This document shows positions 1 to 64,000 of a stretch of DNA of 64,000 nucleotides, one piece after another. The DNA is from Pirellula staleyi DSM 6068 (GTDB taxonomy: Bacteria; Planctomycetota; Planctomycetia; Pirellulales; Pirellulaceae), in the NCBI GenBank assembly GCA_945875845.1, contig CAMCMB010000005.1:62001-126000 (forward strand), in the 5' to 3' direction. Each line of letters starts with the position of its first letter. Positions within the stretch are counted from its first letter, which is position 1. The notes beneath the pieces are model-generated. The model saw nothing but the letters and a program-made list of their open reading frames with translations, made no database searches and was not told the DNA's origin. The position numbers and the translations under genes are program-made.

Positions 1-980
1 TTCAGAGCATCGTTGACTATGGAAACCAAGAGCGCAAATTCGACATGGTGCAGTGGGCTTTTAGCTTGAAAACAGAGAACATTTGGGCCGGCGTGATTGG
101 AGGCTGTTTCCTTTGCCTGGCAACGCACGGCACCGATCAGATGATGGTCCAGCGTTATCTTTGTTCTCGGAACGAAGGGCAAGCGAGACTTGCTCTCGGT
201 TTGAGTGGACCGTTTATCTTTTTGCAGTTTGCACTTTTTTTGTTCGTAGGAGTAGGGCTTGCCGCCTACTACGCAAATGGTCTAACGAAACCGGCAGAGG
301 TAAACGATCAAGTTTTTGCTTTGTTCATTGTCCAAGATATGCCGATTGGGATCTGCGGTATCACTTTGGCGGCCGTCTTTAGCGTGGCTATGTCGACGTT
401 GTCTAGTTCGTTGAGCGGTAGCGCCTCCGCCATCGTCAACGACTTCATCAAGCCCGCGAAAGAGCGTCGACTCCAGGAACTTGGGCAACCAACCCAAGGA
501 GACGCGATCGATGCGAGCTTGACGCGGGCCAGTCAATCGTGGACGGCGATTTTTGGTGTGCTCCAGATCGGAGTTGCCATCGTAGTTGCTTGGTCCCCCG
601 CGTTCCAAAGTGACTCTATCGTGAGGCAAGTGATTACGGTGGCCGGTTTCGCTTCGGGATTAGTTCTGGGAGTCTTTATGTTGGGGCAGTCCAAACGCGA
701 CTTCGCGCAGGCTTCTCTCTTAATTGGAATGTTGTTCGGGTTTGGTATCACGGCCTTACTGGTGTTAGTGCCAACTCCCTGGGCATTGAGACAAATTGGA
801 ATTTCGGTAGCCGAGAGTTATTCCTGGCAAATTCATGGTTGGTGGGCAGCGGTGGTCGCAAGTCTATCAACTTGTACGATAGCATGGGTGGTCGATATTG
901 CTTTTCCACAGGCAAAGCCGCATCCTACGCACACTGGCTCAACCGAGAGAACACGAAATAGAAAGCACAAAAAACAATGA
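1..980 (+). CDS. Sodium:solute symporter (SSS family), 3' part
   Basis: C-terminal part of a Na+-coupled inner-membrane solute transporter of the SSS family (TC 2.A.21). The frame is open from base 3 through the window edge, so the gene begins outside the window; the first ATG (45) is internal. The visible 325 codons hold several hydrophobic segments and the GTDQMMVQRYL stretch, which resembles the conserved cytoplasmic motif of SSS proteins, followed by GLSG and a long hydrophobic helix. The tail is basic (RTRNRKHKKQ). The stop overlaps the start of the next sulfatase gene (ATGA), so the two are co-transcribed. Substrate cannot be read from the sequence; the coupling to two sulfatases suggests a sugar or other desulfated product (inference). 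Confidence 0.85.
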   Translation, partial: QSIVDYGNQERKFDMVQWAFSLKTENIWAGVIGGCFLCLATHGTDQMMVQRYLCSRNEGQARLALGLSGPFIFLQFALFLFVGVGLAAYYANGLTKPAEVNDQVFALFIVQDMPIGICGITLAAVFSVAMSTLSSSLSGSASAIVNDFIKPAKERRLQELGQPTQGDAIDASLTRASQSWTAIFGVLQIGVAIVVAWSPAFQSDSIVRQVITVAGFASGLVLGVFMLGQSKRDFAQASLLIGMLFGFGITALLVLVPTPWALRQIGISVAESYSWQIHGWWAAVVASLSTCTIAWVVDIAFPQAKPHPTHTGSTERTRNRKHKKQ

Positions 981-2527
981 TACGATTCGCTCATGGACTT
1001 TGTCTTGTCGCAATGGCTCTCATGCTCCTCGTGGCTCCGAGTTTGCTAGCCGGCGATAAGCGCCCGAATATACTGTTCATCCTCGTCGATGATCAGTCGC
1101 CATTCGACCTCAAGGTTTACAACCCACAATCCATCTTGGAGACACCCAACATCGATCGACTTGCCCGTGCCGGTATGGTATTGGATGGCGCGTACCATAT
1201 GGGTGCCTTTGTGGGGGCTGTTTGTACGCCTTCTAGACACATGATCATGTCTGGACGGACGGTTTGGCATTTGCCGATCGGGCCTGGAGCCAAAGATCAT
1301 TGCCCCCCCAACCTTGAGTTGAACACCATCCCGGCCGTTTTCAATCGGGCCGGCTACGCAACCATGCGAACTTGCAAGCTTGGAAATAGTTACGAAGCTG
1401 CCAACAAGCAATTCACCGTCCGTCGCGACGCAGTGATGCGTGGTGGAACCGATGAAACCGGCAGCGCTTGGCATGCACAGCAAGTGCTCGACTACCTCGG
1501 TGAACGAGAGACGGCCAAGGACACCAAGCCCTTCCTTATCTACTTTGGCTTCTCGCACCCGCACGATACTCGCGATGGTAAGCCGGAACTGCTTCAGAAG
1601 TATGGGGCCGTTAATCACACCGATCCTAAAAACCCGCCGCCGGCGAATTCAAAACAACCTCGACTTCCGTCCAACTATCTGCCGGAACATCCGTTTCCGC
1701 ACGGCAACCCAGGCCTTCGGGATGAGGTCGCGGTCAGCGGTGTATGGGAGCGTCGCGACGAACGTACGATTCGCAACGAGCTTGGACGCGAGTTCGCGTG
1801 TAGCGAGAACATCGATATTCAGATCGGACGCGTACTCGATCGATTGAAAGCCATGGGGGAATTGGAAAACACCTATATCTTTTACACGGCCGATCATGGC
1901 ATGGCGATTGGAAGACATGGTTTGCAAGGGAAGCAAAATCTTTACGAGCATTCTTGGCGCGTACCGTTCATCGTCCAAGGACCAGGCATCAAGCCGGGTT
2001 CACGCGTCGAGGGAAACATCTACTTGCTCGACTTGCTCGCAACGTTTTGCGATTTGACGGGCGTTGCCGCTCCGGAATCCAACGAAGGAATGAGCTTTAA
2101 GCCCGTTCTGAAGGGCGAAAAGACGGCGCTTCGCGACGTTTTATATGGTGTTTATAACGGCGGCACGAAACCCGGTATGCGATGTGTGAAGCAGGGCGAT
2201 TGGAAGCTTGTGAAGTTTGATGTCCTCGACGGGTCGGTGCGCAAAACCCAGCTATTCAATCTTCGCAACAACCCCAATGAGTTTCTGGTAGAACATCATG
2301 ACCCGCGCGTGATGGCAATGTCTGATATCAAACCTACCCAAGATCAATTGAATTTGGCCGACGATCCTCGCTATGCGGAAAAATTAAAGGAGATGGAAGG
2401 ATTGTTGTTGGCCGAAATGCGCCGATTAGACGATCCATGGCGACTCTGGAACCAGCCCGATGATCGTCTCGAGCCGCCGGTGGAAATCCAACCCAAGCGA
2501 AAACCCAAAGCCAACGAAAGCAAGTAG
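977..2527 (+). CDS. Exported sulfatase
   Basis: Hydrolyses sulfate esters, probably outside the cytoplasm. Residues 1-26 form a signal peptide ending LLAGDK. The type I sulfatase core follows: metal-binding LVDDQ at about 37-40, then C-T-P-S-R with the Cys near residue 85, which matches the C-x-P/A-x-R signature whose Cys is oxidised to formylglycine. A second metal and active-site block, ADHGMAIGRHG, is near 306. Length (516 aa) is normal for the family. The start overlaps the symporter stop by four bases and the next sulfatase begins 4 bases after this stop, so the three form one transcription unit. The sequence does not reveal the substrate. The maturase is not in the window. Confidence 0.93.
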   Translation: MIRFAHGLCLVAMALMLLVAPSLLAGDKRPNILFILVDDQSPFDLKVYNPQSILETPNIDRLARAGMVLDGAYHMGAFVGAVCTPSRHMIMSGRTVWHLPIGPGAKDHCPPNLELNTIPAVFNRAGYATMRTCKLGNSYEAANKQFTVRRDAVMRGGTDETGSAWHAQQVLDYLGERETAKDTKPFLIYFGFSHPHDTRDGKPELLQKYGAVNHTDPKNPPPANSKQPRLPSNYLPEHPFPHGNPGLRDEVAVSGVWERRDERTIRNELGREFACSENIDIQIGRVLDRLKAMGELENTYIFYTADHGMAIGRHGLQGKQNLYEHSWRVPFIVQGPGIKPGSRVEGNIYLLDLLATFCDLTGVAAPESNEGMSFKPVLKGEKTALRDVLYGVYNGGTKPGMRCVKQGDWKLVKFDVLDGSVRKTQLFNLRNNPNEFLVEHHDPRVMAMSDIKPTQDQLNLADDPRYAEKLKEMEGLLLAEMRRLDDPWRLWNQPDDRLEPPVEIQPKRKPKANESK

Positions 2528-2531
2528 TCCC

Positions 2532-3974
2532 ATGAAATTTCTCAACTGTCTGTTCATCGTCTTGGTGCTCTGCGTTTCGGTCTCGAAAGCCGCGACGCCC
2601 AACGTGGTCATCATCTTCATTGATGATATGGGCTACGCGGACATCGGGCCGTTTGGAGCCCAAGGCTATGCGACACCCCATCTCGATGCGATGGCAAGGG
2701 CGGGTACCAAGTTTACGAATTTCCACGTACCTCAAGCGGTGTGCTCCGCCTCGCGTGCCGCTTTGCTAACGGGCTGCTACTCCAATCGACTCGGTATTCA
2801 TGGTGCCCTTGGGCCGCAGAGCAAGATTGGGATTGCCGAATCCGAAATGACGCTCGCCGAAATGGTCAAACAGAAAGACTACGCGACGTGCGCGGTAGGC
2901 AAATGGCACCTCGGCCATCACAAACCCTTCCTGCCAACACACAATGGCTTCGATGAATATTTCGGTTTGCCCTACTCGAACGATATGTGGCCACATCATC
3001 CCGAAACCAAAAAAGACAAGAATGGCAAAGGAGGCTTCCCCGATTTGCCCCTGATCGAAGGGGACGAGATTATTGACGCCGACGTCACACCCGAGGACCA
3101 GACTCTGCTGACCACCCGCTACACCGAGTTTGCGGTCAACTTCATCGACCGGAATAAAGATAAACCTTTCTTGCTATACCTTGCTCACAGCATGTGCCAT
3201 GTCCCACTTTATGTAAGTGACAAGTTCAAGGGCAAAACCGAACGAGGGCTCTTCGGCGATGTGATCGCCGAGATCGACTGGTCTGTCGGGGAAGTCATGA
3301 GTTCACTCAAACGCAACGGCGTGCTGGAAAACACTCTCGTCATCTTCACATCGGATAACGGGCCTTGGTTGAGCTATGGCGATCACGCTGGCTCTGCTGG
3401 CCCGCTGCGTGAGGGCAAAGGGACAGCCTGGGAAGGGGGCGTTCGCGTTCCGTGTCTGATGCAGTGGCCGGGGCAAATTCGCGCGGGTGCAACCGACGAC
3501 CGAATATGCATGACGATCGATCTCTTTCCAACGATCGCCAGCTTGATCGGCGCCAAGCTACCGGAGCATCAGATCGACGGCCTCAATGTCTGGCCTATGA
3601 TTAGCAACCAGCCGGAGGCCAAGAACCCGCATGAGTTCTACGCGTTTTACTACGAGCAAAATCAATTGCAATCGCTCGTCAGCGGTGACGGCCAGTGGAA
3701 GCTTCAATTCCCTCACACCTATCGAAGTATGAAGGATCAGGCAAACGGGAAAGGTGGGATTCCCGGCAAGTACAAGCAGGTGAAAATCTCGGAGCCTGAG
3801 CTCTATCACATGTCGGTGGATGTTGGCGAAAGCATGAACGTTGCGGCCATGAATCCGGAAGTGATGATCCGGCTCAAGTCCTATGCCGATCAAGTACGCA
3901 ATGACCTTGGAGATGCGTTAACGAACCATAAAGGAGAAGGCAACCGAGCACCTGGCATGGTTGAGGTTAAGTAG
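2532..3974 (+). CDS. Exported arylsulfatase-type sulfatase
   Basis: Second sulfatase of the operon, 480 aa from the ATG at 2532; an in-frame ATG at 2460 lies inside the upstream gene and would bury the signal peptide (MKFLNCLFIVLVLCVSVSKA). Metal site VIIFIDDMGYADIG follows the signal peptide. The signature C-S-A-S-R has its Cys near residue 71, followed by AALLTGCYSNRLGIHG, typical of arylsulfatase A-like enzymes. TSDNGPW near residue 273 supplies further metal ligands. The two sulfatases are clearly different in sequence and so probably act on different sulfated glycans or linkages. Four bases separate it from the first sulfatase stop. Confidence 0.93.
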   Translation: MKFLNCLFIVLVLCVSVSKAATPNVVIIFIDDMGYADIGPFGAQGYATPHLDAMARAGTKFTNFHVPQAVCSASRAALLTGCYSNRLGIHGALGPQSKIGIAESEMTLAEMVKQKDYATCAVGKWHLGHHKPFLPTHNGFDEYFGLPYSNDMWPHHPETKKDKNGKGGFPDLPLIEGDEIIDADVTPEDQTLLTTRYTEFAVNFIDRNKDKPFLLYLAHSMCHVPLYVSDKFKGKTERGLFGDVIAEIDWSVGEVMSSLKRNGVLENTLVIFTSDNGPWLSYGDHAGSAGPLREGKGTAWEGGVRVPCLMQWPGQIRAGATDDRICMTIDLFPTIASLIGAKLPEHQIDGLNVWPMISNQPEAKNPHEFYAFYYEQNQLQSLVSGDGQWKLQFPHTYRSMKDQANGKGGIPGKYKQVKISEPELYHMSVDVGESMNVAAMNPEVMIRLKSYADQVRNDLGDALTNHKGEGNRAPGMVEVK

Positions 3975-4031
3975 TCGTGGGTCGATGCTAGTGGCAAGTA
4001 TGTTTCATTTTTGTGAAGGGGGAAAAAAACC

Positions 4032-4328
4032 ATGAAAGTCGATGTGGTCGCGCACATTCATGCCAAGTCAGGCATGGAAAACGCTTTACAAAGTGTGCTG
4101 GAGAGTTTTGTCGCCCCTACCCTTAAAGAGGACGGGTGCTTGCGATATGACTTGTTTGTCGACTTGGATGATCCAAGTAAGTTCACTTTCATTGAGGAAT
4201 GGGCAAGTCGGGAAGCGCTCAATACGCATGGAAAATCCGACCATATTGCGGCAGGCAGAGCCAAGTTTCCCGAGTTACTCGCCCAGCCTCCATGGGTTCA
4301 GGTGCTTGTGCGAGCTAGTAGGAACTAG
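4032..4328 (+). CDS. ABM-domain (quinol monooxygenase-like) protein
   Basis: Small 98-residue ferredoxin-like protein of the antibiotic biosynthesis monooxygenase (ABM / YgiN-like) fold. Supporting pattern: VVAHIHAKSGMENALQSVL at the N-terminus, KEDGCLRYDLFVDLDDPSKFTFIEEW in the middle and a HGKSDH segment before the last helix, all in the family order. Such proteins are dimeric; some oxidise quinols or small aromatics and some degrade haem, so the substrate is open. A purine-rich GAAGGGGG lies 6-13 bases before the ATG. It follows the sulfatases by 57 bases on the same strand and may be the last gene of that operon. Another reading frame across the same bases is a shadow. Confidence 0.85.
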   Translation: MKVDVVAHIHAKSGMENALQSVLESFVAPTLKEDGCLRYDLFVDLDDPSKFTFIEEWASREALNTHGKSDHIAAGRAKFPELLAQPPWVQVLVRASRN

Positions 4329-4420
4329 CTAGCTGTAACCAAAGAAAGCCGGTGACAACCAACGCCGGGTCAGTAGTCAGTAGTCAGTGAGCAGTGGTGA
4401 GTGGTGAGTGGGCACCTGCC
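4329..4420. repeat. Short degenerate GTCAGTA/GTGAGTG microrepeat
   Basis: Between the ABM gene and the first hairpin array, bases 4369-4411 are a run of imperfect 7-8 base units (gtcagta, gtcagtga, gtggtgag). No gene or hairpin is seen in the rest of this stretch. Confidence 0.6.
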
Positions 4421-4840
4421 CCCAACGACCGCAAGCGCAGCGAGCGGTTTCTGCCCCAACGACCTTGTGTCGTTGGACAGCAAGTCTGGTCAGCTAAACC
4501 CGAGTCCCACCGCGCAGCGGTCCCGGCCCCCATGTGCTTGCCACATGGGTGAGGAAAGTTTCCCTCGGCCCCGCGACGTTAGAAACTTCAGCGACCCATG
4601 ACACAAGGTCATGAGGGGCAAAACCAGCCTGCTCCGCGGCTGGCTGAGTGGTGCTGTTTACGTTCAACGCAAGCGCATCCCCGCCCGCATCCTCAAACGC
4701 AAGCGCAGCGAGCGGTCCCTGCCCCAACGACCTTGTGTCGTTGGTCAGCAAGCTAAACCCGAGTTCAACCGCGCAGCGGTCCCGGCCCCCATGTGCTTGC
4801 CACATGGGTGAGGAAAGTTTCCTCGTGCCTAGTTGAAAAC
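4421..4840 (+). repeat. Hairpin repeat array A1, upstream of the RAYT-like gene
   Basis: Two tandem copies of a composite unit about 270 bases long. Each holds hairpin H1 (stem CCAACGAC / GTCGTTGG, loop CTTGT; 4456-4476 and 4724-4744) and hairpin H2 (stem CCCATGTG / CACATGGG, loop CTTGC; 4529-4549 and 4788-4808). H2 is followed by a small palindrome GAGGAAA-g-TTTCCTC. One copy of hairpin H3 (CATGAC / GTCATG, loop ACAAG, i.e. CTTGT on the other strand) is at 4598-4614. Linkers such as CGCAAGCGCAGCGAGCG and CCGCGCAGCGG are also shared. All reading frames through this array are repeat-derived and none is called as a gene. Confidence 0.9.
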
Positions 4841-4909
4841 GAGTCGACGAGATGAAATAATTTCCAGGAGAAGCATTTCCGCATCAACGTGACATTTGGA
4901 ATTTAAATC

Positions 4910-5701
4910 ATGGTTCGATACGATCCCACTTGCTTACAGCCCGCGTACGAGTGCAGGTACAGTTGGACCGGTTGGCCATCAGAGTCCCTCTTTCCACCTA
5001 TCTCCAATAATCGTTGGCTGAATCTTGAACAAATGTGGGAGTTAGACGGACTTCGCGTTCTGGAAAAGCATTCGGATCCGAAATATGTACAAATTTTGTT
5101 TAGCTCAAAGCCAAGCGTTTCACCCGTCTTTCTCGCGTCTCGTGCAAAAGGTCGAATCGACCATGCGCTTCGAACAGCAGGGACTGCGTGCCAATTCAAT
5201 CGCAAAGTAGCGCTGCGAGCCATCGGGCACAATTCAGCAAGAGCGGTTACTGAATACATTGACACACAAGTTGCCAAGGAGGGATTCGTCGACAAAGAAT
5301 TTGTTTATTCAATTGAGCCATACACAACTGTATTTGAGACGATCGATCCGAATCAAGCGATAACTGTGAATCGGGGCCGTTATTGGTATCATCTCCATTT
5401 AGTACTCGTGCATGAGGAACGGTACAGATTGAGAGCGACGCATTTGTATTCCTCCGTCTATAAAAGTTGTTTGCAAGTTGCGCAGAGGAACGGGTATCAA
5501 TTGAGCGCGATATCGGTAATGCCGGACCACTTACATTTGGGGGTGATAGGAGCCATCGACCATAGCCCTGAAACAATTGCGATCGAGTTCATGAATGGTG
5601 TCGTTGATTCGCTAGGTGGAATTGGGTTGTACCGAAACGGTTACTATGTAGCAACCTCAGGAGCCTATGGCATGAATGCAATCCGAATACGCAACGACTA
5701 A
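4910..5701 (+). CDS. RAYT-like HUH (Y1/IS200-type) transposase relative
   Basis: A 263-residue protein whose C-terminal half matches the Y1 transposase / REP-associated tyrosine transposase fold: YWYHLHLVLVHEERYRL (first strand, about 162-178), then ISVMPDHLHLGVIG with the H-L-H metal-binding HUH motif (about 203-216), and a final GYYVATSG block (about 242-249). Such proteins cut single-stranded DNA at hairpins. The first 130 residues are an extension I do not recognise. The usual C-terminal catalytic Tyr (a Y-I-x-x-Q type helix) is not seen; the protein ends AIRIRND, so it may be inactive or truncated. Hairpin arrays flank it on both sides, the arrangement known for RAYT genes and REP elements. 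No clear ribosome binding site precedes the ATG. Confidence 0.7.
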   Translation: MVRYDPTCLQPAYECRYSWTGWPSESLFPPISNNRWLNLEQMWELDGLRVLEKHSDPKYVQILFSSKPSVSPVFLASRAKGRIDHALRTAGTACQFNRKVALRAIGHNSARAVTEYIDTQVAKEGFVDKEFVYSIEPYTTVFETIDPNQAITVNRGRYWYHLHLVLVHEERYRLRATHLYSSVYKSCLQVAQRNGYQLSAISVMPDHLHLGVIGAIDHSPETIAIEFMNGVVDSLGGIGLYRNGYYVATSGAYGMNAIRIRND

Positions 5702-5733
5702 CGAAACTGTTAGCCATCTGCAACCAACTGCCC

Positions 5734-6700
5734 GCATCCTCAAACGCAAGCGCAGCGAGCGATCCCTGCCCCAACGACCTTGTGTCGTTGGACAGCAAGT
5801 TTGGTCCGCTAAACCCGAGTCCCACCGCGAAGCGGTCCCGGCCCCCATGTGCTTGCCACATGGGTGAGGAAAGTTTCCTCGACCCCGCGACGTTCGAAAC
5901 TTCAGCGACCCATGACACAAGGTCATGAGGGGGCTCAAACCGCCTCACGGCGATTGATTGCTAGCCGACCAAACTTTGCTTCTCATGACACAAGGTCATG
6001 AGGGGCAAAACCAGCCTGCTTCGCGGCTGGCTCAGTGGTGCTGTTTACATCAAACGCAAGCGCAGCGAGCGGTCCCTGCCCCAACGACCTTGTGTCGTTG
6101 GACAGCAAGTTTGGTCCGCTAAACCAAGCCAAACCGCGAAGCGGTCCCGGCCCCCATGTGCTTGCCACATGGGTGAGGAAAGTTTCCTCGACCCCGCGAC
6201 GTTCGAAACTTCAGCGACCCATGACACAAGGTCATGAGGGGGCTCAAACCGCCTCACGGCGATTGATTGTTAGCCGACCAAACTTTGCTTCTTATGACAC
6301 AAGGTCATGAGGGGCAAAACAAGCCTGCTTCGCGGTTGGCTCAGTGGTGCTGTTTACATCAAACGCAAGCGCAGCGAGCGGTCCCTGCCCCAACCAACGC
6401 AAGCGCAGCGAGGCGGTCCCTGCCCCAACGACCTTGTGTCGTTGGACAGCAAGTCTGGTCAGCTAAACCCGAGTCCCACCGCGCAGCGGTCCCGGCCCCC
6501 ATGTGCTTGCCACATGGGTGAGGAAAGTTTCCCTCGGCCCCGCGACGTTAGAAATTTCAGCAACCCACGACACAAGGCCCGTGAGGGGGCTCAAACCCGC
6601 CTGGCGGCGATTGATTGTTAGCCGACCAAACTTTGCTTCTCATGACACAAGGTCATGAGGGGTCAAAATCAGCCTGCTTCGCGGCTGGCTCAGTGGTGAG
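5734..6700 (+). repeat. Hairpin repeat array A2, downstream of the RAYT-like gene
   Basis: Three further composite units, spaced about 310 and 344 bases. H1 (stem CCAACGAC, loop CTTGT) is at 5771-5791, 6081-6101 and 6425-6445. H2 (stem CCCATGTG, loop CTTGC) is at 5844-5864, 6153-6173 and 6498-6518. H3 (stem CATGAC, loop ACAAG) is at 5911-5927, 5984-6000, 6220-6236, 6293-6309 and 6641-6657, with a variant at 6566-6583. Linkers include CCAGCC-tgcttcgc-GGCTGG and ACCGCctcacGGCG hairpins. The array fills the space between the RAYT-like gene and the pilin operon end; no other gene is visible in it. Confidence 0.9.
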
Positions 6701-6712
6701 GGAGCATGCAAT

Positions 6713-6732
6713 AATTCAATTCAATTCAATTT
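6713..6732. repeat. AATTC pentanucleotide run at the pilin operon 3' end
   Basis: Four consecutive 5-base units (aattc x3, then aattt) overlap the last codons and stop of the GspJ/PilW-like gene. This marks the junction between the operon and array A2. Confidence 0.6.
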
Positions 6733-8889
6733 ATGCACGACAGAAATCTGCTGCAACGTTCCCGCCGTGTAATCCTGCACTCGCACCGAGACTTGAATCG
6801 ATGGAAGCTTGTAAGGTATCGGAGGACTTGTCTCCCTCTCGTTGGCGTCGTTCCCGAGTCCATCGGTCCCCAAATCGGCATATTGCGACTGAGGAGATGC
6901 CACCCCGAACCTTCGAAAGCCGTCTCGCCATGCAACATAGGCGGCATCGCCACCCGTCCCCACGAATTCCATCCACTCGCCATCCGACTCGTACGCGTCC
7001 GTAAAGGTATCGAAACAAGGTTGATACACGACCACACCATTGGTCGGCTCAACCATGTAGCAGCCGGACTTCACCATACTCGTTGTTCGCTGAATTCGAT
7101 TGGCAGCATCGAGGTGGACGCAGCTCAGATCCGAGGGCCACAAAGTGACCGGCAAGGCAGGCGTGTTAGCCATCCCCAATTGCTCAACCCCGCCCGCCAA
7201 GCGATGGGGGGCATGAATGATTTTGCGAGGCCAATCCAGGTCGACGTAAGCGCCCGAACTCGAGGTAACTGCCAATCCGTTGATCAACGTCTTTGAAAAA
7301 CCAGGGTCCGATGGCGTCAAGGACAAGTCATCGGTTCCCGGCCAGCCCGACTCGGTCACGTTGTCCACAGTACCGTCGTTGTCATCGTCTATACCCGTCG
7401 CACCCCAGCCCCCATCCGGTCCTGGACTAGCGAGCAAATTCATAGAAAGGTCATAGCCTTTCCAATCAAACGCAACGACATTCGACGCAACAACTTCCTC
7501 AAGCGTGGGGACGACGCTGCTGATCGCGCCTGTCGAAGAGTCGAGCTGAATCTTGGTTCGGAAAAAGCACGACGGGATAAAGCCTCGATCTGCGGGCCGA
7601 ACGTTCAACCCGGGGGACGCTGGGCTCAGCGTTCCGTATGCTTGATTGGTGAGGTTAATGAAATTCCCGGTCGAACCCGCCTCGGAAGTCAAAGCCAGGA
7701 TTGGCATGGACGTCCCCGCTCCAAGCTCAAGGGCAGAGAGCGGGATCGTGTAATGTGCAAATCGATTTTCAGGACGTTGCAGATCTGCCACTGAATTGGT
7801 TTGCAAAGTCAAACTGGTACCGGACACGAATTCATTGGTAATGGGACGAACGCTCAAGTCACAGCGTTGGTACGCAAAGCGCATCATGTACCGATAGGAA
7901 TTCACACTCGAAGCAACCGGTGTCAACGGCTTCATCGTCAATTGAGGATCTCGACCTGCGAATGCGACCGAAGTAACCGCCGTTTCAGCGATGTTCAAAT
8001 CAGGCCGAATCAGTAGAACTCTGCGGCATAGGGCCACTCGATCCGGCATACCATCGGGATCCGGAATCGAATCGCCATTTAGATCGACGCCAGGTGCCAA
8101 ATCCTCAACCGATGTTTCGGGTGGAACGCCGTAGGGCATCAATTCCTGGATGTTGATTGGATAGCGTTTGCTGACGTCCGACGAAGCCGACACATCGCTA
8201 TCTTGCAATGGCCGCATAAACCAAGCGACCTCCCCATACTGGGAAGCGATCGAAACATCGGTCTCCCAAGCCGCATTCCAATTAACCGCAGAAACCGACC
8301 CGGGAGTAATAATTCCATTGTTCAAATTGCTTATCAAGATCAAGGCCATCGGTACCTTGCCTCGAAACCATTCCCCCTCGGGAGCTTTGCAGGTGAACAT
8401 GACAATATCATCAATGTCTCCCCAGCGATTTGCACTTACACGTTGTTCGACCGTGCCGGTCGGCAAGTAGTTGAACAATGTGGCGGACGCATCCGAGAGC
8501 GGTCCATCGTAGTACTTGAAATACCCGTTGGGCGATAATTCGGTTTGCGGATTATTGCTGGTAACCGTACTCCCATCCAGGTCGCTTCGCAGCAACGAAC
8601 TGATCCCTCGCAACTGATCGCTCAGTGTCAACTTCGACCTGCCCGCCGATACCGAATCGCTCAGGGTCTTGAATCCTTGGGCCAAGGCTAGCATCATCAA
8701 TAGAGTCATGGTGGTTGCTATGAGCACCTCGATAATCGTCAAACCGGCGCGTGCTCTCACCTGCACCGATGAGGATCGGCGAACAGAGCAATTGCCCATA
8801 CCCAGCGAGGAAGAAAAGGAGTAAAGCATGACAGGAATTCTTTCGCACACAAAGGTAAATGCAAAACGGGAGCAATCAACCAACGCCAT
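6721..8889 (-). CDS. GspJ/PilW-like pseudopilin, very large
   Basis: Prepilin-like protein of 722 aa; GspJ homologues are about 200 aa. After a leader of about 48 residues, R-A-R-A-G-L-T-I-I-E-V gives the prepilin cleavage site (G/L) with Glu at +5, followed by a hydrophobic helix LIATTMTLLMMLALAQGF and a polar stretch. The rest is a long soluble region with Asp-rich motifs DLNGDSIPDPDG (about 265) and IDDDNDGTVDN (about 495) that resemble calcium-binding loops. The start may be 8830 (MLYSFSSS), which gives a shorter leader; the 8889 ATG sits 2 bases after the upstream stop and fits translational coupling. Last gene of the ten-gene operon. Probably a minor tip pseudopilin (inference). Confidence 0.8.
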   Translation of the reverse strand: MALVDCSRFAFTFVCERIPVMLYSFSSSLGMGNCSVRRSSSVQVRARAGLTIIEVLIATTMTLLMMLALAQGFKTLSDSVSAGRSKLTLSDQLRGISSLLRSDLDGSTVTSNNPQTELSPNGYFKYYDGPLSDASATLFNYLPTGTVEQRVSANRWGDIDDIVMFTCKAPEGEWFRGKVPMALILISNLNNGIITPGSVSAVNWNAAWETDVSIASQYGEVAWFMRPLQDSDVSASSDVSKRYPINIQELMPYGVPPETSVEDLAPGVDLNGDSIPDPDGMPDRVALCRRVLLIRPDLNIAETAVTSVAFAGRDPQLTMKPLTPVASSVNSYRYMMRFAYQRCDLSVRPITNEFVSGTSLTLQTNSVADLQRPENRFAHYTIPLSALELGAGTSMPILALTSEAGSTGNFINLTNQAYGTLSPASPGLNVRPADRGFIPSCFFRTKIQLDSSTGAISSVVPTLEEVVASNVVAFDWKGYDLSMNLLASPGPDGGWGATGIDDDNDGTVDNVTESGWPGTDDLSLTPSDPGFSKTLINGLAVTSSSGAYVDLDWPRKIIHAPHRLAGGVEQLGMANTPALPVTLWPSDLSCVHLDAANRIQRTTSMVKSGCYMVEPTNGVVVYQPCFDTFTDAYESDGEWMEFVGTGGDAAYVAWRDGFRRFGVASPQSQYADLGTDGLGNDANERETSPPIPYKLPSIQVSVRVQDYTAGTLQQISVVHKLN

Positions 8890-8891
8890 CG

Positions 8892-11800
8892 TTAATTCAA
8901 TTTGCGTTTCAGCAAAATGGTTCGTTCCGCATTTAAGTTTTCGCCTGGTTTGTATCCCACCGGAACCGAGCGATCGATAATGTAAAACGCACGTTCTCGT
9001 TTCGGTTGTCCGATCTCATCCACGTATTCGTTTCCGTATCCGGTAACAGGGTCGTATTCATACAGGCTGACGGTAACCCAAACGGCAAACACGTTCGATT
9101 GGTTGGTGACGAGGTTAGGTAGTCGCATGACCCGCTCCATGCGCTTGAACGCATGTTGGTTGACTAGATCCGTGCCGGTTCCAGCAACCTCCGGCGTGGA
9201 GAACAACATGGGTTGATCCGCGAGGGGGACAGGCGGCGACGCCGCATAACTTTTATCGTTGGACTGGAACAAAGTGGACTCGAAACTGTATTTGCCTCTC
9301 AACCTAGCTCGCGCCTCTGGATCCGGCACATAGGGAGCGATGTTGGCAGACGAAGCTGGCCTGTACGCACCTGCGAATTGCGTCGGATACGCCCCGTTCA
9401 AGTTGGGATGATTCAAGCCTGGATTGCCCGCAAAAAACGGTGACTGCGCCGGTGTGTAACCTCGACGGTTTTTCGCGAACTGCGCCTGGAATTGTTGGTG
9501 AACCGGATCCAACGGATTGGCTCGCTGACCGTCAGCTAGAAAATTGTTTTCGATGGCCTTGAGTGCCGCATAAAATCCGTCCTTGTCTTCGGTGATCGTG
9601 TTCAAGTTCACCTTGCCGGCAGTCACAAAGTTGGGGAATTTATTAAAAGGCGCAACAAACGCGGGGCCGCGGGTTGCGTCTTGGGCGAAGTAGCCAGCAG
9701 GTGGACTGAAGCCTGTAGGGTAGTAGTAGCCTGGTGGGACATAGGAATTGAGAAACCGCTTCGTTAAGTCGTCCATCAACATCAAGTTCGAGATGATATC
9801 CATTGCAGGAACTTTGTTGGCATCCGCAAACGGAGGTTGCGTTTCTACCAATTCCATCAACAACATCATGTCCAATTCGTCCGATTTCGGTTCTGAACTC
9901 TTGAGCCAATACGACCTGTCCTGAGCAACCGGTAGAGGCTCCTCAGTATGCGAGGGATTGGAGGTTTGAAAGCTTGGCAAATAGGAAAAGGGCTTTCGGT
10001 GCTTTCCCGAGAATGCAGAATGATAAAAACCAAACTGACCGGGACCTGTGCTCGGCACCAACATCAACTCGTACGGACTCGCAAATGGTCGATTGAGCCA
10101 AGCGAGCGAAGCGAGGTTCTTGGGCGATCCCAAATAGGTCGACAGGACGTTTTGCAGGTTGTTTGAGGCGTTCAGGAACTGAGATACCGGCGGTCCAAAC
10201 CCATCGAAACGGATCGCGTAGGCTCCCGTCGTTTCACTCATCAGGGGCGGCGTCAGCGCAGCACCTGGCGGTGCTTTCAAGAATCCAGCATTCAAATAGC
10301 CGAGGGTGGTCCCGCAGTTCGCGAGATCCCCACTCCAATTGATGGCGGTGCGATAGCCAAGCTGGTACTTGAAATACGATCGGTGCTTGGGGGTGGGTGG
10401 ATCGGACTGGGCAACGGAATCGACCAAGTCGGGAGTCACCGGTGAATGGTAGCTGAAACCTGTCGTGCTCCCGTCAGCACTACTATATGCAGGATTATTA
10501 TAGGTGCCCGCCACATAACTCCCATCTTTGTATCGCGATTGGAACTTGTAGGTAGGCGGAGTGGGTGGCACAGCAGGTGGTGGCGGTGCTGCCGTGGAGA
10601 AGGGTGCCTCTCCATTGAAGACATGCAAGTCCAATGAAATCCAATCCACCGTAATGTAGGGGTTGGAAATCGGATCATAGGCCAATTCCGGATCCGCAAG
10701 TCGTTGCAAATAGGCTGCTCGAATGTCTTCCCAAGTGCCTTGCGGGTCATCTTTGCCCAGCTTCGCGATCTCGGAATTCGCAATTGGAGGTCCATTTGGA
10801 TCCTGCCTAATATCGAAGGGGACATCGGGTAGACCCAGGCCCGTAATAGCCGAGGGTCCGACGTCTATCCAGCTATCCGGTGGCGTGCTTGCATGCCCAT
10901 AACCGAACGCGGGAGCACCTCGGGTGTCCAAGGAATTCAACTTGACACTCGGGCGATTCGCGGCCTTCCAAATCGAATTGCCAAAGTTGGGTGCTGGGAA
11001 GGAGATGTTGAGCCCAACTCCACTTGGAAAGCAAACATCCCAATCCGAGCCAGCCGGTAAAGCCGGATCGTTGGGTTCCTTGGTCGCGCAAACCATCGTC
11101 AACGGCGTTTTCACTCGCGTCATCCACGGAGCATTCGCCTCAACATCGTTCATCATTTTCGTCGAACTCGTTGAACCACTAAGGGAAATTTTCTGAAATG
11201 AAGGGGACCGAATAGGCTTCTTCGTGGCATCGTCTACCATAGCTTGTCGGCGGAGAACAGGGTCCCAAAACTTAGTATCGTCGACTGGATTGCAGGTAGA
11301 GGATCCAAACTCTGTTTCCAATCTAGGCCCAATAACCATGTACGAACCACCTTGCAACAAGGGGGTTGCATTGAAGCGGTTGTAGTAAACCAAGTGCGGT
11401 CTGATGACTGGCGTGTCCAGACTTGGTTTGACATCTGGAATCGATTGTCCAGCCGCCGGCGCAACATTCGCAAACCAAACAAAGCGGTCGAACACAACAG
11501 GGTTGGCCGTGGTGGAAGCCGACAGATCATAATGAAGACCATTTCCAACCACGGCGTCCGGCGACGCAATCCCCGACGCGGGTGCTGCCCACGCAGTTCC
11601 ACCGATGGCTGCGGGCGTGCTCTTCTGATGAGTTATATTGTCAAGTTTCTTCGCTTTGCGCAATACGTTTGGATTGTTGGTCGTGTCGAACTCCGAAATG
11701 GCTATCCGCCAAACAGGCTGACTCCCCCACGCAGTATTGGACGGAGCCATCTTTCCGAGATTGAGCGAAACGCGGTTTTGGGCGTCGTAGGTATAGAGCG

Positions 11801-14800
11801 AGGTCGGGGCAAGACTGGCTGCACCCGGAAGAAGCATGTCCCCGGGCAGTTGCGCACTTGCGTCGTTTGAATTGACCGTGTCGGTCGTTCGAGGGCAATA
11901 AAGTTCCAAGAACAAAGAAGCAAGTGGAAACCGATATTGGTCCATATCTTGATCCTTCATCGGGTTCGTCGGATCGTATAAATTCGAGCTGGCCCCCCCC
12001 TCCAAATCCGTGTCGCGAATTCGTATGTCGTGGGTTGCAAGGGACTCCGTCAACAACAACTCCGGCATTTCCATTCCCCAAACCACGTCCACGTAGAACT
12101 TGTTTGCCGTTCCGTTCACGGTTTCATCAAGGTGGTCCGGTGCCCAATAGGCGGGACGAGCCGTCGGGCCCGAAAAATTGCTGCCGCATCCAAACGGAAC
12201 AATGTCGTATTCGAATCGTGTCATGGCCGCATCCGAGTCTCGGAAATCGACGATGTTGACCGCCCATTGCGCGATCGCAGCGGCTCGGATCTTTGCATTG
12301 GCCCATGTTAACGCACCATCTGTTGTCATCCCTGGGAAAACATAATTGCGAGGGATGATCAATTGCGCGAGGCAATACAGGTTGCGGGCATAAATTTGGC
12401 GAGGGCCCAGCATGGTCCTTGTGCCTGAGCTCGATGCCCCCATTTTTTCTTGAATCTCGCGGCTAAACGCGCCCGTTGTGGTAATCAGGGTCGGCGGACC
12501 ATTCAAGACTGCAGCGGGACCTCCCATGCGATCCGTCGTCGCAGCAGCGCTCTTATAAATTTCATTAGGCTCATCGATCTGACCGTCACCGTCATCGTCG
12601 TAGCCGTTGCCAAACGGACGATTGAGATCCATTCGCAGCCCTTTGGTAAAGTCCATGGGGAATAGTTCCTCGATGGCCTTGTAGGTAAGTTCGGGATCGT
12701 CTGAGTCTGCACCTGCGGCGGCTGGTTTTGGATAGGTACGGTTTCGATCTTGATAGCGCTGCGCATGCAACATCTTGATCCACTGCAAGAAACTCCCAGC
12801 TGGCTTTTCAATCGCTGGCACGGGTGCTCCACCCGGTGCGTAGTAGGCCGTCGTCCTCGCGGCCGAAGCCAAATTGGGATACCGTAATTCGGCGCTTCGT
12901 GTCGTGATCAGCTTGTTGATCGCATGCTGTGTGCCGTAATTAGGGACCTGCAGCAATCGTTCCTTGAGACGCTGCGGCAACGCGCTCGAATCCCCCTCGT
13001 ATCGCAACAAGATGGCTTCCAGTTCGGCCAACCCAAACGGATCGTCCGAGTTGGGTAAACCCGTCACACTCGACTCGTATGCATCATCATCAATTTCCGA
13101 TAGCGGACTAACCACGTTCGGATTGTACGGATTCGCATCGAGGGCAAGTGGCTGGACGAAAGCCAGATTTCCATGACGATCGATCTCAGTCGCCACGTTG
13201 GAGCGTCGATTAAACGGGGCACCCCCACGACCATGGATGAAGGGGAAATGAGCCTCTCGCTCATTCACTTGGCTAGCAACATCATTCGCGGGCCAAGTAC
13301 CCGCAACACGCTTGCCCGGAACCCGATCCAAATCAGAATCGGTAAAATTGATTGGCCGACGCGCGTAACGCCGGGCCCCATATCGGTCATCGAAAAACGA
13401 AAATGTCGATGCAGAAGTTCGTAGCAATAACGGATTACCGCTGAATAAGCTGGTCAGTGAAATATCGGCTGGACCATACCCGCTCCCCTGAGACAATGGG
13501 TGTGTGCCAACGCTCGTGGTCTTGGTCTTGAACGCCGCATCAAAGGCTTGAACCCCAAAACCCGCAAGCCCTTGACTGCGATCGCCAGCCGTATTGAGAT
13601 TGATTCGGCTATCCAAATCCTCCACCAGGATTGCTGCTACCGCCTTTAACATTCGGCCGTCAGGCGAATAAACCGGTGGCAACCCTGCAGGGACCAAGAC
13701 GCTATCCGCGATCCCATCCCGATCATTGTCCACGTCCCATTGGTTCACCCCATTGATGGCCGTCCCATTGATTTGCTGGGAAACGAATGTTTGAAGGCTG
13801 AGGATCTCTGCCGCGGTGGGCGTGGGCGAGGACCAGTTGAATCCAACGGGCAGGCGAGGGTAGAGCGGGTCATCTTGGCGAAAGCCTGGGTTGGCAGACA
13901 CGCCATTGAAACTGTAGCTCAAGATCCTAGCCGTCGACGCATCGATCAAACGCAGAAGTTCCGCCACGTCCGGCGCCGACATGCTGGCTGGATCGCCAAA
14001 GAGAGCGGCGATGTAATTCACGATCTCAGGGCGATGAAAGGATGGAATGATGTTGAGTTGACCGCTGACATAGCTTTGATTCGCAAGCCACGGATCGCGC
14101 CAGTCCGCTACGTCAATCCCCTCGTTGCTAGCACCATTGAGCATCACTTGCCCCAGGCTGGTGCGAGTCTCCGATCCGATGCCCGCAACCCCTACGTTCA
14201 TCAATTGAAGATTTTGCAAGTAGTCGTAGCTCGGTAACAATGCAGGCGGAATCTTCTCGCGCGAGGAAGGGATTCGCAACAACTCACGCGAGTCCAGTGA
14301 ACCAAATCCAGGGTTCGTTGCGACATCGCCGACGCCGATACCCGCGTTGTTAAAGGCGGCATCGTTGATGATCAACGAGTAGCCAGCGTAATTCGTTCCA
14401 TTGACAAGGTAAAACAACGACTGCACGCCCAAACCGGATTGCGTTAACCATTCGTTGAGCGTCAGAGAGACTGTCTCCAGTTTGCCTACACTATTGTAGA
14501 ACTGACCCGTGAATCGCGTTCCCTGAACCTCGCTCAGATCAATCAGAACCGAGTATTCGATATTCGCGGCGTTGGCATCACTATAGTTGCTGCTCGCCCA
14601 GGCCATCGCCTGCCGATTGGCAGAATACAGACTGTTCGAGTCTGCAATGTTTGCATCTTGCCCACCGCTGGTCGGTCCGCGAACATTCCCCACATACTTT
14701 AAAATTCGAAAGGACTGGCCCGCTAATGGACCCTCTAGAATCGTCAAAATCCGCGAGTTGTATTCGTTTTCCAAACCAGAAAGCGGGCCGTTAACGACAT

Positions 14801-15239
14801 TATTGGTCGACAGGGAAAGCTTCACCAAATTCACCAACGGAGAGGTTGGCGACGAAGCGATGCGACGGCACCAATCGGGTTGAAACGCCAGTGACCCCTG
14901 CAATCGATGCCCAAATCTCGTCCGGATCGGGTTTGGACTGTAGATGTCTCCCAGCAGGTTTTGCCCGTAGAATGGCGACGTCTGATCGCTGGTACCACGA
15001 ATCAACGAGTTCACCACGGCCTGCGTGGATCCCTCAATGGTCGAGTTGCTATTCCTGGCTCGGACGGCAATCGCGTTCGAGGCGTTCTTGGACGCCCCCG
15101 CAGTAACGACATAGGTTACCGCCAGCAGCGAAAACAAGGCCAGCATGCCCAGCGCGATCAGTAAAATCAGGCCAGATCGCTCGGCTCGGTGATGCAAGTG
15201 TTTCTTCATTCGATGAGTCATATCTTTTACCTCTCGCAT
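8892..15239 (-). CDS. Giant GspK-like minor pseudopilin
   Basis: A 2115-residue exported protein, several times longer than a usual GspK (about 320 aa). The N-terminus has basic residues then SGLILLIALGMLALFSLLAVTYV, a prepilin-like helix without Glu at +5, as is characteristic of GspK. The rest is soluble, with D-rich loops DNDRDGIADS (about 501) and YDDDGDGQIDEPNE (about 877) of the calcium-binding D-x-D-x-DG type, and helical GspK-like text such as INLNTA. Three ATGs are possible (15239, 15221, 15209); the last gives the shortest leader. A 2-base gap to the next gene indicates coupling. GspK sits at the pseudopilus tip with GspI and GspJ; the added mass could be a surface-exposed adhesin or sensor (inference). 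Confidence 0.75.
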   Translation of the reverse strand: MREVKDMTHRMKKHLHHRAERSGLILLIALGMLALFSLLAVTYVVTAGASKNASNAIAVRARNSNSTIEGSTQAVVNSLIRGTSDQTSPFYGQNLLGDIYSPNPIRTRFGHRLQGSLAFQPDWCRRIASSPTSPLVNLVKLSLSTNNVVNGPLSGLENEYNSRILTILEGPLAGQSFRILKYVGNVRGPTSGGQDANIADSNSLYSANRQAMAWASSNYSDANAANIEYSVLIDLSEVQGTRFTGQFYNSVGKLETVSLTLNEWLTQSGLGVQSLFYLVNGTNYAGYSLIINDAAFNNAGIGVGDVATNPGFGSLDSRELLRIPSSREKIPPALLPSYDYLQNLQLMNVGVAGIGSETRTSLGQVMLNGASNEGIDVADWRDPWLANQSYVSGQLNIIPSFHRPEIVNYIAALFGDPASMSAPDVAELLRLIDASTARILSYSFNGVSANPGFRQDDPLYPRLPVGFNWSSPTPTAAEILSLQTFVSQQINGTAINGVNQWDVDNDRDGIADSVLVPAGLPPVYSPDGRMLKAVAAILVEDLDSRINLNTAGDRSQGLAGFGVQAFDAAFKTKTTSVGTHPLSQGSGYGPADISLTSLFSGNPLLLRTSASTFSFFDDRYGARRYARRPINFTDSDLDRVPGKRVAGTWPANDVASQVNEREAHFPFIHGRGGAPFNRRSNVATEIDRHGNLAFVQPLALDANPYNPNVVSPLSEIDDDAYESSVTGLPNSDDPFGLAELEAILLRYEGDSSALPQRLKERLLQVPNYGTQHAINKLITTRSAELRYPNLASAARTTAYYAPGGAPVPAIEKPAGSFLQWIKMLHAQRYQDRNRTYPKPAAAGADSDDPELTYKAIEELFPMDFTKGLRMDLNRPFGNGYDDDGDGQIDEPNEIYKSAAATTDRMGGPAAVLNGPPTLITTTGAFSREIQEKMGASSSGTRTMLGPRQIYARNLYCLAQLIIPRNYVFPGMTTDGALTWANAKIRAAAIAQWAVNIVDFRDSDAAMTRFEYDIVPFGCGSNFSGPTARPAYWAPDHLDETVNGTANKFYVDVVWGMEMPELLLTESLATHDIRIRDTDLEGGASSNLYDPTNPMKDQDMDQYRFPLASLFLELYCPRTTDTVNSNDASAQLPGDMLLPGAASLAPTSLYTYDAQNRVSLNLGKMAPSNTAWGSQPVWRIAISEFDTTNNPNVLRKAKKLDNITHQKSTPAAIGGTAWAAPASGIASPDAVVGNGLHYDLSASTTANPVVFDRFVWFANVAPAAGQSIPDVKPSLDTPVIRPHLVYYNRFNATPLLQGGSYMVIGPRLETEFGSSTCNPVDDTKFWDPVLRRQAMVDDATKKPIRSPSFQKISLSGSTSSTKMMNDVEANAPWMTRVKTPLTMVCATKEPNDPALPAGSDWDVCFPSGVGLNISFPAPNFGNSIWKAANRPSVKLNSLDTRGAPAFGYGHASTPPDSWIDVGPSAITGLGLPDVPFDIRQDPNGPPIANSEIAKLGKDDPQGTWEDIRAAYLQRLADPELAYDPISNPYITVDWISLDLHVFNGEAPFSTAAPPPPAVPPTPPTYKFQSRYKDGSYVAGTYNNPAYSSADGSTTGFSYHSPVTPDLVDSVAQSDPPTPKHRSYFKYQLGYRTAINWSGDLANCGTTLGYLNAGFLKAPPGAALTPPLMSETTGAYAIRFDGFGPPVSQFLNASNNLQNVLSTYLGSPKNLASLAWLNRPFASPYELMLVPSTGPGQFGFYHSAFSGKHRKPFSYLPSFQTSNPSHTEEPLPVAQDRSYWLKSSEPKSDELDMMLLMELVETQPPFADANKVPAMDIISNLMLMDDLTKRFLNSYVPPGYYYPTGFSPPAGYFAQDATRGPAFVAPFNKFPNFVTAGKVNLNTITEDKDGFYAALKAIENNFLADGQRANPLDPVHQQFQAQFAKNRRGYTPAQSPFFAGNPGLNHPNLNGAYPTQFAGAYRPASSANIAPYVPDPEARARLRGKYSFESTLFQSNDKSYAASPPVPLADQPMLFSTPEVAGTGTDLVNQHAFKRMERVMRLPNLVTNQSNVFAVWVTVSLYEYDPVTGYGNEYVDEIGQPKRERAFYIIDRSVPVGYKPGENLNAERTILLKRKLN

Positions 15240-15298
15240 GGTGTGTGGAGAGTAAAAACGCTAGTCATTAGTAAGTTTGTTGATCTTTGGAATCGGGT

Positions 15299-15353
15299 GG
15301 GATAGGCTTCTAGCCTGTCATTTTCAACTAGACAGGCTGGAAGCCTATCCCAC
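15299..15353. repeat. Dispersed hairpin repeat (GGGATAGGCTTC arms)
   Basis: Inverted repeat in the gap between two pseudopilin genes: GGGATAGGCTTCTAGCCTGTC pairs with GACAGGCTGGAAGCCTATCC across an 11-base loop, one mismatch. It sits within the operon and could be a REP-like or mRNA-stabilising element. Confidence 0.8.
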
Positions 15354-15369
15354 GGCTCGCGCCGTTCCG

Positions 15370-16806
15370 CTAGTAACTCTGTAGGTATACCGTACGCTGA
15401 AATACTTGAAGTACATTCTTCAACAAGGTAACGGTGGTTTGCGGCATCCTCAGCGATGCAAGTGTCGGATCAACGACTCTCGCGTCCGCAAGTTCCTGTT
15501 CGGTATAGTCCCAAGGTTGACCCGAGACTCGCACCGATTTTGGAAACGCCTCGTCAGGGGCAACGCTCAAAACACGGTACCACTTGTGCCGTTCGCGGGT
15601 TGCATACGTTCTTGCATCGGTGTGGTTACAAGGATTCGATGCAGGATTCGTCAAGTAAATGTATCGAGATAGCATTAGCCAATCCCCGATCTTGATCTTC
15701 GAATCCACATTCGGTCCAGAGTCGATCATGATGTCGAACGTACCCGACGTTAAATACTCTATGTCGTTGGGCACACCTAGCATCAAACCAAGTCGTTCGC
15801 TCTCGGGGACAATCTCAGTCGTTGGATCGAGTCGCTCTCGCACGTCTCGCTTGCCAAAGACCACGACCGCAAGATCGTAGCTTTCTGGAAAGATTTCAAT
15901 CGGCGGAGGAGACGCGAGGTTGGTAAAGTTGGAAAGGTCCAAGCTCGAGAAACGAATGATGGGGGTAGAATCGGAAGGAGTCAAAGTCGCCATCCAGGAA
16001 ACCGAGGCAGCGTTGGTGGGCGATTGCATCAAAGCACCCGCCCCATCCACGTACTCGCCTCGCAAAGGTGCCGCACTTTTGTCTTCATCGGGTTTTGCAG
16101 GCGAGATATCACCACCGCTGACTTCAGAAAGCTGCAACGACGAGGGCAATCGGAGCCAGCCCGCATTCCCATTCCCATTCGGTCCCATCGGATCCGCGAT
16201 CGAGATACGCCGCATTCGCGGTGTTTCGAATGCAACAGTCGAATCGAAAGGATTAAGACTATTCGGCGTCCCCTCTCGATAAAATGGAAATCGTGATCGT
16301 CGATAATTGGGTCGCGCATCGAACGCAATTTTAGCGCCGCGCTCTTGATATCCCCAGAACAAGGGATCAATACAAAACGTCGTTCCTATGATCTGGTTTT
16401 GAAGCAGGGCGACCGCATGCTTATTCAAAGGCGTATCGTATGATCCGTTCGCATCCGTTGTTAGTCCGAGTGTCGTAATGCGTTTTTTGTATTCAATACC
16501 TTGGTAAAAGTCGTTCCACGAAGTTACCGCCCAGGGTACGTTCGTATTACCCACCACGACCACCGAATCACCGCCCGCCCATTCATCGTTCACAAACTGC
16601 CAGGGTGCATCCATTCTGGGCTGTACCACGGACTGCGATTTGAGGATCCCCAACGCATTCTCGCCCGCAGCCAATCCATGCGTTATCCGGTAACTGTCCT
16701 CCGCTTGCCGGATAGCAAACGGGATCATGGCCGCTACGCCGACCAAGCCAACAAGGATGATCACCATCGCGAAGAGGACCTCGATGACAGTGAGCCCCGT
16801 TGCCAT
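15370..16806 (-). CDS. PilV/GspI-like pseudopilin
   Basis: Pseudopilin of about 479 aa from the ATG at 16806 (M-A-T-G-L-T-V-I-E-V), with cleavage after Gly and Glu at +5, then LFAMVIILVGLVGVAAMIPFAIRQ, whose two Ile/Val runs and Ala-rich end resemble PilV/GspI. The frame is open upstream to an ATG at 16986, but that extension encodes Trp/His/Cys-rich text derived from a dispersed repeat (GGGACCATTGTCCC type), so I prefer 16806. The body is soluble and without recognised domain. It lies between the GspH-like and GspK-like genes, the normal position for GspI in type II secretion operons. Confidence 0.78.
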   Translation of the reverse strand: MATGLTVIEVLFAMVIILVGLVGVAAMIPFAIRQAEDSYRITHGLAAGENALGILKSQSVVQPRMDAPWQFVNDEWAGGDSVVVVGNTNVPWAVTSWNDFYQGIEYKKRITTLGLTTDANGSYDTPLNKHAVALLQNQIIGTTFCIDPLFWGYQERGAKIAFDARPNYRRSRFPFYREGTPNSLNPFDSTVAFETPRMRRISIADPMGPNGNGNAGWLRLPSSLQLSEVSGGDISPAKPDEDKSAAPLRGEYVDGAGALMQSPTNAASVSWMATLTPSDSTPIIRFSSLDLSNFTNLASPPPIEIFPESYDLAVVVFGKRDVRERLDPTTEIVPESERLGLMLGVPNDIEYLTSGTFDIMIDSGPNVDSKIKIGDWLMLSRYIYLTNPASNPCNHTDARTYATRERHKWYRVLSVAPDEAFPKSVRVSGQPWDYTEQELADARVVDPTLASLRMPQTTVTLLKNVLQVFQRTVYLQSY

Positions 16807-16852
16807 TCGACCATTAGCGCGAGCGGCAGAATGAAATATGCCGGGTGAAACT

Positions 16853-16916
16853 GTTTGTAGGATGGGACCATTGTCCCGTCCAAACAAATGATCGGGACAA
16901 TGGTCCCAATCTACTG
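16853..16916. repeat. Dispersed GGGACCATTGTCCC repeat
   Basis: Two head-to-head arms: gtaggatgggaccattgtcc and its counterpart gacaatggtcccaatctac, separated by a short spacer with gtccaaac. A related sequence is at about 28180-28208 (gtttggacgggacattggtc). It lies in the 5' region of the PilV-like gene, between it and the gene before. Confidence 0.75.
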
Positions 16917-16987
16917 GTAGTTTCCAATCCGCCCCTCGCCTTACAACTGCTGTGGACCGACAGCAAACGGACTCATGATTTCGCATC

Positions 16988-18448
16988 TTATTGACCTGTA
17001 ATCGTTGAGTTGTAGGTTGCCAATCGCGACTTGCCGATAATGTCGCCTAGGGTATCCGTCGCTGCGGGTGTGAAAAAACGAATCGGCGCGGCGGTGATTG
17101 CACCGGACTTCGGTGAGAGTCTCAGTACGTAGCTACTCGCATCCGTCAAATTCATCTTGGTTCCGGAGGCGACTGCTGCCGTCAGCCCAGCCACGTTTCT
17201 GCCAAGGCTTGCGTTGCTCGGATCCAGGGGCATTACGACTTGATCGATTCGGCCAACGTGCAGAAAGACATCTTCGACGCTGTCGATGCGAACAGACTGC
17301 GGACCATTTTTCTGATTGGCAAAAACCCGCGAAAACGAACCGTCCGGCGAAAAGACCAGATAGATAGGACGAAGTTCCTCTGGAGTGGGTATGCCATCCG
17401 AACCCGTCAGCACCCAGTCGGAAGCAAATCGAACCCGGTAGTCCGACAAGCCTGAGCGATCGTTCGCAAACCCACTCAAGGACAAATCGATGCAAGTCCC
17501 CTTCGGCAATTGAATCGCCTGAGTGTAAATTGGCTTTGGTTTTTGATAAATTTTGAACTTGGTGGACATACTACCAACGACGGCATTGACGTAAGGATGC
17601 ATGGCCATTTCCGCCAGCCCATCCAGGCCTTGCTCGTTCATGACCGAAAACCAAATCGTCGTCGGGTTGTTGGCGCTATACGTGTCGTGGCTAGCTCGCG
17701 TCGTCGGAGACGTGATGGTAAAACGCGTCGGTGATTCACCAAAGCTAACTTCGTTGCCTGCAATCAAGTACTCACCGAGCAAGGCTGCGGCGTTTAACCC
17801 AGGAGGTGCAGTGACCTGAAAGATACGGACCTCAGTAATGGCCCCTTGATCAGGATCCGTCAATGGTACAAGCGGATCATACGGAGCGGGGATCACGGGA
17901 GTGAAACCATCGCCGGGTGAGCGAGCGCGCATTGTCGTTTCGAGGACATTGGGCGGTGTCGTGGGTTGAACAATGATTGGAATCGACTTTTCCGTGACCG
18001 GCAGCGGCTCCTCCGCCATGCTCAGCTTGATGCACGTGTTGTACGGAATGAAATTCGTGTCGAGCGGAAAGGACACGCGCGAGCCGACAGGGATGGGGCT
18101 GGCTGTCGCCGAGTTGAACCTTGGGATCGAAGAATTTGGGTTGGTAGCATCCGACATATCGATGATGCCATCCAGGTTCGAGTCATCGGCTCGGCCGGAG
18201 AGACGTTCGAGCACGACCGCCACCGATCGATTCTTGCCGATGGCGCGAGCCCGAGCCCCTTCGAGGTAATTCTTGACGACGATCGCCGTTTGACTCGTTT
18301 TGCGATCGGCGATCATGCCTTTCACGGCCGGCAGTACCAGCGCGGCTAGGGCGGACACAATCGCTAAGACAACCAGCAGTTCGACCAACGTCATGGCGCG
18401 TCGAGCGGGAATCCATTTTGGCTTGTCAGGAAAGGATTGAATCATCAC
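16988..18448 (-). CDS. GspH/PilE-type pseudopilin
   Basis: 486-residue prepilin-like protein. Residues 17-41 read R-A-M-T-L-V-E-L-L-V-V then LAIVSALAALVLPAV: the residue before the cleavage site is Ala-Met rather than Gly, but Glu is at +5 relative to it and the helix is typical. A polar segment with KTSQTAIVVKNYLEGARARAI matches the helix extension of GspH-like proteins. An Asp-rich motif DDSNLDGIIDMSD occurs near residue 95. The gene overlaps the preceding pseudopilin by four bases (ATGA at 18445-18448). Function beyond being a pilus or pseudopilus subunit is unknown. Confidence 0.8.
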   Translation of the reverse strand: MMIQSFPDKPKWIPARRAMTLVELLVVLAIVSALAALVLPAVKGMIADRKTSQTAIVVKNYLEGARARAIGKNRSVAVVLERLSGRADDSNLDGIIDMSDATNPNSSIPRFNSATASPIPVGSRVSFPLDTNFIPYNTCIKLSMAEEPLPVTEKSIPIIVQPTTPPNVLETTMRARSPGDGFTPVIPAPYDPLVPLTDPDQGAITEVRIFQVTAPPGLNAAALLGEYLIAGNEVSFGESPTRFTITSPTTRASHDTYSANNPTTIWFSVMNEQGLDGLAEMAMHPYVNAVVGSMSTKFKIYQKPKPIYTQAIQLPKGTCIDLSLSGFANDRSGLSDYRVRFASDWVLTGSDGIPTPEELRPIYLVFSPDGSFSRVFANQKNGPQSVRIDSVEDVFLHVGRIDQVVMPLDPSNASLGRNVAGLTAAVASGTKMNLTDASSYVLRLSPKSGAITAAPIRFFTPAATDTLGDIIGKSRLATYNSTITGQ

Positions 18449-19701
18449 AGCGAAGCTCCATTTCCGTCGTAGTTGGTAATGTTGTCTCTCGAATATCGCC
18501 AGTCAATCGATTCCGACGGATCGACGTAAAAGTCGATCGGAACTCCATCTAGATCGTCGAGCCGGTTTTCTATACTCGGGTCAAATCGCCCACCCAGTCT
18601 GGCCGGGGTACCGGAAGAAGAAACCCTGGGGTACCACGGGTCTGTAAAAGAGTAACCGTTCAAGTAGATTGGAGTACCAGTCCATACTGCGTCCGTAGCC
18701 GAATAGGATAATTTATTATTGGGCAGCTCAATTGCCGTTGCCAAGTGGAATCGAATTCCAAAGCGGCGATCTGGCCCGCTGCTGACGACCAAGGGGAAAG
18801 CACCTGGCCCCGGTTTACGGTCGTTCGTTTTGTATCCTGGATCCGCGCCCATCCGGTCCAGCGGATCACTCTCGATGGTGACACGGATGTTCGCCCCGAC
18901 TCCTGTAATAATGCCTGGGTCGAGCATATCGGGATGGTAGCGAGCGACTCCTTCAAAGCCAGTCGGCCATCGAATCCATTGGATCGGGCGACCAAACGCA
19001 TCGATAAACTCCTTGAGTCCATCGTTGTCCAAATCCGCTGTCTCAGAAGCCCCGAACAATTCGATTGCGCTCGAACCATTCAACTGCGAGTCTTCGATAA
19101 TCAAGTACAGCAGCTCGGCGTTTGCATTTGCGTTTTGCCAGCCAGGGATGGGCAAGAATCCACTTGAGCCAGTGTTGCTCAGCTTTTTTGCCATCCCCCT
19201 GGTTCGGGCGGTCACGCGATTTTGAACGAAAAACTGGGTGCCGCCCGCCGTCAAGCCAGTCGCGATCTGCTTGGGCAATAGGTTGAAGAACGCAGCGTTG
19301 TTTGCGGAAGTTACCCATTTGTCGGTCCACTTGATATCATCGGGATGATCGGGCATTTCCATGGCGATGATTTCCCTCAGGCAAAGCAGACGTGTTCGCT
19401 CCAAAAGAACGGTCTTCGTTTCGACAGGATTATTGGCTGGAAGCGGAATCGCCATCGATGGAAGGGCATTTCCATTGGCTAACCGCAGAACGATCGAGTA
19501 ACTTGCGTACTCCTCCATTCTCGAATTCAAGATTTCGCTGAGCTTGTTGAGCGTAGCGAGGGTCTTTTGCTTGCGCGACTCCAACGCTGCTCCTTGGTAG
19601 GCAACGAGGAACATACCGGACATCAGTCCGATGACCGTGATCACCACCAGCAACTCAATCAAGGTGAAGCCGGTGCGAGCGGTTGAGCTTTTGGTTCTCA
19701 T
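18445..19701 (-). CDS. Pseudopilin of the type II/IV secretion operon
   Basis: About 418 residues from the ATG at 19701 (M-R-T-K-S-S-T-A-R-T-G). The short basic leader ends RTG, followed by F-T-L-I-E-L-L with Glu at +5 and a hydrophobic helix ending LVAYQGAALE: a canonical prepilin N-terminus. An in-frame ATG at 19740 would lengthen the leader and is less likely. Downstream text includes DLDNDGLKEFIDAFGRPIQW, a D-rich loop like those of its neighbours. Gene order (after GspG-like) suggests a second major or minor pseudopilin; exact class is uncertain. Confidence 0.82.
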   Translation of the reverse strand: MRTKSSTARTGFTLIELLVVITVIGLMSGMFLVAYQGAALESRKQKTLATLNKLSEILNSRMEEYASYSIVLRLANGNALPSMAIPLPANNPVETKTVLLERTRLLCLREIIAMEMPDHPDDIKWTDKWVTSANNAAFFNLLPKQIATGLTAGGTQFFVQNRVTARTRGMAKKLSNTGSSGFLPIPGWQNANANAELLYLIIEDSQLNGSSAIELFGASETADLDNDGLKEFIDAFGRPIQWIRWPTGFEGVARYHPDMLDPGIITGVGANIRVTIESDPLDRMGADPGYKTNDRKPGPGAFPLVVSSGPDRRFGIRFHLATAIELPNNKLSYSATDAVWTGTPIYLNGYSFTDPWYPRVSSSGTPARLGGRFDPSIENRLDDLDGVPIDFYVDPSESIDWRYSRDNITNYDGNGASL

Positions 19702-19749
19702 TGTGTTACCTGCTGTCTCAATTCCAAAATCATTCCACACCTGTGCAAT

Positions 19750-20808
19750 CTACTTGTTCTCACCGAGAGTGTTCGACTCGGTGAAGTTTCCAACATTGTC
19801 CGCCATCGGACGAAGCCTCAGCTGGCTATCATTTAAAACGAATGCTGGCAGAATGTTGGATGTTGATGGTACGTAACCCAAGGCTGTTGAGTCGTAGTCG
19901 CAAAGAATACCCTTGGATGTAAACAAGACCACTCCGCTAGAACCAACCATACCCGCGTACTGACCGTCCAAGCCAGGGCTCAAGATCTGAAACGTTTGTT
20001 TGTTCTCATACAGCTTGGGCTTATTCAAAGCAGGAGATAATGTATTGACTTGTTCTGACAGGTAAGGACGCGCCGCCCCTTCTCCGCTTGAAACGCGTGT
20101 TTGGTGGAAGTTGACAACCGGTGGATTAGTTTTCGACTGATAGGTCCGACTGTCGAAGTATACGTACGGATTTCCAAATTGAAGCTTGTTCTTGTACGAC
20201 AAGAAAACGGGCATTAAATCGGTTGCTATAGGACTATCGTAAACGGTCTCGTCCGTTGACTCCAAACTCGCTGACATCGTCAGACGAGCCGCAGGGAATT
20301 CGTAAAAGGAATTCTGCCTTGACGCATTGTATTGGTACGCCGTTCCATTCAAAACGAACGGGCCTCCTGTCCCAGTAAACGGTCGTTGAGCATCCGAACT
20401 AAATCCACCCAAGAAAAAAACCAACGCCTCGGCCGGATCCATCACGCGACCCGCATAGTCATTGTGAATGTACCCATAGGCTGCAGTATTGGCCGGGTTG
20501 AGCAGATTCAACTCACTGATGAGTATATTTGGAAATGCCTTTCTCAAGTGGGCTTCCATGATGGGCCAGGAACTGCCGTCTGGCGGGTAGTCCCCGTACT
20601 TGGATCGATATTTCTCAACGGCGTCCGAGAGCGCATTGACCTCGAATTTACACGAGGCCCTGTTGAACGTACCCAGCACAGCGAATACCGCAGGTACGGT
20701 TAGCCCGACCAGCAAGCCAATAATAGCGATGACCACGAGAAGCTCGACCAAGGTGAATCCAGCTCGGATTCCCTTCAACCGCTTTGCGTTCGACAATGTT
20801 TGATGCAT
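19750..20808 (-). CDS. GspG-like major pseudopilin
   Basis: About 352 residues from the ATG at 20808, preceded by a GGAGGACGGAGAA purine run at Shine-Dalgarno distance, which decides this start over the ATG at 20853. Leader ends R-A-G, then F-T-L-V-E-L-L with Glu +5 and a helix LLVGLTVPAVFAVLG. The segment CKFEVNALSDAVEKYRSKYGDYPPDG is the GspG family helix and YPP motif. First pseudopilin gene after gspF, so probably the major subunit of the pseudopilus; longer than usual GspG (about 140 aa). Planctomycete DUF1559 proteins share this N-terminus but the YPP block and context favour GspG. Confidence 0.85.
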   Translation of the reverse strand: MHQTLSNAKRLKGIRAGFTLVELLVVIAIIGLLVGLTVPAVFAVLGTFNRASCKFEVNALSDAVEKYRSKYGDYPPDGSSWPIMEAHLRKAFPNILISELNLLNPANTAAYGYIHNDYAGRVMDPAEALVFFLGGFSSDAQRPFTGTGGPFVLNGTAYQYNASRQNSFYEFPAARLTMSASLESTDETVYDSPIATDLMPVFLSYKNKLQFGNPYVYFDSRTYQSKTNPPVVNFHQTRVSSGEGAARPYLSEQVNTLSPALNKPKLYENKQTFQILSPGLDGQYAGMVGSSGVVLFTSKGILCDYDSTALGYVPSTSNILPAFVLNDSQLRLRPMADNVGNFTESNTLGENK

Positions 20809-20954
20809 TTCTCCGTCCTCCACCTTATCTGTCTTTTTGCTGCCTAAAACCAAAACGGCGCCATACGCCTTGTGTGACCCAATTTTTTTAAAAATTTGGA
20901 CGTTATTCTTGGGCGAATGTCACTTCCCTCAACGCCTACGATTCGATTCTTGCT

Positions 20955-21085
20955 CCCTTCTCCCCGGTACTCCGGGGAGAAGGGCTGGGGATGAGGGGTT
21001 TGGGGTCGTGTTTATATCCTGGGTATTGAACGTTTTCACCCCTCACCCCCAACCCCTCTCCCCTGATAGGGGCGAGGGGAGCAAA
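20955..21085. repeat. Structured dispersed repeat with two hairpins
   Basis: In the gspG-gspF gap: a 13-bp perfect stem, CCCTTCTCCCCGG / CCGGGGAGAAGGG with loop TACT (20955-20984), then CCCCTCTCCCC-tgata-GGGGCGAGGGG (about 21053-21080). The intervening G-rich and C-rich tracts can also pair with each other. No T-run follows, so it is not an obvious terminator; it may act as an mRNA processing or stability element. Confidence 0.8.
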
Positions 21086-21129
21086 TTCAAAAATGTTTGC
21101 GACCTACCATCTAGCTCATGGCAACCAAT

Positions 21130-22596
21130 CTAGCTCAAGCTGGTGATGAGTGAGATCAACGGCATGAACAGCGATACCACGATGAAACCGACCGCGACCC
21201 CGAGGAACACGATCAACATCGGCTCGATCAGTTTCGTTAAGCCTTCCGTCATGACCGCCACTTCTTCGTCGTAGTTGTCGGCGATCTTGTACAACATCGT
21301 GTCCAACTCGCCCGTTTCTTCACCCACGTCAATCATGTTGACCACCAAGTCGTCGATGACCCGCGATCGCATCTTCATCATGTAAAGCATGACGCAAACC
21401 AGCACGCCGATCACCATCGCGCCGACGGCAACCATAATGAGCTGACTGTCTGCCGATGCTCCTGATGTTTTCGAAGTCTTTTTGCCACCCGTCTTGACCC
21501 CACGACCTGCCGTCAAGGCAACGGACATAATCATGATCCCAGGGAACAATCCCATCCAAACCCAATAAAAGAGCGCCAAAGGATGGAAGCCGGGCGTCGA
21601 ATGCTCCTTCATCGGTTTGGCGATAACGTCCCCCTCACGGATCGCATCATTCACCTTGGTAAAAATTCTCTCGAACATCGCGTTCCCTGAGGTTTCGCGA
21701 GTGATGTTGATGGCTTCCAAAATCGGCACGCCCGACGTGATCAGCGTGCCAAGCGTCCGTGTCGTTCGAGCCAAAATGTTCTTTTCGATCAAGCCACCGA
21801 AGATCGGGACCTTTAACATAAACATGTCATATCCCATCCGCCCGTGCTTGAACTTGCGAATGATTTTGCCCACCAGCCAAACGCAGATCGGAACCAAGAA
21901 CATCAGCCAGTAGTAGTACACGACGTAATCGCTCATGGCCATCAACAACAGGGTTGGGGCCGGCAGTTTCAATTCAAACTCGTCGAACATCTTCTTGAAC
22001 GTCGGAACGATGAAGAACATAATCCCTGCCAAAATCCCGACTGCGACGATCACCACCGCGACTGGATAGATCATCGCCCCCTTGACCTTTCGCTTGAGCG
22101 ACTCAGATCGCTCGAGGAACTCGGCCAAGCGTTGCAAAATGGTTTCCAACGCACCACCCGCCTCGCCCGCTTTCACCATGTTCACGTACAAGCGGCTAAA
22201 TACCTTTGGGCACTTGGACATGGATTCGGAAAGGGTCGAACCGGTCTCAATCTCATCGCATACGTCCATCAACGAGTTCTTGAGCTTGCCCGGCTTGGAG
22301 TTGTTCTCCAGAATCTTGAGGGAACGCAGAATCGGAAGCCCCGCGTCTTGCAGAATCGACAACTGGCGCGTGAACGTGCAAATGTGCTTGGTCTTGGCAC
22401 CACCCATCGTGAACGAGCGTTTGCGATTTTTGCCAACCGCAGCCTTGGCAGCAACACCTTTTTTGAGCGACAGCTTGGTTACGAAATAACCCATCTGCCG
22501 AATGGTATTCTGTGCTTCCTCTTCCGTCGGCGCATCGATGACATCCCGGATTTCTTGACCGGTTCGATCCATGGCTTCGAATTGATACATTGGCAT
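21130..22596 (-). CDS. GspF/PilC inner-membrane platform protein with an insertion
   Basis: Polytopic platform protein that links the ATPase to pilin assembly. It has two T2SF domains: TFTRQLSILQDAGLPILRSL (about 90-110) with the helix-rich first copy, and ARTTRTLGTLITSGVPILEAI in the second. The closing motif VVNMIDVGEETGELDTML is complete. Length is 488, about 80 residues longer than usual; the extra lies inside the second domain (about 335-415), carries two hydrophobic segments (LALFYWVWMGLFPGIMIMSV and LIMVAVGAMVIGVLVCVML) around a Lys/Ser-rich loop. Start MPMYQFEA is preceded by AGGAACT. In the operon with the ATPase and pseudopilins. Confidence 0.9.
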   Translation of the reverse strand: MPMYQFEAMDRTGQEIRDVIDAPTEEEAQNTIRQMGYFVTKLSLKKGVAAKAAVGKNRKRSFTMGGAKTKHICTFTRQLSILQDAGLPILRSLKILENNSKPGKLKNSLMDVCDEIETGSTLSESMSKCPKVFSRLYVNMVKAGEAGGALETILQRLAEFLERSESLKRKVKGAMIYPVAVVIVAVGILAGIMFFIVPTFKKMFDEFELKLPAPTLLLMAMSDYVVYYYWLMFLVPICVWLVGKIIRKFKHGRMGYDMFMLKVPIFGGLIEKNILARTTRTLGTLITSGVPILEAINITRETSGNAMFERIFTKVNDAIREGDVIAKPMKEHSTPGFHPLALFYWVWMGLFPGIMIMSVALTAGRGVKTGGKKTSKTSGASADSQLIMVAVGAMVIGVLVCVMLYMMKMRSRVIDDLVVNMIDVGEETGELDTMLYKIADNYDEEVAVMTEGLTKLIEPMLIVFLGVAVGFIVVSLFMPLISLITSLS

Positions 22597-22609
22597 GTTG
22601 GAGTTCCTG

Positions 22610-22800
22610 TTTTATTAGGCTGTAGGCTGTAGGCTTTAGGCTGCAGGCTGTAGGTTTCGTTCGTCGGACCATCCGCCTCACCGCTCGTCGTTCCATGTCG
22701 TATTCGTACTCGTACTCAGCAATGCGGTACTCAGCAATGCGGTACTCAGCAATGCGGTACTCGTACTCGAATTTTCAAACTTCAAATTTCAAATTTCAAA
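22610..22800. repeat. Stacked microrepeats between gspF and the ATPase gene
   Basis: Three kinds of short direct repeat in 190 bases: taggctg/taggctt units (22616-22653), a 15-base unit (actcagcaatgcggt) three times (22720-22760), and AAATTTC / AACTTC units (about 22773-22800). No gene is present. Such tandem tracts mark a slippage-prone spacer. Confidence 0.7.
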
Positions 22801-22805
22801 CTTCG

Positions 22806-24521
22806 TTACGCGTCGTGGACGGTTTCTCGGACCACTTCGTCTGCGGTCGTGAAGCCATCAAATACGAATTGCTTGCCATAATCGCGAAGTGTGATCATGC
22901 CGTAGGATACGGCTTTGGCCCGCAAATCATCTGTGGTCGCATTTTGCATGATCATGTCCCTCAATTCGTCGTTCATGACCATGAGTTCGAACAGTCCGAT
23001 CCGCCCCTTGTAACCCGTGTTATTGCACAAGTCGCAGCCTTTGCCACGGAAAAATTTGTATTGGGATCGAGTCTCTTCGGTGACCCCGAGATCCATCAAA
23101 ACTTCCATACCGGGATCGGTTTCTTCGCGGCACTTGCTGCAAATACGCCGAACAAGTCGCTGCGCCAAAATCGCTTCGACCGTGGCGGTGATCAAGAACG
23201 TCGGAATCCCCATATCCTTCATCCGCGTGATCGTGCTCGGCGCATCGTTGGTGTGAAGGGTGCTGAAGACCAAGTGGCCCGTCAGCGACGCTTGAACTGC
23301 AATCTCAGCTGTCTCCAAATCGCGGATCTCGCCCACCAAAATGATGTCGGGGTCCTGTCGCAAAATAGCTCGCAAACACGAGGCAAACGTAACTCCAATA
23401 TCGTGATTGATCGGAATCTGAACGATGCCGTCGATGTCGTATTCAACCGGATCTTCGGTCGTGATGATTTTTTCCGTGATCTCGTTCATCTCGGACAACG
23501 CCGAATACAACGTGGTTGTCTTGCCTGAGCCTGTCGGACCTGTCACTAGCACGATCCCGTTCGGACGCTTCATCACCGTTCGGAAGCCTTCCATGGTGAC
23601 TGCATCCATACCTACCTTGGTCAACGACAACGAGACGACCGACCGGTCCAAAATCCGCATAACGACGCTCTCACCGAACATCGTGGGCAGCACCGAAACG
23701 CGCAAGTCGACTTGGTGACCCCCCACCATCAATTCGATTCGACCGTCTTGAGGCATTCGGCGTTCTGCAATGTCGAGGTTCGCCATAACCTTGATCCGCG
23801 TCGTGATGGCAAACGCAAGGTGACGCGGCGGTGGCACCATCTCGTAGAGAACACCCTCGGCTTTGATCCGAATCTTGAATTCGTCTTCGAAGGGCTCAAA
23901 GTGAATGTCGCTGGCGTGATCTTTGATGGCCAGCAACATGACCAGATTCAGCAGCTTGCGAACCGGAGCGCTATCGGCCAACGCTTCGGCTCCATCAAGA
24001 TCAAACTTGTCCCCCATCAGCATGCTCGCTTGCTGGAACAAGGTATCGTCCGCTTCCAACTCCTTGACGATCTTCTCAACGCTCAAGCTCTCGGACGAAT
24101 AGAATCGCTCGATCGATGCTTTGATTTCTCGCTCGGTTGCGACCACCATTTCGATATCGATACCGAGGAACGTTCGCAACTCGTCTTGAATGGACAGATT
24201 TTGCGGATCGCAAGTTGCAACGGTCAGTGTATGCCCGTCGTACTTCACGGGAATAACGCGATAAAGCTGTGCCATTGTCTCGGTGAGCTTCTCTAGCAAC
24301 TCAGGAGCAATGGGGGCGTCTCCCAACGACACCACCTTCATGTTCTGTTGTTCGCCAAGGGCTTGGGCCAATTGATCATCGGTGATCAACGCCATGTCTT
24401 CGGCCAATTTGCCAAGCAATGCACCTGGTTGCTGCTGTTGTTCATCCAGCAGCAATTGCAATTGCTCGTCGGTCATGAAACCCATGTCGACAAAGATCTG
24501 ACCGATACGTCGCGAACTCAT
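22806..24521 (-). CDS. GspE/PilB-type secretion ATPase
   Basis: 571-residue hexameric traffic ATPase. N-terminal T2SSE_N domain (about 1-150) contains MGFMTDEQLQLLLDEQ; the ATPase domain has Walker A G-P-T-G-S-G-K-T-T near residue 327, an Asp box, a Walker B/ILVGEIRDLETAEIA region and a His box (TGHLVFSTLHTND). Two Cys pairs near the C-terminus (RRICSKCREE and GCDLCNNTGY) form the zinc knob of GspE. It is a paralogue of the 25989-27743 gene. Two GspE/PilB-type ATPases plus PilT make the system look more like a type IV pilus hybrid than a classical type II secretion system. Confidence 0.92.
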   Translation of the reverse strand: MSSRRIGQIFVDMGFMTDEQLQLLLDEQQQQPGALLGKLAEDMALITDDQLAQALGEQQNMKVVSLGDAPIAPELLEKLTETMAQLYRVIPVKYDGHTLTVATCDPQNLSIQDELRTFLGIDIEMVVATEREIKASIERFYSSESLSVEKIVKELEADDTLFQQASMLMGDKFDLDGAEALADSAPVRKLLNLVMLLAIKDHASDIHFEPFEDEFKIRIKAEGVLYEMVPPPRHLAFAITTRIKVMANLDIAERRMPQDGRIELMVGGHQVDLRVSVLPTMFGESVVMRILDRSVVSLSLTKVGMDAVTMEGFRTVMKRPNGIVLVTGPTGSGKTTTLYSALSEMNEITEKIITTEDPVEYDIDGIVQIPINHDIGVTFASCLRAILRQDPDIILVGEIRDLETAEIAVQASLTGHLVFSTLHTNDAPSTITRMKDMGIPTFLITATVEAILAQRLVRRICSKCREETDPGMEVLMDLGVTEETRSQYKFFRGKGCDLCNNTGYKGRIGLFELMVMNDELRDMIMQNATTDDLRAKAVSYGMITLRDYGKQFVFDGFTTADEVVRETVHDA

Positions 24522-24540
24522 TGGCTCTAGTCCCTGTTAA

Positions 24541-25656
24541 CTAGGAATTGTGATCGAACTCTTCTTTTGGCTCTTCTTCGTCGAGGCCCCGTCTGGCATC
24601 CACGATCCGCTTGGCAAGATCGTCTGGGCGATGCGCCTTGGACAAAATGTCTTCCACTGTGGCTCGCCCCCCTTTCCAGTGCTGAAACAAAGCGTCATCC
24701 ATCAACTGCATTCCGAACTTGGCCCCCGTCTGAATGGCCGAACCAATACGGAACGTTTTGTTTTCCCGAATCAAGTTGGCGATGCCGGACGTTACCACCA
24801 AAATCTCATAAGCTGCGACTCGACCACCACCGATTTTGGGAATCAGCGTCTGAGCAACCACGCCGAGCAAGCTCGTTGACAACTGCGTTCGAATCTGGTC
24901 CTGCAAGTTTCCTGGGAACGCATCGATCAACCGGTTTACCGTTCCCATCGCACTATTGGTGTGCAACGTTCCGAAAACGATGTGACCTGTTTCCGCAGCG
25001 CTGATCGCAGCGGAAATGGTTTCCAAGTCACGCATTTCACCCACCAGAATCACATCCGGATCCTGGCGCAACGCGCGTCGGATGGCTTCCGAGAAACTCG
25101 GAACATCCACTCCTACCTCGCGCTGATTAATGGTCGATTTTTTGTGCTCATGATAAAACTCGATCGGATCCTCGATCGTGATAATATGGTGGTCGTGCCC
25201 CTCGTTAATGAAGTTGACGATGCTAGCCAACGTGGTGCTCTTACCCGATCCAGTCGGCCCAGTGACCAACACCAGACCGCGCGGCCGCAAGCACATTTTG
25301 ATGACGGACTCAGGGAGTCCCAGTTGCTCGGGCGTCAGCTTGTCGTTCGGAATCTGTCGGAGCACCATCGAGATGCAACCGCGCTGCTTGAAAATGGAAA
25401 CTCGAAACCGAGCCAAGGATCCAAAGGCAAACCCAAAGTCCGAACTGCCCGACTCTTGAAGTTCACGTTGGCACCGTTCGGGAGCAATGCTCTTCATCAA
25501 CTGTACCGTATCGTCTGCCTCCAGTACTTTCGTTTCAAGCTTTCGCATGCGACCATGCAAACGAAAGACGGGCGGTTGGCCCACGACGATATGAATGTCG
25601 CTGGCTCCCTGCTTAATCGCAGCCTGCAGTAATTTGTCGACGAGGACTGTTGCCAT
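24541..25656 (-). CDS. pilT: PilT-type retraction ATPase
   Basis: Twitching motility ATPase that depolymerises pili. The usual PilT order is seen: a short N-terminal domain with SDIHIVVGQPPVFRLHG; Walker A G-P-T-G-S-G-K-S-T-T near residue 132; EDPIEFYHEHKKSTINQREVG (Asp box); VILVGEMRDLETISAAI (Walker B); TGHIVFGTLHTNSA (His box); and IANLIRENK, the counterpart of the AIRNLIRE motif required for retraction. About 371 residues from the ATG at 25656 (MATVLVDKLL); an ATG at 25686 is also possible. It lies between two GspE-type ATPases, which suggests the operon encodes extendable and retractable pili. Confidence 0.92.
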   Translation of the reverse strand: MATVLVDKLLQAAIKQGASDIHIVVGQPPVFRLHGRMRKLETKVLEADDTVQLMKSIAPERCQRELQESGSSDFGFAFGSLARFRVSIFKQRGCISMVLRQIPNDKLTPEQLGLPESVIKMCLRPRGLVLVTGPTGSGKSTTLASIVNFINEGHDHHIITIEDPIEFYHEHKKSTINQREVGVDVPSFSEAIRRALRQDPDVILVGEMRDLETISAAISAAETGHIVFGTLHTNSAMGTVNRLIDAFPGNLQDQIRTQLSTSLLGVVAQTLIPKIGGGRVAAYEILVVTSGIANLIRENKTFRIGSAIQTGAKFGMQLMDDALFQHWKGGRATVEDILSKAHRPDDLAKRIVDARRGLDEEEPKEEFDHNS

Positions 25657-25686
25657 AGACGATTGGAGAACGCGCAGGGCGCTCAT

Positions 25687-25988
25687 TTAAAATGAAGAGA
25701 GATGAGTTCAAATTGAGGACAGGGAAAACTAAAAGTTTATTTCCCGTGCCAAATGATTGTAGTCACGGCTTTGACGCGAAGAAAATTTTGCGTCGTTAAT
25801 TTGGTAGGTTTGCTGGAAAATCCCCAGCGAGCCTTCCGAAGTTTTCGACGTCCCAAACGTGGCTTTGGGGAAGATGCGCTGCCACTAGAATCCATACAGA
25901 CCTCAAATGAGGAGGTTCTATTCGTACGGGTATCCGCCATCCGGACCGGCCAATCGGTCGTGCTAAGATGGGTGTGGGGGCGCGACGA
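25687..25988. other. Intergenic, no gene seen
   Basis: 302 bases between pilT and the first gene of the operon. Reading frames here are short and without codon structure; no terminator or clear repeat was found. A promoter for pilT could lie here, but I could not point to a convincing one. Confidence 0.5.
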
Positions 25989-27743
25989 TTAACCCATGAA
26001 CTCTTTGATGACTTTTTCAATGGCGATGTGTTCTTGCTCCGTCTTTTTGGCCGTGCGGTAAACCTCATCCAAGGTCGTGATGCCCGTGATGACTTTTCGC
26101 AGACCGTCGCAGTAAAGCGTTGTCATTCCAGAGTTTATGGCCTCGGTACGCAAGTCGGCTGAAGACCGTCCCGCGAACATTTTCTCGCGCAAGCGACCGT
26201 TTACGATCATCAATTCGTAAATGCCGATCCGACCGCGGTAGCCCTTTTTCTGACAATAGGGGCAGCCTTTTCCCTTGGAGAATTTGGCGAATGGAACGAT
26301 CTCCTTGGGCAACCCGGCGTCCTCCAAAACCGCATCGGAAAGCGTCACGGGGACCTTGCAGCGAGTGCAAACCTTGCGGACCAAACGCTGTGCCAAAACG
26401 GCGATGACGCTGCTTGCCACCATGTATCCGGGTACACCCATGTCGGTCATTCGAGTGACGGCACTGGGCGCATCGTTCGTGTGCAGCGTACTAAATACCA
26501 AGTGTCCAGTCAGACTGGCCTGGATACCCATCTGGGCGGTTTCCGTATCTCGCATTTCTCCCACGAGGATAATGTTGGGTGCTTGACGCAACATGGCTCG
26601 AATGATTCGAGCAAAATCCAGCCCAATGTTGTGTCGTACTTCGACTTGATTGACCCCCGGCAGATAATATTCGACGGGATCCTCGGCGGTGATGATCTTT
26701 CGGTCTGGTCGATTCAAGGCGTTCAGAGCGGCGTAGAGAGTTGTGGTTTTGCCCGAACCCGTCGGGCCAGTCACCAGAAAAATCCCGTTGGGTCGCTTGA
26801 TGAGGCCGGCAAACAATTTGAAGTCCCGATCGGCCAAGCCGAGCTGCTTGACCCCAACTTTGATGTTGTCTTTGTCAAGAAGACGCATAACGGCCGACTG
26901 TCCATGGTTAGTCGGGATAATGCTGACCCGAAGATCGAGTTCCTTCTCTCCCACGGTGATCTTGATACGACCGTCTTGGGGCCGTCGCCGTTCGGCGATA
27001 TCCATTTTGGCGAGGATTTTGATCCGAGACAAAATGGCGTTCAGTAGTCTTCTCGGGGGGCTATCGCGCTCAACCAAAACGCCGTCAATTCGATAACGGA
27101 TTCGGACTCGCTCTTCGAACGGTTCGACGTGAATGTCGGAGGCTCGCAATTGCACCGCTTCTCCGATCATATACTGGACGAGACGGACGACCGGGGCACT
27201 ATCGTCCCCGCCATCCTCATCCTCCCGCAGCTTATCTTCTTCGGTTTCGGTGAAGTCGATCTGCGTGTCGGTGAATTCCTGCAACATCGAGTCAGCGGAC
27301 TCACCCTCAACCTGTCCATAATATTTATTAATAGCTTCTTGGATGTGCTCTTGGGGTGCGAGTGCCGTTTCGACTTTACGGTTCAAAATGAAACGTAGTT
27401 TTTCAATCGTTTCGATGTCGAACGGGTCGGAGACGAGCACCTTGATGGTTTCTTCTTCGTCGGAGATGGGAATGATTTTGTTTTCGCGGGCGACCGATTC
27501 GGGCACGAGTTGGATCACGTGATCTGGAATCCGGATAGCGCTTAAGTCGACATATTCAAACTTGTAGAATTCGGCGAGCGCCTGGGTGACTTCTTCCCCA
27601 GTGGCGTAGCCAAGTTTGACGAGGCATTGCCCGATGGACGTGTCCTCTTTTTTCGAAATTCCTTTGGCTTCGGACAATTGCTCCAGGGCGATAACACCTC
27701 GGGTGAGCAAAAGGTCGGTAAAATCACGCATCGGCTGGTCCAT
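25989..27743 (-). CDS. GspE/PilB-type secretion ATPase, first gene of the operon
   Basis: 584-residue traffic ATPase, first of the ten-gene minus-strand operon. N-terminal T2SSE_N domain (about 30-150; IPDHVIQLVPESVARENKIIPI) precedes the ATPase core with Walker A G-P-T-G-S-G-K-T-T near residue 326, EDPVEYYLPGVNQVEV (Asp box), IILVGEMRDTETAQMGIQ (Walker B) and TGHLVFSTLHTND (His box). Two Cys pairs (CTRCK and CPYCQ) form the metal knob. An internal acidic loop DKLREDEDGGDDS precedes VQYMIGEAVQLRASDIHVEPF. Upstream 520 bases hold repeats and presumably the operon promoter. Two paralogous ATPases may serve separate steps or substrates (inference). Confidence 0.92.
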   Translation of the reverse strand: MDQPMRDFTDLLLTRGVIALEQLSEAKGISKKEDTSIGQCLVKLGYATGEEVTQALAEFYKFEYVDLSAIRIPDHVIQLVPESVARENKIIPISDEEETIKVLVSDPFDIETIEKLRFILNRKVETALAPQEHIQEAINKYYGQVEGESADSMLQEFTDTQIDFTETEEDKLREDEDGGDDSAPVVRLVQYMIGEAVQLRASDIHVEPFEERVRIRYRIDGVLVERDSPPRRLLNAILSRIKILAKMDIAERRRPQDGRIKITVGEKELDLRVSIIPTNHGQSAVMRLLDKDNIKVGVKQLGLADRDFKLFAGLIKRPNGIFLVTGPTGSGKTTTLYAALNALNRPDRKIITAEDPVEYYLPGVNQVEVRHNIGLDFARIIRAMLRQAPNIILVGEMRDTETAQMGIQASLTGHLVFSTLHTNDAPSAVTRMTDMGVPGYMVASSVIAVLAQRLVRKVCTRCKVPVTLSDAVLEDAGLPKEIVPFAKFSKGKGCPYCQKKGYRGRIGIYELMIVNGRLREKMFAGRSSADLRTEAINSGMTTLYCDGLRKVITGITTLDEVYRTAKKTEQEHIAIEKVIKEFMG

Positions 27744-28264
27744 GAAAAGCCTTCAGCAAAAAGCATCGGAGACGAGTGGAAAACTTGGGTGGTTTATCAT
27801 TGGAGTAGATCCAACGCTCAAGTATATCGCACGCCCGGTTCCTTCAACAAACAACTTTCCGGAACTTTCAACTCCTTTTCAGCATAAAATGGCGATTCGG
27901 GCTGTTAGGCACTCTTAAGGCGAGCGGCGGAGCGTGGCACCAGGTCCAAGTTCGCGAACAGGCTGTCAATTATTTTTTAGCACAGAGACACAGAGAAAGG
28001 CGATTTTTGCCCCATCGGGATCGTAAGCACTCCTGCAGTGTCTTTGTGCCTCCGGGTGACACCTTCCCAGCGCAGCTGTGCGAAAATGCTTGGATCGTCA
28101 CCGGAGGGCTCGCGCCCTGCCGCTAACATTGGGTAGCGGAACGGCGCGGGCCGTCCGGTGAGTCAATGTCCCGAACCTTTGTTTGGACGGGACATTGGTC
28201 CCATCCTACCCTCAGTATAATCAGGTGTCTTTCATAATCAGGTGTCTTTCACCCTGCCGATCGC
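27744..28264. repeat. Intergenic region of dispersed repeats
   Basis: No gene is visible in these 520 bases. Contents: a cacagagacacagaga tract (27979-28000); a large inverted repeat, CACCGGaGGGCtCGCGCC (28099-28116) against GGCGCGgGCCgtCCGGTG (28143-28160), part of a REP-like family also seen as one arm near 56620; a GGGACATTGGTCCC-type arm (28180-28208); and a perfect 17-base tandem duplication, ataatcaggtgtctttc, at 28217-28233 and 28234-28250. Confidence 0.7.
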
Positions 28265-29206
28265 CTAAGCGACATCCATGACCATTGCACCGTGCCGGAG
28301 CGACCGGATTGGATTTTTCCAAGTGGGAATAAACTCCTGAGCGACGAAGCCTTGGTAGCCAGTCTTGAGAATGGCTTTCAAGATGGGGGGATAGTTGATC
28401 TCTTGCGACTCATCCATTTCCGCTCGACCTGGATTGCCGGCAGTGTGATAGTGCCCAATCCAGGGGTGGTGCTTTTCGATGCGTCGAATGACATCGCCGT
28501 TCATGATCTGAACGTGATAAATGTCGAACAGCAGCTTGAAATTGGCGGAATTCATGCGTTTGACTAAATCCATGCAGCGTTCGACGTCGTCTCCGAAATA
28601 GCCTGGATGTCCCTTCATAGGGTGGGAGTCATCGCGTGAGTTTAGGTGTTCGAGGACCAAGGTGATCTTGTTCTTTTCGGCATGCTCGATGACTCGCTTC
28701 CAGCATTCGAGGCAGTTCGTTTCTGCAGTTGAGTCGAGCATGTTGGGAATACGCATTCCGGTGAACGTGATGACACTTGGCGCACCGAATTGGACAGCGA
28801 GGTCGATACTTTTGGTCAACTTGTCGACACACTCGCGGTGATTGGCTGGGTTCACGGGACCTGTCGCGAAACCATGGCTTCCGACCAATGCAATTTTGAG
28901 CCCTTTGGCTTTTGCCAACGGGTAGAATTTGGCATCGATTCCCTCGATTGCTTCCAGGCCAATCTCAACGCAATGATCGATTAGTTCTGACTCGGGCATG
29001 GGCTTGAAGCACCAACCCATCACCGATTGTCGGATGCGGCGGTTCGTAATTTTAAAGTGGTCCGGAGTGGAATCTTGAGGAGCTTGGATTGGCATTGCTT
29101 GAATTCTTTTCGCATTCGTGGGTGCCAGCGTCGTGCCAGCCAGGACTGCGGCGCTGGCGAGAAGACTTCGACGTGAAAAGTGGCTGGGTTGCGGTGGGGT
29201 CTGCAT
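28265..29206 (-). CDS. Tat-exported TIM-barrel sugar isomerase/epimerase
   Basis: 313 residues from the ATG at 29206. The frame is open to 29410, but the upstream part is encoded by hairpin array A3 and is not plausible protein. N-terminus SRRSLLASAAVLAGTTLAP is a Tat-like twin-arginine signal. The body matches the xylose-isomerase-like TIM barrel / hydroxypyruvate isomerase family: ALVGSHGFATGPVNPA, VITFTGMRIPN, LVLEHLNSRDDSHPMKGHPGYFGDD with Glu and His metal ligands, FDIYHVQIMNGDV, HYHTAGNPGRAEMDESQEINY and a final VAQEFIPTW. Substrate is unknown; related genes are often annotated as hydroxypyruvate isomerase. Confidence 0.85.
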   Translation of the reverse strand: MQTPPQPSHFSRRSLLASAAVLAGTTLAPTNAKRIQAMPIQAPQDSTPDHFKITNRRIRQSVMGWCFKPMPESELIDHCVEIGLEAIEGIDAKFYPLAKAKGLKIALVGSHGFATGPVNPANHRECVDKLTKSIDLAVQFGAPSVITFTGMRIPNMLDSTAETNCLECWKRVIEHAEKNKITLVLEHLNSRDDSHPMKGHPGYFGDDVERCMDLVKRMNSANFKLLFDIYHVQIMNGDVIRRIEKHHPWIGHYHTAGNPGRAEMDESQEINYPPILKAILKTGYQGFVAQEFIPTWKNPIRSLRHGAMVMDVA

Positions 29207-29281
29207 GATGGGACTCTTTTGGGGCTGAGCCGATGGGTTGCTTTCACATTCCAATGTAGCGATGTTGATAGGGTTGTGAAG

Positions 29282-29600
29282 GTCGTTGGGGCAGGAACCG
29301 CTCGCATGCCGCGCAGCAGGCTGGTTTTGCCCCTCATGACCTTGTGTCATGAGAAGCAAAGTTTGGTCGGCTAGCAACCAATCGCCGTGAGGCGGTTTGA
29401 GCCCCCTCATGACCTTGTGTCATGGGTCGCTGAAGTTTCTAACGCGCGGGGCCGAGGGAACTTTCCTCACCCATGTGGCAAGCACATGGGGGCCGGGACC
29501 GCTTCGCGGTTTGGAAGGGTTAGCTGGCCAAACTCGCTGACCAACGACACAAGGTCGTTGGGGCAGGGATCGCCTCGCTGCGCTTGCGGTCGTTGGGGCA
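29282..29600 (-). repeat. Hairpin repeat array A3, inverted copy of A1/A2
   Basis: Inverted, detached copy of the RAYT-flanking arrays: H3 at 29334-29350 and 29408-29424, H2 at 29470-29490, H1 at 29541-29561, plus shared linkers (CCGCTTCGCGG, GGTTTGAGCCCCC). It lies directly upstream of the TIM-barrel gene and upstream of the divergent four-repeat protein gene, about 23 kb from the RAYT-like gene. No coding frame here is called. Confidence 0.88.
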
Positions 29601-29690
29601 GGGACGAAATACTGCATGGCAATAGACTCTCGTCACTCGTTTTCGTGTAGAATTTGCAAATTGGCAGTAATTAGAACTTGAAGGTGGTAC

Positions 29691-30680
29691 ATGCAATATT
29701 TTAGGTTTTGGATACGCGGATTCGTTCCCTTTTCTCTCTTTACATGGGTTGCTTGTTCATTCTGCCTCGGCCAGGGTGCTGGCAGGGTAGAAGATGCCTT
29801 ACCTCAAGAGCTTCGCAATCGCTCGGACGTCGAGTTGCTTGTTCAAAAGTTGCGTTTTTTGAGAAGGACGGATTCGTCCATGGGTGAGAAGCACCCAAGC
29901 AAGAAATCCACTCAGACTAAAATTAGCGATTGCGAGGCCGAGTTGCAAAGCATCGTGGAACTCAACAGCCTGCCATCACCTCCATCAGGTGTTTCGAAGT
30001 CTTCGAGGAATATCGAAGACTCCTTGCCAAAAGAACTTTTCGATCGCCCAAAAGTGGAGTTGATCCGTCAGAAGTTGCTTTTTTTGAGAAAGAATGATTC
30101 CAACTTTGGAGAAAATCATCCGAGCAAGAAATCGACGCAGTTGCAGATCCGTGAAAACGAAATCGCCTTGAACGACATTCTTGAACAGGAACTCCTGAAA
30201 TCCCAAAAATCCGCCGTCGCCACGAACCTGGTGAACATCGAAGACTCTGTGTCGCAAGAGCTTCGAAAAAGAGAGGATGTGAACTCAATGGTTCGGCAGT
30301 TACTTTACTTGAGAATCAACTTGACTAGCTTTCGAGAAAATCACCCGGACCGAAAAGCGATTCAAGAACAAATACAAAAACAAGAATCAGCCTTGCTCGC
30401 CATTACCGGAAATCCCGCGACTCGAATGCGTTCGAGCAAGGGTGAAACTTCTCTAATGCGGGCACTTGAAGATCGCAAGGAAGTACAAGTCCTTGTCCAT
30501 AAACTCACGATATTGAGGTTAAGCGAAGCAACTTATGGCGAGGAAGATTCGAAAATGAAAAGCATCAAGACGGAAATTCGAAAACACGAAGCTAGCCTCA
30601 TCGAAATCATTGAGCTGGATCAACCGGCAACCAAGAGATCCAATCCTTTTCCACGCGCGAGAGACAACGAATCGCGATGA
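29691..30680 (+). CDS. Secreted protein with four tandem helical repeats
   Basis: Unrecognised 329-residue protein. Residues 5-28 are hydrophobic and end CLGQGAG, consistent with a signal peptide. Then four imperfect copies of a 55-65 residue unit, starting near 33, 105, 181 and 250: (E)-D-S/A-L/V-x-x-E-L-x-x-R-x-x-V, followed by L-L-F-L-R, S-F-G-E-x-H-P-S-K-K-S-x-Q, then Q-I-x-x-x-E-x-A-L. The HP motif is present in the first three units and lost in the fourth (GEEDSKMKS). Predicted helical hairpins or coiled coils, a scaffold or surface-structure protein (inference). AAGGTGG precedes the ATG. The spacing resembles the yG-x-x-HP signature seen in polysaccharide co-polymerase coiled coils, but the match is weak. 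Confidence 0.7.
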   Translation: MQYFRFWIRGFVPFSLFTWVACSFCLGQGAGRVEDALPQELRNRSDVELLVQKLRFLRRTDSSMGEKHPSKKSTQTKISDCEAELQSIVELNSLPSPPSGVSKSSRNIEDSLPKELFDRPKVELIRQKLLFLRKNDSNFGENHPSKKSTQLQIRENEIALNDILEQELLKSQKSAVATNLVNIEDSVSQELRKREDVNSMVRQLLYLRINLTSFRENHPDRKAIQEQIQKQESALLAITGNPATRMRSSKGETSLMRALEDRKEVQVLVHKLTILRLSEATYGEEDSKMKSIKTEIRKHEASLIEIIELDQPATKRSNPFPRARDNESR

Positions 30681-30764
30681 GAACCTTCGATTGGCATCAT
30701 TTCCTTTGTTGTCTTTGTGCCTGTGCATGATTTTTCCAACAGAGTCACGGAGACACACGTTTGC

Positions 30765-32141
30765 CTACTTGAGCTCAGCGTTTTGGCGAAGCACTTCGTC
30801 CATAATGTTCTCTTCGACTTTTTCGGCCCAGATCGAAGGTAGGCCGTAATAGATCATCGCCCCACCTCCTTCGTAGCCCCCTTCTTTCAGCACGCGAACG
30901 CTTGGTATATAAGCCATCACGTCGTGTGCATAGCCTGCGACAAAGGTCGTTTGAGGCATTTTGCCTTTGATGCGCAAAGAGTAATCCACAACGACTTCGC
31001 CACCCAGCGCCACGAAGTTCAAATCAGCTCCGATGCGCCAGAGCGAGATCGGATACGGGTAAGACGTTGGCAATGGCTTGCCTGCGTCGATGTTCTCCAG
31101 CAACTGTTTGGCTCGAAGCGACTCGTAGAGGGAGCCGGATGCGGCTTCGTTACGAAGTTCTTCGGTGGTAGGCAGTTTGTCAAAGGCGAGATCGATTTCG
31201 CGATACTTGCATAACAGCGATGGGGCGGCGATCTTCATCTCAGTGGTAAGCAACGTTTGATCCACAGCCGATGCCAGCTGTCTACCGTAGTGACTGGCCA
31301 GTTCAACGGTTCGCCGGGGGATTGGATTTTGATCGGCTCCGCAGCCTGCGAAGAACAACGCGATACAGCCTGGATGCCGTGTCTCCAATTCCATTTGGGC
31401 ATAGCCCGGGTAGTCGCCGGACCATTGGAAATCGGACAAAACGGTCGCGTGGCAGGCGTATCCGAACAGAATCGATGTTAAGTCACCCATGGTGTTGCGG
31501 ACCGCAAGGACAGGGACGTCATGGTCCGATGGACCGACCAATTGCCCGAGCGTTCGCAATTTGCGCCCGTCTGCTTCTTTGTTGCTTCGGCGATTCACCG
31601 CAAAGTTGGTTTGGCCAACACCCCAGGCAAGTGAGCTGGGCTCCATACGACCTATGGCTTGTCCAACAACTTGAACGATGGTATCTCGCAATTGATCTGC
31701 ATAGCGTTCGATCTGAGAACGTTGTGCTTGATCTAATCGATAGAAGTGAAGGGGTCCAAGATTGCGTTTTACTACGGGCCCGGAATGAGTGTGCGAGCAG
31801 CACAACAGAACTTGCCCCTTCGGGATAGAAAAACGAGTTTCAATCAAATCACGCACTTCGTTGGCCAACTCTCGGTCAATGCCAACGAGGTCCAAGGTAA
31901 CGATAACCGCTCTTGTATTATTGGCGGACTCGAGAACGAGCGCTTTGGAATAGAGTTCGGTCACTTTTCCATCGGCGGGTCGATCGCGAGTCGCGTAACC
32001 CGCCATCCAAATGAATTCGTCGGGAGTGATCCGTGCAGACGCTGAGCCCGCGCGCCACGTTTCTGCGGGTACGTTTTCCATGAGGCCAAGGAAAGTCCCG
32101 AGGAAAACAACAGCACTGAATAGTCGTTGCATGATTGGCAC
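30765..32141 (-). CDS. Neutral/alkaline ceramidase-type amidase, exported
   Basis: 458 residues; signal peptide MPIMQRLFSAVVFLGTFLGLMENVPA. Matches the N-terminal domain of neutral/alkaline non-lysosomal ceramidase: RAGSASARITPDEFIWMAGY at about 30-50, CCSHTHSGP (metal-binding His-x-His), RDLVGPSDHDVPVLAVR, GYACHATVLS, and FFAGCGADQNPIP. These proteins hydrolyse N-acyl sphingoid lipids; the short bacterial forms may act on other N-acyl substrates. The neighbour on the other side converges on it (30680). The upstream region carries two GGCGGATTCA direct repeats (32256-32274 and 32278-32296). Confidence 0.82.
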   Translation of the reverse strand: MPIMQRLFSAVVFLGTFLGLMENVPAETWRAGSASARITPDEFIWMAGYATRDRPADGKVTELYSKALVLESANNTRAVIVTLDLVGIDRELANEVRDLIETRFSIPKGQVLLCCSHTHSGPVVKRNLGPLHFYRLDQAQRSQIERYADQLRDTIVQVVGQAIGRMEPSSLAWGVGQTNFAVNRRSNKEADGRKLRTLGQLVGPSDHDVPVLAVRNTMGDLTSILFGYACHATVLSDFQWSGDYPGYAQMELETRHPGCIALFFAGCGADQNPIPRRTVELASHYGRQLASAVDQTLLTTEMKIAAPSLLCKYREIDLAFDKLPTTEELRNEAASGSLYESLRAKQLLENIDAGKPLPTSYPYPISLWRIGADLNFVALGGEVVVDYSLRIKGKMPQTTFVAGYAHDVMAYIPSVRVLKEGGYEGGGAMIYYGLPSIWAEKVEENIMDEVLRQNAELK

Positions 32142-32255
32142 TCAATCCATTGGCGAGATAGAGAAACGGGTTGCGGAAACAATGGACTGGGTTACTGTGA
32201 GGGACATAACGTAGAGCATATCTCTGGCTATCTGCTGACCCCGCTTATCCCTCGT

Positions 32256-32296
32256 GGCGGATTCATTTGGCATACCTGGCGGATTCACTTGGCATA
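32256..32296. repeat. Direct repeat upstream of the ceramidase gene
   Basis: Two 19-base copies of GGCGGATTCA(C/T)TTGGCATA start 22 bases apart. They lie about 115 bases upstream of the ceramidase start, so an operator role is possible but not shown. Confidence 0.45.
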
Positions 32297-32402
32297 TCCT
32301 CTGAGACCTTGGAGTGATTAGATTGGACGGGCTTCGATTTGTAAACCTGGTCAGCCTCATAACCCACGATTCCCACCCGTCGCCTTTTGTCCGTCAGCCT
32401 TG

Positions 32403-33701
32403 CTAGGGGATGTAGTCGCGCCAGAGAGCTGGCGCGGTGTTGTCCGTCGCAGGTTTATCCGATCTCGAAATCACAATCGCTTGTTCGATCAAACGAAGAG
32501 CCTGTCCCGATGCGATTTCGTCATCACACATGATTTCCAGCAACGGTTGCCCTGTCGCAACCGCTTCGCCCATTTTGCAATGCATCTTGATGCCGACGGT
32601 AAAATCGATGGCTTCGCCCGCGATTTTCCTACCGCCACCCATCGCGATGATGGCTTGCCCGAGCAACTGACCATCCAAGGAACGGACGAGTCCGCTATGG
32701 CTGGCAAGAAATGGACGACTATTCCCCAACGGTCTGCTTGAGGATAGCGAACCGCCTTGGGCATGCACCATCCTTTCGAATCGTTCCATGGCAGCCCCAT
32801 TATCCAACAATCGGCTCAATCGCAGGCGAGCATCGTCCAAGCTCGTTTCGCGTTGCGTGCTAATCAGCAATCGAGCAGCAAGTTCGATGGTTAGCTCTCG
32901 CACGTCGGACGGCCCTCCGCCTTGCAGTACTTCGATCGATTCGTCCACTTCGCATGCGTTTCCAATCATCGCGCCCAAAGGTTGGGTCATATCCGTGATA
33001 AGGGCCGTTGTGTGAACTCCAGCGTTCTTGCCAACCCGTATGAGCGAAGCGGCCAATTGCTCTGCTAAGGCTTCGGTAGGGAGAAAAGCACCGCTCCCAA
33101 ACTTGACATCCAAGACTAATGCATCGAGTGTTTCTGCAATTTTTTTGGACATGATACTAGCGGTTATTAGGGGTATGGACGGTACCGTTGCAGTCACATC
33201 TCGTAGACCATAGAGTTTTTTGTCGGCAGGAACGAGCGTATCCGTGGCACCCGTAATCACGCATCCCACGCTTCGCAATTGGGCCTCGATTTCGGATTCC
33301 GAGAGGTGGGTCTTATATCCGGATATGGACTCGAGTTTATCGAGCGTTCCGCCTGTAATACCCAGCCCTCTGCCACTGATCATCGGGACCTGCAGTTCGC
33401 AGCAAGCCAGTAGTGGAGCCAGTATGAGAGATGTTTTGTCGCCAAGACCGCCGGTTGAGTGTTTGTCGACTCGCGGCGTATCATCGACTTTTGCAAGTCT
33501 TGAGCCGCTCGCTATCATCGCATCGGTCAAGCATGCGATTTCGTGTTCGCTCATCCCGTTGAGAAAAATGGCCATTGCAAGAGCAGACATTTGATAGTCT
33601 GGAATAGTGCCTCGAGCATACCCTTGGATCATGAACTCGATCTCGTCGTTCGAAAGTTGCTCTCGATCACGCTTTTTGGAAATGACGACGGCTGGGATCA
33701 T
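32403..33701 (-). CDS. deoA: Thymidine / pyrimidine-nucleoside phosphorylase
   Basis: 432-residue cytoplasmic enzyme that cleaves thymidine (or other pyrimidine nucleosides) with phosphate to base and deoxyribose-1-phosphate. The phosphate and sugar-binding signature DKHSTGGLGDKTSLILAPLLA is at about 79-99 and the conserved SGRGLGITGGTLDKLESI at about 114-131; FGSGAFLPT and a Gly-rich C-terminal domain follow. Length matches the family. The start ATG at 33701 follows a spacer of 133 bases containing a hairpin repeat. It is transcribed away from the HtrA gene (divergent). Confidence 0.93.
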   Translation of the reverse strand: MIPAVVISKKRDREQLSNDEIEFMIQGYARGTIPDYQMSALAMAIFLNGMSEHEIACLTDAMIASGSRLAKVDDTPRVDKHSTGGLGDKTSLILAPLLACCELQVPMISGRGLGITGGTLDKLESISGYKTHLSESEIEAQLRSVGCVITGATDTLVPADKKLYGLRDVTATVPSIPLITASIMSKKIAETLDALVLDVKFGSGAFLPTEALAEQLAASLIRVGKNAGVHTTALITDMTQPLGAMIGNACEVDESIEVLQGGGPSDVRELTIELAARLLISTQRETSLDDARLRLSRLLDNGAAMERFERMVHAQGGSLSSSRPLGNSRPFLASHSGLVRSLDGQLLGQAIIAMGGGRKIAGEAIDFTVGIKMHCKMGEAVATGQPLLEIMCDDEIASGQALRLIEQAIVISRSDKPATDNTAPALWRDYIP

Positions 33702-33828
33702 GAATGGTTTGACCGAGGGAATGAAATGGAGTTAGACTAGTGCGAGCATTCGTATTGTGTATGCAGGGAGGGAGAGGTCAGCCCTGTAAACATCTTTTCA
33801 TAGGCATTGCCTAACGAATTCCTTTCTC

Positions 33829-33889
33829 GGGAGGGTGAGGCTCCTGCCGAACCATTGCGTCGCTAGCTCGGCAAGAGCCTCGCCCTCCC
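33829..33889. repeat. Dispersed WEGEAPAE-type hairpin repeat
   Basis: Inverted repeat GGGAGGGTGAGGCTC-c-TGCCGA (33829-33850) and TCGGCAaGAGCCTCgCCCTCCC (33868-33889) around a short loop. A second copy, more diverged, is at 52532-52591. Translated, the arm reads EGEALAELA / EAPAEL, a repeat type common between genes of Rhodopirellula-like genomes (from general familiarity, not checked). Confidence 0.85.
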
Positions 33890-33915
33890 AAGGTTTTACA
33901 ACTCGGATTAACATT

Positions 33916-35094
33916 ATGATAACCGATACCAACGCGTCACTGTCAACGACGTTGAAAATCGAGATGGACGCAAACATGGAAATTGAGAACACGATGACGA
34001 ATGCGAATCAGCAACATGGATGGCTTGTAAGACTGGCTACAACGCTTGCAATGACAGTAGGTTTCGCTTGGTCGGCTCTCCTGTTAAACGCACAAGATGC
34101 CACCGATTTGAATCGCCTGAACATGGCAAAGGCACAAGCTCGTGGGATGGCGTTCGCGTTTAAGGAGGCGTCAGCCAAAATGATGCCAAGCGTCGTAACC
34201 GTGTTAGCGAAACGGCAAAATGTCGACGAAACAGAGGACACGCTTGATTTGTTGAACGAAGACTCCAGCCGAGATTTTGAGCTCGGGTCCGGTGTCGTTA
34301 TCTCTGCGGATGGACTTTGCGTCACGAACCACCACGTCATCAAAAATGCAAAGAGCATTCGCGTTCGCATGGCGGATGGCCGTTCGTTCGCTGGAAAAGA
34401 CGTTCGTTCGGATGCGTCGAGTGATGTCGCTGTTTTTCGGATCGTCAGCAAGGAGCCTTTGCCTGCAGCGACCATCGGCAACTCCGAAGCCATCTCGATT
34501 GGTGATTGGGTGTTGGCGATCGGCAGCCCCTTTGCATTGGATCAAACCGTGAGCGTTGGGGTCATCAGCAACAGCTCCGGACGAACGATGAATTTATTGC
34601 AAGGTCTACTTCTGCAAACCGACGCAACCATCAATCCCGGGAATTCGGGTGGTGCCTTATTGGACATAGATGGCGAATTAATCGGAATCAATACCGCGAT
34701 CGCGACGACCAGTGGGCAGTTTCAGGGAGTTGGATTTGCGATTCCTATCCGTCGCGTTCAATGGATCACCAAAGAGCTGCTCGAAAATGGCAAGGTCCGA
34801 AGGGCACGGCTTGGAGTCCGTGTCGATCCCATTCCTCAGAGCTTGGCCGAAGAACTTAATATCGCGGTTCGAAGTGGAGTGTACGTCAGCCGAGTGTCAC
34901 CCGATTTACCCGCTGAAAAGTGTGGCATGGAACAAGGTGATATTATTATTCAACTGGGCGAGCACAGAATTTTCTCAGCAGAGTACTTCAGGAGTGTTGT
35001 AGAACAACTTCCGGCGGATCGCTCGTATCCAGTCAAGGTCCTGCGGGAAGGCAAGCCATTATCACTGGATATTCAGCCCGTTTTTCGCGACTAG
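33916..35094 (+). CDS. HtrA/DegP-type periplasmic serine protease
   Basis: About 392 residues from the ATG at 33916; the open frame continues back to 33835 through the hairpin repeat, so the later start is preferred, and an ATG at 33976 is also possible. N-terminal segment WLVRLATTLAMTVGFAWSALLL is a signal or anchor. Trypsin-like core with catalytic triad His (TNHHVI, about 140), Asp (SSDVAVFRI, about 170) and Ser (GNSGGALLD, about 244), then one PDZ domain (VRVDPIPQSLAEELNI through GMEQGDIIIQLGEHRI). One PDZ only fits DegS/HtrA-like quality-control proteases. Divergent from deoA. Confidence 0.88.
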   Translation: MITDTNASLSTTLKIEMDANMEIENTMTNANQQHGWLVRLATTLAMTVGFAWSALLLNAQDATDLNRLNMAKAQARGMAFAFKEASAKMMPSVVTVLAKRQNVDETEDTLDLLNEDSSRDFELGSGVVISADGLCVTNHHVIKNAKSIRVRMADGRSFAGKDVRSDASSDVAVFRIVSKEPLPAATIGNSEAISIGDWVLAIGSPFALDQTVSVGVISNSSGRTMNLLQGLLLQTDATINPGNSGGALLDIDGELIGINTAIATTSGQFQGVGFAIPIRRVQWITKELLENGKVRRARLGVRVDPIPQSLAEELNIAVRSGVYVSRVSPDLPAEKCGMEQGDIIIQLGEHRIFSAEYFRSVVEQLPADRSYPVKVLREGKPLSLDIQPVFRD

Positions 35095-35219
35095 GTTGTG
35101 AATTTATTGAATCGCTGTGAAAGTAGCAGGCACACTCCGTGTGCCGTAGCCTCAAAAACCAAAGGTTTTTGCATTGCGGACGGCACATGGAATGTGCCTG
35201 CTACGATAAATTCACAGCC
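35095..35219. repeat. Nested inverted-repeat element after htrA
   Basis: Three nested palindromes: outer TGTGAATTTAT (35097-35107) / ATAAATTCACA (35206-35216); middle GTAGCAGGCACACTCCGTGTG (35123-35143) with CACATGGAATGTGCCTGCTAC (35184-35204); inner CAAAAACC-aaa-GGTTTTTG (35153-35171). It follows the htrA stop directly and may act as a terminator or a mobile MITE-like unit. The rest of the 500-base gap up to the YTV gene has no gene I can support. Confidence 0.8.
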
Positions 35220-35582
35220 CAAGAAATCCTTTGTTAGCCCAGTCGTGACTCAGGGCGTTCCAAACCATTTACGGGAAGAATTCGAGCTGCCATTCGGGGT
35301 CCTTGGGCAGTCAACACGTCTTTGAATTCCGAAAGGCGGAAAAAAAAAGAAATTTTTGCATCAAGCGCTTCCATAACGTCTAACAGAAGCTAAACTCTGT
35401 TGCTTGGGTAAGGTATGAGGGCAAAAGAATTGTCCTCTGCTTGGTATTTTTCTTTTGGTGCCAAGCGTCCTGATCCAGCAATGATAGACAACTTTTGATT
35501 TACAGCCGTTGCATCTTGTTTGCAGTGGAATGAGTAAGTGTTATTGACTGGCCTTCTGTATGGTGGCCTAATTTTTTTCTTC
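35220..35582. other. Upstream region of the YTV gene
   Basis: No coding frame or strong hairpin. Contains a poly-A tract (ggcggaaaaaaaaag, about 35337-35351). A TTGACT (35544-35549) lies 45 bases before the ATG but no well-placed -10 follows it, so I do not call a promoter. Confidence 0.4.
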
Positions 35583-35594
35583 GAGGAGACTACG

Positions 35595-37538
35595 ATGAAG
35601 TTTCGCCCAGGTTTTGCCCTTGGGCTGGCCGCCATATTGTTTGGTGCCAGTAATGTTGTTGCCGATTGTGGTTGCGGTAGCGGTGGATCCACCGTTGTTG
35701 CTTCTGGCAGCGTGATGAGCGGTACGGTTGTAGGTGGTGGGGATGCTGGTGGTATGGGTTGCGGGGCACAAGTGAGCTACGTCGAAAAGACGATCATGGT
35801 GCCAACTCAAGTCACCGAAATGCGAACTGTCACTAAAAACGCTTCCAGAATGGAAGCTCGCACACGCACGTACACAGTGACCAAGCAGGTTCCACGCACT
35901 GAAACCAAGACCAGCACGACTACGGTCATGGTTCCAAAGCAAGAAACCAAGCAAGTTAGCTACACAGTTAATGTGCCTGTCACAACCCAAGTTGAAGAGT
36001 CGTACCAAGTCAATGTACCAAGCACTGTCAACGAAGAAGTGCCATACACCGTCAACGAAACTGTCTACAACGACAAAGTTGAGACCTACACGGTTCAAGT
36101 TCCATCGACTGTTGTCGATCAAGTTTCCTACCAAGTTGCTGTAAGCAAGTCGGTACCTGAAGTTCAAAACTACACGGTTTCTGTTCCGTCGACTGTTATG
36201 GAAACTGTCGACTACACCGTTCAGGTTCCAAGCTACGTTGACGTTGTTCAAACCTACAACGTGACCGTTCCTGTCACAACTCAAGAACAAGTTCCTTACA
36301 CGGTTCAAGTTCCTGTTTACTCAGACGAACAAGTTCCTTACACCGTTCAAGTTCCTGTGTATTCGGACGAAGTTCAATCATACACTGTCAAGGTCCCTTA
36401 CACCGAACAACGTACTGGAACACGACAAGTTTGCCGTTCGTACCCTGTTACGACAATGTCGACTTCCACCAAGGACATGGGTTCGTACCAAACGGTAACG
36501 GAAGAAGTTGCTGTTGGTTGTGGTACATCTTCGGCCGGTTACGGTTCTGCGTCGGCCGGTTGTGGCTGTGCAACACCTGCACCAAACTGCGGTTGCGGAA
36601 CACCTGCACCTGCCGCTAACGGTTGTGGATGTGCTCCTGCGATGACAACGCGGACCGTTTGCAAAAAGGTTTGGGTTCCAAACGTCGTAACTCAAGAAGT
36701 TCCCGTAACAACGATGCAACGTCAAATGGTTGACGAACCGTACACCTACAATGTATCGCTCTGCCGTGACGAAGTTCGCCAAAGAACAGTTAAGAAGGTT
36801 AGCTACACAACTGAGACACGTACGCGTACTGTCAAGAAGTGCACCATGACCACTGAAACTCGGACTCGTACAGTCAACAAGGTTTCGTACACAACCGAAG
36901 CTCGTCAACGCACTGTCAAGCAATGCCAGATGAACACGGAAACCCGTCAACGCCAAGTTGCAAAGACTGTCTACAACACGGAAACCCGTCAACGTACTGT
37001 CAATAAGACCGTAACCGAAATGGAAACCCGTACACGTGACGTCAGCAGGACCGTTTACAACGCCGAGACACGAACACGAACCGTTAAGGTCGCAAGCGTT
37101 GTTCCAAAGCAAATGACTCGCACCGTCAGCAAAGTTGTCTACACACCAGAAACTCGCACCCGGATGAAGTCCGTTACCAACATGACAACCGAGACCAAGG
37201 TTCGAGATGTTGTGACGACAGTCATGGTTCCAGAACAACGTACCAATACCTACAACGTAACGGTTTACGACGCGGTCAACGAAGAAAAAACGGACACTTA
37301 CAACGTTTCTGTGCCTTACACAACAACCGAAGAAGTTGCAGTGACCGTTTGCAAGATGGTTCCACAAACCGTGACGGTTCCTGTAATGACCAATGGTTAC
37401 GGAGTTACCGGAGCAATCAGCGGCGGAGCAATCAGCGGCGATGCGATCGGCGGCGGATCGTACAACGGCGGAGCCATGGGCAACGGTTGCGGTTGCGGAA
37501 CACCTGCACCTGTAGCTTCTGGTTGCGGTTGCAACTAG
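35595..37538 (+). CDS. YTV-repeat cell-wall/surface protein
   Basis: 647 residues from the ATG at 35595, preceded by GAGGAG (35583-35588). Signal peptide about 1-23 (ending SNVVA). Two repeat modules: about 100-290, some fifteen copies of Y-T-V-x-V-P / V-x-Y-x-V-P; about 390-580, repeats of E-T-R-x-R-T-V with K-x-x-Y-x-T. Three Cys-Gly blocks, C-G-C-G at the start, CGCATPAPNCGCGTPAP in the middle and CGCGTPAPVASGCGC at the end, could form disulfide links. The YTV motif is a family defined from Rhodopirellula baltica (Pfam YTV), reported as abundant cell-wall material there. The gene is alone, followed by a strong terminator, which suggests high expression (inference). Confidence 0.85.
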   Translation: MKFRPGFALGLAAILFGASNVVADCGCGSGGSTVVASGSVMSGTVVGGGDAGGMGCGAQVSYVEKTIMVPTQVTEMRTVTKNASRMEARTRTYTVTKQVPRTETKTSTTTVMVPKQETKQVSYTVNVPVTTQVEESYQVNVPSTVNEEVPYTVNETVYNDKVETYTVQVPSTVVDQVSYQVAVSKSVPEVQNYTVSVPSTVMETVDYTVQVPSYVDVVQTYNVTVPVTTQEQVPYTVQVPVYSDEQVPYTVQVPVYSDEVQSYTVKVPYTEQRTGTRQVCRSYPVTTMSTSTKDMGSYQTVTEEVAVGCGTSSAGYGSASAGCGCATPAPNCGCGTPAPAANGCGCAPAMTTRTVCKKVWVPNVVTQEVPVTTMQRQMVDEPYTYNVSLCRDEVRQRTVKKVSYTTETRTRTVKKCTMTTETRTRTVNKVSYTTEARQRTVKQCQMNTETRQRQVAKTVYNTETRQRTVNKTVTEMETRTRDVSRTVYNAETRTRTVKVASVVPKQMTRTVSKVVYTPETRTRMKSVTNMTTETKVRDVVTTVMVPEQRTNTYNVTVYDAVNEEKTDTYNVSVPYTTTEEVAVTVCKMVPQTVTVPVMTNGYGVTGAISGGAISGDAIGGGSYNGGAMGNGCGCGTPAPVASGCGCN

Positions 37539-37556
37539 TCGTTGACAAAATTAGTT

Positions 37557-37662
37557 GAACGACGCTCCGCGTCGTTTCAAATCTGAAAATCGTGCGGCAA
37601 GGCACGACGAAAAAAACGAAACGGTCCGCGCAAGCTATCTTGCACGGGCCGTTTTTCTTTTG
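37557..37662 (+). terminator. Hairpin cluster and intrinsic terminator after the YTV gene
   Basis: Three hairpins in a row: AACGACGC-tcc-GCGTCGTT (37558-37576); TCGTGC-ggcaag-GCACGA (37590-37607); and a 16-pair stem with one mismatch, AAACGGTCCGCGCAAG (37619-37634) with CTTGCACGGGCCGTTT (37639-37654), loop CTAT, followed by TTCTTTT. The last one is a strong intrinsic terminator; the first two may stabilise the message. Confidence 0.85.
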
Positions 37663-37725
37663 GCATCCCAAGGTACAATGAGGCTCTGCAACTTCCTCAC
37701 TTCCCTACTTGTTTGATTGCAAGCC

Positions 37726-40446
37726 ATGCCAACCCCACAGAGACTGACCGATCCGTTCGGTGCCCGCGATACATTTCGTGCTCCCCAAGGCCAATTGGGT
37801 ATCTACCGACTGAGCAAACTCGAGAAAGATGGCATCGCACCCGTCTCAAAGCTACCCTTCTCCATACGCGTTTTGCTGGAAGCTGTCCTTAGAAACTGCG
37901 ATGGATACCAGGTTACCGAAGCCGATGTCCGAAACCTTGCAAACTGGAATGCAGCCAAGCCCGCCGAGCTGGAAGTGCCATTCAAGCCGGCTCGCGTGGT
38001 CCTGCAAGACTTCACAGGGGTGCCTGCCGTCGTAGACCTAGCAGCTATGCGGGACGCCATGAAACTCCTTGGGGGCGACCCCAAGAAGATCAACCCACTC
38101 ATTCCTGTCGATTTGGTGATCGACCACTCCGTACAGGTGGACTATTTTGGGGCAGCGGACTCGCTGGCAAGAAATGTGGAAGTTGAATTCGAACGCAACA
38201 AAGAGCGGTATGAGTTTTTGCGATGGGGACAACAAGCGTTCGATAATTTCCGAGTCGTTCCGCCGAACACAGGTATTGTTCACCAAGTCAATTTAGAATT
38301 CCTGGCCAAAACAGTCTTCTTGGGCAAGGATTATGGTGGAGCGGTCGCGTACCCGGATACGCTCGTTGGTACCGATTCCCACACCACGATGATTAACGGA
38401 TTGGGAGTATTGGGCTGGGGAGTTGGGGGAATCGAGGCCGAAGCAACCATGCTTGGCCAACCACTGTATATGTTGATGCCCGAAGTGGTCGGGATGAAAC
38501 TCGTGGGTAAACTCGCGGCTGGCTCCACAGCCACCGACTTGGTTCTGCGCGTCACCGAGATTTTGCGCAAAGAAGGTGTCGTTAATAAATTTGTCGAATT
38601 CTTTGGCGAAGGCGTATCGCGAATGTCGCTTGCCGACAGAGCGACCATTGCTAACATGGCTCCAGAGTATGGAGCGACGATGGGGTTCTTTCCGGTCGAC
38701 AGCGAAACGCTTGTGTACATGCACCGCACCGGTCGAACATCGGATGAGATTGAATTGGTAGAACGCTATTGCAAAGAACAGGGACTCTTTCGCGTCGATG
38801 GTAGTCCTGAATTAACCTACACCAAAATCTTAACCCTGGATCTTGAATCCATCGAGCCATCGATGGCAGGTCCCAAACGACCACAAGATCGGGTTCCGCT
38901 GAAGTCGATTAAAACGTCCTTCGCCAAGGCGCTATCGGCGCCCATCGCGGAGCGAGGCTTCGGACTTTCAGCGGAGCAGATCGGTTCGACCGCCGCTGTC
39001 GCGAATAACGGTCATTCGGCCACCATCGGCCATGGGTCGGTCGTGATCGCATCCATCACATCGTGCACCAACACCAGCAATCCCTCTGTCATGCTCGGGG
39101 CAGGCCTATTGGCCAAGAAAGCGGTTGCGCGCGGGCTCAAGGTGAAATCGTTTGTCAAGACAAGCCTCGCACCCGGCTCACGTGTTGTCACCGATTATCT
39201 TACCAAAGCCGATGTGCTCGGTTCGTTAGAGCAGCTTGGCTTCTTTGTTGTAGGCTATGGCTGTACGACGTGCATTGGCAACAGTGGTCCGTTGCCCGAA
39301 GCAGTTTCCAACGCCATCATGGAGGGCAATCTGGTGGCAGCCGCCGTGCTAAGCGGCAACCGAAACTTCGAGGGACGCGTCAATCCCCACACGCGTGCAA
39401 ACTACCTTGCAAGCCCGGCCTTGGTTGTCGCCTATGCCATCGCCGGAACCATTGAAATCGATTTTGAAACGGAGCCTATCGGCCATGACGACAACGGCAT
39501 GCCGGTTTTCTTCCGCGAAATTTGGCCATCGCATGAAGAGATTGTTAAGGCGATGGAAGAGAGTGTTCAACCTGAGATGTTTGTTAAACAATACTCAAGC
39601 GCTTTCACAGACAATGCAACCTGGAATGCCATTCCAATCACACCTGGCGATCTCTACAAGTGGGATGAGAAGAGCACCTACATTCAGCGGCCCCCATTTT
39701 TGGAAGGGATCAAGCACGGTAAGTGCACTATTTCGCCGATTCGCGGAGCGAGTGTTCTCGCCCTGCTCGGAGACTCGGTGACGACAGACCACATTTCGCC
39801 CGCGGGTTCGATCACTCAAGATGGCCCCGCAGGGCGATTCTTGGTAGCCAGCGGAGTGCATCCGCGCGACTTCAATAGTTACGGAGCTCGCCGAGGAAAC
39901 GATCGAGTGATGGTGCGAGGTACGTTCGCCAACATCCGAATTCGCAACGGACTCACCCCCGGCATCGAGGGAGGCGTCACGAACTATATTCCGACAGGCG
40001 AACGGATGAGTATCTACGACGCGTCCATGTTGTACCAAGCCTCGAAGACTCCACTGATTATCTTGGCAGGTTCGGAATATGGGACTGGCTCGTCCCGCGA
40101 TTGGGCTGCCAAGGGAACGCTCCAGCTTGGTATTCGGGCCGTGATTGCTGTCTCGTACGAGCGCATTCACCGGAGCAACTTGGTGGGCATGGGCGTGTTG
40201 CCCTTGCAATTCCTGGAAGGACAGAGTGCAACAAGTCTTGGGTTGACTGGCCACGAAACTTTCGACATCCCTTCGCTGGGGGATGACCTCCAGCCCCGCA
40301 GTCAAATTGCGGTTGTGGCAACGAAGCCCGACGGAACCCAGAAGACGTTTGAAGCACTTGTTCGCATCGATACGCCGGTCGAGATCGACTACTATCGCAA
40401 TGGCGGTATTTTGCCGACTGTACTACGCAAGCTAGCGGAAAGTTGA
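37726..40446 (+). CDS. acnA: Aconitate hydratase A
   Basis: TCA-cycle enzyme that isomerises citrate and isocitrate; 906 residues from the ATG at 37726 (an in-frame TTG is 9 bases upstream). [4Fe-4S] ligands are visible: S-C-T-N-T-S-N-P with Cys 447, and Y-G-C-T-T-C-I-G-N with Cys 513 and Cys 516. [13 protein letters not shown] and the C-terminal swivel-domain [30 protein letters not shown] follow, with active-site Ser and Arg. Length and order are those of AcnA / IRP1 type. It precedes the CobA-HemD gene by 72 bases on the same strand, so they may be co-transcribed. Confidence 0.96.
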
Positions 40447-40518
40447 GCGTGAGCGACCAATGAACCCATCCTTGTACGATCATGGTACTCGTCGTGCGCT
40501 TTGCGTCATCGTGGAACT

Positions 40519-42030
40519 ATGGCCGCAATAGCAACCGGCAAGGTATTCCTCATCGGAGCAGGGCCAGGCGATCCAGGTTTAATCACCGTTCGCGGCGCGG
40601 AACTGATTGGTAGGGCGGATGTCGTTCTGTACGATGGGCTGGCCAACGATGCCTTGCTAGCTTACGCAGCAGAGAATGCCGAAATTGTTTGTGTAGGCAA
40701 ACATGGCCACGGCGGCATGTGGAGTCAGAGGCAAATCGATGACGTGGTCGTTGGATATGCTCAGGCGGGCAAGTCGGTCGCTAGGCTCAAAGGCGGAGAT
40801 ACCGCTATCTTCGCGCGCACCGCAGAAGAAGTGGATCGGCTCGTCGAGGAAGGAATCCAGTACGAGATTGTTCCGGGTATCACGGCCGCCTTAGCGGCAA
40901 GCGCATTTACCGGGATCCCGATTACACACCGCGATTGGTCTTCCGCAGTTGCATTGATCACAGGACAGTTGCAACCGGCAGATGGCAGCATTGAAGCAGA
41001 AGAGTCGCAAGACTGGAATGCATTGGCAATTTTCCCTGGCACGCTAGTGCTCTACATGGGAGTCACCACGGCTGCTCACTGGAGCAGCAAACTGATCGAG
41101 GCAGGCAAGGCTCCGTCGACTCCAGTGGTTATGGTCCGACGGTGTTCCTGGCCTGACCAAGAAGTGATTCGCTGCGAACTGGGAACGGTCGCTGCGACCA
41201 TTGCATCCATGCCGCGTTGGAGGCCACCGATCATCAGTATTGTCGGTGACGTGATTCGAATGGAAAAAGCGATGGACTGGTTTTCCATCAGGCCGTGGTT
41301 TGGGAAACAAGTCTGGGTAACAAGTCCGGATCATACCGGAAGACTATTAAGTAAAAAATTTGCCGAACTAGGCGCACAAGTTATTCATCAACCGGTTATG
41401 AGGTTCGAACCTCCGGAAGACTGGCATGACATCGATATCAAAATCCGATCCTTGGACCAATTCGATTGGGTCGTATTTAGCAGCACTTATGGAGTCGATA
41501 GGTTCTTCGATCGGTTGTTTACGCTTGGAAAAGATGGCCGTTCGCTTTGTCGTACGAAAATTGCGGCAGTCGGCAGCGGTACGGCGGCAGCAATCGCCAA
41601 GCACTCACTGATTTGTGATGTGTTTCCACAAGCCCACGGCTCCGAAACTTTGGTGGATCTCCTTGTTCCAGAGTGTGTGGGTAAACGATTCCTGTTCGTT
41701 CGTAATCCGGACGGTGAAACAAACGCGATGAGCCGGCTTTCGAGTTTGGGAGCGATAGTAGAAACCTTAGATGTCTATCGCCAAAGCCTCGTGCAGCAAT
41801 TGCCTCTTAAAATCGCGGAGAGTATTCGATTGGGAAAACTGGATGCCATCACCGCAACCAGCAAAAACATTTCAAGGCAAACGGTAGCATTGCTTGGCAA
41901 GGAAAGCCGAACGCAAACGTGGCTAAGTCTTTCGCCATCCATCACCTCGCTCCTGGTCGACCTTGGGTGCGAAAGGGTCATAACTGCCAGCGAGCCAAGT
42001 TTCGATGCCCTAGTTGCTCTCACCTCTTGA
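40519..42030 (+). CDS. CobA-HemD fusion: uroporphyrinogen III methyltransferase / synthase
   Basis: Bifunctional tetrapyrrole enzyme of about 503 residues from the ATG at 40519 (TTG at 40501 is in frame too). N-terminal 250 residues: SUMT (CobA) with VFLIGAGPGDPGLITVRGAELI, the RLKGGDTAIFARTAEEVD block and EIVPGITAALAASAFTGIPITHRD, the SAM-binding and substrate motifs. The DPFVFGRG stretch of classic CobA is altered to DTAIFART. C-terminal part: HemD, uroporphyrinogen III synthase (about 265-500; VWVTSPDHTGRLLSKKFAELGAQV, VVFSSTYGVDRFFDRL, AAVGSGTAAAI). Directs precursor into siroheme or cobalamin. Its 3' end overlaps the next gene (opposite strand) by 11 bases. Confidence 0.92.
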   Translation: MAAIATGKVFLIGAGPGDPGLITVRGAELIGRADVVLYDGLANDALLAYAAENAEIVCVGKHGHGGMWSQRQIDDVVVGYAQAGKSVARLKGGDTAIFARTAEEVDRLVEEGIQYEIVPGITAALAASAFTGIPITHRDWSSAVALITGQLQPADGSIEAEESQDWNALAIFPGTLVLYMGVTTAAHWSSKLIEAGKAPSTPVVMVRRCSWPDQEVIRCELGTVAATIASMPRWRPPIISIVGDVIRMEKAMDWFSIRPWFGKQVWVTSPDHTGRLLSKKFAELGAQVIHQPVMRFEPPEDWHDIDIKIRSLDQFDWVVFSSTYGVDRFFDRLFTLGKDGRSLCRTKIAAVGSGTAAAIAKHSLICDVFPQAHGSETLVDLLVPECVGKRFLFVRNPDGETNAMSRLSSLGAIVETLDVYRQSLVQQLPLKIAESIRLGKLDAITATSKNISRQTVALLGKESRTQTWLSLSPSITSLLVDLGCERVITASEPSFDALVALTS

Positions 42031-42790
42031 TTCGCTGCCGAACAATTCTTCGCATGTCCGGGTACTGGAGTCGTACCGAAATACAACGCAAGTACATTTT
42101 CTTCTGCGGAGTCGTTTTTCGCCGCCAGCCAAACTCGTTGACCACCACGATCAATCCGATCACGATCACGATCAAAAGCGGACCAGGCCATAGCACTTGC
42201 TTGTTGGTCAATGACCATTGGAGCCATGCGTTTGTGTTTGTCGTCCAAGGCTGATTGAATAGTAACGCAATCGCCAGCAGAACGACACAAACGCACTTTA
42301 AGGCGAACTCGATTCCATTTTGCATCGTGAGTATGACCTTTGCCTTCGACGCATCGTGGCTCTGGCTCTCACGATTCCGTTTGCAAAAATCAAAAGCCAT
42401 CTCACAAACGGTTCTACGTATCGATTGGTAACGGATCATCCAGTACAGCAACCCCAACGATATCAAAACGGTGATGGCGCTGACGTATAAATCGAAGCTC
42501 TTGAGCTGGGTTGATTCCCGCAATATCAAGCTGGTTATCATTAAGCCTAGTAAGACCACGATGTTCGAATGGAGGACCAATCCCAGCAGCAAAATAACAA
42601 ATACAATTCGGATGATTCTGGGAATGGGCGCCGAGCCGAGATAAACAAAATCGATTACGCAGCCCATCCCCAACAGCAACATCAAACTACACCAAAGTAC
42701 GATGGTGTTGCGCATCGGATCCGTGCTCGAAACAACCACCTTTGGCTGTTCGGAGCTACCACTTACGGATTGGTTCGATGTTTTGCTCAT
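42020..42790 (-). CDS. Polytopic membrane protein of the MoxR-DUF58 operon
   Basis: Unrecognised 256-residue membrane protein with about six hydrophobic helices (for example IVLWCSLMLLLGMGCVIDFV, IVVLLGLMITSLIL, LYVSAITVLISLGLLYWMI, VCVVLLAIALLF and LLIVIVIGLIVVVNEFGW). It overlaps the DUF58 gene by four bases and so is translated with it. Its stop overlaps the end of the convergent CobA-HemD gene by 11 bases. No enzymatic motif was seen; a membrane partner for the MoxR system is the simplest reading. Confidence 0.6.
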   Translation of the reverse strand: MSKTSNQSVSGSSEQPKVVVSSTDPMRNTIVLWCSLMLLLGMGCVIDFVYLGSAPIPRIIRIVFVILLLGLVLHSNIVVLLGLMITSLILRESTQLKSFDLYVSAITVLISLGLLYWMIRYQSIRRTVCEMAFDFCKRNRESQSHDASKAKVILTMQNGIEFALKCVCVVLLAIALLFNQPWTTNTNAWLQWSLTNKQVLWPGPLLIVIVIGLIVVVNEFGWRRKTTPQKKMYLRCISVRLQYPDMRRIVRQRIKR

Positions 42791-44598
42791 CGGCCGGATC
42801 CTTGCGTCGTCAGCCGACCCGATCTGGCAATGGCGATTTCCGACAAAACCAACCCGGTCGCCTTAGGCTCTCCGGCGATCGACATGGGTACTCCGAGTTT
42901 GGTTAAGCTGCGTTTTAACGGCAGAGCTAGTTCCCTCAGCCGGATACCTTCCGCTAACAAACGAAGCTCAGCAACGGTATTGGCTTGGAGAGTTGACGAC
43001 TTGGTTTTCGGTCGATTCAGCGTCGGCGAAGGACAAATCACGGCAACGCGATGATGCTTGGACTTCGCGATTTTGATGGCACTCAAAAGCTCGTCCGTCG
43101 ATGATTTGTCACCCAGTAGCTCTGCCACGAGAACGAAGATTTCGTTGTCGTGCGCATGCGAGATTGCAGCCGTTAAGGCCCTTGTCAATAAACGCATTCG
43201 AACTGGGGAATCCTGGCTCTCGACGTTAGAAATAGATACGATTGGGGCCATCCATGGCATCCCCGATTCGCACAAGAATTTCAACAGATATTTGGCCAGC
43301 TCGTTCTCATCCATTACCATTTCGACATGGGTCGTCACCGAGAGGTTATAGAGTTCAGCCATGACTGCCGCCAACTGGATGCGTTGCCGACCTTTTTGGG
43401 TGCTAAACAACGCAAATGGGGCGAGCGAAAACGGATTGACCTGAGGATCAAGCAACTCCGGATAGCGTTCGCTGCAAACGGCATAGGCGGTCTCCAGCAT
43501 TCGCGGCGAGAATCGCGTGGTTCCGGTGGACCGATTTACGCAGAAGGCTCCCATGGCTCGCAGCTGCGAGTAGAAGCCAATCGTGCCAGATGCTGCGATT
43601 GTCCGCTTGGTCGCTTCTTCGTCGATCAAATAGCTACCGATGGCGTCACCGGCGGACGTCACCGAATGAGCGATACTGGCGCCAACGTGTGTCATTTGGT
43701 CGATCAACCGGCGCCCAAAGCCACCCATACGCGTGCTTGCCGTTCCATCGATTATCAGTTGAACACGAATAGGCACTTCGGATTCATACTGCCTCGTCAT
43801 CAGCTTGTCGCGTCTCGCGGACGCTTTCCAGGCTATCGTTTTTGGCGGATCGCCATCGACATATTCTCGCAGTTCAAGCAATTCGAAACCGATACCGGGC
43901 CGTTGCTGTCGATGAATTCCCTGCCTCGGAATCGCGTTCATTCGTTTCAACAGCGGACTCGCATCCGCCGATTCGGTGAAAGTGGGTAGCACGCGAAGGG
44001 TTTGGCGGAGCGCTACGAACCTGTCAAGCCGAAAGAGGTCGCACGTATCACGAAACTCCATTCGAATCCCTGGAAAGACAACCTCGCCTGCAGCCCGAAC
44101 ACGAGCCGTGTAGTTTATCTCAACCACCTGCTGAGGCGTCCGAACCGCCACTTGATTGCTTGGGCAAATCTCGTCGACCATCTTGAAAACGGATATCAAG
44201 CGTCCCATCTGCTGCCGAAGCCAAGACGAAGAATGGATTGCAGAAATCGGTGAAGACGATGGAATCGTGGAATAGATAATCTCAAGGTTTTCCGGTACTA
44301 CATCCCGAAAGAGTCGATATGGAAAAACTCGGTTGGATTTGCAGAAGATGCGAACGCGTATGTCGAGTGTTCGACCAGCCCACAGGACGCCTGTTGCATC
44401 CTTTCGTCCGTTGATCCATCGTTCCAACTGAAATCGCGCTAGCTCGCGTTGGCTGCAAATCGAAAACTGGACCCATTCCCAAAGCATCCACAACAACCAG
44501 GCGAGACAGAGAATCGCAACACTCATTTGGCCGCGCGTGACCCCTACGATGAGTCCGATGAGTCCTATGAGAGCTAGCTGTCGCGACCGACTCGTCAT
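42787..44598 (-). CDS. DUF58 domain protein
   Basis: 603-residue membrane-associated protein. Two short hydrophobic stretches at the N-terminus (LALIGLIGLIVGVTRG, ILCLAWLLWMLWEW) precede a long region; the DUF58 hallmark PGIGFELLELREYVDGDPPKTIAWKASARRDKLMTRQYE is at about 225-265, followed by a VWA-like RVQLIIDGTASTRMGGFG with D-x-S/T-x-S-type loop. DUF58 genes occur next to MoxR ATPases and are thought to act with them in metal insertion or protein assembly (family knowledge). Start overlaps the MoxR stop (ATGA). Confidence 0.9.
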   Translation of the reverse strand: MTSRSRQLALIGLIGLIVGVTRGQMSVAILCLAWLLWMLWEWVQFSICSQRELARFQLERWINGRKDATGVLWAGRTLDIRVRIFCKSNRVFPYRLFRDVVPENLEIIYSTIPSSSPISAIHSSSWLRQQMGRLISVFKMVDEICPSNQVAVRTPQQVVEINYTARVRAAGEVVFPGIRMEFRDTCDLFRLDRFVALRQTLRVLPTFTESADASPLLKRMNAIPRQGIHRQQRPGIGFELLELREYVDGDPPKTIAWKASARRDKLMTRQYESEVPIRVQLIIDGTASTRMGGFGRRLIDQMTHVGASIAHSVTSAGDAIGSYLIDEEATKRTIAASGTIGFYSQLRAMGAFCVNRSTGTTRFSPRMLETAYAVCSERYPELLDPQVNPFSLAPFALFSTQKGRQRIQLAAVMAELYNLSVTTHVEMVMDENELAKYLLKFLCESGMPWMAPIVSISNVESQDSPVRMRLLTRALTAAISHAHDNEIFVLVAELLGDKSSTDELLSAIKIAKSKHHRVAVICPSPTLNRPKTKSSTLQANTVAELRLLAEGIRLRELALPLKRSLTKLGVPMSIAGEPKATGLVLSEIAIARSGRLTTQGSGR

Positions 44599-45563
44599 GG
44601 CTGAGCGTCCACAACCACAGGAACCATTTTGATGAGCTGCTGGACAACCGTTTCCACCGTTTGGCCATCCATTTCCGATTCAGGCCGCATGATCAAGCGA
44701 TGTCCGAGCACAGGCAAAGCGATCGATTGAACATCTTCGTGGGTCATGTACTCACGGCCCCGCAACAGCGCATGGGCTCGACCGGCTTTCATCAAATAGA
44801 TGGCGGCTCGGGGGCTTGCTCCCAGGGCGAGATCCGCATGCAGTCGGCTTCTTCGAGCCAAGTCGACGATATATCCCTTGAGCTCTTGTGAACAAAACAC
44901 CAAGTCTACTTGTCGCTGGATCGATAGGATCTCCTCTGGACTACTGGTCGCTTCAATTTTAGCGGGAGGCCTACTATGCAAATCCAGCATTGCGACCTCA
45001 TGCTCGCGCTCGGGGTACCCAACTTGAATTCGAAAGAGAAACCGGTCTAACTGGGCTTCCGGCAAGCGATAGACGCCTTCTTGTTCGATAGGGTTTTGGG
45101 TAGCGAGCACCATGAAAGGTTCGGGTAGGGGAAGTGTCTTGCCTTCAATCGTAACCTGCCGTTCCTGCATCGCTTCCAACAAAGAAGACTGTGTTCGCGC
45201 CGGCGCTCGATTGAGTTCATCGGCTAGCATCAGTTGACAAAAAATGGGTCCTTTTCGCATCACAAAGTTACTTGTCTGACGATCCAGCACTTGAGTGCCG
45301 GTTACGTCGGACGGCAACAGGTCCGGCGTGAATTGAACGCGTTCGAAATGGATACCGAGAACCGTTGAGAAAGTTCGACACATCGTCGTCTTCGCGGTTC
45401 CAGGCACGCCTTCAAGTAGCACATGTCCACCTGCAAGAAGTGCGATGAGCAATTGATCCGTAACGCCACTGAGACCAACAACTACTTTTTCGATTGCTTG
45501 CTGGGCGCGGTTGCGAAGCTCTTTGACACGCAGGGCAATCTCGCCGGTGGATACTGGATGCAC
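44595..45563 (-). CDS. MoxR-family AAA+ ATPase
   Basis: Chaperone-like AAA+ ATPase of about 322 residues using GTG at 45563; the frame is open up to 45866 but upstream is within the preceding gene and the extension has no MoxR character. Walker A G-V-P-G-T-A-K-T-T near residue 52, Walker B LADELNRAPARTQSSLLEAMQE near 113, ATQNPIEQEGVYRLPEAQLDRF (sensor 1 and Arg finger region). MoxR proteins remodel or load cofactors with VWA/DUF58 partners. Part of the tightly packed minus-strand operon; the next gene overlaps by four bases. Start codon choice is uncertain. Confidence 0.85.
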   Translation of the reverse strand: MHPVSTGEIALRVKELRNRAQQAIEKVVVGLSGVTDQLLIALLAGGHVLLEGVPGTAKTTMCRTFSTVLGIHFERVQFTPDLLPSDVTGTQVLDRQTSNFVMRKGPIFCQLMLADELNRAPARTQSSLLEAMQERQVTIEGKTLPLPEPFMVLATQNPIEQEGVYRLPEAQLDRFLFRIQVGYPEREHEVAMLDLHSRPPAKIEATSSPEEILSIQRQVDLVFCSQELKGYIVDLARRSRLHADLALGASPRAAIYLMKAGRAHALLRGREYMTHEDVQSIALPVLGHRLIMRPESEMDGQTVETVVQQLIKMVPVVVDAQP

Positions 45564-45616
45564 GTATAATTTTTTTCTGTTGTAGAGTTGGTGCGTAGAT
45601 GCTCGTTGACAGGTTC

Positions 45617-47044
45617 CTAGGTCGAAGCAATCGCTAATTTTAGGAGCAAACGATTTATTGCGACACCAAGATTTTGAAGTTGTTCGTCCGAGAACATGGA
45701 TTTCTTTCCGTAGACGGCTAGTTCGACAATGGTTCGTACGGTCACTCTGTCTTGTTTCGACATGGCGACAGGTCGGGATTCGAGATCCAAATCCTGTAGA
45801 TAACGCTGCCAATCTGGAACAAAGTCTTTGCCAATCCATTTTCTGCAAAAATCCCGAGCAAGACACTCTGCTGCAAAACTGTTTTGATCTAAAGAATGAA
45901 TTGCATTGGTCTGTAGTTCATGCCAAGATCGCATTCGCCTTGGACCAAGGAATGGTAGCAACACCGACCTTCTTCGCATCCAGAGTAAAACAAGCAAGCT
46001 GATAAGCAGGGCTGCCAACACGCCCCAAATCAAGCGAAAGTAGCTTGCCGGAGACAGATTTCTCGGTTGATTTCGGAGTGCTTCATTGACAATATTCGAT
46101 TCCGCCACTCGCTGGATCGCCAGGTTCGCAAACCGCAGCAACGATTCGGACGTTGGTTGATTCGCGGCCACCTGACTTGGCGTCTTCGAGGTTCCCTGCT
46201 CACTCTTGCTCTTATGGTCAACAACCGTCTGATAGCCTGGCAACGCCACACCGTCGACCACGTAGACTAGCCGATTTCTATTCCTGTTGCACAAGGCATC
46301 AGCAATGCGAATAGAAAGCAACCCATTGTCGGCATGCCATAGCATTCCGTTGGTAAAGAGGCTCGCATCTGCTACGAGGAGGGCTGTTCCGGATCGTGGT
46401 GTCGCGTCGCGAAAAACGGCAATCAATGGTTTCGGTCGAGCCAGGTTCCGACCGCTCAGTTTCGTACTAGGTTGACTATCCTCGGGCAACGACGCGATGA
46501 CCTGCCATTGAGACAAGTCGCTACGAGACGGGGTCCGCCTCGACAGCCATCCAGAGCGGTTGGTCACAATCTCGCTTAGTCCCTTAGTTATGGGATGCGA
46601 TGAGTCGAGGTTTCGAACTCGCAGGCAATCCGAAAAGCCTTCGTAATGGTCCTCTTGAGTAGAGGACAACAGCGGTCCGGCATTCACTGTGCCGATATCC
46701 AGTATCTCCATACCCAAGGCGATTGGCGTACGATCCGTGGCGATCAGCAGATTACCGCCGCGCAAGAAAAACCCGCGCAAGTTGCCCCATGTCACGTGCG
46801 AAATTTTTTGAAGGTCGCCCAGAAGTACGACTACGGATTCTTCCGGCTGTGCAGCCGCTTCATTCAAAACGGTCGACGCTTTCAGTCCGCGTTTTTCGAG
46901 GAGAGATTGAAAGAGCTCATAACGAAAATGCCAGTCTGGATCGGTTGGCACCATGGAAGGTTCTTGAGCGAAACTTGAGTGCACAACCAGCCCGCACATC
47001 GCGGCTAACAGGAATGCAACGAATTGAAAACCCTTCTTGCTCAT
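45617..47044 (-). CDS. DUF4350-like secreted/membrane protein
   Basis: About 475 residues from the ATG at 47044 (MSKKGFQFVAFLLAAMCGLVVHSSFA, a signal peptide); the upstream ORF extension is rejected. The Rossmann-like first half (WHFRYELFQSLLEKRGLKAST, LRGFFLRGGNLLIATDR, MEILDIGTVNAG) matches DUF4350 proteins, which are usually found next to DUF58, DUF4129 and MoxR. A C-terminal transmembrane helix WGVLAALLISLLVLLWM (about 340-360) and a basic tail follow. Predicted role: membrane partner of MoxR; mechanism unknown. Gap to MoxR start is 53 bases. Confidence 0.75.
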   Translation of the reverse strand: MSKKGFQFVAFLLAAMCGLVVHSSFAQEPSMVPTDPDWHFRYELFQSLLEKRGLKASTVLNEAAAQPEESVVVLLGDLQKISHVTWGNLRGFFLRGGNLLIATDRTPIALGMEILDIGTVNAGPLLSSTQEDHYEGFSDCLRVRNLDSSHPITKGLSEIVTNRSGWLSRRTPSRSDLSQWQVIASLPEDSQPSTKLSGRNLARPKPLIAVFRDATPRSGTALLVADASLFTNGMLWHADNGLLSIRIADALCNRNRNRLVYVVDGVALPGYQTVVDHKSKSEQGTSKTPSQVAANQPTSESLLRFANLAIQRVAESNIVNEALRNQPRNLSPASYFRLIWGVLAALLISLLVLLWMRRRSVLLPFLGPRRMRSWHELQTNAIHSLDQNSFAAECLARDFCRKWIGKDFVPDWQRYLQDLDLESRPVAMSKQDRVTVRTIVELAVYGKKSMFSDEQLQNLGVAINRLLLKLAIAST

Positions 47045-47138
47045 TACGATTGCTCGCTCATCGCCCGTGCGTGAAAATATTTTGTATTCGGGATCGCGAG
47101 GCTCCTGTAAACATCGCTGCAATATTGAATGAATCCGA

Positions 47139-48755
47139 TCAATTCTTGGATATCTCGCATTCCTTCAAGGCCCGACGCACCTCGTCGATTTGAGTGTCAG
47201 TCAGCCTTACTTCCGACGGCAGGTAGCGGGCTTGTTCGTAGATGTCCACGACAACGTTCATGGGGGACTGAGCGGAGGGCTTTGTCCGACATACTTGACG
47301 CGCGATATTACGATGCGTCCACCACGACTCCATGGGATGCACAATTCGATACGCAAGTTGATGAAAAGCTAGAATCACATCGGCCCGCGTTTGAATGCTG
47401 CTAGGCGTTTTCAACAGGTCGATCTGGTTCTTGAAAGGATCTCGATGGGCCGTGGCTTGAACACGACTGCGACGGGAATAGAGAATCAAGCCAATCAACG
47501 CTAAACCAACCAAAGCGGTTGGTAGAAGTAACCAAGGACTGGGAAGAGCTATTTCGAGCGAAGGCGTTGGATTGACACCCAATTCGGGACTCGGTGATTG
47601 CGATGGCTTTGCAGCAGTGGTTGCATCGATCTCTTTGACGAACTTCGCAAACCAATTGCTCCACGCATTAACGCTGTTGTTGTTGGAATTGGAGGTTGGA
47701 GGTGAAGATGGTTTCAAAGGATTCGTCGATGGACTTGATGAACTCGAGCGATTGGCTGACTCCGCAGGTGGGAGTCCTTTCGATTTGGGGAGCTGAGAAG
47801 GCGCTTTGACTTCGCCCGACCTGGAGGGGTCGCTTTTTCCGTCCTTGGGTTGTGACCCTGAGGCGGGCCTCGCATTGGATTCCTTTCGGCTAGCTTGGTT
47901 GGCTTCTTCGAGGATGCGTTGGAGGGTTGGGCGAAATCCTTTCTCATCCAATTGTTTCTTAATGTCCTCCGATGCGTTTCGGCTGGTTGGTGGGCCGGGG
48001 GTTGCCTCTTTCGATTTCTCGCGCGCTTTCAACTCCGATTCATCGACTTGTTTTAAAAAATCTTCAATGGACTGAGCCATTTCACGCTGCTGTAGTAATC
48101 GATTGGTTTTTTGATTTGTGTTTTCATTCGTTGGCTGAGCTAACGATTGAAAGGGATCCTCGGTTTGCTCGGGATCGGTTGGTGCATCCCCTGCTGGATT
48201 GTCGGAGGACTCTTCCTTCTTTTCGGGCTGAGTTGGTGAACGAGGTGGGTTTTTTGGCTTTTGGCTTGGGGTCGACTGAGGTGGTGTTTTGCGCGATGAG
48301 GAAGGTGTTGTTGCGGAGGGTTTCGATTGATCTTCGTTGTTACGAGCGTACTGCTCGATCAGTTGCTCGGCCTTCTCACGCACTTCAGGATCCGCCATGG
48401 CTTTCGCCAGCGTCTCCGCCGAAAGTCCGTTCAAATCCGGAGCCTTGAAATCCGGAGGCAATTGATCTCCGAATTGTTTGATCAATTCCTGTAATTGTTT
48501 GACGTCCAATTCACTGACGTTCGGCCATTGTGCTTGAGGGTTAGGCGATTGCTGCAAAGCCTCTGCAAACGGGGAATTTTGATTCGCTCGATTCGCTGGA
48601 ATTGGAAGCCAACGTTGAAATCGCGTTTCCGGTTGATCCGTTGCTGGCTTAGGCTGGGCGTTGAGGCGAACCGCAGGCATGCATAGGCACACGAACATGA
48701 GGCAACGAAACGTCCACCTATGGCTTCGATACGGTTTTCTGAGTGGATCTAACAT
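47139..48755 (-). CDS. DUF4129-like membrane protein with Pro/Ser-rich linker
   Basis: 538 residues, first gene of the MoxR cluster. N-terminal hydrophobic segment CLMFVCLCMPAVRLNA is a signal or anchor. About 60-370 is low-complexity, rich in P, S, K and E (runs like PSSSRKTPPQSTPSQKP), likely unstructured. One transmembrane helix LLLPTALVGLALIGLILY near 412 precedes a C-terminal helical domain with VILAFHQLAYRIVHPMESWW and EVRLTDTQIDEVRRAL, like the DUF4129 domain. Its start is 312 bases from the divergent DAHP synthase gene. Confidence 0.65.
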   Translation of the reverse strand: MLDPLRKPYRSHRWTFRCLMFVCLCMPAVRLNAQPKPATDQPETRFQRWLPIPANRANQNSPFAEALQQSPNPQAQWPNVSELDVKQLQELIKQFGDQLPPDFKAPDLNGLSAETLAKAMADPEVREKAEQLIEQYARNNEDQSKPSATTPSSSRKTPPQSTPSQKPKNPPRSPTQPEKKEESSDNPAGDAPTDPEQTEDPFQSLAQPTNENTNQKTNRLLQQREMAQSIEDFLKQVDESELKAREKSKEATPGPPTSRNASEDIKKQLDEKGFRPTLQRILEEANQASRKESNARPASGSQPKDGKSDPSRSGEVKAPSQLPKSKGLPPAESANRSSSSSPSTNPLKPSSPPTSNSNNNSVNAWSNWFAKFVKEIDATTAAKPSQSPSPELGVNPTPSLEIALPSPWLLLPTALVGLALIGLILYSRRSRVQATAHRDPFKNQIDLLKTPSSIQTRADVILAFHQLAYRIVHPMESWWTHRNIARQVCRTKPSAQSPMNVVVDIYEQARYLPSEVRLTDTQIDEVRRALKECEISKN

Positions 48756-48841
48756 GACCGGCCCTATTTTTCACTGGGATTATTGCCCTATTCTATTCTC
48801 TTTGCATGGTCCAATGTAGAGGATAGGTCGGGATGGGTCTC

Positions 48842-48870
48842 TTGCATATTTCGAGCGCGGGACCCATAAT
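48842..48870 (+). promoter_or_regulatory. Sigma-70-type promoter for the DAHP synthase leader
   Basis: TTGCAT (48842-48847) and CATAAT (48865-48870) with a 17-base spacer; both match the consensus at 5 of 6 bases. The expected transcription start is near 48877, immediately at the ATG of the Phe/Tyr-rich leader, so the leader peptide would be translated from a leaderless mRNA. This reading fits the absence of a Shine-Dalgarno sequence before that ATG. Confidence 0.65.
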
Positions 48871-48877
48871 CTTGCAC

Positions 48878-48961
48878 ATGAATCGATATCGAAGGGCAAA
48901 CTTTCCGTTTTATTACTTTACCGGGCCAGACTCGGGCTGTGGGGGTTTTTCCGTTCGCTAA
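48878..48961 (+). CDS. Putative Phe/Tyr attenuator leader peptide
   Basis: 27-codon ORF, M-N-R-Y-R-R-A-N-F-P-F-Y-Y-F-T-G-P then D-S-G-C-G-G-F-S-V-R, with 4 Phe and 3 Tyr, of which FPFYYF form a block. This composition matches the control peptides of aromatic amino acid operons (such as PheL) and is the right kind for a DAHP synthase gene, whose products are Phe, Tyr and Trp precursors. The stop (48959-48961) is 25 bases before the terminator stem. No codon-usage evidence can be drawn from so short an ORF; the call rests on position, promoter, terminator and composition. Confidence 0.65.
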   Translation: MNRYRRANFPFYYFTGPDSGCGGFSVR

Positions 48962-48997
48962 TCGAATCGAATAACAAGTTTTCCAACCTCAAGGCCC
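48934..48997 (+). promoter_or_regulatory. Antiterminator pairing (region 2:3)
   Basis: 48934-48938 (GGGCT) pairs with 48993-48997 (GGCCC), and 48942-48947 (GGGGTT) pairs with 48985-48990 (AACCTC), giving 11 base pairs (two are G-U) around a small internal loop. This pairing takes the entire 5' arm of the terminator (48987-48995). The upstream half overlaps the 3' end of the leader ORF (D-S-G-C-G-G), downstream of the Phe/Tyr codons, as expected for a stalled ribosome to expose it. Confidence 0.55.
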
Positions 48998-49018
48998 GCC
49001 GCCTTGAGGTTTTTTTTT
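48987..49018 (+). terminator. Intrinsic terminator in the DAHP synthase leader
   Basis: Perfect 9-bp stem CCTCAAGGC / GCCTTGAGG (48987-48995 and 49001-49009), loop CCGCC, followed at once by nine T (49010-49018). It lies in the gap between divergent genes and 50 bases before the aroF-type start; no + strand gene ends upstream of it, so it acts as an attenuator rather than an operon end. Confidence 0.85.
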
Positions 49019-49067
49019 GCACCGAACGAGCTCACCTCGTTCTCCTTCCTTTGGAGAAGTCAGTCCC

Positions 49068-50084
49068 ATGATCATCGTGATGGAAAAATCGTCGTTGGAT
49101 CCACAAATTGAGTATATCGCTAACCAAATCACTGAGTTGGGGCTCAAGGCGCACGTCATCCGGGGTACAGAACGGACCGTCATCGCTGCCGTGGGAGACG
49201 AACGCAAAATCAAAGTAGAATCCTTTGAAAGCTACCCGGGCGTCGCGGAAGTCCTACCGATCTTGGCCCCCTACAAGATGGCCTCGCGAGAAGTTCGCAC
49301 GGACCAAACACAAGTTCAAGTATTGAATTTCAAGGCAGGCAACGGGGCCGTGGGTGTGATGGGCGGACCCTGCTCGGTAGAAAGCGAGGAGCAAATCGTG
49401 TCGTGCGCGAGGGCGGTCAAGGCGAGCGGCGCAACCGCTTTGCGAGGAGGGGCCTACAAGCCTCGAACGAGCCCCTATGCGTTCCAAGGAATGAAAGAAG
49501 AGGGCTTGAAGCTACTGGCCTTGGCTCGCCAAGAAACCGGCTTGGCCGTCGTCACCGAAGTCATGAGCCCCGAAGATGTGGAACTGGTCGCGAAGTATGC
49601 CGACATCCTGCAGATCGGTGCGAGGAATATGCAAAACTATCGATTGCTGGAAGCCGTCGGGCGTTCAGGACGAGCTGTCCTACTCAAACGAGGGCCCAGC
49701 GCCACGATTGAGGAATGGCTTCTTGCAGCGGAATACATTCTCAATGAAGGTAATCCTGACGTGATGCTATGCGAGCGCGGCATTCGCACCTTCGAATCGC
49801 ACACACGATTCACATTGCCGCTTGCAACCGTGCCTTATTTGCATCGTAAGACGCATTTGCCTGTGATCGTAGACCCAAGTCACGGGACGGGGCATTCGTA
49901 TTTGGTGACCGACATGGCGGCGGCCAGCGTTGCAGTCGGCGCAGATGGCTTAATCGTGGAGATGCATCCGAATCCCGAGAAGGCATTAAGCGATGGTTAT
50001 CAGTCCCTGGACTTTACCCAATTCGACACCATGATGAAACGCTGCAAGGTTATCGCCGACGCGATGGGAAAACAGTTCGGTTAA
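49068..50084 (+). CDS. aroF: DAHP synthase, type I-beta with ferredoxin-like regulatory domain
   Basis: First enzyme of the shikimate pathway: PEP plus erythrose-4-phosphate to DAHP. 338 residues from the ATG at 49068 (an upstream in-frame ATG at 49017 overlaps the terminator). N-terminal about 70 residues ([20 protein letters not shown]... [15 protein letters not shown]) form the ferredoxin-like domain that binds Phe/Tyr for feedback in T. maritima-type enzymes. The catalytic barrel shows [61 protein letters not shown] and [10 protein letters not shown], with the conserved K, R and H ligands. Leader shows an attenuator (see leader peptide). Confidence 0.95.
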
Positions 50085-50148
50085 AGCGCGTCGACTGTCT
50101 CCGGTATTTCTGGCCATAGCAGATCGGACAGATCAGACGGATCAATTG

Positions 50149-51108
50149 TCACTTTTGCAGGGTGTACTTCTCGATGAATTCCACCACGGGTGTGGGATCA
50201 TCGAGTCCATGCGGATGGTGGCCCACTCCTGGCTTGTGGATGACCTCAAAAACCCCACCGAACTCCTTGTAGAGCTTCTCGGCCACCGCGGTGTTCTCCT
50301 CGACTGGGACGACATCGTCGCTGTCCCCGACGACCGAAAGGATCGCGATCTTGTGCTTGGCTAAAAGTCCTAGTGTTTTCAAAGGTGTGTGAGGGTAGTC
50401 TGCGGCCTGCTGGTCGGAGTCAAACCCGTACCATCTTCGGAGCTCTCGCCAATCGCCAGGGCTCCCCTTTCCTTTCCCTTTGCCGCCTGGCCAACTTTGG
50501 TAGTCCAGCACGGCCGCGTCGTCATAGATCACGCTGACGCGATCTGGATAGGTCGCTGCGTAGCGATGCGCATAGAGCCCTCCACGGCTGATCCCAATCA
50601 ATGCGGCTTGGGGATGGAATCCGCGCTCAGCCAGCATCTTGTGAAATGCACCGAGCTTTTCGATGGCTTTGGGAGCACCGAAACTATTGCCGACCGAGAG
50701 AAACACATGGTAGTAGCCACGGCGGACGAGCATCGGCGCTGCACATCGATCGGTGAACGCATCCGGAAACATCATGCACCAGGAGAATCGACCATCGGCT
50801 CGTGGGTTTTCTGGTTCGACCACCCAAGCTTCTTGGCCATCGAAAGAGAATTTATGGCGTTTGAAGCCGTGCCATGAATCGATCGTTTCTGCGTCAAAAG
50901 CCAAGTCGATCTTCTGCGACGCAAGCTCGATGCACACGGCCTCGCTGTCATCGCGTAGGTAACCGCAACCATTCGCGATCGAGAGAGTCTGTCCGTTTTT
51001 GCCGATCAGTGTCGCACGACTGAGTTCTTGGAACCCACTCGCATCATTGCAGCAAACCGCGAAAGGCATCAGGATCATTGCAAGCTTGGAAACAAAAGAG
51101 TAACGCAT
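50149..51108 (-). CDS. Exported alpha/beta hydrolase
   Basis: About 320 residues from the ATG at 51108 (MRYSFVSKLAMILMPFAVCCNDASG, a signal peptide). Alpha/beta-hydrolase pattern: LIGISRGGLYAHRYAATYPDRV with nucleophile elbow G-I-S-R-G-G near residue 180, VVGDSDDVVPVEENTAVAE (Asp) and GVGHHPHGLDDPTPVVEFIEKY (His) near the end. Similar to prolyl-oligopeptidase-like or acetyl-esterase proteins; substrate unknown. It faces the aroF gene convergently (50084). Confidence 0.8.
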   Translation of the reverse strand: MRYSFVSKLAMILMPFAVCCNDASGFQELSRATLIGKNGQTLSIANGCGYLRDDSEAVCIELASQKIDLAFDAETIDSWHGFKRHKFSFDGQEAWVVEPENPRADGRFSWCMMFPDAFTDRCAAPMLVRRGYYHVFLSVGNSFGAPKAIEKLGAFHKMLAERGFHPQAALIGISRGGLYAHRYAATYPDRVSVIYDDAAVLDYQSWPGGKGKGKGSPGDWRELRRWYGFDSDQQAADYPHTPLKTLGLLAKHKIAILSVVGDSDDVVPVEENTAVAEKLYKEFGGVFEVIHKPGVGHHPHGLDDPTPVVEFIEKYTLQK

Positions 51109-51188
51109 GGGAAGTTCCCTAATTTTTGTGAGCCGCTTGTTGTTAGAGGCGTGTTTATCGAACAGCACGGATCGTCGTGCAGTCGTTC

Positions 51189-52463
51189 TTAGTAACGATC
51201 GAGGTCGATGTGAGGCGCGAAGCTAAAATTGCTTGGAATGTAATGAATGTTGAGTTCCGGCGTTTCGATGCGATGGTTCCCCAAGTGCTTCGAAGTCAAC
51301 GCCCTATCTAAAATGCCGCTAGTTAGAATCGATCGCTCTACCGGATACGTTGGTTTTCCCGTATGAATCATTTGCTCGATCGCTTTTAACAAGTACGCGA
51401 AGTGTGGATATCGCGGCTCCGGTCGTTCTTCGGTTCGAGTTACAAACGACTTTGAATTGCCAAGTCTGCAGGCCGCTGATATCCCAGTAGCGATACCAGG
51501 TACCATGATGACCGGCGCCAAAAGACCATCTTGGTACTGAATCAAAAAAACGCTGCTCTCGGACTCCTTTTCCGTTGAGGCTAATACGGACTTGAGTGAT
51601 GTACCGCTGCTGGCCAGGCCTGCTTCCAACAAATCACGATCGATCTTTTTTTGTTCCAACAACTCAGGTATGGACGAAACAGGATAGGCCTGCACCCACT
51701 CGACACCCGTGGTGGGGCTGGCGCGTTTCTCAATAAGGCTCTGAAGAAACTCAAGGGTGTGAAATCCGTAGATATCCAGACCCGAATATCCGATTCCAAC
51801 GCATGCTTCCAGAGTCTCTCCTTTGGGGAAATCGATGTCGGGATCTCGGTAACTAACCGGCAGCGACGAACCAGCCATCCATGGGATGTTGAGCTGGCGT
51901 GCACGATCGGCCATCCACTTGGCATCTTCCCAAACTGGGCCTGGATGCTTGTCATTGAAGACAGGAACAACCTTTCCAAACTTTTCGAATGTCGATGCAA
52001 TCTCGTCGAAAAACCTGCGGCGAGGATAAAGCTGTTGTCCTTTCTCATTGCGAGGATAGTCACCATGCTCACCGATACTCAAAACCCCTTCGACGGCAAC
52101 GGTTCCAGAGTCGAGTTCGATAGCCTCTCGAATCGATTTGCAAAGGCGAAATCCATGCTTCGCAGCCAAGGCGACCGACATGTCATCGGCGGGGAACTGA
52201 TCCACGTAGAGCGACGACAACTTTAACGCTGGGCCCGTGCCACCGTCTTGTTTCCAGCCCTCGAGAATCTTTCCGACAAGAACATCGGCATGAGAATTCT
52301 TCCGATAAATGGTGACGATGGCCGCGACGGACTTGGGCTCGGGTTTTGTTTTCGAAGGATGCGTTGCAAAAGATGTATTCCAGCTGCCCAACCCCAACCC
52401 AAGAGCCGCCGAAGATGTGGCCAGAAACTGTCGTCGAGCGATGGAATGGGTGGTTGTTTTCAC
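51189..52463 (-). CDS. Tat-exported conserved hypothetical protein
   Basis: 424 residues; N-terminus SIARRQFLATSSAALGLGLGSWN is a twin-arginine signal. The body has VAAIVTIYRKNSHADVLVGKILEGWKQDG, LYVDQFPADDMSVALAAKHGFRLCKSIREAI, AVEGVLSIGEHGDYPRNEKGQQLYPRR and a Gly-rich C-terminal half. The opening (VAAIVTIYRKNSHA...) resembles the start of a dinucleotide-binding or Gfo-like fold but lacks a clear GxGxxG. I do not recognise a family function. Planctomycete and verrucomicrobial proteins of this kind are common near glycan genes (general familiarity, not checked). Confidence 0.7.
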   Translation of the reverse strand: MKTTTHSIARRQFLATSSAALGLGLGSWNTSFATHPSKTKPEPKSVAAIVTIYRKNSHADVLVGKILEGWKQDGGTGPALKLSSLYVDQFPADDMSVALAAKHGFRLCKSIREAIELDSGTVAVEGVLSIGEHGDYPRNEKGQQLYPRRRFFDEIASTFEKFGKVVPVFNDKHPGPVWEDAKWMADRARQLNIPWMAGSSLPVSYRDPDIDFPKGETLEACVGIGYSGLDIYGFHTLEFLQSLIEKRASPTTGVEWVQAYPVSSIPELLEQKKIDRDLLEAGLASSGTSLKSVLASTEKESESSVFLIQYQDGLLAPVIMVPGIATGISAACRLGNSKSFVTRTEERPEPRYPHFAYLLKAIEQMIHTGKPTYPVERSILTSGILDRALTSKHLGNHRIETPELNIHYIPSNFSFAPHIDLDRY

Positions 52464-52531
52464 GGTGCCTGCAGCTAAGCCGAAAAAGGTAGGTTCCTGA
52501 ACTTAATCATTGTAGCAACATCGATGCTGAT

Positions 52532-52591
52532 GGAAGATGAGGCTCCTACCGAAGTTCAATGTCTTAAGCTCGGCAGGAGCCTCGCTCTCCC
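52532..52591. repeat. Second copy of the WEGEAPAE-type hairpin
   Basis: GGAAGATGAGGCTCCTACCGA (52532-52552) pairs with TCGGCAGGAGCCTCGCTCTCC (52570-52590). Same family as 33829-33889; loop sequence differs. It sits in the gap between the Tat-exported unknown gene and the SMUG1 gene. Confidence 0.8.
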
Positions 52592-52624
52592 AGGGTTCTT
52601 CAATGCATTCGACAGTGCCAGCCG

Positions 52625-53362
52625 CTACCAAATTCCTGCATCCTGCAGTTGTTTGGTGGCCTGCCCCGACCAGTCGCGGTTTGCCGCAGGCGAAGCTGGA
52701 CTCGGATGCAATATTTTGCAAACCGTCGTATCCTTTAATTGTTGGTGAGAGTCGCAAACGCGTTTCAAGCAAGCTTGGGCATAGGCGCCAACCCCAACAG
52801 CGAACTCGGGCTTTATCAATAGCAACGACTGTTGCAAGTGGCGATCGCAAGACGCATCCAAGAGGGCAGTTTCGTTCGCCGAGAGTTTGTCAGGAGTCAC
52901 GTTTCTCGCCCCTTCGTCCATGAAGACAAGCGGGCAGTAATTCGAAACGAAATGCTCTGCGAAGAAGTCGACAGGGTTGGGATAACGATGTGAAAAGAGC
53001 CCCCAAAGACGCTTGCCGGAGACCTCACTCCGTTGGCACGCAAAGCCCTCAATGGGCCTTTTGGGATGTTCCACAGACGGCTTATCGATTCGGGTTTCGA
53101 TTTTTAGATAGTTTCGAACGGCATCGATTTCGCCGAACGGCACACCGGTTTGAGCCATCCCCCAAGGGCCTGGGTTCATGCCCAAAAGGAAGACGCGACA
53201 AGGGCTTTGCGCGTAGGTGCTCAAGTATTTTTCATGAGCCGACCAAGCGTAATGCAACGGATTGTAGACATGAGCGACCGGTGTCGTGAAGTTGAGCAGA
53301 TCGAGCTCAGCTCGGAGTTGTCGTGCGGCTGCAATGAGCCCTTTCGCGGTTTTGTTCATGGA
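52625..53362 (-). CDS. SMUG1-type uracil-DNA glycosylase
   Basis: 245 residues from the ATG at 53362 (an in-frame ATG at 53422 precedes an unlikely leader). Base-excision enzyme that removes uracil and oxidised pyrimidines from DNA. Motif 1, G-M-N-P-G-P-W-G-M-A-Q-T-G-V-P-F-G-E (about 60-77), matches the SMUG1 signature (single-strand-selective monofunctional UDG), which has Asn in place of the Asp of family 1. Motif 2, H-P-S-P near residue 219, with ANRDW following, is the SMUG1 leucine-loop site. VYNPLHYAW at about 31-39 supports the assignment. Confidence 0.9.
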   Translation of the reverse strand, partial: SMNKTAKGLIAAARQLRAELDLLNFTTPVAHVYNPLHYAWSAHEKYLSTYAQSPCRVFLLGMNPGPWGMAQTGVPFGEIDAVRNYLKIETRIDKPSVEHPKRPIEGFACQRSEVSGKRLWGLFSHRYPNPVDFFAEHFVSNYCPLVFMDEGARNVTPDKLSANETALLDASCDRHLQQSLLLIKPEFAVGVGAYAQACLKRVCDSHQQLKDTTVCKILHPSPASPAANRDWSGQATKQLQDAGIW

Positions 53363-53454
53363 GGAATTGTAAAACACCACGGCTACTTTGGCGAAAGGCA
53401 AAGATAATAAATTGATAGCCACACGGGCATGTGGGACCTATAGCAGTCTGCTGG

Positions 53455-53540
53455 CAATCGAAACGCAGAGAACGCGGAGGGCGCAGAGCGAGCTCTCACC
53501 CAGCCGCTGTCTCCGCGATCACTGCGTCCTCTGCGTTTTA
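53455..53540. repeat. acgcagag-type dispersed inverted repeat
   Basis: aacgcagagaacgcggagggcgcagagcg against ctgtctccgcgatcactgcgtcctctgcgttt: two complementary arms around a short centre, in the intergenic space between SMUG1 and the porin. Typical dispersed repeat, no coding content. Confidence 0.65.
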
Positions 53541-53577
53541 GAAACCATCCGCAAGATAGGGGATACTCAACCACCAA

Positions 53578-53606
53578 ACAAAAACACCCTGCCAATTGAC
53601 AGGGTG
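53578..53606 (-). terminator. Intrinsic terminator of the porin gene
   Basis: On the minus strand: CACCCTG-tcaattgg-CAGGGTG followed by TTTTTGTTT. The stem lies at 53585-53606, just downstream of the porin stop at 53643. It is a single good terminator for this monocistronic gene. Confidence 0.85.
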
Positions 53607-53642
53607 CTTTCTGTGTTTAGATCCGCCTATCTCTCTTCCGAA

Positions 53643-55049
53643 CTAGAACGTAAAGACCATGTCACCACCGCATGCGACTTGGCTCGATTCTCCGTTTTCA
53701 TTGAATCCGTAGCGTTGACGATCCCAGACCCAACGGGCTTCTGGGCGTAGCATCAAGTTCGAATTCACTCTGTAGTTGATGCCAGCTGTGTAGTTGAAAT
53801 TGTCGTCGTTCTTGACGTTGTTAAACGCAGCACCGCTGAAATTGAACCACTCAAAACGATTTCCAATCGAAACACAATCGTTTACCTTGTAGATCAGGTA
53901 ATTAATATTTCCATACGTATTACGATACGTAGTACGGTCGTTCGTGTGGGTGTACAGAACGTCTGTTTGCGAGATGTAAGTCAGCTTCTCGGTCAGATTG
54001 GCTGTCAAAATCAGGTTATGAACTCCTCCATTTTCGCCAACGGCACCCGCATTGCGGTCACCGAACCGGCCAAGAACCGTTGTGTACAACACGGTGAATG
54101 TGTCGTTCAGCTTCTTCTTGAAACCGCCGATGTAAGCATCGCCGTTATCGTCAAAGCCGCTGTCCCAACCCATGACGTATCCATTGTACAACTGAGTGTC
54201 AGCGTCAACATTGTAGGTCGACAAGGCACCCGTATGGGTGAACGGCTCAGCGTTGTAGAAGGTGAATTGACGACTGTAGAAGAAGTTGCCAGTGGATTGG
54301 ACGACTTCGTTACCAACGATGGTAAAGAAGTGCCCGACCTTGACCGACAAATCCCCTGCTGCAACTTCGCCGTACAACTGCGGAATCGCATGCCCGTACG
54401 CTCCGCCATTGTCCCATGATCTGTCCCAGTGATTTGGGTTAGTGTCAATGCCGAACGCTTGCGTGTCGGGAGCATCGGTACCGTACACGTAATCGATGCG
54501 TCCACCGAACCCCAGGCCATTGCTACCGTCAGCTACCTTTTCCGCATAGAGCCATTGTTGGCTGAGTTGTACGTTACCATCATAGTTATTGAAATTGAAA
54601 TTAGTGTTGCGATCGTGGTATCCAACACTTGTCCATCCGCCGACATTGAGTCCAGCGATTCCATCGGGTGCAAGCTTCCATGGATCTCCCAAGTTGCAAT
54701 CCCCACCTAGCAAGCCGAGTCCGAGCAAACCGCCCGCACCGCAACCGCCCTTGCAGCCCATTCCGCCACAACCGCAGCTGGCCATACTATCGCAACTGCT
54801 GCCTTTCCCGTCGCAAATCGCAGCGACGTCGCAAGCTGGACCGTTGTCAGAGCATCCGGAAGCCGATGTTGCGGCGCCACTGGCTGTTGCAATGGGTGCT
54901 GGAGCTTGTGAGGCCGCACCATCTTGGTAATAGCTGTAGTAAGATGCTGGATAATATCTTGGGTTGGATCGGTTTGATTGACCGAAGGCCGTTCCCGCGA
55001 AGCAAGCGCTTGCAATCATTGCACTTAGCGCAAATTTGCTCATTTTCAT
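53643..55049 (-). CDS. Putative beta-barrel porin (BBP2/OmpL-like) with Cys-rich head
   Basis: About 468 residues from the ATG at 55049, preceded by AGGAG at 11-12 bases. Signal peptide MKMSKFALSAMIASACFAGTAFG. The next 100 residues are Ser/Ala/Gly and Cys rich, with about fourteen Cys including GCGGMGCKGGCGAGG, then a barrel region with aromatic-ended strands (LNVGGWTSVGYHDRNTNF, LSQQWLYAEKV, GGRIDYVYGTD, LSVKVGHFFTIVGNEV, FTYNFDKS-like) and a C-terminal strand WVWDRQRYGFNENG ... GGDMVFTF. Matches planctomycete putative beta-barrel porin 2 proteins. Its own terminator follows. Confidence 0.85.
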   Translation of the reverse strand: MKMSKFALSAMIASACFAGTAFGQSNRSNPRYYPASYYSYYQDGAASQAPAPIATASGAATSASGCSDNGPACDVAAICDGKGSSCDSMASCGCGGMGCKGGCGAGGLLGLGLLGGDCNLGDPWKLAPDGIAGLNVGGWTSVGYHDRNTNFNFNNYDGNVQLSQQWLYAEKVADGSNGLGFGGRIDYVYGTDAPDTQAFGIDTNPNHWDRSWDNGGAYGHAIPQLYGEVAAGDLSVKVGHFFTIVGNEVVQSTGNFFYSRQFTFYNAEPFTHTGALSTYNVDADTQLYNGYVMGWDSGFDDNGDAYIGGFKKKLNDTFTVLYTTVLGRFGDRNAGAVGENGGVHNLILTANLTEKLTYISQTDVLYTHTNDRTTYRNTYGNINYLIYKVNDCVSIGNRFEWFNFSGAAFNNVKNDDNFNYTAGINYRVNSNLMLRPEARWVWDRQRYGFNENGESSQVACGGDMVFTF

Positions 55050-55406
55050 AGTTCTGGAACTCCTATCCTGAACGAGGTTGAAACGCATTAGCGTTTTTGT
55101 GACGGCCTAAACACAAAGGCCCATTTTTCATTTGTGTTGCGGCCACGGACTTGGCAGACAGGCATCTTGCCCCTCTTTTGAGAGTGTTTTCTGGTTCATC
55201 CATGAACGCTACACAACCGAGTTTATCGGAGGAGAGATTGTAAGAAATTCACGTTAAGTAAGATTGCCCCGAATACCGGTGCAATCGAATTGAAGGAAAC
55301 TGGTAAACTGTTCCGAATACGCTGAGATTGTCGCGGCCGGTTGCCGGGGGTGGATAATCACACCAGACGCAAATGTGATGCTGTTCAAAATGAAAACAAT
55401 AAATCT
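55050..55406. other. Divergent intergenic region between porin and adh
   Basis: No gene. Two small hairpins: AAACGC-atta-GCGTTT (55081-55096) and AACACAAA / TTTGTGTT (55110-55117 and 55131-55138). Both lie in the porin 5' leader and may affect its message. Promoters for the two divergent genes must be here, but I could not single one out. Confidence 0.5.
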
Positions 55407-56600
55407 ATGCAGGAATTTGACTATCAACTTCGTCCAAGAATCATCTTTGGTCCACACACGGTGCAACGCCTCGGGAGCCTAGCAAAAGAACTAGGTTGTG
55501 CGCGTGCATTGGTCGTCAGCGACCCTGGCGTAGTGAATGCAGGCATTTATTCCTTCGGCATGGAAAGTCTGCGCAGTGTCGGAGTCGAAGTCCTAGGGTT
55601 TCATGATTTAGCCGAGAATCCAAATACCCATCATGTGGACTTAGGTGTGCAACGTGCTAGAGAATTTCAACCTGACTTGCTGGTTGGACTCGGCGGTGGT
55701 TCGAGCATGGATTGTGCGAAAGGAATTAATTTCCTTTACTCGTGCGGTGGCCGCATGAGCGACTATTGGGGGGTCGGCAAAGCAACACACCCGATGCTTC
55801 CGATGATAGCAATCCCTACGACTTCGGGGACTGGGAGTGAGACTCAGTCCTTTGCATTGATCAGCGATTCGGAAACGCACGTCAAGATGGCGTGCGGAGA
55901 TCCCAAAGCGGCCTGTCGGGTCGCAATTCTAGACCCTGCGTTAACCCTCACGCAACCCAACTCGGTAACGGCATTGACTGGGATTGATGCTATGACGCAC
56001 GCTTTGGAAACGTTTGTCTGCAACAAGCGCACGCCAATCTCGGAATGCTATTCGCGTGAGGCTTGGCAATTGCTGTCGCGCAGCTTTTCGTACGTTCTTG
56101 AAACAGGGGACGATGTCAACGCACGAGGACGAATGCAATTGGGAGCGTGCTTCGCCGGAATGGCCATCGAAGCGTCGATGTTGGGTGCAGCTCACGCACT
56201 TGCTAACCCGCTAACCGCCATGCTGGGTGTTGCACACGGGCAAGCGGTCGGCTTGATGATGCCGCACGTCATTCGTTTCAACAGTGCGGTCGTCGAAAAA
56301 CGATATGCCGAACTTGCGTCTTTACTGCCACATGACAAGTCCAGGACGACACAAAAGGCTTCGGATCGAGTGGCTGATGTGTTCAAGGGTTGGATGCAAG
56401 AAGCCGAGTTAGCAACGTCGTTGGAGAGATTACCTCAGTGGCCGAGCCAATCCAAAGCAAACTCAGAGGATACGCACTTGCTTTTGGGACAACTTGCGGA
56501 CTCCGCTTCAAAACAGTGGACCGCTGCGTTTAATCCCCGGCCAGCCTCGCAGCCGGAGATGTTGCAAATTTACCAAGCTGCGTTGAAGTCCGAGACGTGA
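55407..56600 (+). CDS. Iron-containing alcohol dehydrogenase
   Basis: About 397 residues from the ATG at 55407 (MQEFDYQLRPRIIFGPHTVQRLG); the ORF is open to 55341 without a supporting site. Group III Fe-dependent ADH fold: G-G-G-S-S-M-D-C-A-K (about 94-103) binds the nucleotide; PTTSGTGSE (about 133-141); the Fe-binding ALAHAL-like GAAHALANPLTAMLGVAHGQAVGLMMPHVIRFN carries His residues of the metal site. Oxidises primary alcohols or reduces aldehydes with NAD(P); substrate undetermined. The downstream gene converges with it. Confidence 0.88.
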   Translation: MQEFDYQLRPRIIFGPHTVQRLGSLAKELGCARALVVSDPGVVNAGIYSFGMESLRSVGVEVLGFHDLAENPNTHHVDLGVQRAREFQPDLLVGLGGGSSMDCAKGINFLYSCGGRMSDYWGVGKATHPMLPMIAIPTTSGTGSETQSFALISDSETHVKMACGDPKAACRVAILDPALTLTQPNSVTALTGIDAMTHALETFVCNKRTPISECYSREAWQLLSRSFSYVLETGDDVNARGRMQLGACFAGMAIEASMLGAAHALANPLTAMLGVAHGQAVGLMMPHVIRFNSAVVEKRYAELASLLPHDKSRTTQKASDRVADVFKGWMQEAELATSLERLPQWPSQSKANSEDTHLLLGQLADSASKQWTAAFNPRPASQPEMLQIYQAALKSET

Positions 56601-56619
56601 CTCCCAAGTGATACTCATT

Positions 56620-56720
56620 TTGTTAGCGGAACAGCGCAAGCTGTCCGGTGAGGATTGGAATACCACTTGGCAAATCACCGCACCGGGAGGCACGCCCAGC
56701 GCGATAGCGCTGGGCGTGCC
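56620..56720. repeat. Hairpin with 14-bp stem, GATA loop, plus REP-like arm
   Basis: GTTAGCGGAACAGCGCAAGCTGTCCGG (56620-56650) is one arm of the family at 28099-28160. Then GGCACGCCCAGCGC (56689-56702), loop GATA, GCGCTGGGCGTGCC (56707-56720): perfect 14-bp stem. It lies between two convergent genes, so it could terminate either, but no long T-run follows. Confidence 0.8.
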
Positions 56721-56757
56721 ACTCAAGGTACAGCTAGAATTCAAACTGCCACTCACA

Positions 56758-58296
56758 TCAATCCTTGCCGGCGGTAATACCAGTCCAATCATCAGTTCGA
56801 AACGGTGTTAGCGGCAAGCCGTTTTGACTGAACATGTTGCAGATCGGATTTTGTGCCCATGCATAGCGAACCGAAACGGGTGCAGGTACGCTTGCGGACT
56901 TAACCTCAATACGACCGTCAGGCAGGATTTTTGCGTCTGCGTTGTAGAATTTCTTGTCTTCGCCAGCGATCGTGAAGCCTCTGGGTTCGTTCACATCAAA
57001 CGGACGCCAGCCTTTGCCGACATGGGCAAACTTAAGCGCGATTCCCCCCTCGATTTTTTCCATCGATTCGTATCGTGGGCTTTGAAATTCGATTGCCTGG
57101 TCGTACTGTTTCGCAAGTGCCCACCTCGCCAACCGTCGTGCAACATCCACCTTATTCTTGGGGTGAATATCTTTTCCCTCACCGATATCGATAATCACTG
57201 CTTGGCCACTATTGGCTAACTTATCCATTGTCATGGTTTGCGCCTCTCGCAATTCGGACCAATCGCTATCGCCCGGCTCGGTGCGTTCTGGCTGGAAGTC
57301 CGCGAGTTGAACCCAATAAAATGGAAAATCACCTTGTCCCCATTCTTTGCGCCAGTTGTCGATCATGAAAGGGAACAGGTCACGGTACTGATACGCTCGC
57401 CCAGCGTTCGATTCGCCTTGATACCAAATGGCTCCTTTGATTCCGTAACCTAAGTGCGACTTGAGTACGCCGTTGTAGATGTTGCCTGGTCTGGCGTTCC
57501 CTCTCATCTGTCCTTGAAGTCCGTTCAGCTCCTTGTTTTCGGCTTCCGTGCGATCTGTCTTGGCGGACAAGGCCGCAAATCTCTCTTCGACTCCTGTCCA
57601 TCGCTTCAAAAGTCCTGCAAAGCGAACGTCCGATTTCATCCAATCTCGATTGACCCATGCTTCGGCGGCCGAGCCACCCCAGGCGTTGTTGATCATGCCG
57701 ATCGGTGTACCCGTCGTTTGATGAATTTGTCTCGCAAAGAAATAACCCACTGCCGAAAATCCTGACACAGTGCTTGGCCCACTGACCATCCATTTGCGAT
57801 CATCGTGACTCCAGATCGGGTCCTGTGTTCCGATTTGAGGGAAGTTGATCATGCGGATGTTGGGGAAGTTGGACGTCAGTTTCTCGAGGTCGGCGTCGTT
57901 CGAGGACGCTACCGTCCATTGCATGTTGGATTGGCCAGAGCAGATCCAAACTTCGCCAACCAAGACATCGTTGATTTCAACGACGCTCGAGCCTTTGACC
58001 GTAAGCTTGATCGGATTGCCACTGGCCTTCATGGATGGGAGCTTCGTCTCCCAGTTACCTTTGGTATCCGCTTTGGTTTCGAGGGTTTTGTCGGCGATCG
58101 AGATCGAAAGGCTTTCGCCGGCTGTGGCAGTACCCCAAATGCGATTCTCTTGGCCTTGTTGCAAAACCATATGGTCCGAGAAAATATTCGGCAACTTGAC
58201 ATCTGCATGCACTGGCACAAATCCAGATGAAACGCAACAAGAAAATGCTGTGATCGCAAGCAAGCGCATCGAAGATCGATGAAACGTAATTTTCAT
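56758..58296 (-). CDS. Sialate O-acetylesterase (SGNH type)
   Basis: 512 residues; exported (MKITFHRSSMRLLAITAFSCCVSSGFVPVHA). N-terminal beta-sandwich region (about 33-110) with IFSDHMVLQQGQENRIWGTATAGE, then the SGNH/GDSL-like esterase core with catalytic Ser in I-C-S-G-Q-S-N-M-Q-W (about 119-128), NNAWGGSAAEAWVNRDWM, GAIWYQGESNAGRAYQYRDLFPFMI, and GEGKDIHPKNKVDVARRL, which gives the Asp/His pair. Removes O-acetyl groups from sialic acids or related sugars. Fits the glycan-degrading theme of the window. Confidence 0.9.
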   Translation of the reverse strand: MKITFHRSSMRLLAITAFSCCVSSGFVPVHADVKLPNIFSDHMVLQQGQENRIWGTATAGESLSISIADKTLETKADTKGNWETKLPSMKASGNPIKLTVKGSSVVEINDVLVGEVWICSGQSNMQWTVASSNDADLEKLTSNFPNIRMINFPQIGTQDPIWSHDDRKWMVSGPSTVSGFSAVGYFFARQIHQTTGTPIGMINNAWGGSAAEAWVNRDWMKSDVRFAGLLKRWTGVEERFAALSAKTDRTEAENKELNGLQGQMRGNARPGNIYNGVLKSHLGYGIKGAIWYQGESNAGRAYQYRDLFPFMIDNWRKEWGQGDFPFYWVQLADFQPERTEPGDSDWSELREAQTMTMDKLANSGQAVIIDIGEGKDIHPKNKVDVARRLARWALAKQYDQAIEFQSPRYESMEKIEGGIALKFAHVGKGWRPFDVNEPRGFTIAGEDKKFYNADAKILPDGRIEVKSASVPAPVSVRYAWAQNPICNMFSQNGLPLTPFRTDDWTGITAGKD

Positions 58297-58354
58297 AACA
58301 GGCGGGTCCTATACTAAGAAAGGGAGGAAATGGGTTGGCATCGTAAAGACGCGT

Positions 58355-59578
58355 CTAAACGACACCAAAAAGGTAGGCTATTTGCCGCCACAAGGAATGG
58401 TGCAATATGCAAATCCCGATAAGGCAAATGCTAGGCACAAACGCTTCGACGGACTTAAAGCTTTGAGTGGAAACCGAGCGAGACGACCAGATGGCTCGTA
58501 TCATTCCGTAGACAATCAAACTACACAATACGATAGTCACAACGCTTTGCCAACCTAGTACCGATCCAATTAAAAAACATTGGAGGATCCAGTGCCGCTG
58601 CACAACGGTGTCGTCGCTTTTCACAATCAGCAACGAAGAAACCCAACCCAAACCCAATCCTGACAAACCGCCCAACAGAATGGAGACCAGCGGATTTGCG
58701 ATCGGCCCGAGTTTTCCAATCAGGCTGCGTTGGAATGGTTCGCTCCAAGTTACGAAATCCAGCGAAGGATTGATGATTTTCGGGCAAGCAATCGCGGTTG
58801 CGATCACGAGAAACGGCAAAATGGGGAACGGTTTTCGGCCTTCGTTCGCAACGCCAAGCATGATCAGAACGGCAAACATGCCGGCATGAGAAAGGGCTGC
58901 AGCAATCAGGTGCCATTGCGTAAAAAGGACCAGAGACGTCAGCCCGCTTCGCCCTGACGAATCCCAATGGGGTAAGTTCGATCCTGCGGAGACCAATTCC
59001 CAAAGACCAATCCACACAAAAATCGCACCAATGACCACCTCGATGATGAGGTAGCGAGGCGCAATCGGTAACCGGCACGTGCGACATTTGCCTTGGACAA
59101 GCAACCAACCAAGAACGGGCGTATTGTCGAGAAAGCTCAGGCGCGTGTTGCAATATGGACATTTCGAACCGCCAAAAACGATCGTTCTGCCCTCAGGCAT
59201 TCGCCCCGCCACGACGTTCAAGAAACTGCCTATGCTCGCACCGAGATAAAAGAACCATCCAACGAACAAAAACTCGCACGTTCTCAACAAGTTTCTCGTG
59301 GACCACTTGAGGGCGAGCTCCGGTGGGAGCATTTTTTTGGGAAATCGCGATCGAAAAAGTCCAACTTGAAACTCCGGCAGGACGAAAACGTAAAAGACGT
59401 AAACGCAAAATAGACAGATCGCAATGGTGAGCAACGGCCAATTCGTGCGTTTCCGCTTCGGCCGCTTTCGCCTCGACAAGGGTTGCGGGGCCTCGCTGGT
59501 AAACTCGACATGGACGGGTGCATTTTCGGATAGCTCGAACGGCGTTTCATTTGCCATCGGCTGGGTTGTATCGCTCAA
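58355..59578 (-). CDS. A24-type prepilin peptidase relative, catalytic Asp not visible
   Basis: 407-residue polytopic membrane protein. The N-terminal peptidase A24 domain with zinc ribbon is clear: GASIGSFLNVVAGRMPEGRTIVFGGSKCPYCN (about 115-145) with C-x-x-C, then DNTPVLGWLLVQGKCRTCRLPIAPRYLIIEVVIG, the second C-x-x-C. Downstream, the typical Asp motifs are not found: where I-D-l-x-x-x-x-P-D is expected, GVANEGRKPFP is read, and the G-x-G-D motif is replaced by GLGLGWVSS. It may be a degenerate or divergent maturation protease of the pilin operon at 6.7-27.7 kb, or only its methyltransferase half. The start overlaps the next gene's stop by four bases (ATGA). Confidence 0.7.
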   Translation of the reverse strand: MSDTTQPMANETPFELSENAPVHVEFTSEAPQPLSRRKRPKRKRTNWPLLTIAICLFCVYVFYVFVLPEFQVGLFRSRFPKKMLPPELALKWSTRNLLRTCEFLFVGWFFYLGASIGSFLNVVAGRMPEGRTIVFGGSKCPYCNTRLSFLDNTPVLGWLLVQGKCRTCRLPIAPRYLIIEVVIGAIFVWIGLWELVSAGSNLPHWDSSGRSGLTSLVLFTQWHLIAAALSHAGMFAVLIMLGVANEGRKPFPILPFLVIATAIACPKIINPSLDFVTWSEPFQRSLIGKLGPIANPLVSILLGGLSGLGLGWVSSLLIVKSDDTVVQRHWILQCFLIGSVLGWQSVVTIVLCSLIVYGMIRAIWSSRSVSTQSFKSVEAFVPSICLIGICILHHSLWRQIAYLFGVV

Positions 59579-61152
59579 AACGCTCCCCGTTGTTTCTGGA
59601 ATTGTTTCAGTAAGTCTTTGAGTGGATCCGTCGTCGCTGGTGCAGGGCTGTTGCGTTCCAAGTCTCGCTGACTGAGCTTGCGCACGGCACCGGGATTGCG
59701 TGCATCCTCCGCAATTCGGTAGGCATCGATGTCTGCTTGCGCTGGCAAATCGTCACCAGGCGGTACTAGAAAAAAGCCGACCGCACGGGGTTGGTAGTTG
59801 ATGTCTTCGATTGGATTGGGACTTTTCCCTGTTCGATCGATTGCGATCGATTGCAAGAATTCTTCGTAGACGCTGATATCATATAAAACGCTCGATGGAA
59901 TGGCTGTTTTGAATTGCTGCTGTTGCCAGTTTCCGAATGCATCCAACGTCTCCACCGTTTCGACAATGGTCGCACCAGCGTCGCGATCCAACTGGATACG
60001 CTCACTGCCGCGCGAAGGGATTCGCAATTTTTGAAGTTGCTGCGGATTGCGGCGGTCGGCAACCAAAACCAGCAACGTATCGCTGTGGGAATTGACGATT
60101 TGCACGGTTGTCGAACCCAGCGGTTGGTTCGGCACGACTTGATGTTGAGTTGTTCTGAACTGAGGCTGCGGCAACACAAACGTAGGGGTCTGTGGCCACC
60201 AAACTTGCCAAGGGTTATAGGTGATCGGCTGCAGAAACAGCCCTTGGTTTGGAACGCAAGTAAGCCCCATGCCTTGGTACATCACGTTTTCGAAACAATA
60301 GCCTCCACCAGAGATGTTTTGGATACGCCAGAGTTGGTCGGCTCCATTGTGGATCGGAAGCAGCGAAAGTGGCAATGAGCCTGTCGCCCCACCCAGTCTG
60401 CGGTTGCCGAGTCGGGTATACATGAGATTTGCGTTGGGAACATTTCCCAATCCGATCGCGAACCAGTCATTCTGAAAGCGTTGTTGAAGGCGTACGACAT
60501 TGGTCGACACAGGTGCGATGTACCAGGCGGCGTCGACACCGGTCGCTTGATTGACGAAGCCGAGCTGATTGCCCCCCTGCATGGACAGAAATTGTCGCTC
60601 GTTGATGTTGCCAGAGGCCAACGACATGGCCGTCATTTGGGGCAAGTTCAACAGGTTGCCGGCAGAGCCAGAAGTTGCTCCCTGGCTTTGGTTATTCCTC
60701 ATTCGACCGAGCAGACCCACATCCTCTAGCCCAGGTGGAAGGACATCGGCGGACGGGTTCGACAGAGCAATCTGCTGCGATGCAACGATGTTCATCTTGC
60801 TCCATACAAATTGCACCTGGCCATTCTGAAGCGTTCCAATTTGCATTCGGCCAGAGTTGTTGGCCGGCCATCGGATGACTTGTTGTGCTTGTCTAGAACT
60901 ATAACCCAGCAACAATTGATCCGTTGTGTCGTAGCGTGGAGCACGCTGGTATCGTGTGACAGAACCAGTCGGGTCTTGCACGGAAAGTTCGTTGGGAGTT
61001 ATTCTAGCTATCGACGGATCGGCGAGTCCTTGCGCAGAAAGCTCAAACGTCCCCGACTCGAGCGGGTTCTGGGCTTCCATGGGACCGGCCTGCAACCCAA
61101 TGAGAAGGAAAGCGAACAGCCCGGTGAATCGGACCGTTTTCCTTTTGGACAT
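59575..61152 (-). CDS. Secreted unknown protein with lectin-like text
   Basis: About 525 residues from the ATG at 61152 (MSKRKTVRFTGLFAFLLIGLQAGPMEA, signal peptide). The middle (about 185-300) holds NQLGFVNQATGVDAAWYIAPV, FAIGLGNVPNANLMYTRLG and LWRIQNISGGGYCFEN, which look like ricin-type beta-trefoil text (QxW-like repeats), and a Gln-rich WWPQTPTFVLPQPQFRTTQ follows. The last 120 residues are polar. I do not recognise an assigned family. It is co-transcribed with the A24-like gene (four-base overlap). Confidence 0.55.
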   Translation of the reverse strand: MSKRKTVRFTGLFAFLLIGLQAGPMEAQNPLESGTFELSAQGLADPSIARITPNELSVQDPTGSVTRYQRAPRYDTTDQLLLGYSSRQAQQVIRWPANNSGRMQIGTLQNGQVQFVWSKMNIVASQQIALSNPSADVLPPGLEDVGLLGRMRNNQSQGATSGSAGNLLNLPQMTAMSLASGNINERQFLSMQGGNQLGFVNQATGVDAAWYIAPVSTNVVRLQQRFQNDWFAIGLGNVPNANLMYTRLGNRRLGGATGSLPLSLLPIHNGADQLWRIQNISGGGYCFENVMYQGMGLTCVPNQGLFLQPITYNPWQVWWPQTPTFVLPQPQFRTTQHQVVPNQPLGSTTVQIVNSHSDTLLVLVADRRNPQQLQKLRIPSRGSERIQLDRDAGATIVETVETLDAFGNWQQQQFKTAIPSSVLYDISVYEEFLQSIAIDRTGKSPNPIEDINYQPRAVGFFLVPPGDDLPAQADIDAYRIAEDARNPGAVRKLSQRDLERNSPAPATTDPLKDLLKQFQKQRGAF

Positions 61153-61184
61153 GCAACGCACCAACATGCTCCAACTCCAGTACG

Positions 61185-61227
61185 AATAGACGAGTAGACG
61201 AGTAGACGAGTAGACGAGTAGACGAAT
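61185..61227. repeat. 8-base tandem repeat GACGAGTA
   Basis: Five consecutive copies of gacgagta (last ones drifting to gacgaata) between the secreted unknown and HolA gene. Slippage-prone; no function visible. Confidence 0.8.
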
Positions 61228-61230
61228 AGA

Positions 61231-62292
61231 CTAACCCAATTTCATGATCAACGCTTCGAGAGCCAGTCGTGCACGAGGATCGCTGCTGTGACTCCCCTTG
61301 AGCTTGAGGTCAAGATCCACCAACCCTGCGAGCATCGCTTTGGCGCGAGGTCGACCAATTCGCTTCAATCGCGATTCGGCCTTGGCCACCTCGTAAGGTT
61401 TGAATCCAGCTCGCTCCAAAGCCGCCGACAACGGTATTCTACTATCAACTCGCTCCGATTGCTCCACGAGTTGTGCGGCTAACCCAAATCTTCTGAGCGA
61501 CCAAGAAAGCTGGGCCATCAATCCGATCGCATTTTGGCCCGCCATTAGCAATTTGTCCAACTGTTCGATCGCCAACGCAACACGACCGTCGGCGATGGCA
61601 TCCGCCAATTCCCAAGCAGTCTGGGTCCGCCAGCCACCGACCAATTCCGCAACGCGTCCGTCGGGCACGTCCCCCGAGCTATTGGCAAACAAAGCCAGTT
61701 TTGCCAGTTCGCAATCGATTAAACCGCAAATGGCCCCAATTCGTTCCATGATGAGCGAACTTTGTCTCGGTGACAATTGAAGGCCATGTTTGGATTTGGC
61801 CCATCCGATGATCCATTTCTGCATGGCTTTTTCGTCGGGAGGGGTGCAGTTTACCAAAAAACCGTTTTTGGCGATCAATTTGTACAGTTTGGTATTGGCA
61901 GCGAGCGTCTGCAACTCAAGCACCAAACTTGAGTCCGGAGCGAAGTTTTCAGCCCAGCGTTCGAGTGCCTCGCGGTTCTTGGTAACAAATTTGTCCGCCC
62001 CGCGTACGATCGCAAGTCGTCCGCCCCCGGAATCGAACAAGGAGCGAGTCGCAAGCTCATCGTGCACATCTCGCCAACTATCCTCGTCGCCGTCGTACGC
62101 GCGAATCGTTTCTGAATCGAGTTTGGAGCTCTCGATCCAGTGATGAATGGCCATTCGCCGCAAAAAGTCATCCGATCCAAAGCACGCGATGATGGGAGGC
62201 ATTGGAGTTGCGGGATTCGACTCCATGAAATCAAAGGCATGGATCGCGGTCGGTTTGGAAGCAGTTTTTTCCGATGCTGTCTTGGCAGCCAT
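61231..62292 (-). CDS. holA: DNA polymerase III delta subunit
   Basis: Clamp-loader delta subunit, about 353 residues from the ATG at 62292 (MAAKTASEK); the longer frame to 62370 adds no conserved residues. PPIIACFGSDDFLRRMAIHHWIE, RLAIVRGADKFVTKNREALERW, SSLVLELQTLAANTKLYKLI and NCTPPDEKAMQKWIIGWAK are the HolA N-terminal domains; GQNAIGLMAQLSWSLRRFGLAAQL and the ending DLDLKLKGSHSSDPRARLALEALIMKL are the C-terminal collar domain. Opens the beta clamp during replication. Confidence 0.92.
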   Translation of the reverse strand: MAAKTASEKTASKPTAIHAFDFMESNPATPMPPIIACFGSDDFLRRMAIHHWIESSKLDSETIRAYDGDEDSWRDVHDELATRSLFDSGGGRLAIVRGADKFVTKNREALERWAENFAPDSSLVLELQTLAANTKLYKLIAKNGFLVNCTPPDEKAMQKWIIGWAKSKHGLQLSPRQSSLIMERIGAICGLIDCELAKLALFANSSGDVPDGRVAELVGGWRTQTAWELADAIADGRVALAIEQLDKLLMAGQNAIGLMAQLSWSLRRFGLAAQLVEQSERVDSRIPLSAALERAGFKPYEVAKAESRLKRIGRPRAKAMLAGLVDLDLKLKGSHSSDPRARLALEALIMKLG

Positions 62293-62370
62293 ATTCAATG
62301 CATTCGAAAGCGAGAACCGAATTGCAAAACAAGTCGATGGTTTATCACAGTCCATCGCGAATTGCAACAA

Positions 62371-62828
62371 ACAGTAGAACCTTTGCCAAGCTTTCCACGC
62401 CTATAGCCTTCACGCTGGGCGTGCTGCGCCGGGAGCGGACCGCCTAGGTCTTCGATGCCGAAGCGATGCTGATAGCGACAGCTCATCAGCGCCGCTCGGG
62501 TCGGCGTGCAGAACGATCCGTTCGCATACGCATCGGTGAATCGCACCCCTCGCACCGCGATGCTGTCGATGTTGGGCTTGGAGGCAGGCGAGTCCGCGGC
62601 TTGCAACGCGGCCAGCGGCAAGTGCAGCAGGGCAAGGAATGCAATGGCTTGTTTCACGGTGTCGGATGGATCGGTTGTGGTTTGGGAAAATAGAATAATA
62701 TGGAATATAGATGAATCGCAATTCCATCGGTTACGATTTCTTTAGGGCTTGTTTGGATTTTTCCGATGCGTTGTCGGTACCATCGAACCAATTCTTGACC
62801 ACGTTTCTAAAATGACTGCGAATCTTGG
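62371..62828. other. Gap holding a sulfatase remnant
   Basis: Apart from the pseudogene at 62410-62657 (minus strand) this stretch contains no gene. The antiporter start is at 62829. Confidence 0.6.
62410..62657 (-). pseudogene. Sulfatase remnant with an internal deletion
   Basis: Signal peptide MKQAIAFLALLHLPLAALQA, then KPNI joined directly to DSIAVRGVRFTDAYANGSFCTPTRAALMSCRYQHRFGIEDLGGPLPAQ. In an intact arylsulfatase, KPNI is followed by LxILxDDxGYxD and about 30 residues before TPNIDSIA, so the metal-binding part is missing; the deletion sits between two NI codon pairs and could be by recombination. The formylglycine signature C-T-P-T-R survives. The frame ends after about 80 residues, with unrelated text. 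A gene of 450 or more residues reduced to a fragment. Confidence 0.8.
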
Positions 62829-64000
62829 ATGCACGACTTGGACCTGTTGATGACCATCGCCGGTGGATTGGGGGCAGCTCTCATCCTGGGCTATTTCTCG
62901 CACCGTCTGGGGTTGTCTCCCATTGTGGGTTACCTGCTCGCCGGAGTTGTGGTTGGCCCATTCACTCCTGGATTTGTTGCCAATGCTGAAATCGCGGACC
63001 AACTGGCAGAGTTTGGGGTGATTTTATTGATGTTCGGGGTGGGACTTCACTTGGATGTCCAGGAGTTGATGCGTGTTCGGCGCATTGCCGTACCAGGCGC
63101 AATCATTCAATGTGCCATTTCTTTCTCCGCAGGGCTGATTGTCGCGAAAATGTTTGGCTGGGATTGGAATGCCTCGATTGTTTTTGCCCTCGCCCTTTCG
63201 CTTGCTAGTACGGTGGTTGTCACTCGAGTTCTCGCGAACGCCAACGAACTGCAGACACAGGTTGGCAATATCGCGATTGGCTGGCTCATCGTTCAGGATG
63301 TATTGGCAGTCCTGAGTCTTGTACTTCTCCCCTCCTTTGCAGGCAATCAACCATTCAACCTGTTGAGCGTCACGATGGCCCTCTTTTGGGCTGCCATTAA
63401 AATGGCGGTGGTTGTGGTTGCAATAACTTTGCTTGGAGGCCAACTCATACCTCGTATACTTCAACATGTTGCGGCAACCAAATCGAGAGAGCTGTTTACG
63501 TTGACGATCTTGGTCCTCGTCCTCGGAATCGCCTTGACATCCGCCAGGTTATTCGGGATTTCGATGGCATTGGGTGCATTTCTTGCAGGGGTCGTCGTGG
63601 GGCGTTCTGATTTTAGTCTCCGGGCCGCATCCGATGCGTTACCGATGCAAGATGCTTTTGCGGTACTCTTCTTTGTCTCCGTGGGAATGCTCTTTGACCC
63701 AATCGTTTTGGTTCAGTCCAAGTTATTGCTCGTTTCGACGTTGATGATTGTCATGATCGTTACACCTCTCTCGTGCGTGTTGATCATGCTGGTTCTTGGT
63801 CAGCCTATGCGATTGTCATTGCGGGTTGCAACGTCGTTCACTCAAATCGGCGAATTCTCATTTATCATTGCGACTCTTGCGCGACAAATGGACATTCTGC
63901 CCGCCGAAGCGATGAATGTACTGGTGACCGTTTCGATCCTTTCCATTTCCTGCTCACCCATGTTTCAAACGTTGGTGCATCCCATCCAAACCGGACTGCG
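62829..64000 (+). CDS. CPA2-type cation:proton antiporter (KefB-like), 5' part
   Basis: From the ATG at 62829 the frame is open to the window end (390 codons). MHDLDLLMTIAGGLGAALILGYFSHRLGLSPIVGYLLAGVVVGPFTP is the typical N-terminus of KefB/KefC-like transporters. FGVILLMFGVGLHL, ALALSLASTVVVTRVLAN, VGNIAIGWLIVQDVLAVLSLVLLP (with the QD motif of the ion-binding site) and LGAFLAGVVVGRSDF are present, then GEFSFIIATLA. TrkA/RCK domains, if any, would be beyond the window. The gene follows a sulfatase pseudogene on the other strand. No Shine-Dalgarno was seen. Confidence 0.9.
   Translation, partial: MHDLDLLMTIAGGLGAALILGYFSHRLGLSPIVGYLLAGVVVGPFTPGFVANAEIADQLAEFGVILLMFGVGLHLDVQELMRVRRIAVPGAIIQCAISFSAGLIVAKMFGWDWNASIVFALALSLASTVVVTRVLANANELQTQVGNIAIGWLIVQDVLAVLSLVLLPSFAGNQPFNLLSVTMALFWAAIKMAVVVVAITLLGGQLIPRILQHVAATKSRELFTLTILVLVLGIALTSARLFGISMALGAFLAGVVVGRSDFSLRAASDALPMQDAFAVLFFVSVGMLFDPIVLVQSKLLLVSTLMIVMIVTPLSCVLIMLVLGQPMRLSLRVATSFTQIGEFSFIIATLARQMDILPAEAMNVLVTVSILSISCSPMFQTLVHPIQTGL

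Follow-up and report, generated by a model that had tools for sequence, protein, structure and literature searches.

The DAHP synthase gene in this window (the whole 64-kb stretch of DNA that was analyzed) is very probably controlled by a ribosome-mediated transcription attenuator that lies before the gene and senses the charging of tRNA-Phe and tRNA-Tyr. The attenuator-like feature at 48842-49068 is real, and its anatomy, conservation, strand fit and geometry were computed. An aromatic-rich ORF, an intrinsic terminator, an antiterminator that excludes it and a suitably placed stall site, all expected of a leader-peptide attenuator, were found, and the reading of the region as an attenuator in the original prediction is supported.

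We propose that transcription would begin at or beside the leader AUG and that a ribosome would load at the 5' end of the transcript without a Shine-Dalgarno sequence. When Phe or Tyr runs short, the ribosome would stall on FPFYYF (codons 9-14) and leave strand 2 free. Free strand 2 would then pair with strand 3 as it emerges, no terminator would form, and transcription would read through into the DAHP synthase gene. With ample Phe and Tyr, the ribosome would proceed over strand 2 toward the stop codon, strand 3 would be free to pair with strand 4, and transcription would stop at the T tract. Without a ribosome, strand 1 is predicted to pair with strand 2. In this scheme we infer where transcription starts, that the leader is translated, that ribosomes stall on it, that transcription terminates and that starvation elicits the response. 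Since a sensor ORF is joined to an RNA switch, the gene is probably on when Phe or Tyr (in many relatives, Trp) is short. The same device, mostly with added Trp codons, would operate before the orthologous gene across much of the class Planctomycetia.

The elements of the region are as follows.

48842..48847, + strand: -35 element TTGCAT, read in the sequence and supported by conservation in relatives
48865..48870, + strand: -10 element CATAAT, with a 17-nt spacer from the -35 element and 7 nt 5' of the leader ATG
48878..48961, + strand: leader ORF of 27 codons plus stop (ATG 48878, TAA 48961), MNRYRRANFPFYYFTGPDSGCGGFSVR, kept in relatives
48902..48919, + strand: regulatory codons 9-14, Phe-Pro-Phe-Tyr-Tyr-Phe (TTT CCG TTT TAT TAC TTT), from aromatic-density tests
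48898..48925, + strand: strand 1 (protector), predicted by folding to be the partner of strand 2 on a ribosome-free leader
48933..48944, + strand: strand 2, 5' side of the antiterminator, within the leader ORF, from folds and the swap test
48987..48998, + strand: strand 3, 3' side of the antiterminator, overlapping the 5' arm of the terminator, from folds
48985..49018, + strand: intrinsic terminator, stem 48985-48995/49001-49011, loop 48996-49000, T9 at 49010-49018, from folding
49053..49056, + strand: GGAG, likely ribosome binding site for the DAHP synthase gene, read in the sequence
49068..50084, + strand: type I-beta DAHP synthase (aroF-type) with an N-terminal ferredoxin-like domain, 338 aa, ATG 49068

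The leader region and the DAHP synthase gene

The original prediction had described a promoter TTGCAT-N17-CATAAT at 48842-48870 and a 27-codon ORF with FPFYYF at 48878-48961, and both are present as claimed. The terminator is also there with its T9, on a stem of 11 bp rather than the predicted 9 bp; 0/200 shuffles equal its stability. The antiterminator has the 11 pairs that had been claimed (two of them G-U), at coordinates that differ by 1-3 nt from those first given. Of the 11 nt in the terminator's 5' arm it covers 9, so that "fully" occupying this arm was a slight overstatement, and the two structures are mutually exclusive. A comparison of their energies, proposed as a check, gave -17.7 kcal/mol for the terminator and -22.1 to -22.2 kcal/mol for the antiterminator hairpin. 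The predicted pairs between strands 1 and 2 join 48921-48925 with 48931-48935 and 48898-48905 with 48941-48948. Taken alone, the antiterminator region 48930-49000 is modest relative to shuffles (z -1.98, 6/200 equal or better), and so is the fold of the whole leader, 48878-49020 (z -1.70, 11/200 equal or better). Support for the antiterminator of the window is comparative and comes from the strand-swap test across relatives described below.

The terminator has no other evident use. As had been noted, no + strand gene ends upstream: ORF 47139-48755 (DUF4129) is on the minus strand, and thus the terminator serves no + strand gene there. This ORF belongs to a row of minus-strand ORFs at 42787-48755 (DUF58, MoxR-type AAA, DUF4350 and DUF4129) that is divergent from the DAHP synthase gene. 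The window contains 76 terminator-like sites on its two strands (42 + 34), among which the DAHP synthase site alone is preceded by at least five Phe, Tyr or Trp residues in eight codons; an ORF with four in eight codons precedes none of the 76. A generic sigma-70 promoter scan of the window did not list TTGCAT-17-CATAAT, by our reading of the scan's rule because TTGCAT fits just 3 of the 6 consensus bases. A search of the window against Rfam at the gathering score gave 0 matches.

The protein is an ordinary DAHP synthase. The ATG at 49068 and the type I-beta assignment were confirmed by its domains, DAHP_synth_1 (PF00793, E 1.1e-76) and the ferredoxin-like domain that had been predicted, DAHP_snth_FXD (PF18152, E 4.4e-21). 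It passes NCBIfam NF006421 and TIGR01361, and NF009239 for its DAHP part, and its best solved relative is 1rzm (E 3.5e-103, residues 1-335). The type I-beta DAHP synthase of Thermotoga is subject to feedback inhibition by Phe or Tyr, and the attenuator would put a further layer of control of the aromatic pathway above enzyme feedback. The gene is probably monocistronic, since the next long ORF 3' of it, 50149-51168, is on the minus strand. A search of the genome found a single type I-beta DAHP synthase plus a 35% match; NCBIfam identifies the latter as a KDO8P synthase. The type I-beta enzyme is not the sole entry to the pathway, since the genome also carries a type II DAHP synthase (PF01474) on another contig (G000:C13:19406-20719).

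The leader could instead merely aid expression of the gene through translation coupling or reinitiation, without control of termination. Leader genes that boost translation of the gene downstream have been proposed for many bacteria including planctomycetes, and this proposal covers distances of ~10-16 nt (PMC4833913). Here, the stop codon of the leader is 106 nt from the DAHP synthase start, with a strong terminator in between, and we consider reinitiation without termination control extremely unlikely.

Conservation of the leader in Planctomycetia

Upstream regions of the orthologous gene were gathered at the level of genus, family, class and phylum and from titled contigs, and 236 were kept once near-identical ones had been removed (an earlier set went from 226 to 188). 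The loci were chosen for their closeness to the query or by kinship label, so the sample is not random: 80 family, 20 paralogue and 60 class-level regions were hand-picked from listings, G140, G127, G120 and G167 were left out of the family orthologues (G114 was included), and several dozen entries were left out of the class listing. L203, L212 and L231 have no usable upstream region, and L243 is too short. We scored each region for a short ORF that ends at most 70 nt before a terminator, the score being the number of Phe, Tyr or Trp residues per eight codons. The score takes the best ORF in each region, and dinucleotide shuffles that left the terminators intact were therefore used as a control.

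At least four aromatic residues in eight codons precede a terminator in 151/236 regions, compared to 20.4 in shuffles. At a threshold of five, the counts are 125/236 and 8.6 (~14-fold; at most 13 in any of 20 shuffle sets), and at six they are 79/236 and 2.8. When 189 amino-acid triples with 4-6 codons were ranked on the earlier set, the triple FWY came out on top, with 99/188 regions, and triples without F, Y or W reached at most 11/188. The leaders share a common layout rather than a common sequence: the length, order and residues of the aromatic cluster differ between genera. The ORF stays open despite synonymous changes in its Phe and Tyr codons, as in TTT TAT TAC TTT (L001), TTC TAC TAC TTT (L005) and TTT TAT TAT TTT (L113). 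In L007, the sensing segment is duplicated in frame (QFYFASGQFYFASGQ), which suggests that tandem duplication can add regulatory codons.

The leader is widespread, yet not universal. Regions with at least four of eight number 13/19 in the window's genus, 54/79 in other Pirellulaceae (label f1, an assignment that rests on the titles of close contigs) and 15/19 in other families of the same order. Elsewhere the counts are 11/11 in f3, 15/18 in f70, 3/6 in f71, 1/6 in f72-f74 and 39/78 among titled contigs; we read f70 as Isosphaeraceae and, with less confidence, f71 as Gemmataceae and f3 as Planctomycetaceae. A score below four of eight was obtained for 85/236 regions, and 27/236 have no terminator by the rule used. 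In the window's genus, L008 and L115 are without the leader, and the gap from stop codon to terminator is longer, 48-51 nt, in L006, L007, L032 and L114. Absence of the ORF, terminator or Phe/Tyr codons from related genomes had been named as grounds for giving up the attenuator. The outcome is favourable overall, with some of the relatives lacking the leader or having the terminator only.

The terminator-only relatives (L011, L012, L013, L036 and L120, all of the window's genus) have a terminator and no aromatic leader ORF, and possibly represent fixed partial termination. Four of them, L011-L013 and L036, are what one might expect if the terminator were controlled by some other factor, such as an aromatic-responsive protein, a T-box or a riboswitch, with the short ORF incidental. 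That explanation is highly unlikely, given the excess of aromatic ORFs over shuffles and the lack of any Rfam match at the leader in 20 diverse relatives; a conserved aptamer known to Rfam, such as a T-box or riboswitch would have, was found neither in the window nor in these 20. One of the contigs titled Gemmataceae, L105, has a match to the c-di-GMP-I-GGC riboswitch (RF03167, 64.4 bits) at 4295-4404 on the minus strand, just 3' of the DAHP synthase gene.

The leader goes with this one gene, since loci of the paralogue, of trpE and of outgroups are without it. For the paralogue, a further copy of DAHP synthase with about 45-53% identity, 0/48 regions have at least five of eight (0/18, plus 0/30 in f71). 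The f71 paralogue set comprises 30 loci from 15 genomes. These 15 genomes, 11 of them from genus g231, carry only paralogous DAHP synthases without the leader; in g231, whose genomes reach 10 Mb, the leader is present in 0/11 genomes. The highest paralogue score is 4, in L214 and in L352, where it stems from the last part of a coding sequence lying upstream, whose product we take to resemble a prephenate dehydratase tail. Eight loci from outside the class gave 0 at five of eight, with a maximum of 3.

Trp attenuation before trpE was considered and rejected: of 30 loci taken, 29 were scanned (L257 is too short), and 0/29 reached five of eight, the maximum being 4 in L260 alone. A terminator is lacking in 17/30 of the f71 paralogue regions and 10/29 of the trpE regions, and these regions could not score since the score needs a terminator. 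In f1, Leu-rich short ORFs (e.g., MFTPALLLLLLSLLALGS) stand directly before terminators 5' of leuA in L388, L393 and L395. At least four of eight Leu, or Ile, Leu and Val, were counted in 8/27 leuA regions and 3/28 ilvB regions, counts that carry no shuffle control. Leucine attenuators before leuA are therefore possible in some genera, and attenuation in f1 may extend beyond the aromatic gene.

The Phe/Tyr form that was originally predicted holds for the window's genus. We regard it as a local form of a general aromatic attenuator because the leaders of relatives mostly add Trp codons. Clusters with 4-8 aromatics in eight codons contain Phe, Tyr and Trp codons in the numbers 31/28/2 in the window's genus, 178/80/40 in other f1 and 19/12/40 in f70, and Trp occurs in 2/13 clusters within the window's genus versus 114/138 outside it. 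A type II DAHP synthase is present in 25/27 genomes of the window's genus and in 22/80 chosen genomes across the class. Counted by genome, the densest eight codons are without Trp in 13/22 with a type II enzyme versus 6/58 without one; by genus, kinship ignored, the counts are 4/11 and 6/51. Conversely, 4/10 genera without Trp and 7/52 genera with Trp have a type II enzyme. A link between missing Trp codons and the type II enzyme was not accepted, and these counts are suggestive at most (Fisher p = 0.067 at the genus level, where the genera are related).

The promoter is also repeated in relatives. A -10-like hexamer with TTG 16-18 nt before it abuts the leader start in 73/131 relatives, compared to 0 to 10 at displaced controls. 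Between the hexamer and the start codon there are 4-9 nt, in most cases 6 or 7, and the commonest promoter hexamers are TTGCCA and CATAAT. Shine-Dalgarno-like motifs precede just 3/128 leaders that start with ATG. The spacing places the probable transcription start at about 48877-48878, at or next to the leader AUG. Because the promoter abuts the start codon and Shine-Dalgarno-like motifs are rare, the leader ORF is probably leaderless.

Strand pairing and the modelled switch

Strand 2 fits the strand 3 of its own leader. In the swap test on the 151 leaders, the mean pairing energy was -20.6 kcal/mol for native strands versus -16.8 kcal/mol for swapped ones, and 0/2000 permutations reached the native value. 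Against shuffled spacers, z is below -2 in 93/151 leaders and above -1 in 24/151 (including L010 and L014), and in just 46/151 does the native strand 2 do better than 95% of foreign strands (median rank 0.19). The antiterminator is thus kept across relatives on average, though it is not significant in each single leader. In these 151 leaders, the median distance from the last aromatic codon to the start of strand 2 is 8 nt. Strand 2 also ends inside the ORF, with a median of 15 nt left to the end of the stop codon, and in 103/151 relatives at least 40% of it is paired with upstream sequence.

The location of strand 2 within the ORF bears on the end of the leader peptide. Many relatives share a C-terminus like SPPGRGAGGG or PPGRGAGG 3' of the aromatic cluster, and we suspect that this ending recurs because its codons also write the RNA structure of strand 2. 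A shared C-terminus could also belong to a nascent-chain sensor like TnaC, in which a free aromatic amino acid or the peptide, not uncharged tRNA, arrests the ribosome; known arrest peptides contain aromatic residues. Nevertheless, the cluster varies in length, order and residues and has a duplicated segment in L007, unlike a precise tunnel-binding sequence, and the C-terminus encodes a strand 2 that fits its own terminator. In addition, arrest by an excess of the amino acid would be regulation in the wrong direction for this pathway. We consider a nascent-chain sensor very unlikely and favor a ribosome that responds to uncharged tRNA-Phe and tRNA-Tyr.

We modelled the switch with a ribosome that leaves RNA free from 13 nt past the first base of the A-site codon. 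For the leader in the window, upstream capture of strand 3 ahead of the synthesis of strand 4 has a modelled probability of 0.59-0.72 while the ribosome occupies codons 2-16; farther along the leader it falls to 0.15-0.30, the drop coming two codons past the Phe/Tyr cluster. Mean modelled capture in the 151 leaders is 0.69 for ribosomes on aromatic codons and 0.20 for those at the stop codon; a ribosome placed at the final aromatic codon gives 0.65, versus 0.48 with shuffled spacers (n = 151). In the model, strand 2 is left accessible by a stalled ribosome and is covered once the ribosome advances. Without a ribosome, strand 3 is still captured in the model (0.65 in the window, mean 0.59 over the 151), and the effect of codon position arises in part from there being less free RNA. 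At modelled equilibrium, the finished terminator wins at all ribosome positions of the window leader (0.94-0.98). The switch must therefore be kinetic, as decisions by attenuators usually are.

Possible coupling in planctomycetes and relation to known attenuators

An attenuator of this type implies that transcription and translation are coupled, because the switch needs a ribosome right behind RNA polymerase. It therefore bears on a disputed point, whether ribosomes directly follow RNA polymerase in planctomycetes, which was once doubted for some of them. Separation of transcription and translation has been claimed for Gemmata obscuriglobus (Gottshall et al. 2014, as cited in PMC6212462), and the compartment model or cell plan behind this claim is disputed in PMC6554331. 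Planctomycetes are not among the phyla given as having runaway transcription in PMC13323073. Leader and terminator are both present in two contigs titled Gemmataceae, L093 and L105, and these leaders speak for coupling in Gemmataceae, but the 11 genomes of g231 in f71 have none.

A broader view, for and against which we see about equal reason, is that a single leaderless leader reading Phe, Tyr and Trp, with strand 2 inside its ORF, has controlled an entry into the shikimate pathway since the ancestor of Planctomycetia. It would be genomic evidence of coupling, including in relatives of Gemmata, and Trp codons would have been lost in some lineages, perhaps as a type II DAHP synthase took over control by Trp. 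A planctomycete attenuator of this kind was not found in one open-access library; one could be contained in the comparative attenuation survey by Lopatovskaya et al. 2010 that PMC4833913 cites. The attenuator would extend ribosome-mediated attenuation to a phylum for which no case was found in that library.

Several known leaders share parts of this design. Attenuators in tabulated form include one sensing Tyr-tRNA before aroF of Shewanella, in the table of PMC2659441. Like the E. coli leaders pheL-pheA and trpL-trp, which are mentioned in PMC11802643, the planctomycete leader has regulatory codons, hairpins that compete and an intrinsic terminator, and it would rely on coupling of ribosome and polymerase. 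The planctomycete strand 2 lies inside the ORF, unlike that of E. coli trpL. There, strand 2 is located past the stop codon, and pheL-pheA and trpL-trp serve branch enzymes and one amino acid each. The ilvGMEDA and thr leaders of enterobacteria each have codons for more than one product of a common pathway, as here, although those products are branched-chain amino acids or Thr and Ile and the ones here are aromatic. We know of no described leader with Phe, Tyr and Trp together. Leaderless leader peptides are found in Streptomyces lividans (trpL1, leuL and ilvL), with start sites taken from transcriptome data according to the account in PMC8079986. The planctomycete leader resembles these actinobacterial leaders in a probable start at the leader start codon, here judged from promoter spacing, and differs in that theirs serve other amino acids and genes.

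The closest known system is aroR-aroF of Corynebacterium glutamicum. Its attenuator is reportedly the subject of a source study by Neshat et al. 2014. As published descriptions have it, a leader peptide with Phe-Tyr-Phe precedes the DAHP synthase gene, and transcription goes up through ribosome stalling under Phe limitation, Tyr being without effect (PMC11802643, PMC4046766). The likeness drawn here is to that published description rather than to the DNA or its structure, and consists of an aromatic leader peptide ahead of a DAHP synthase gene. Compared to aroR-aroF, the planctomycete leaders belong to another phylum, have 4-8 aromatics in eight codons, and usually include Trp outside the window's genus.
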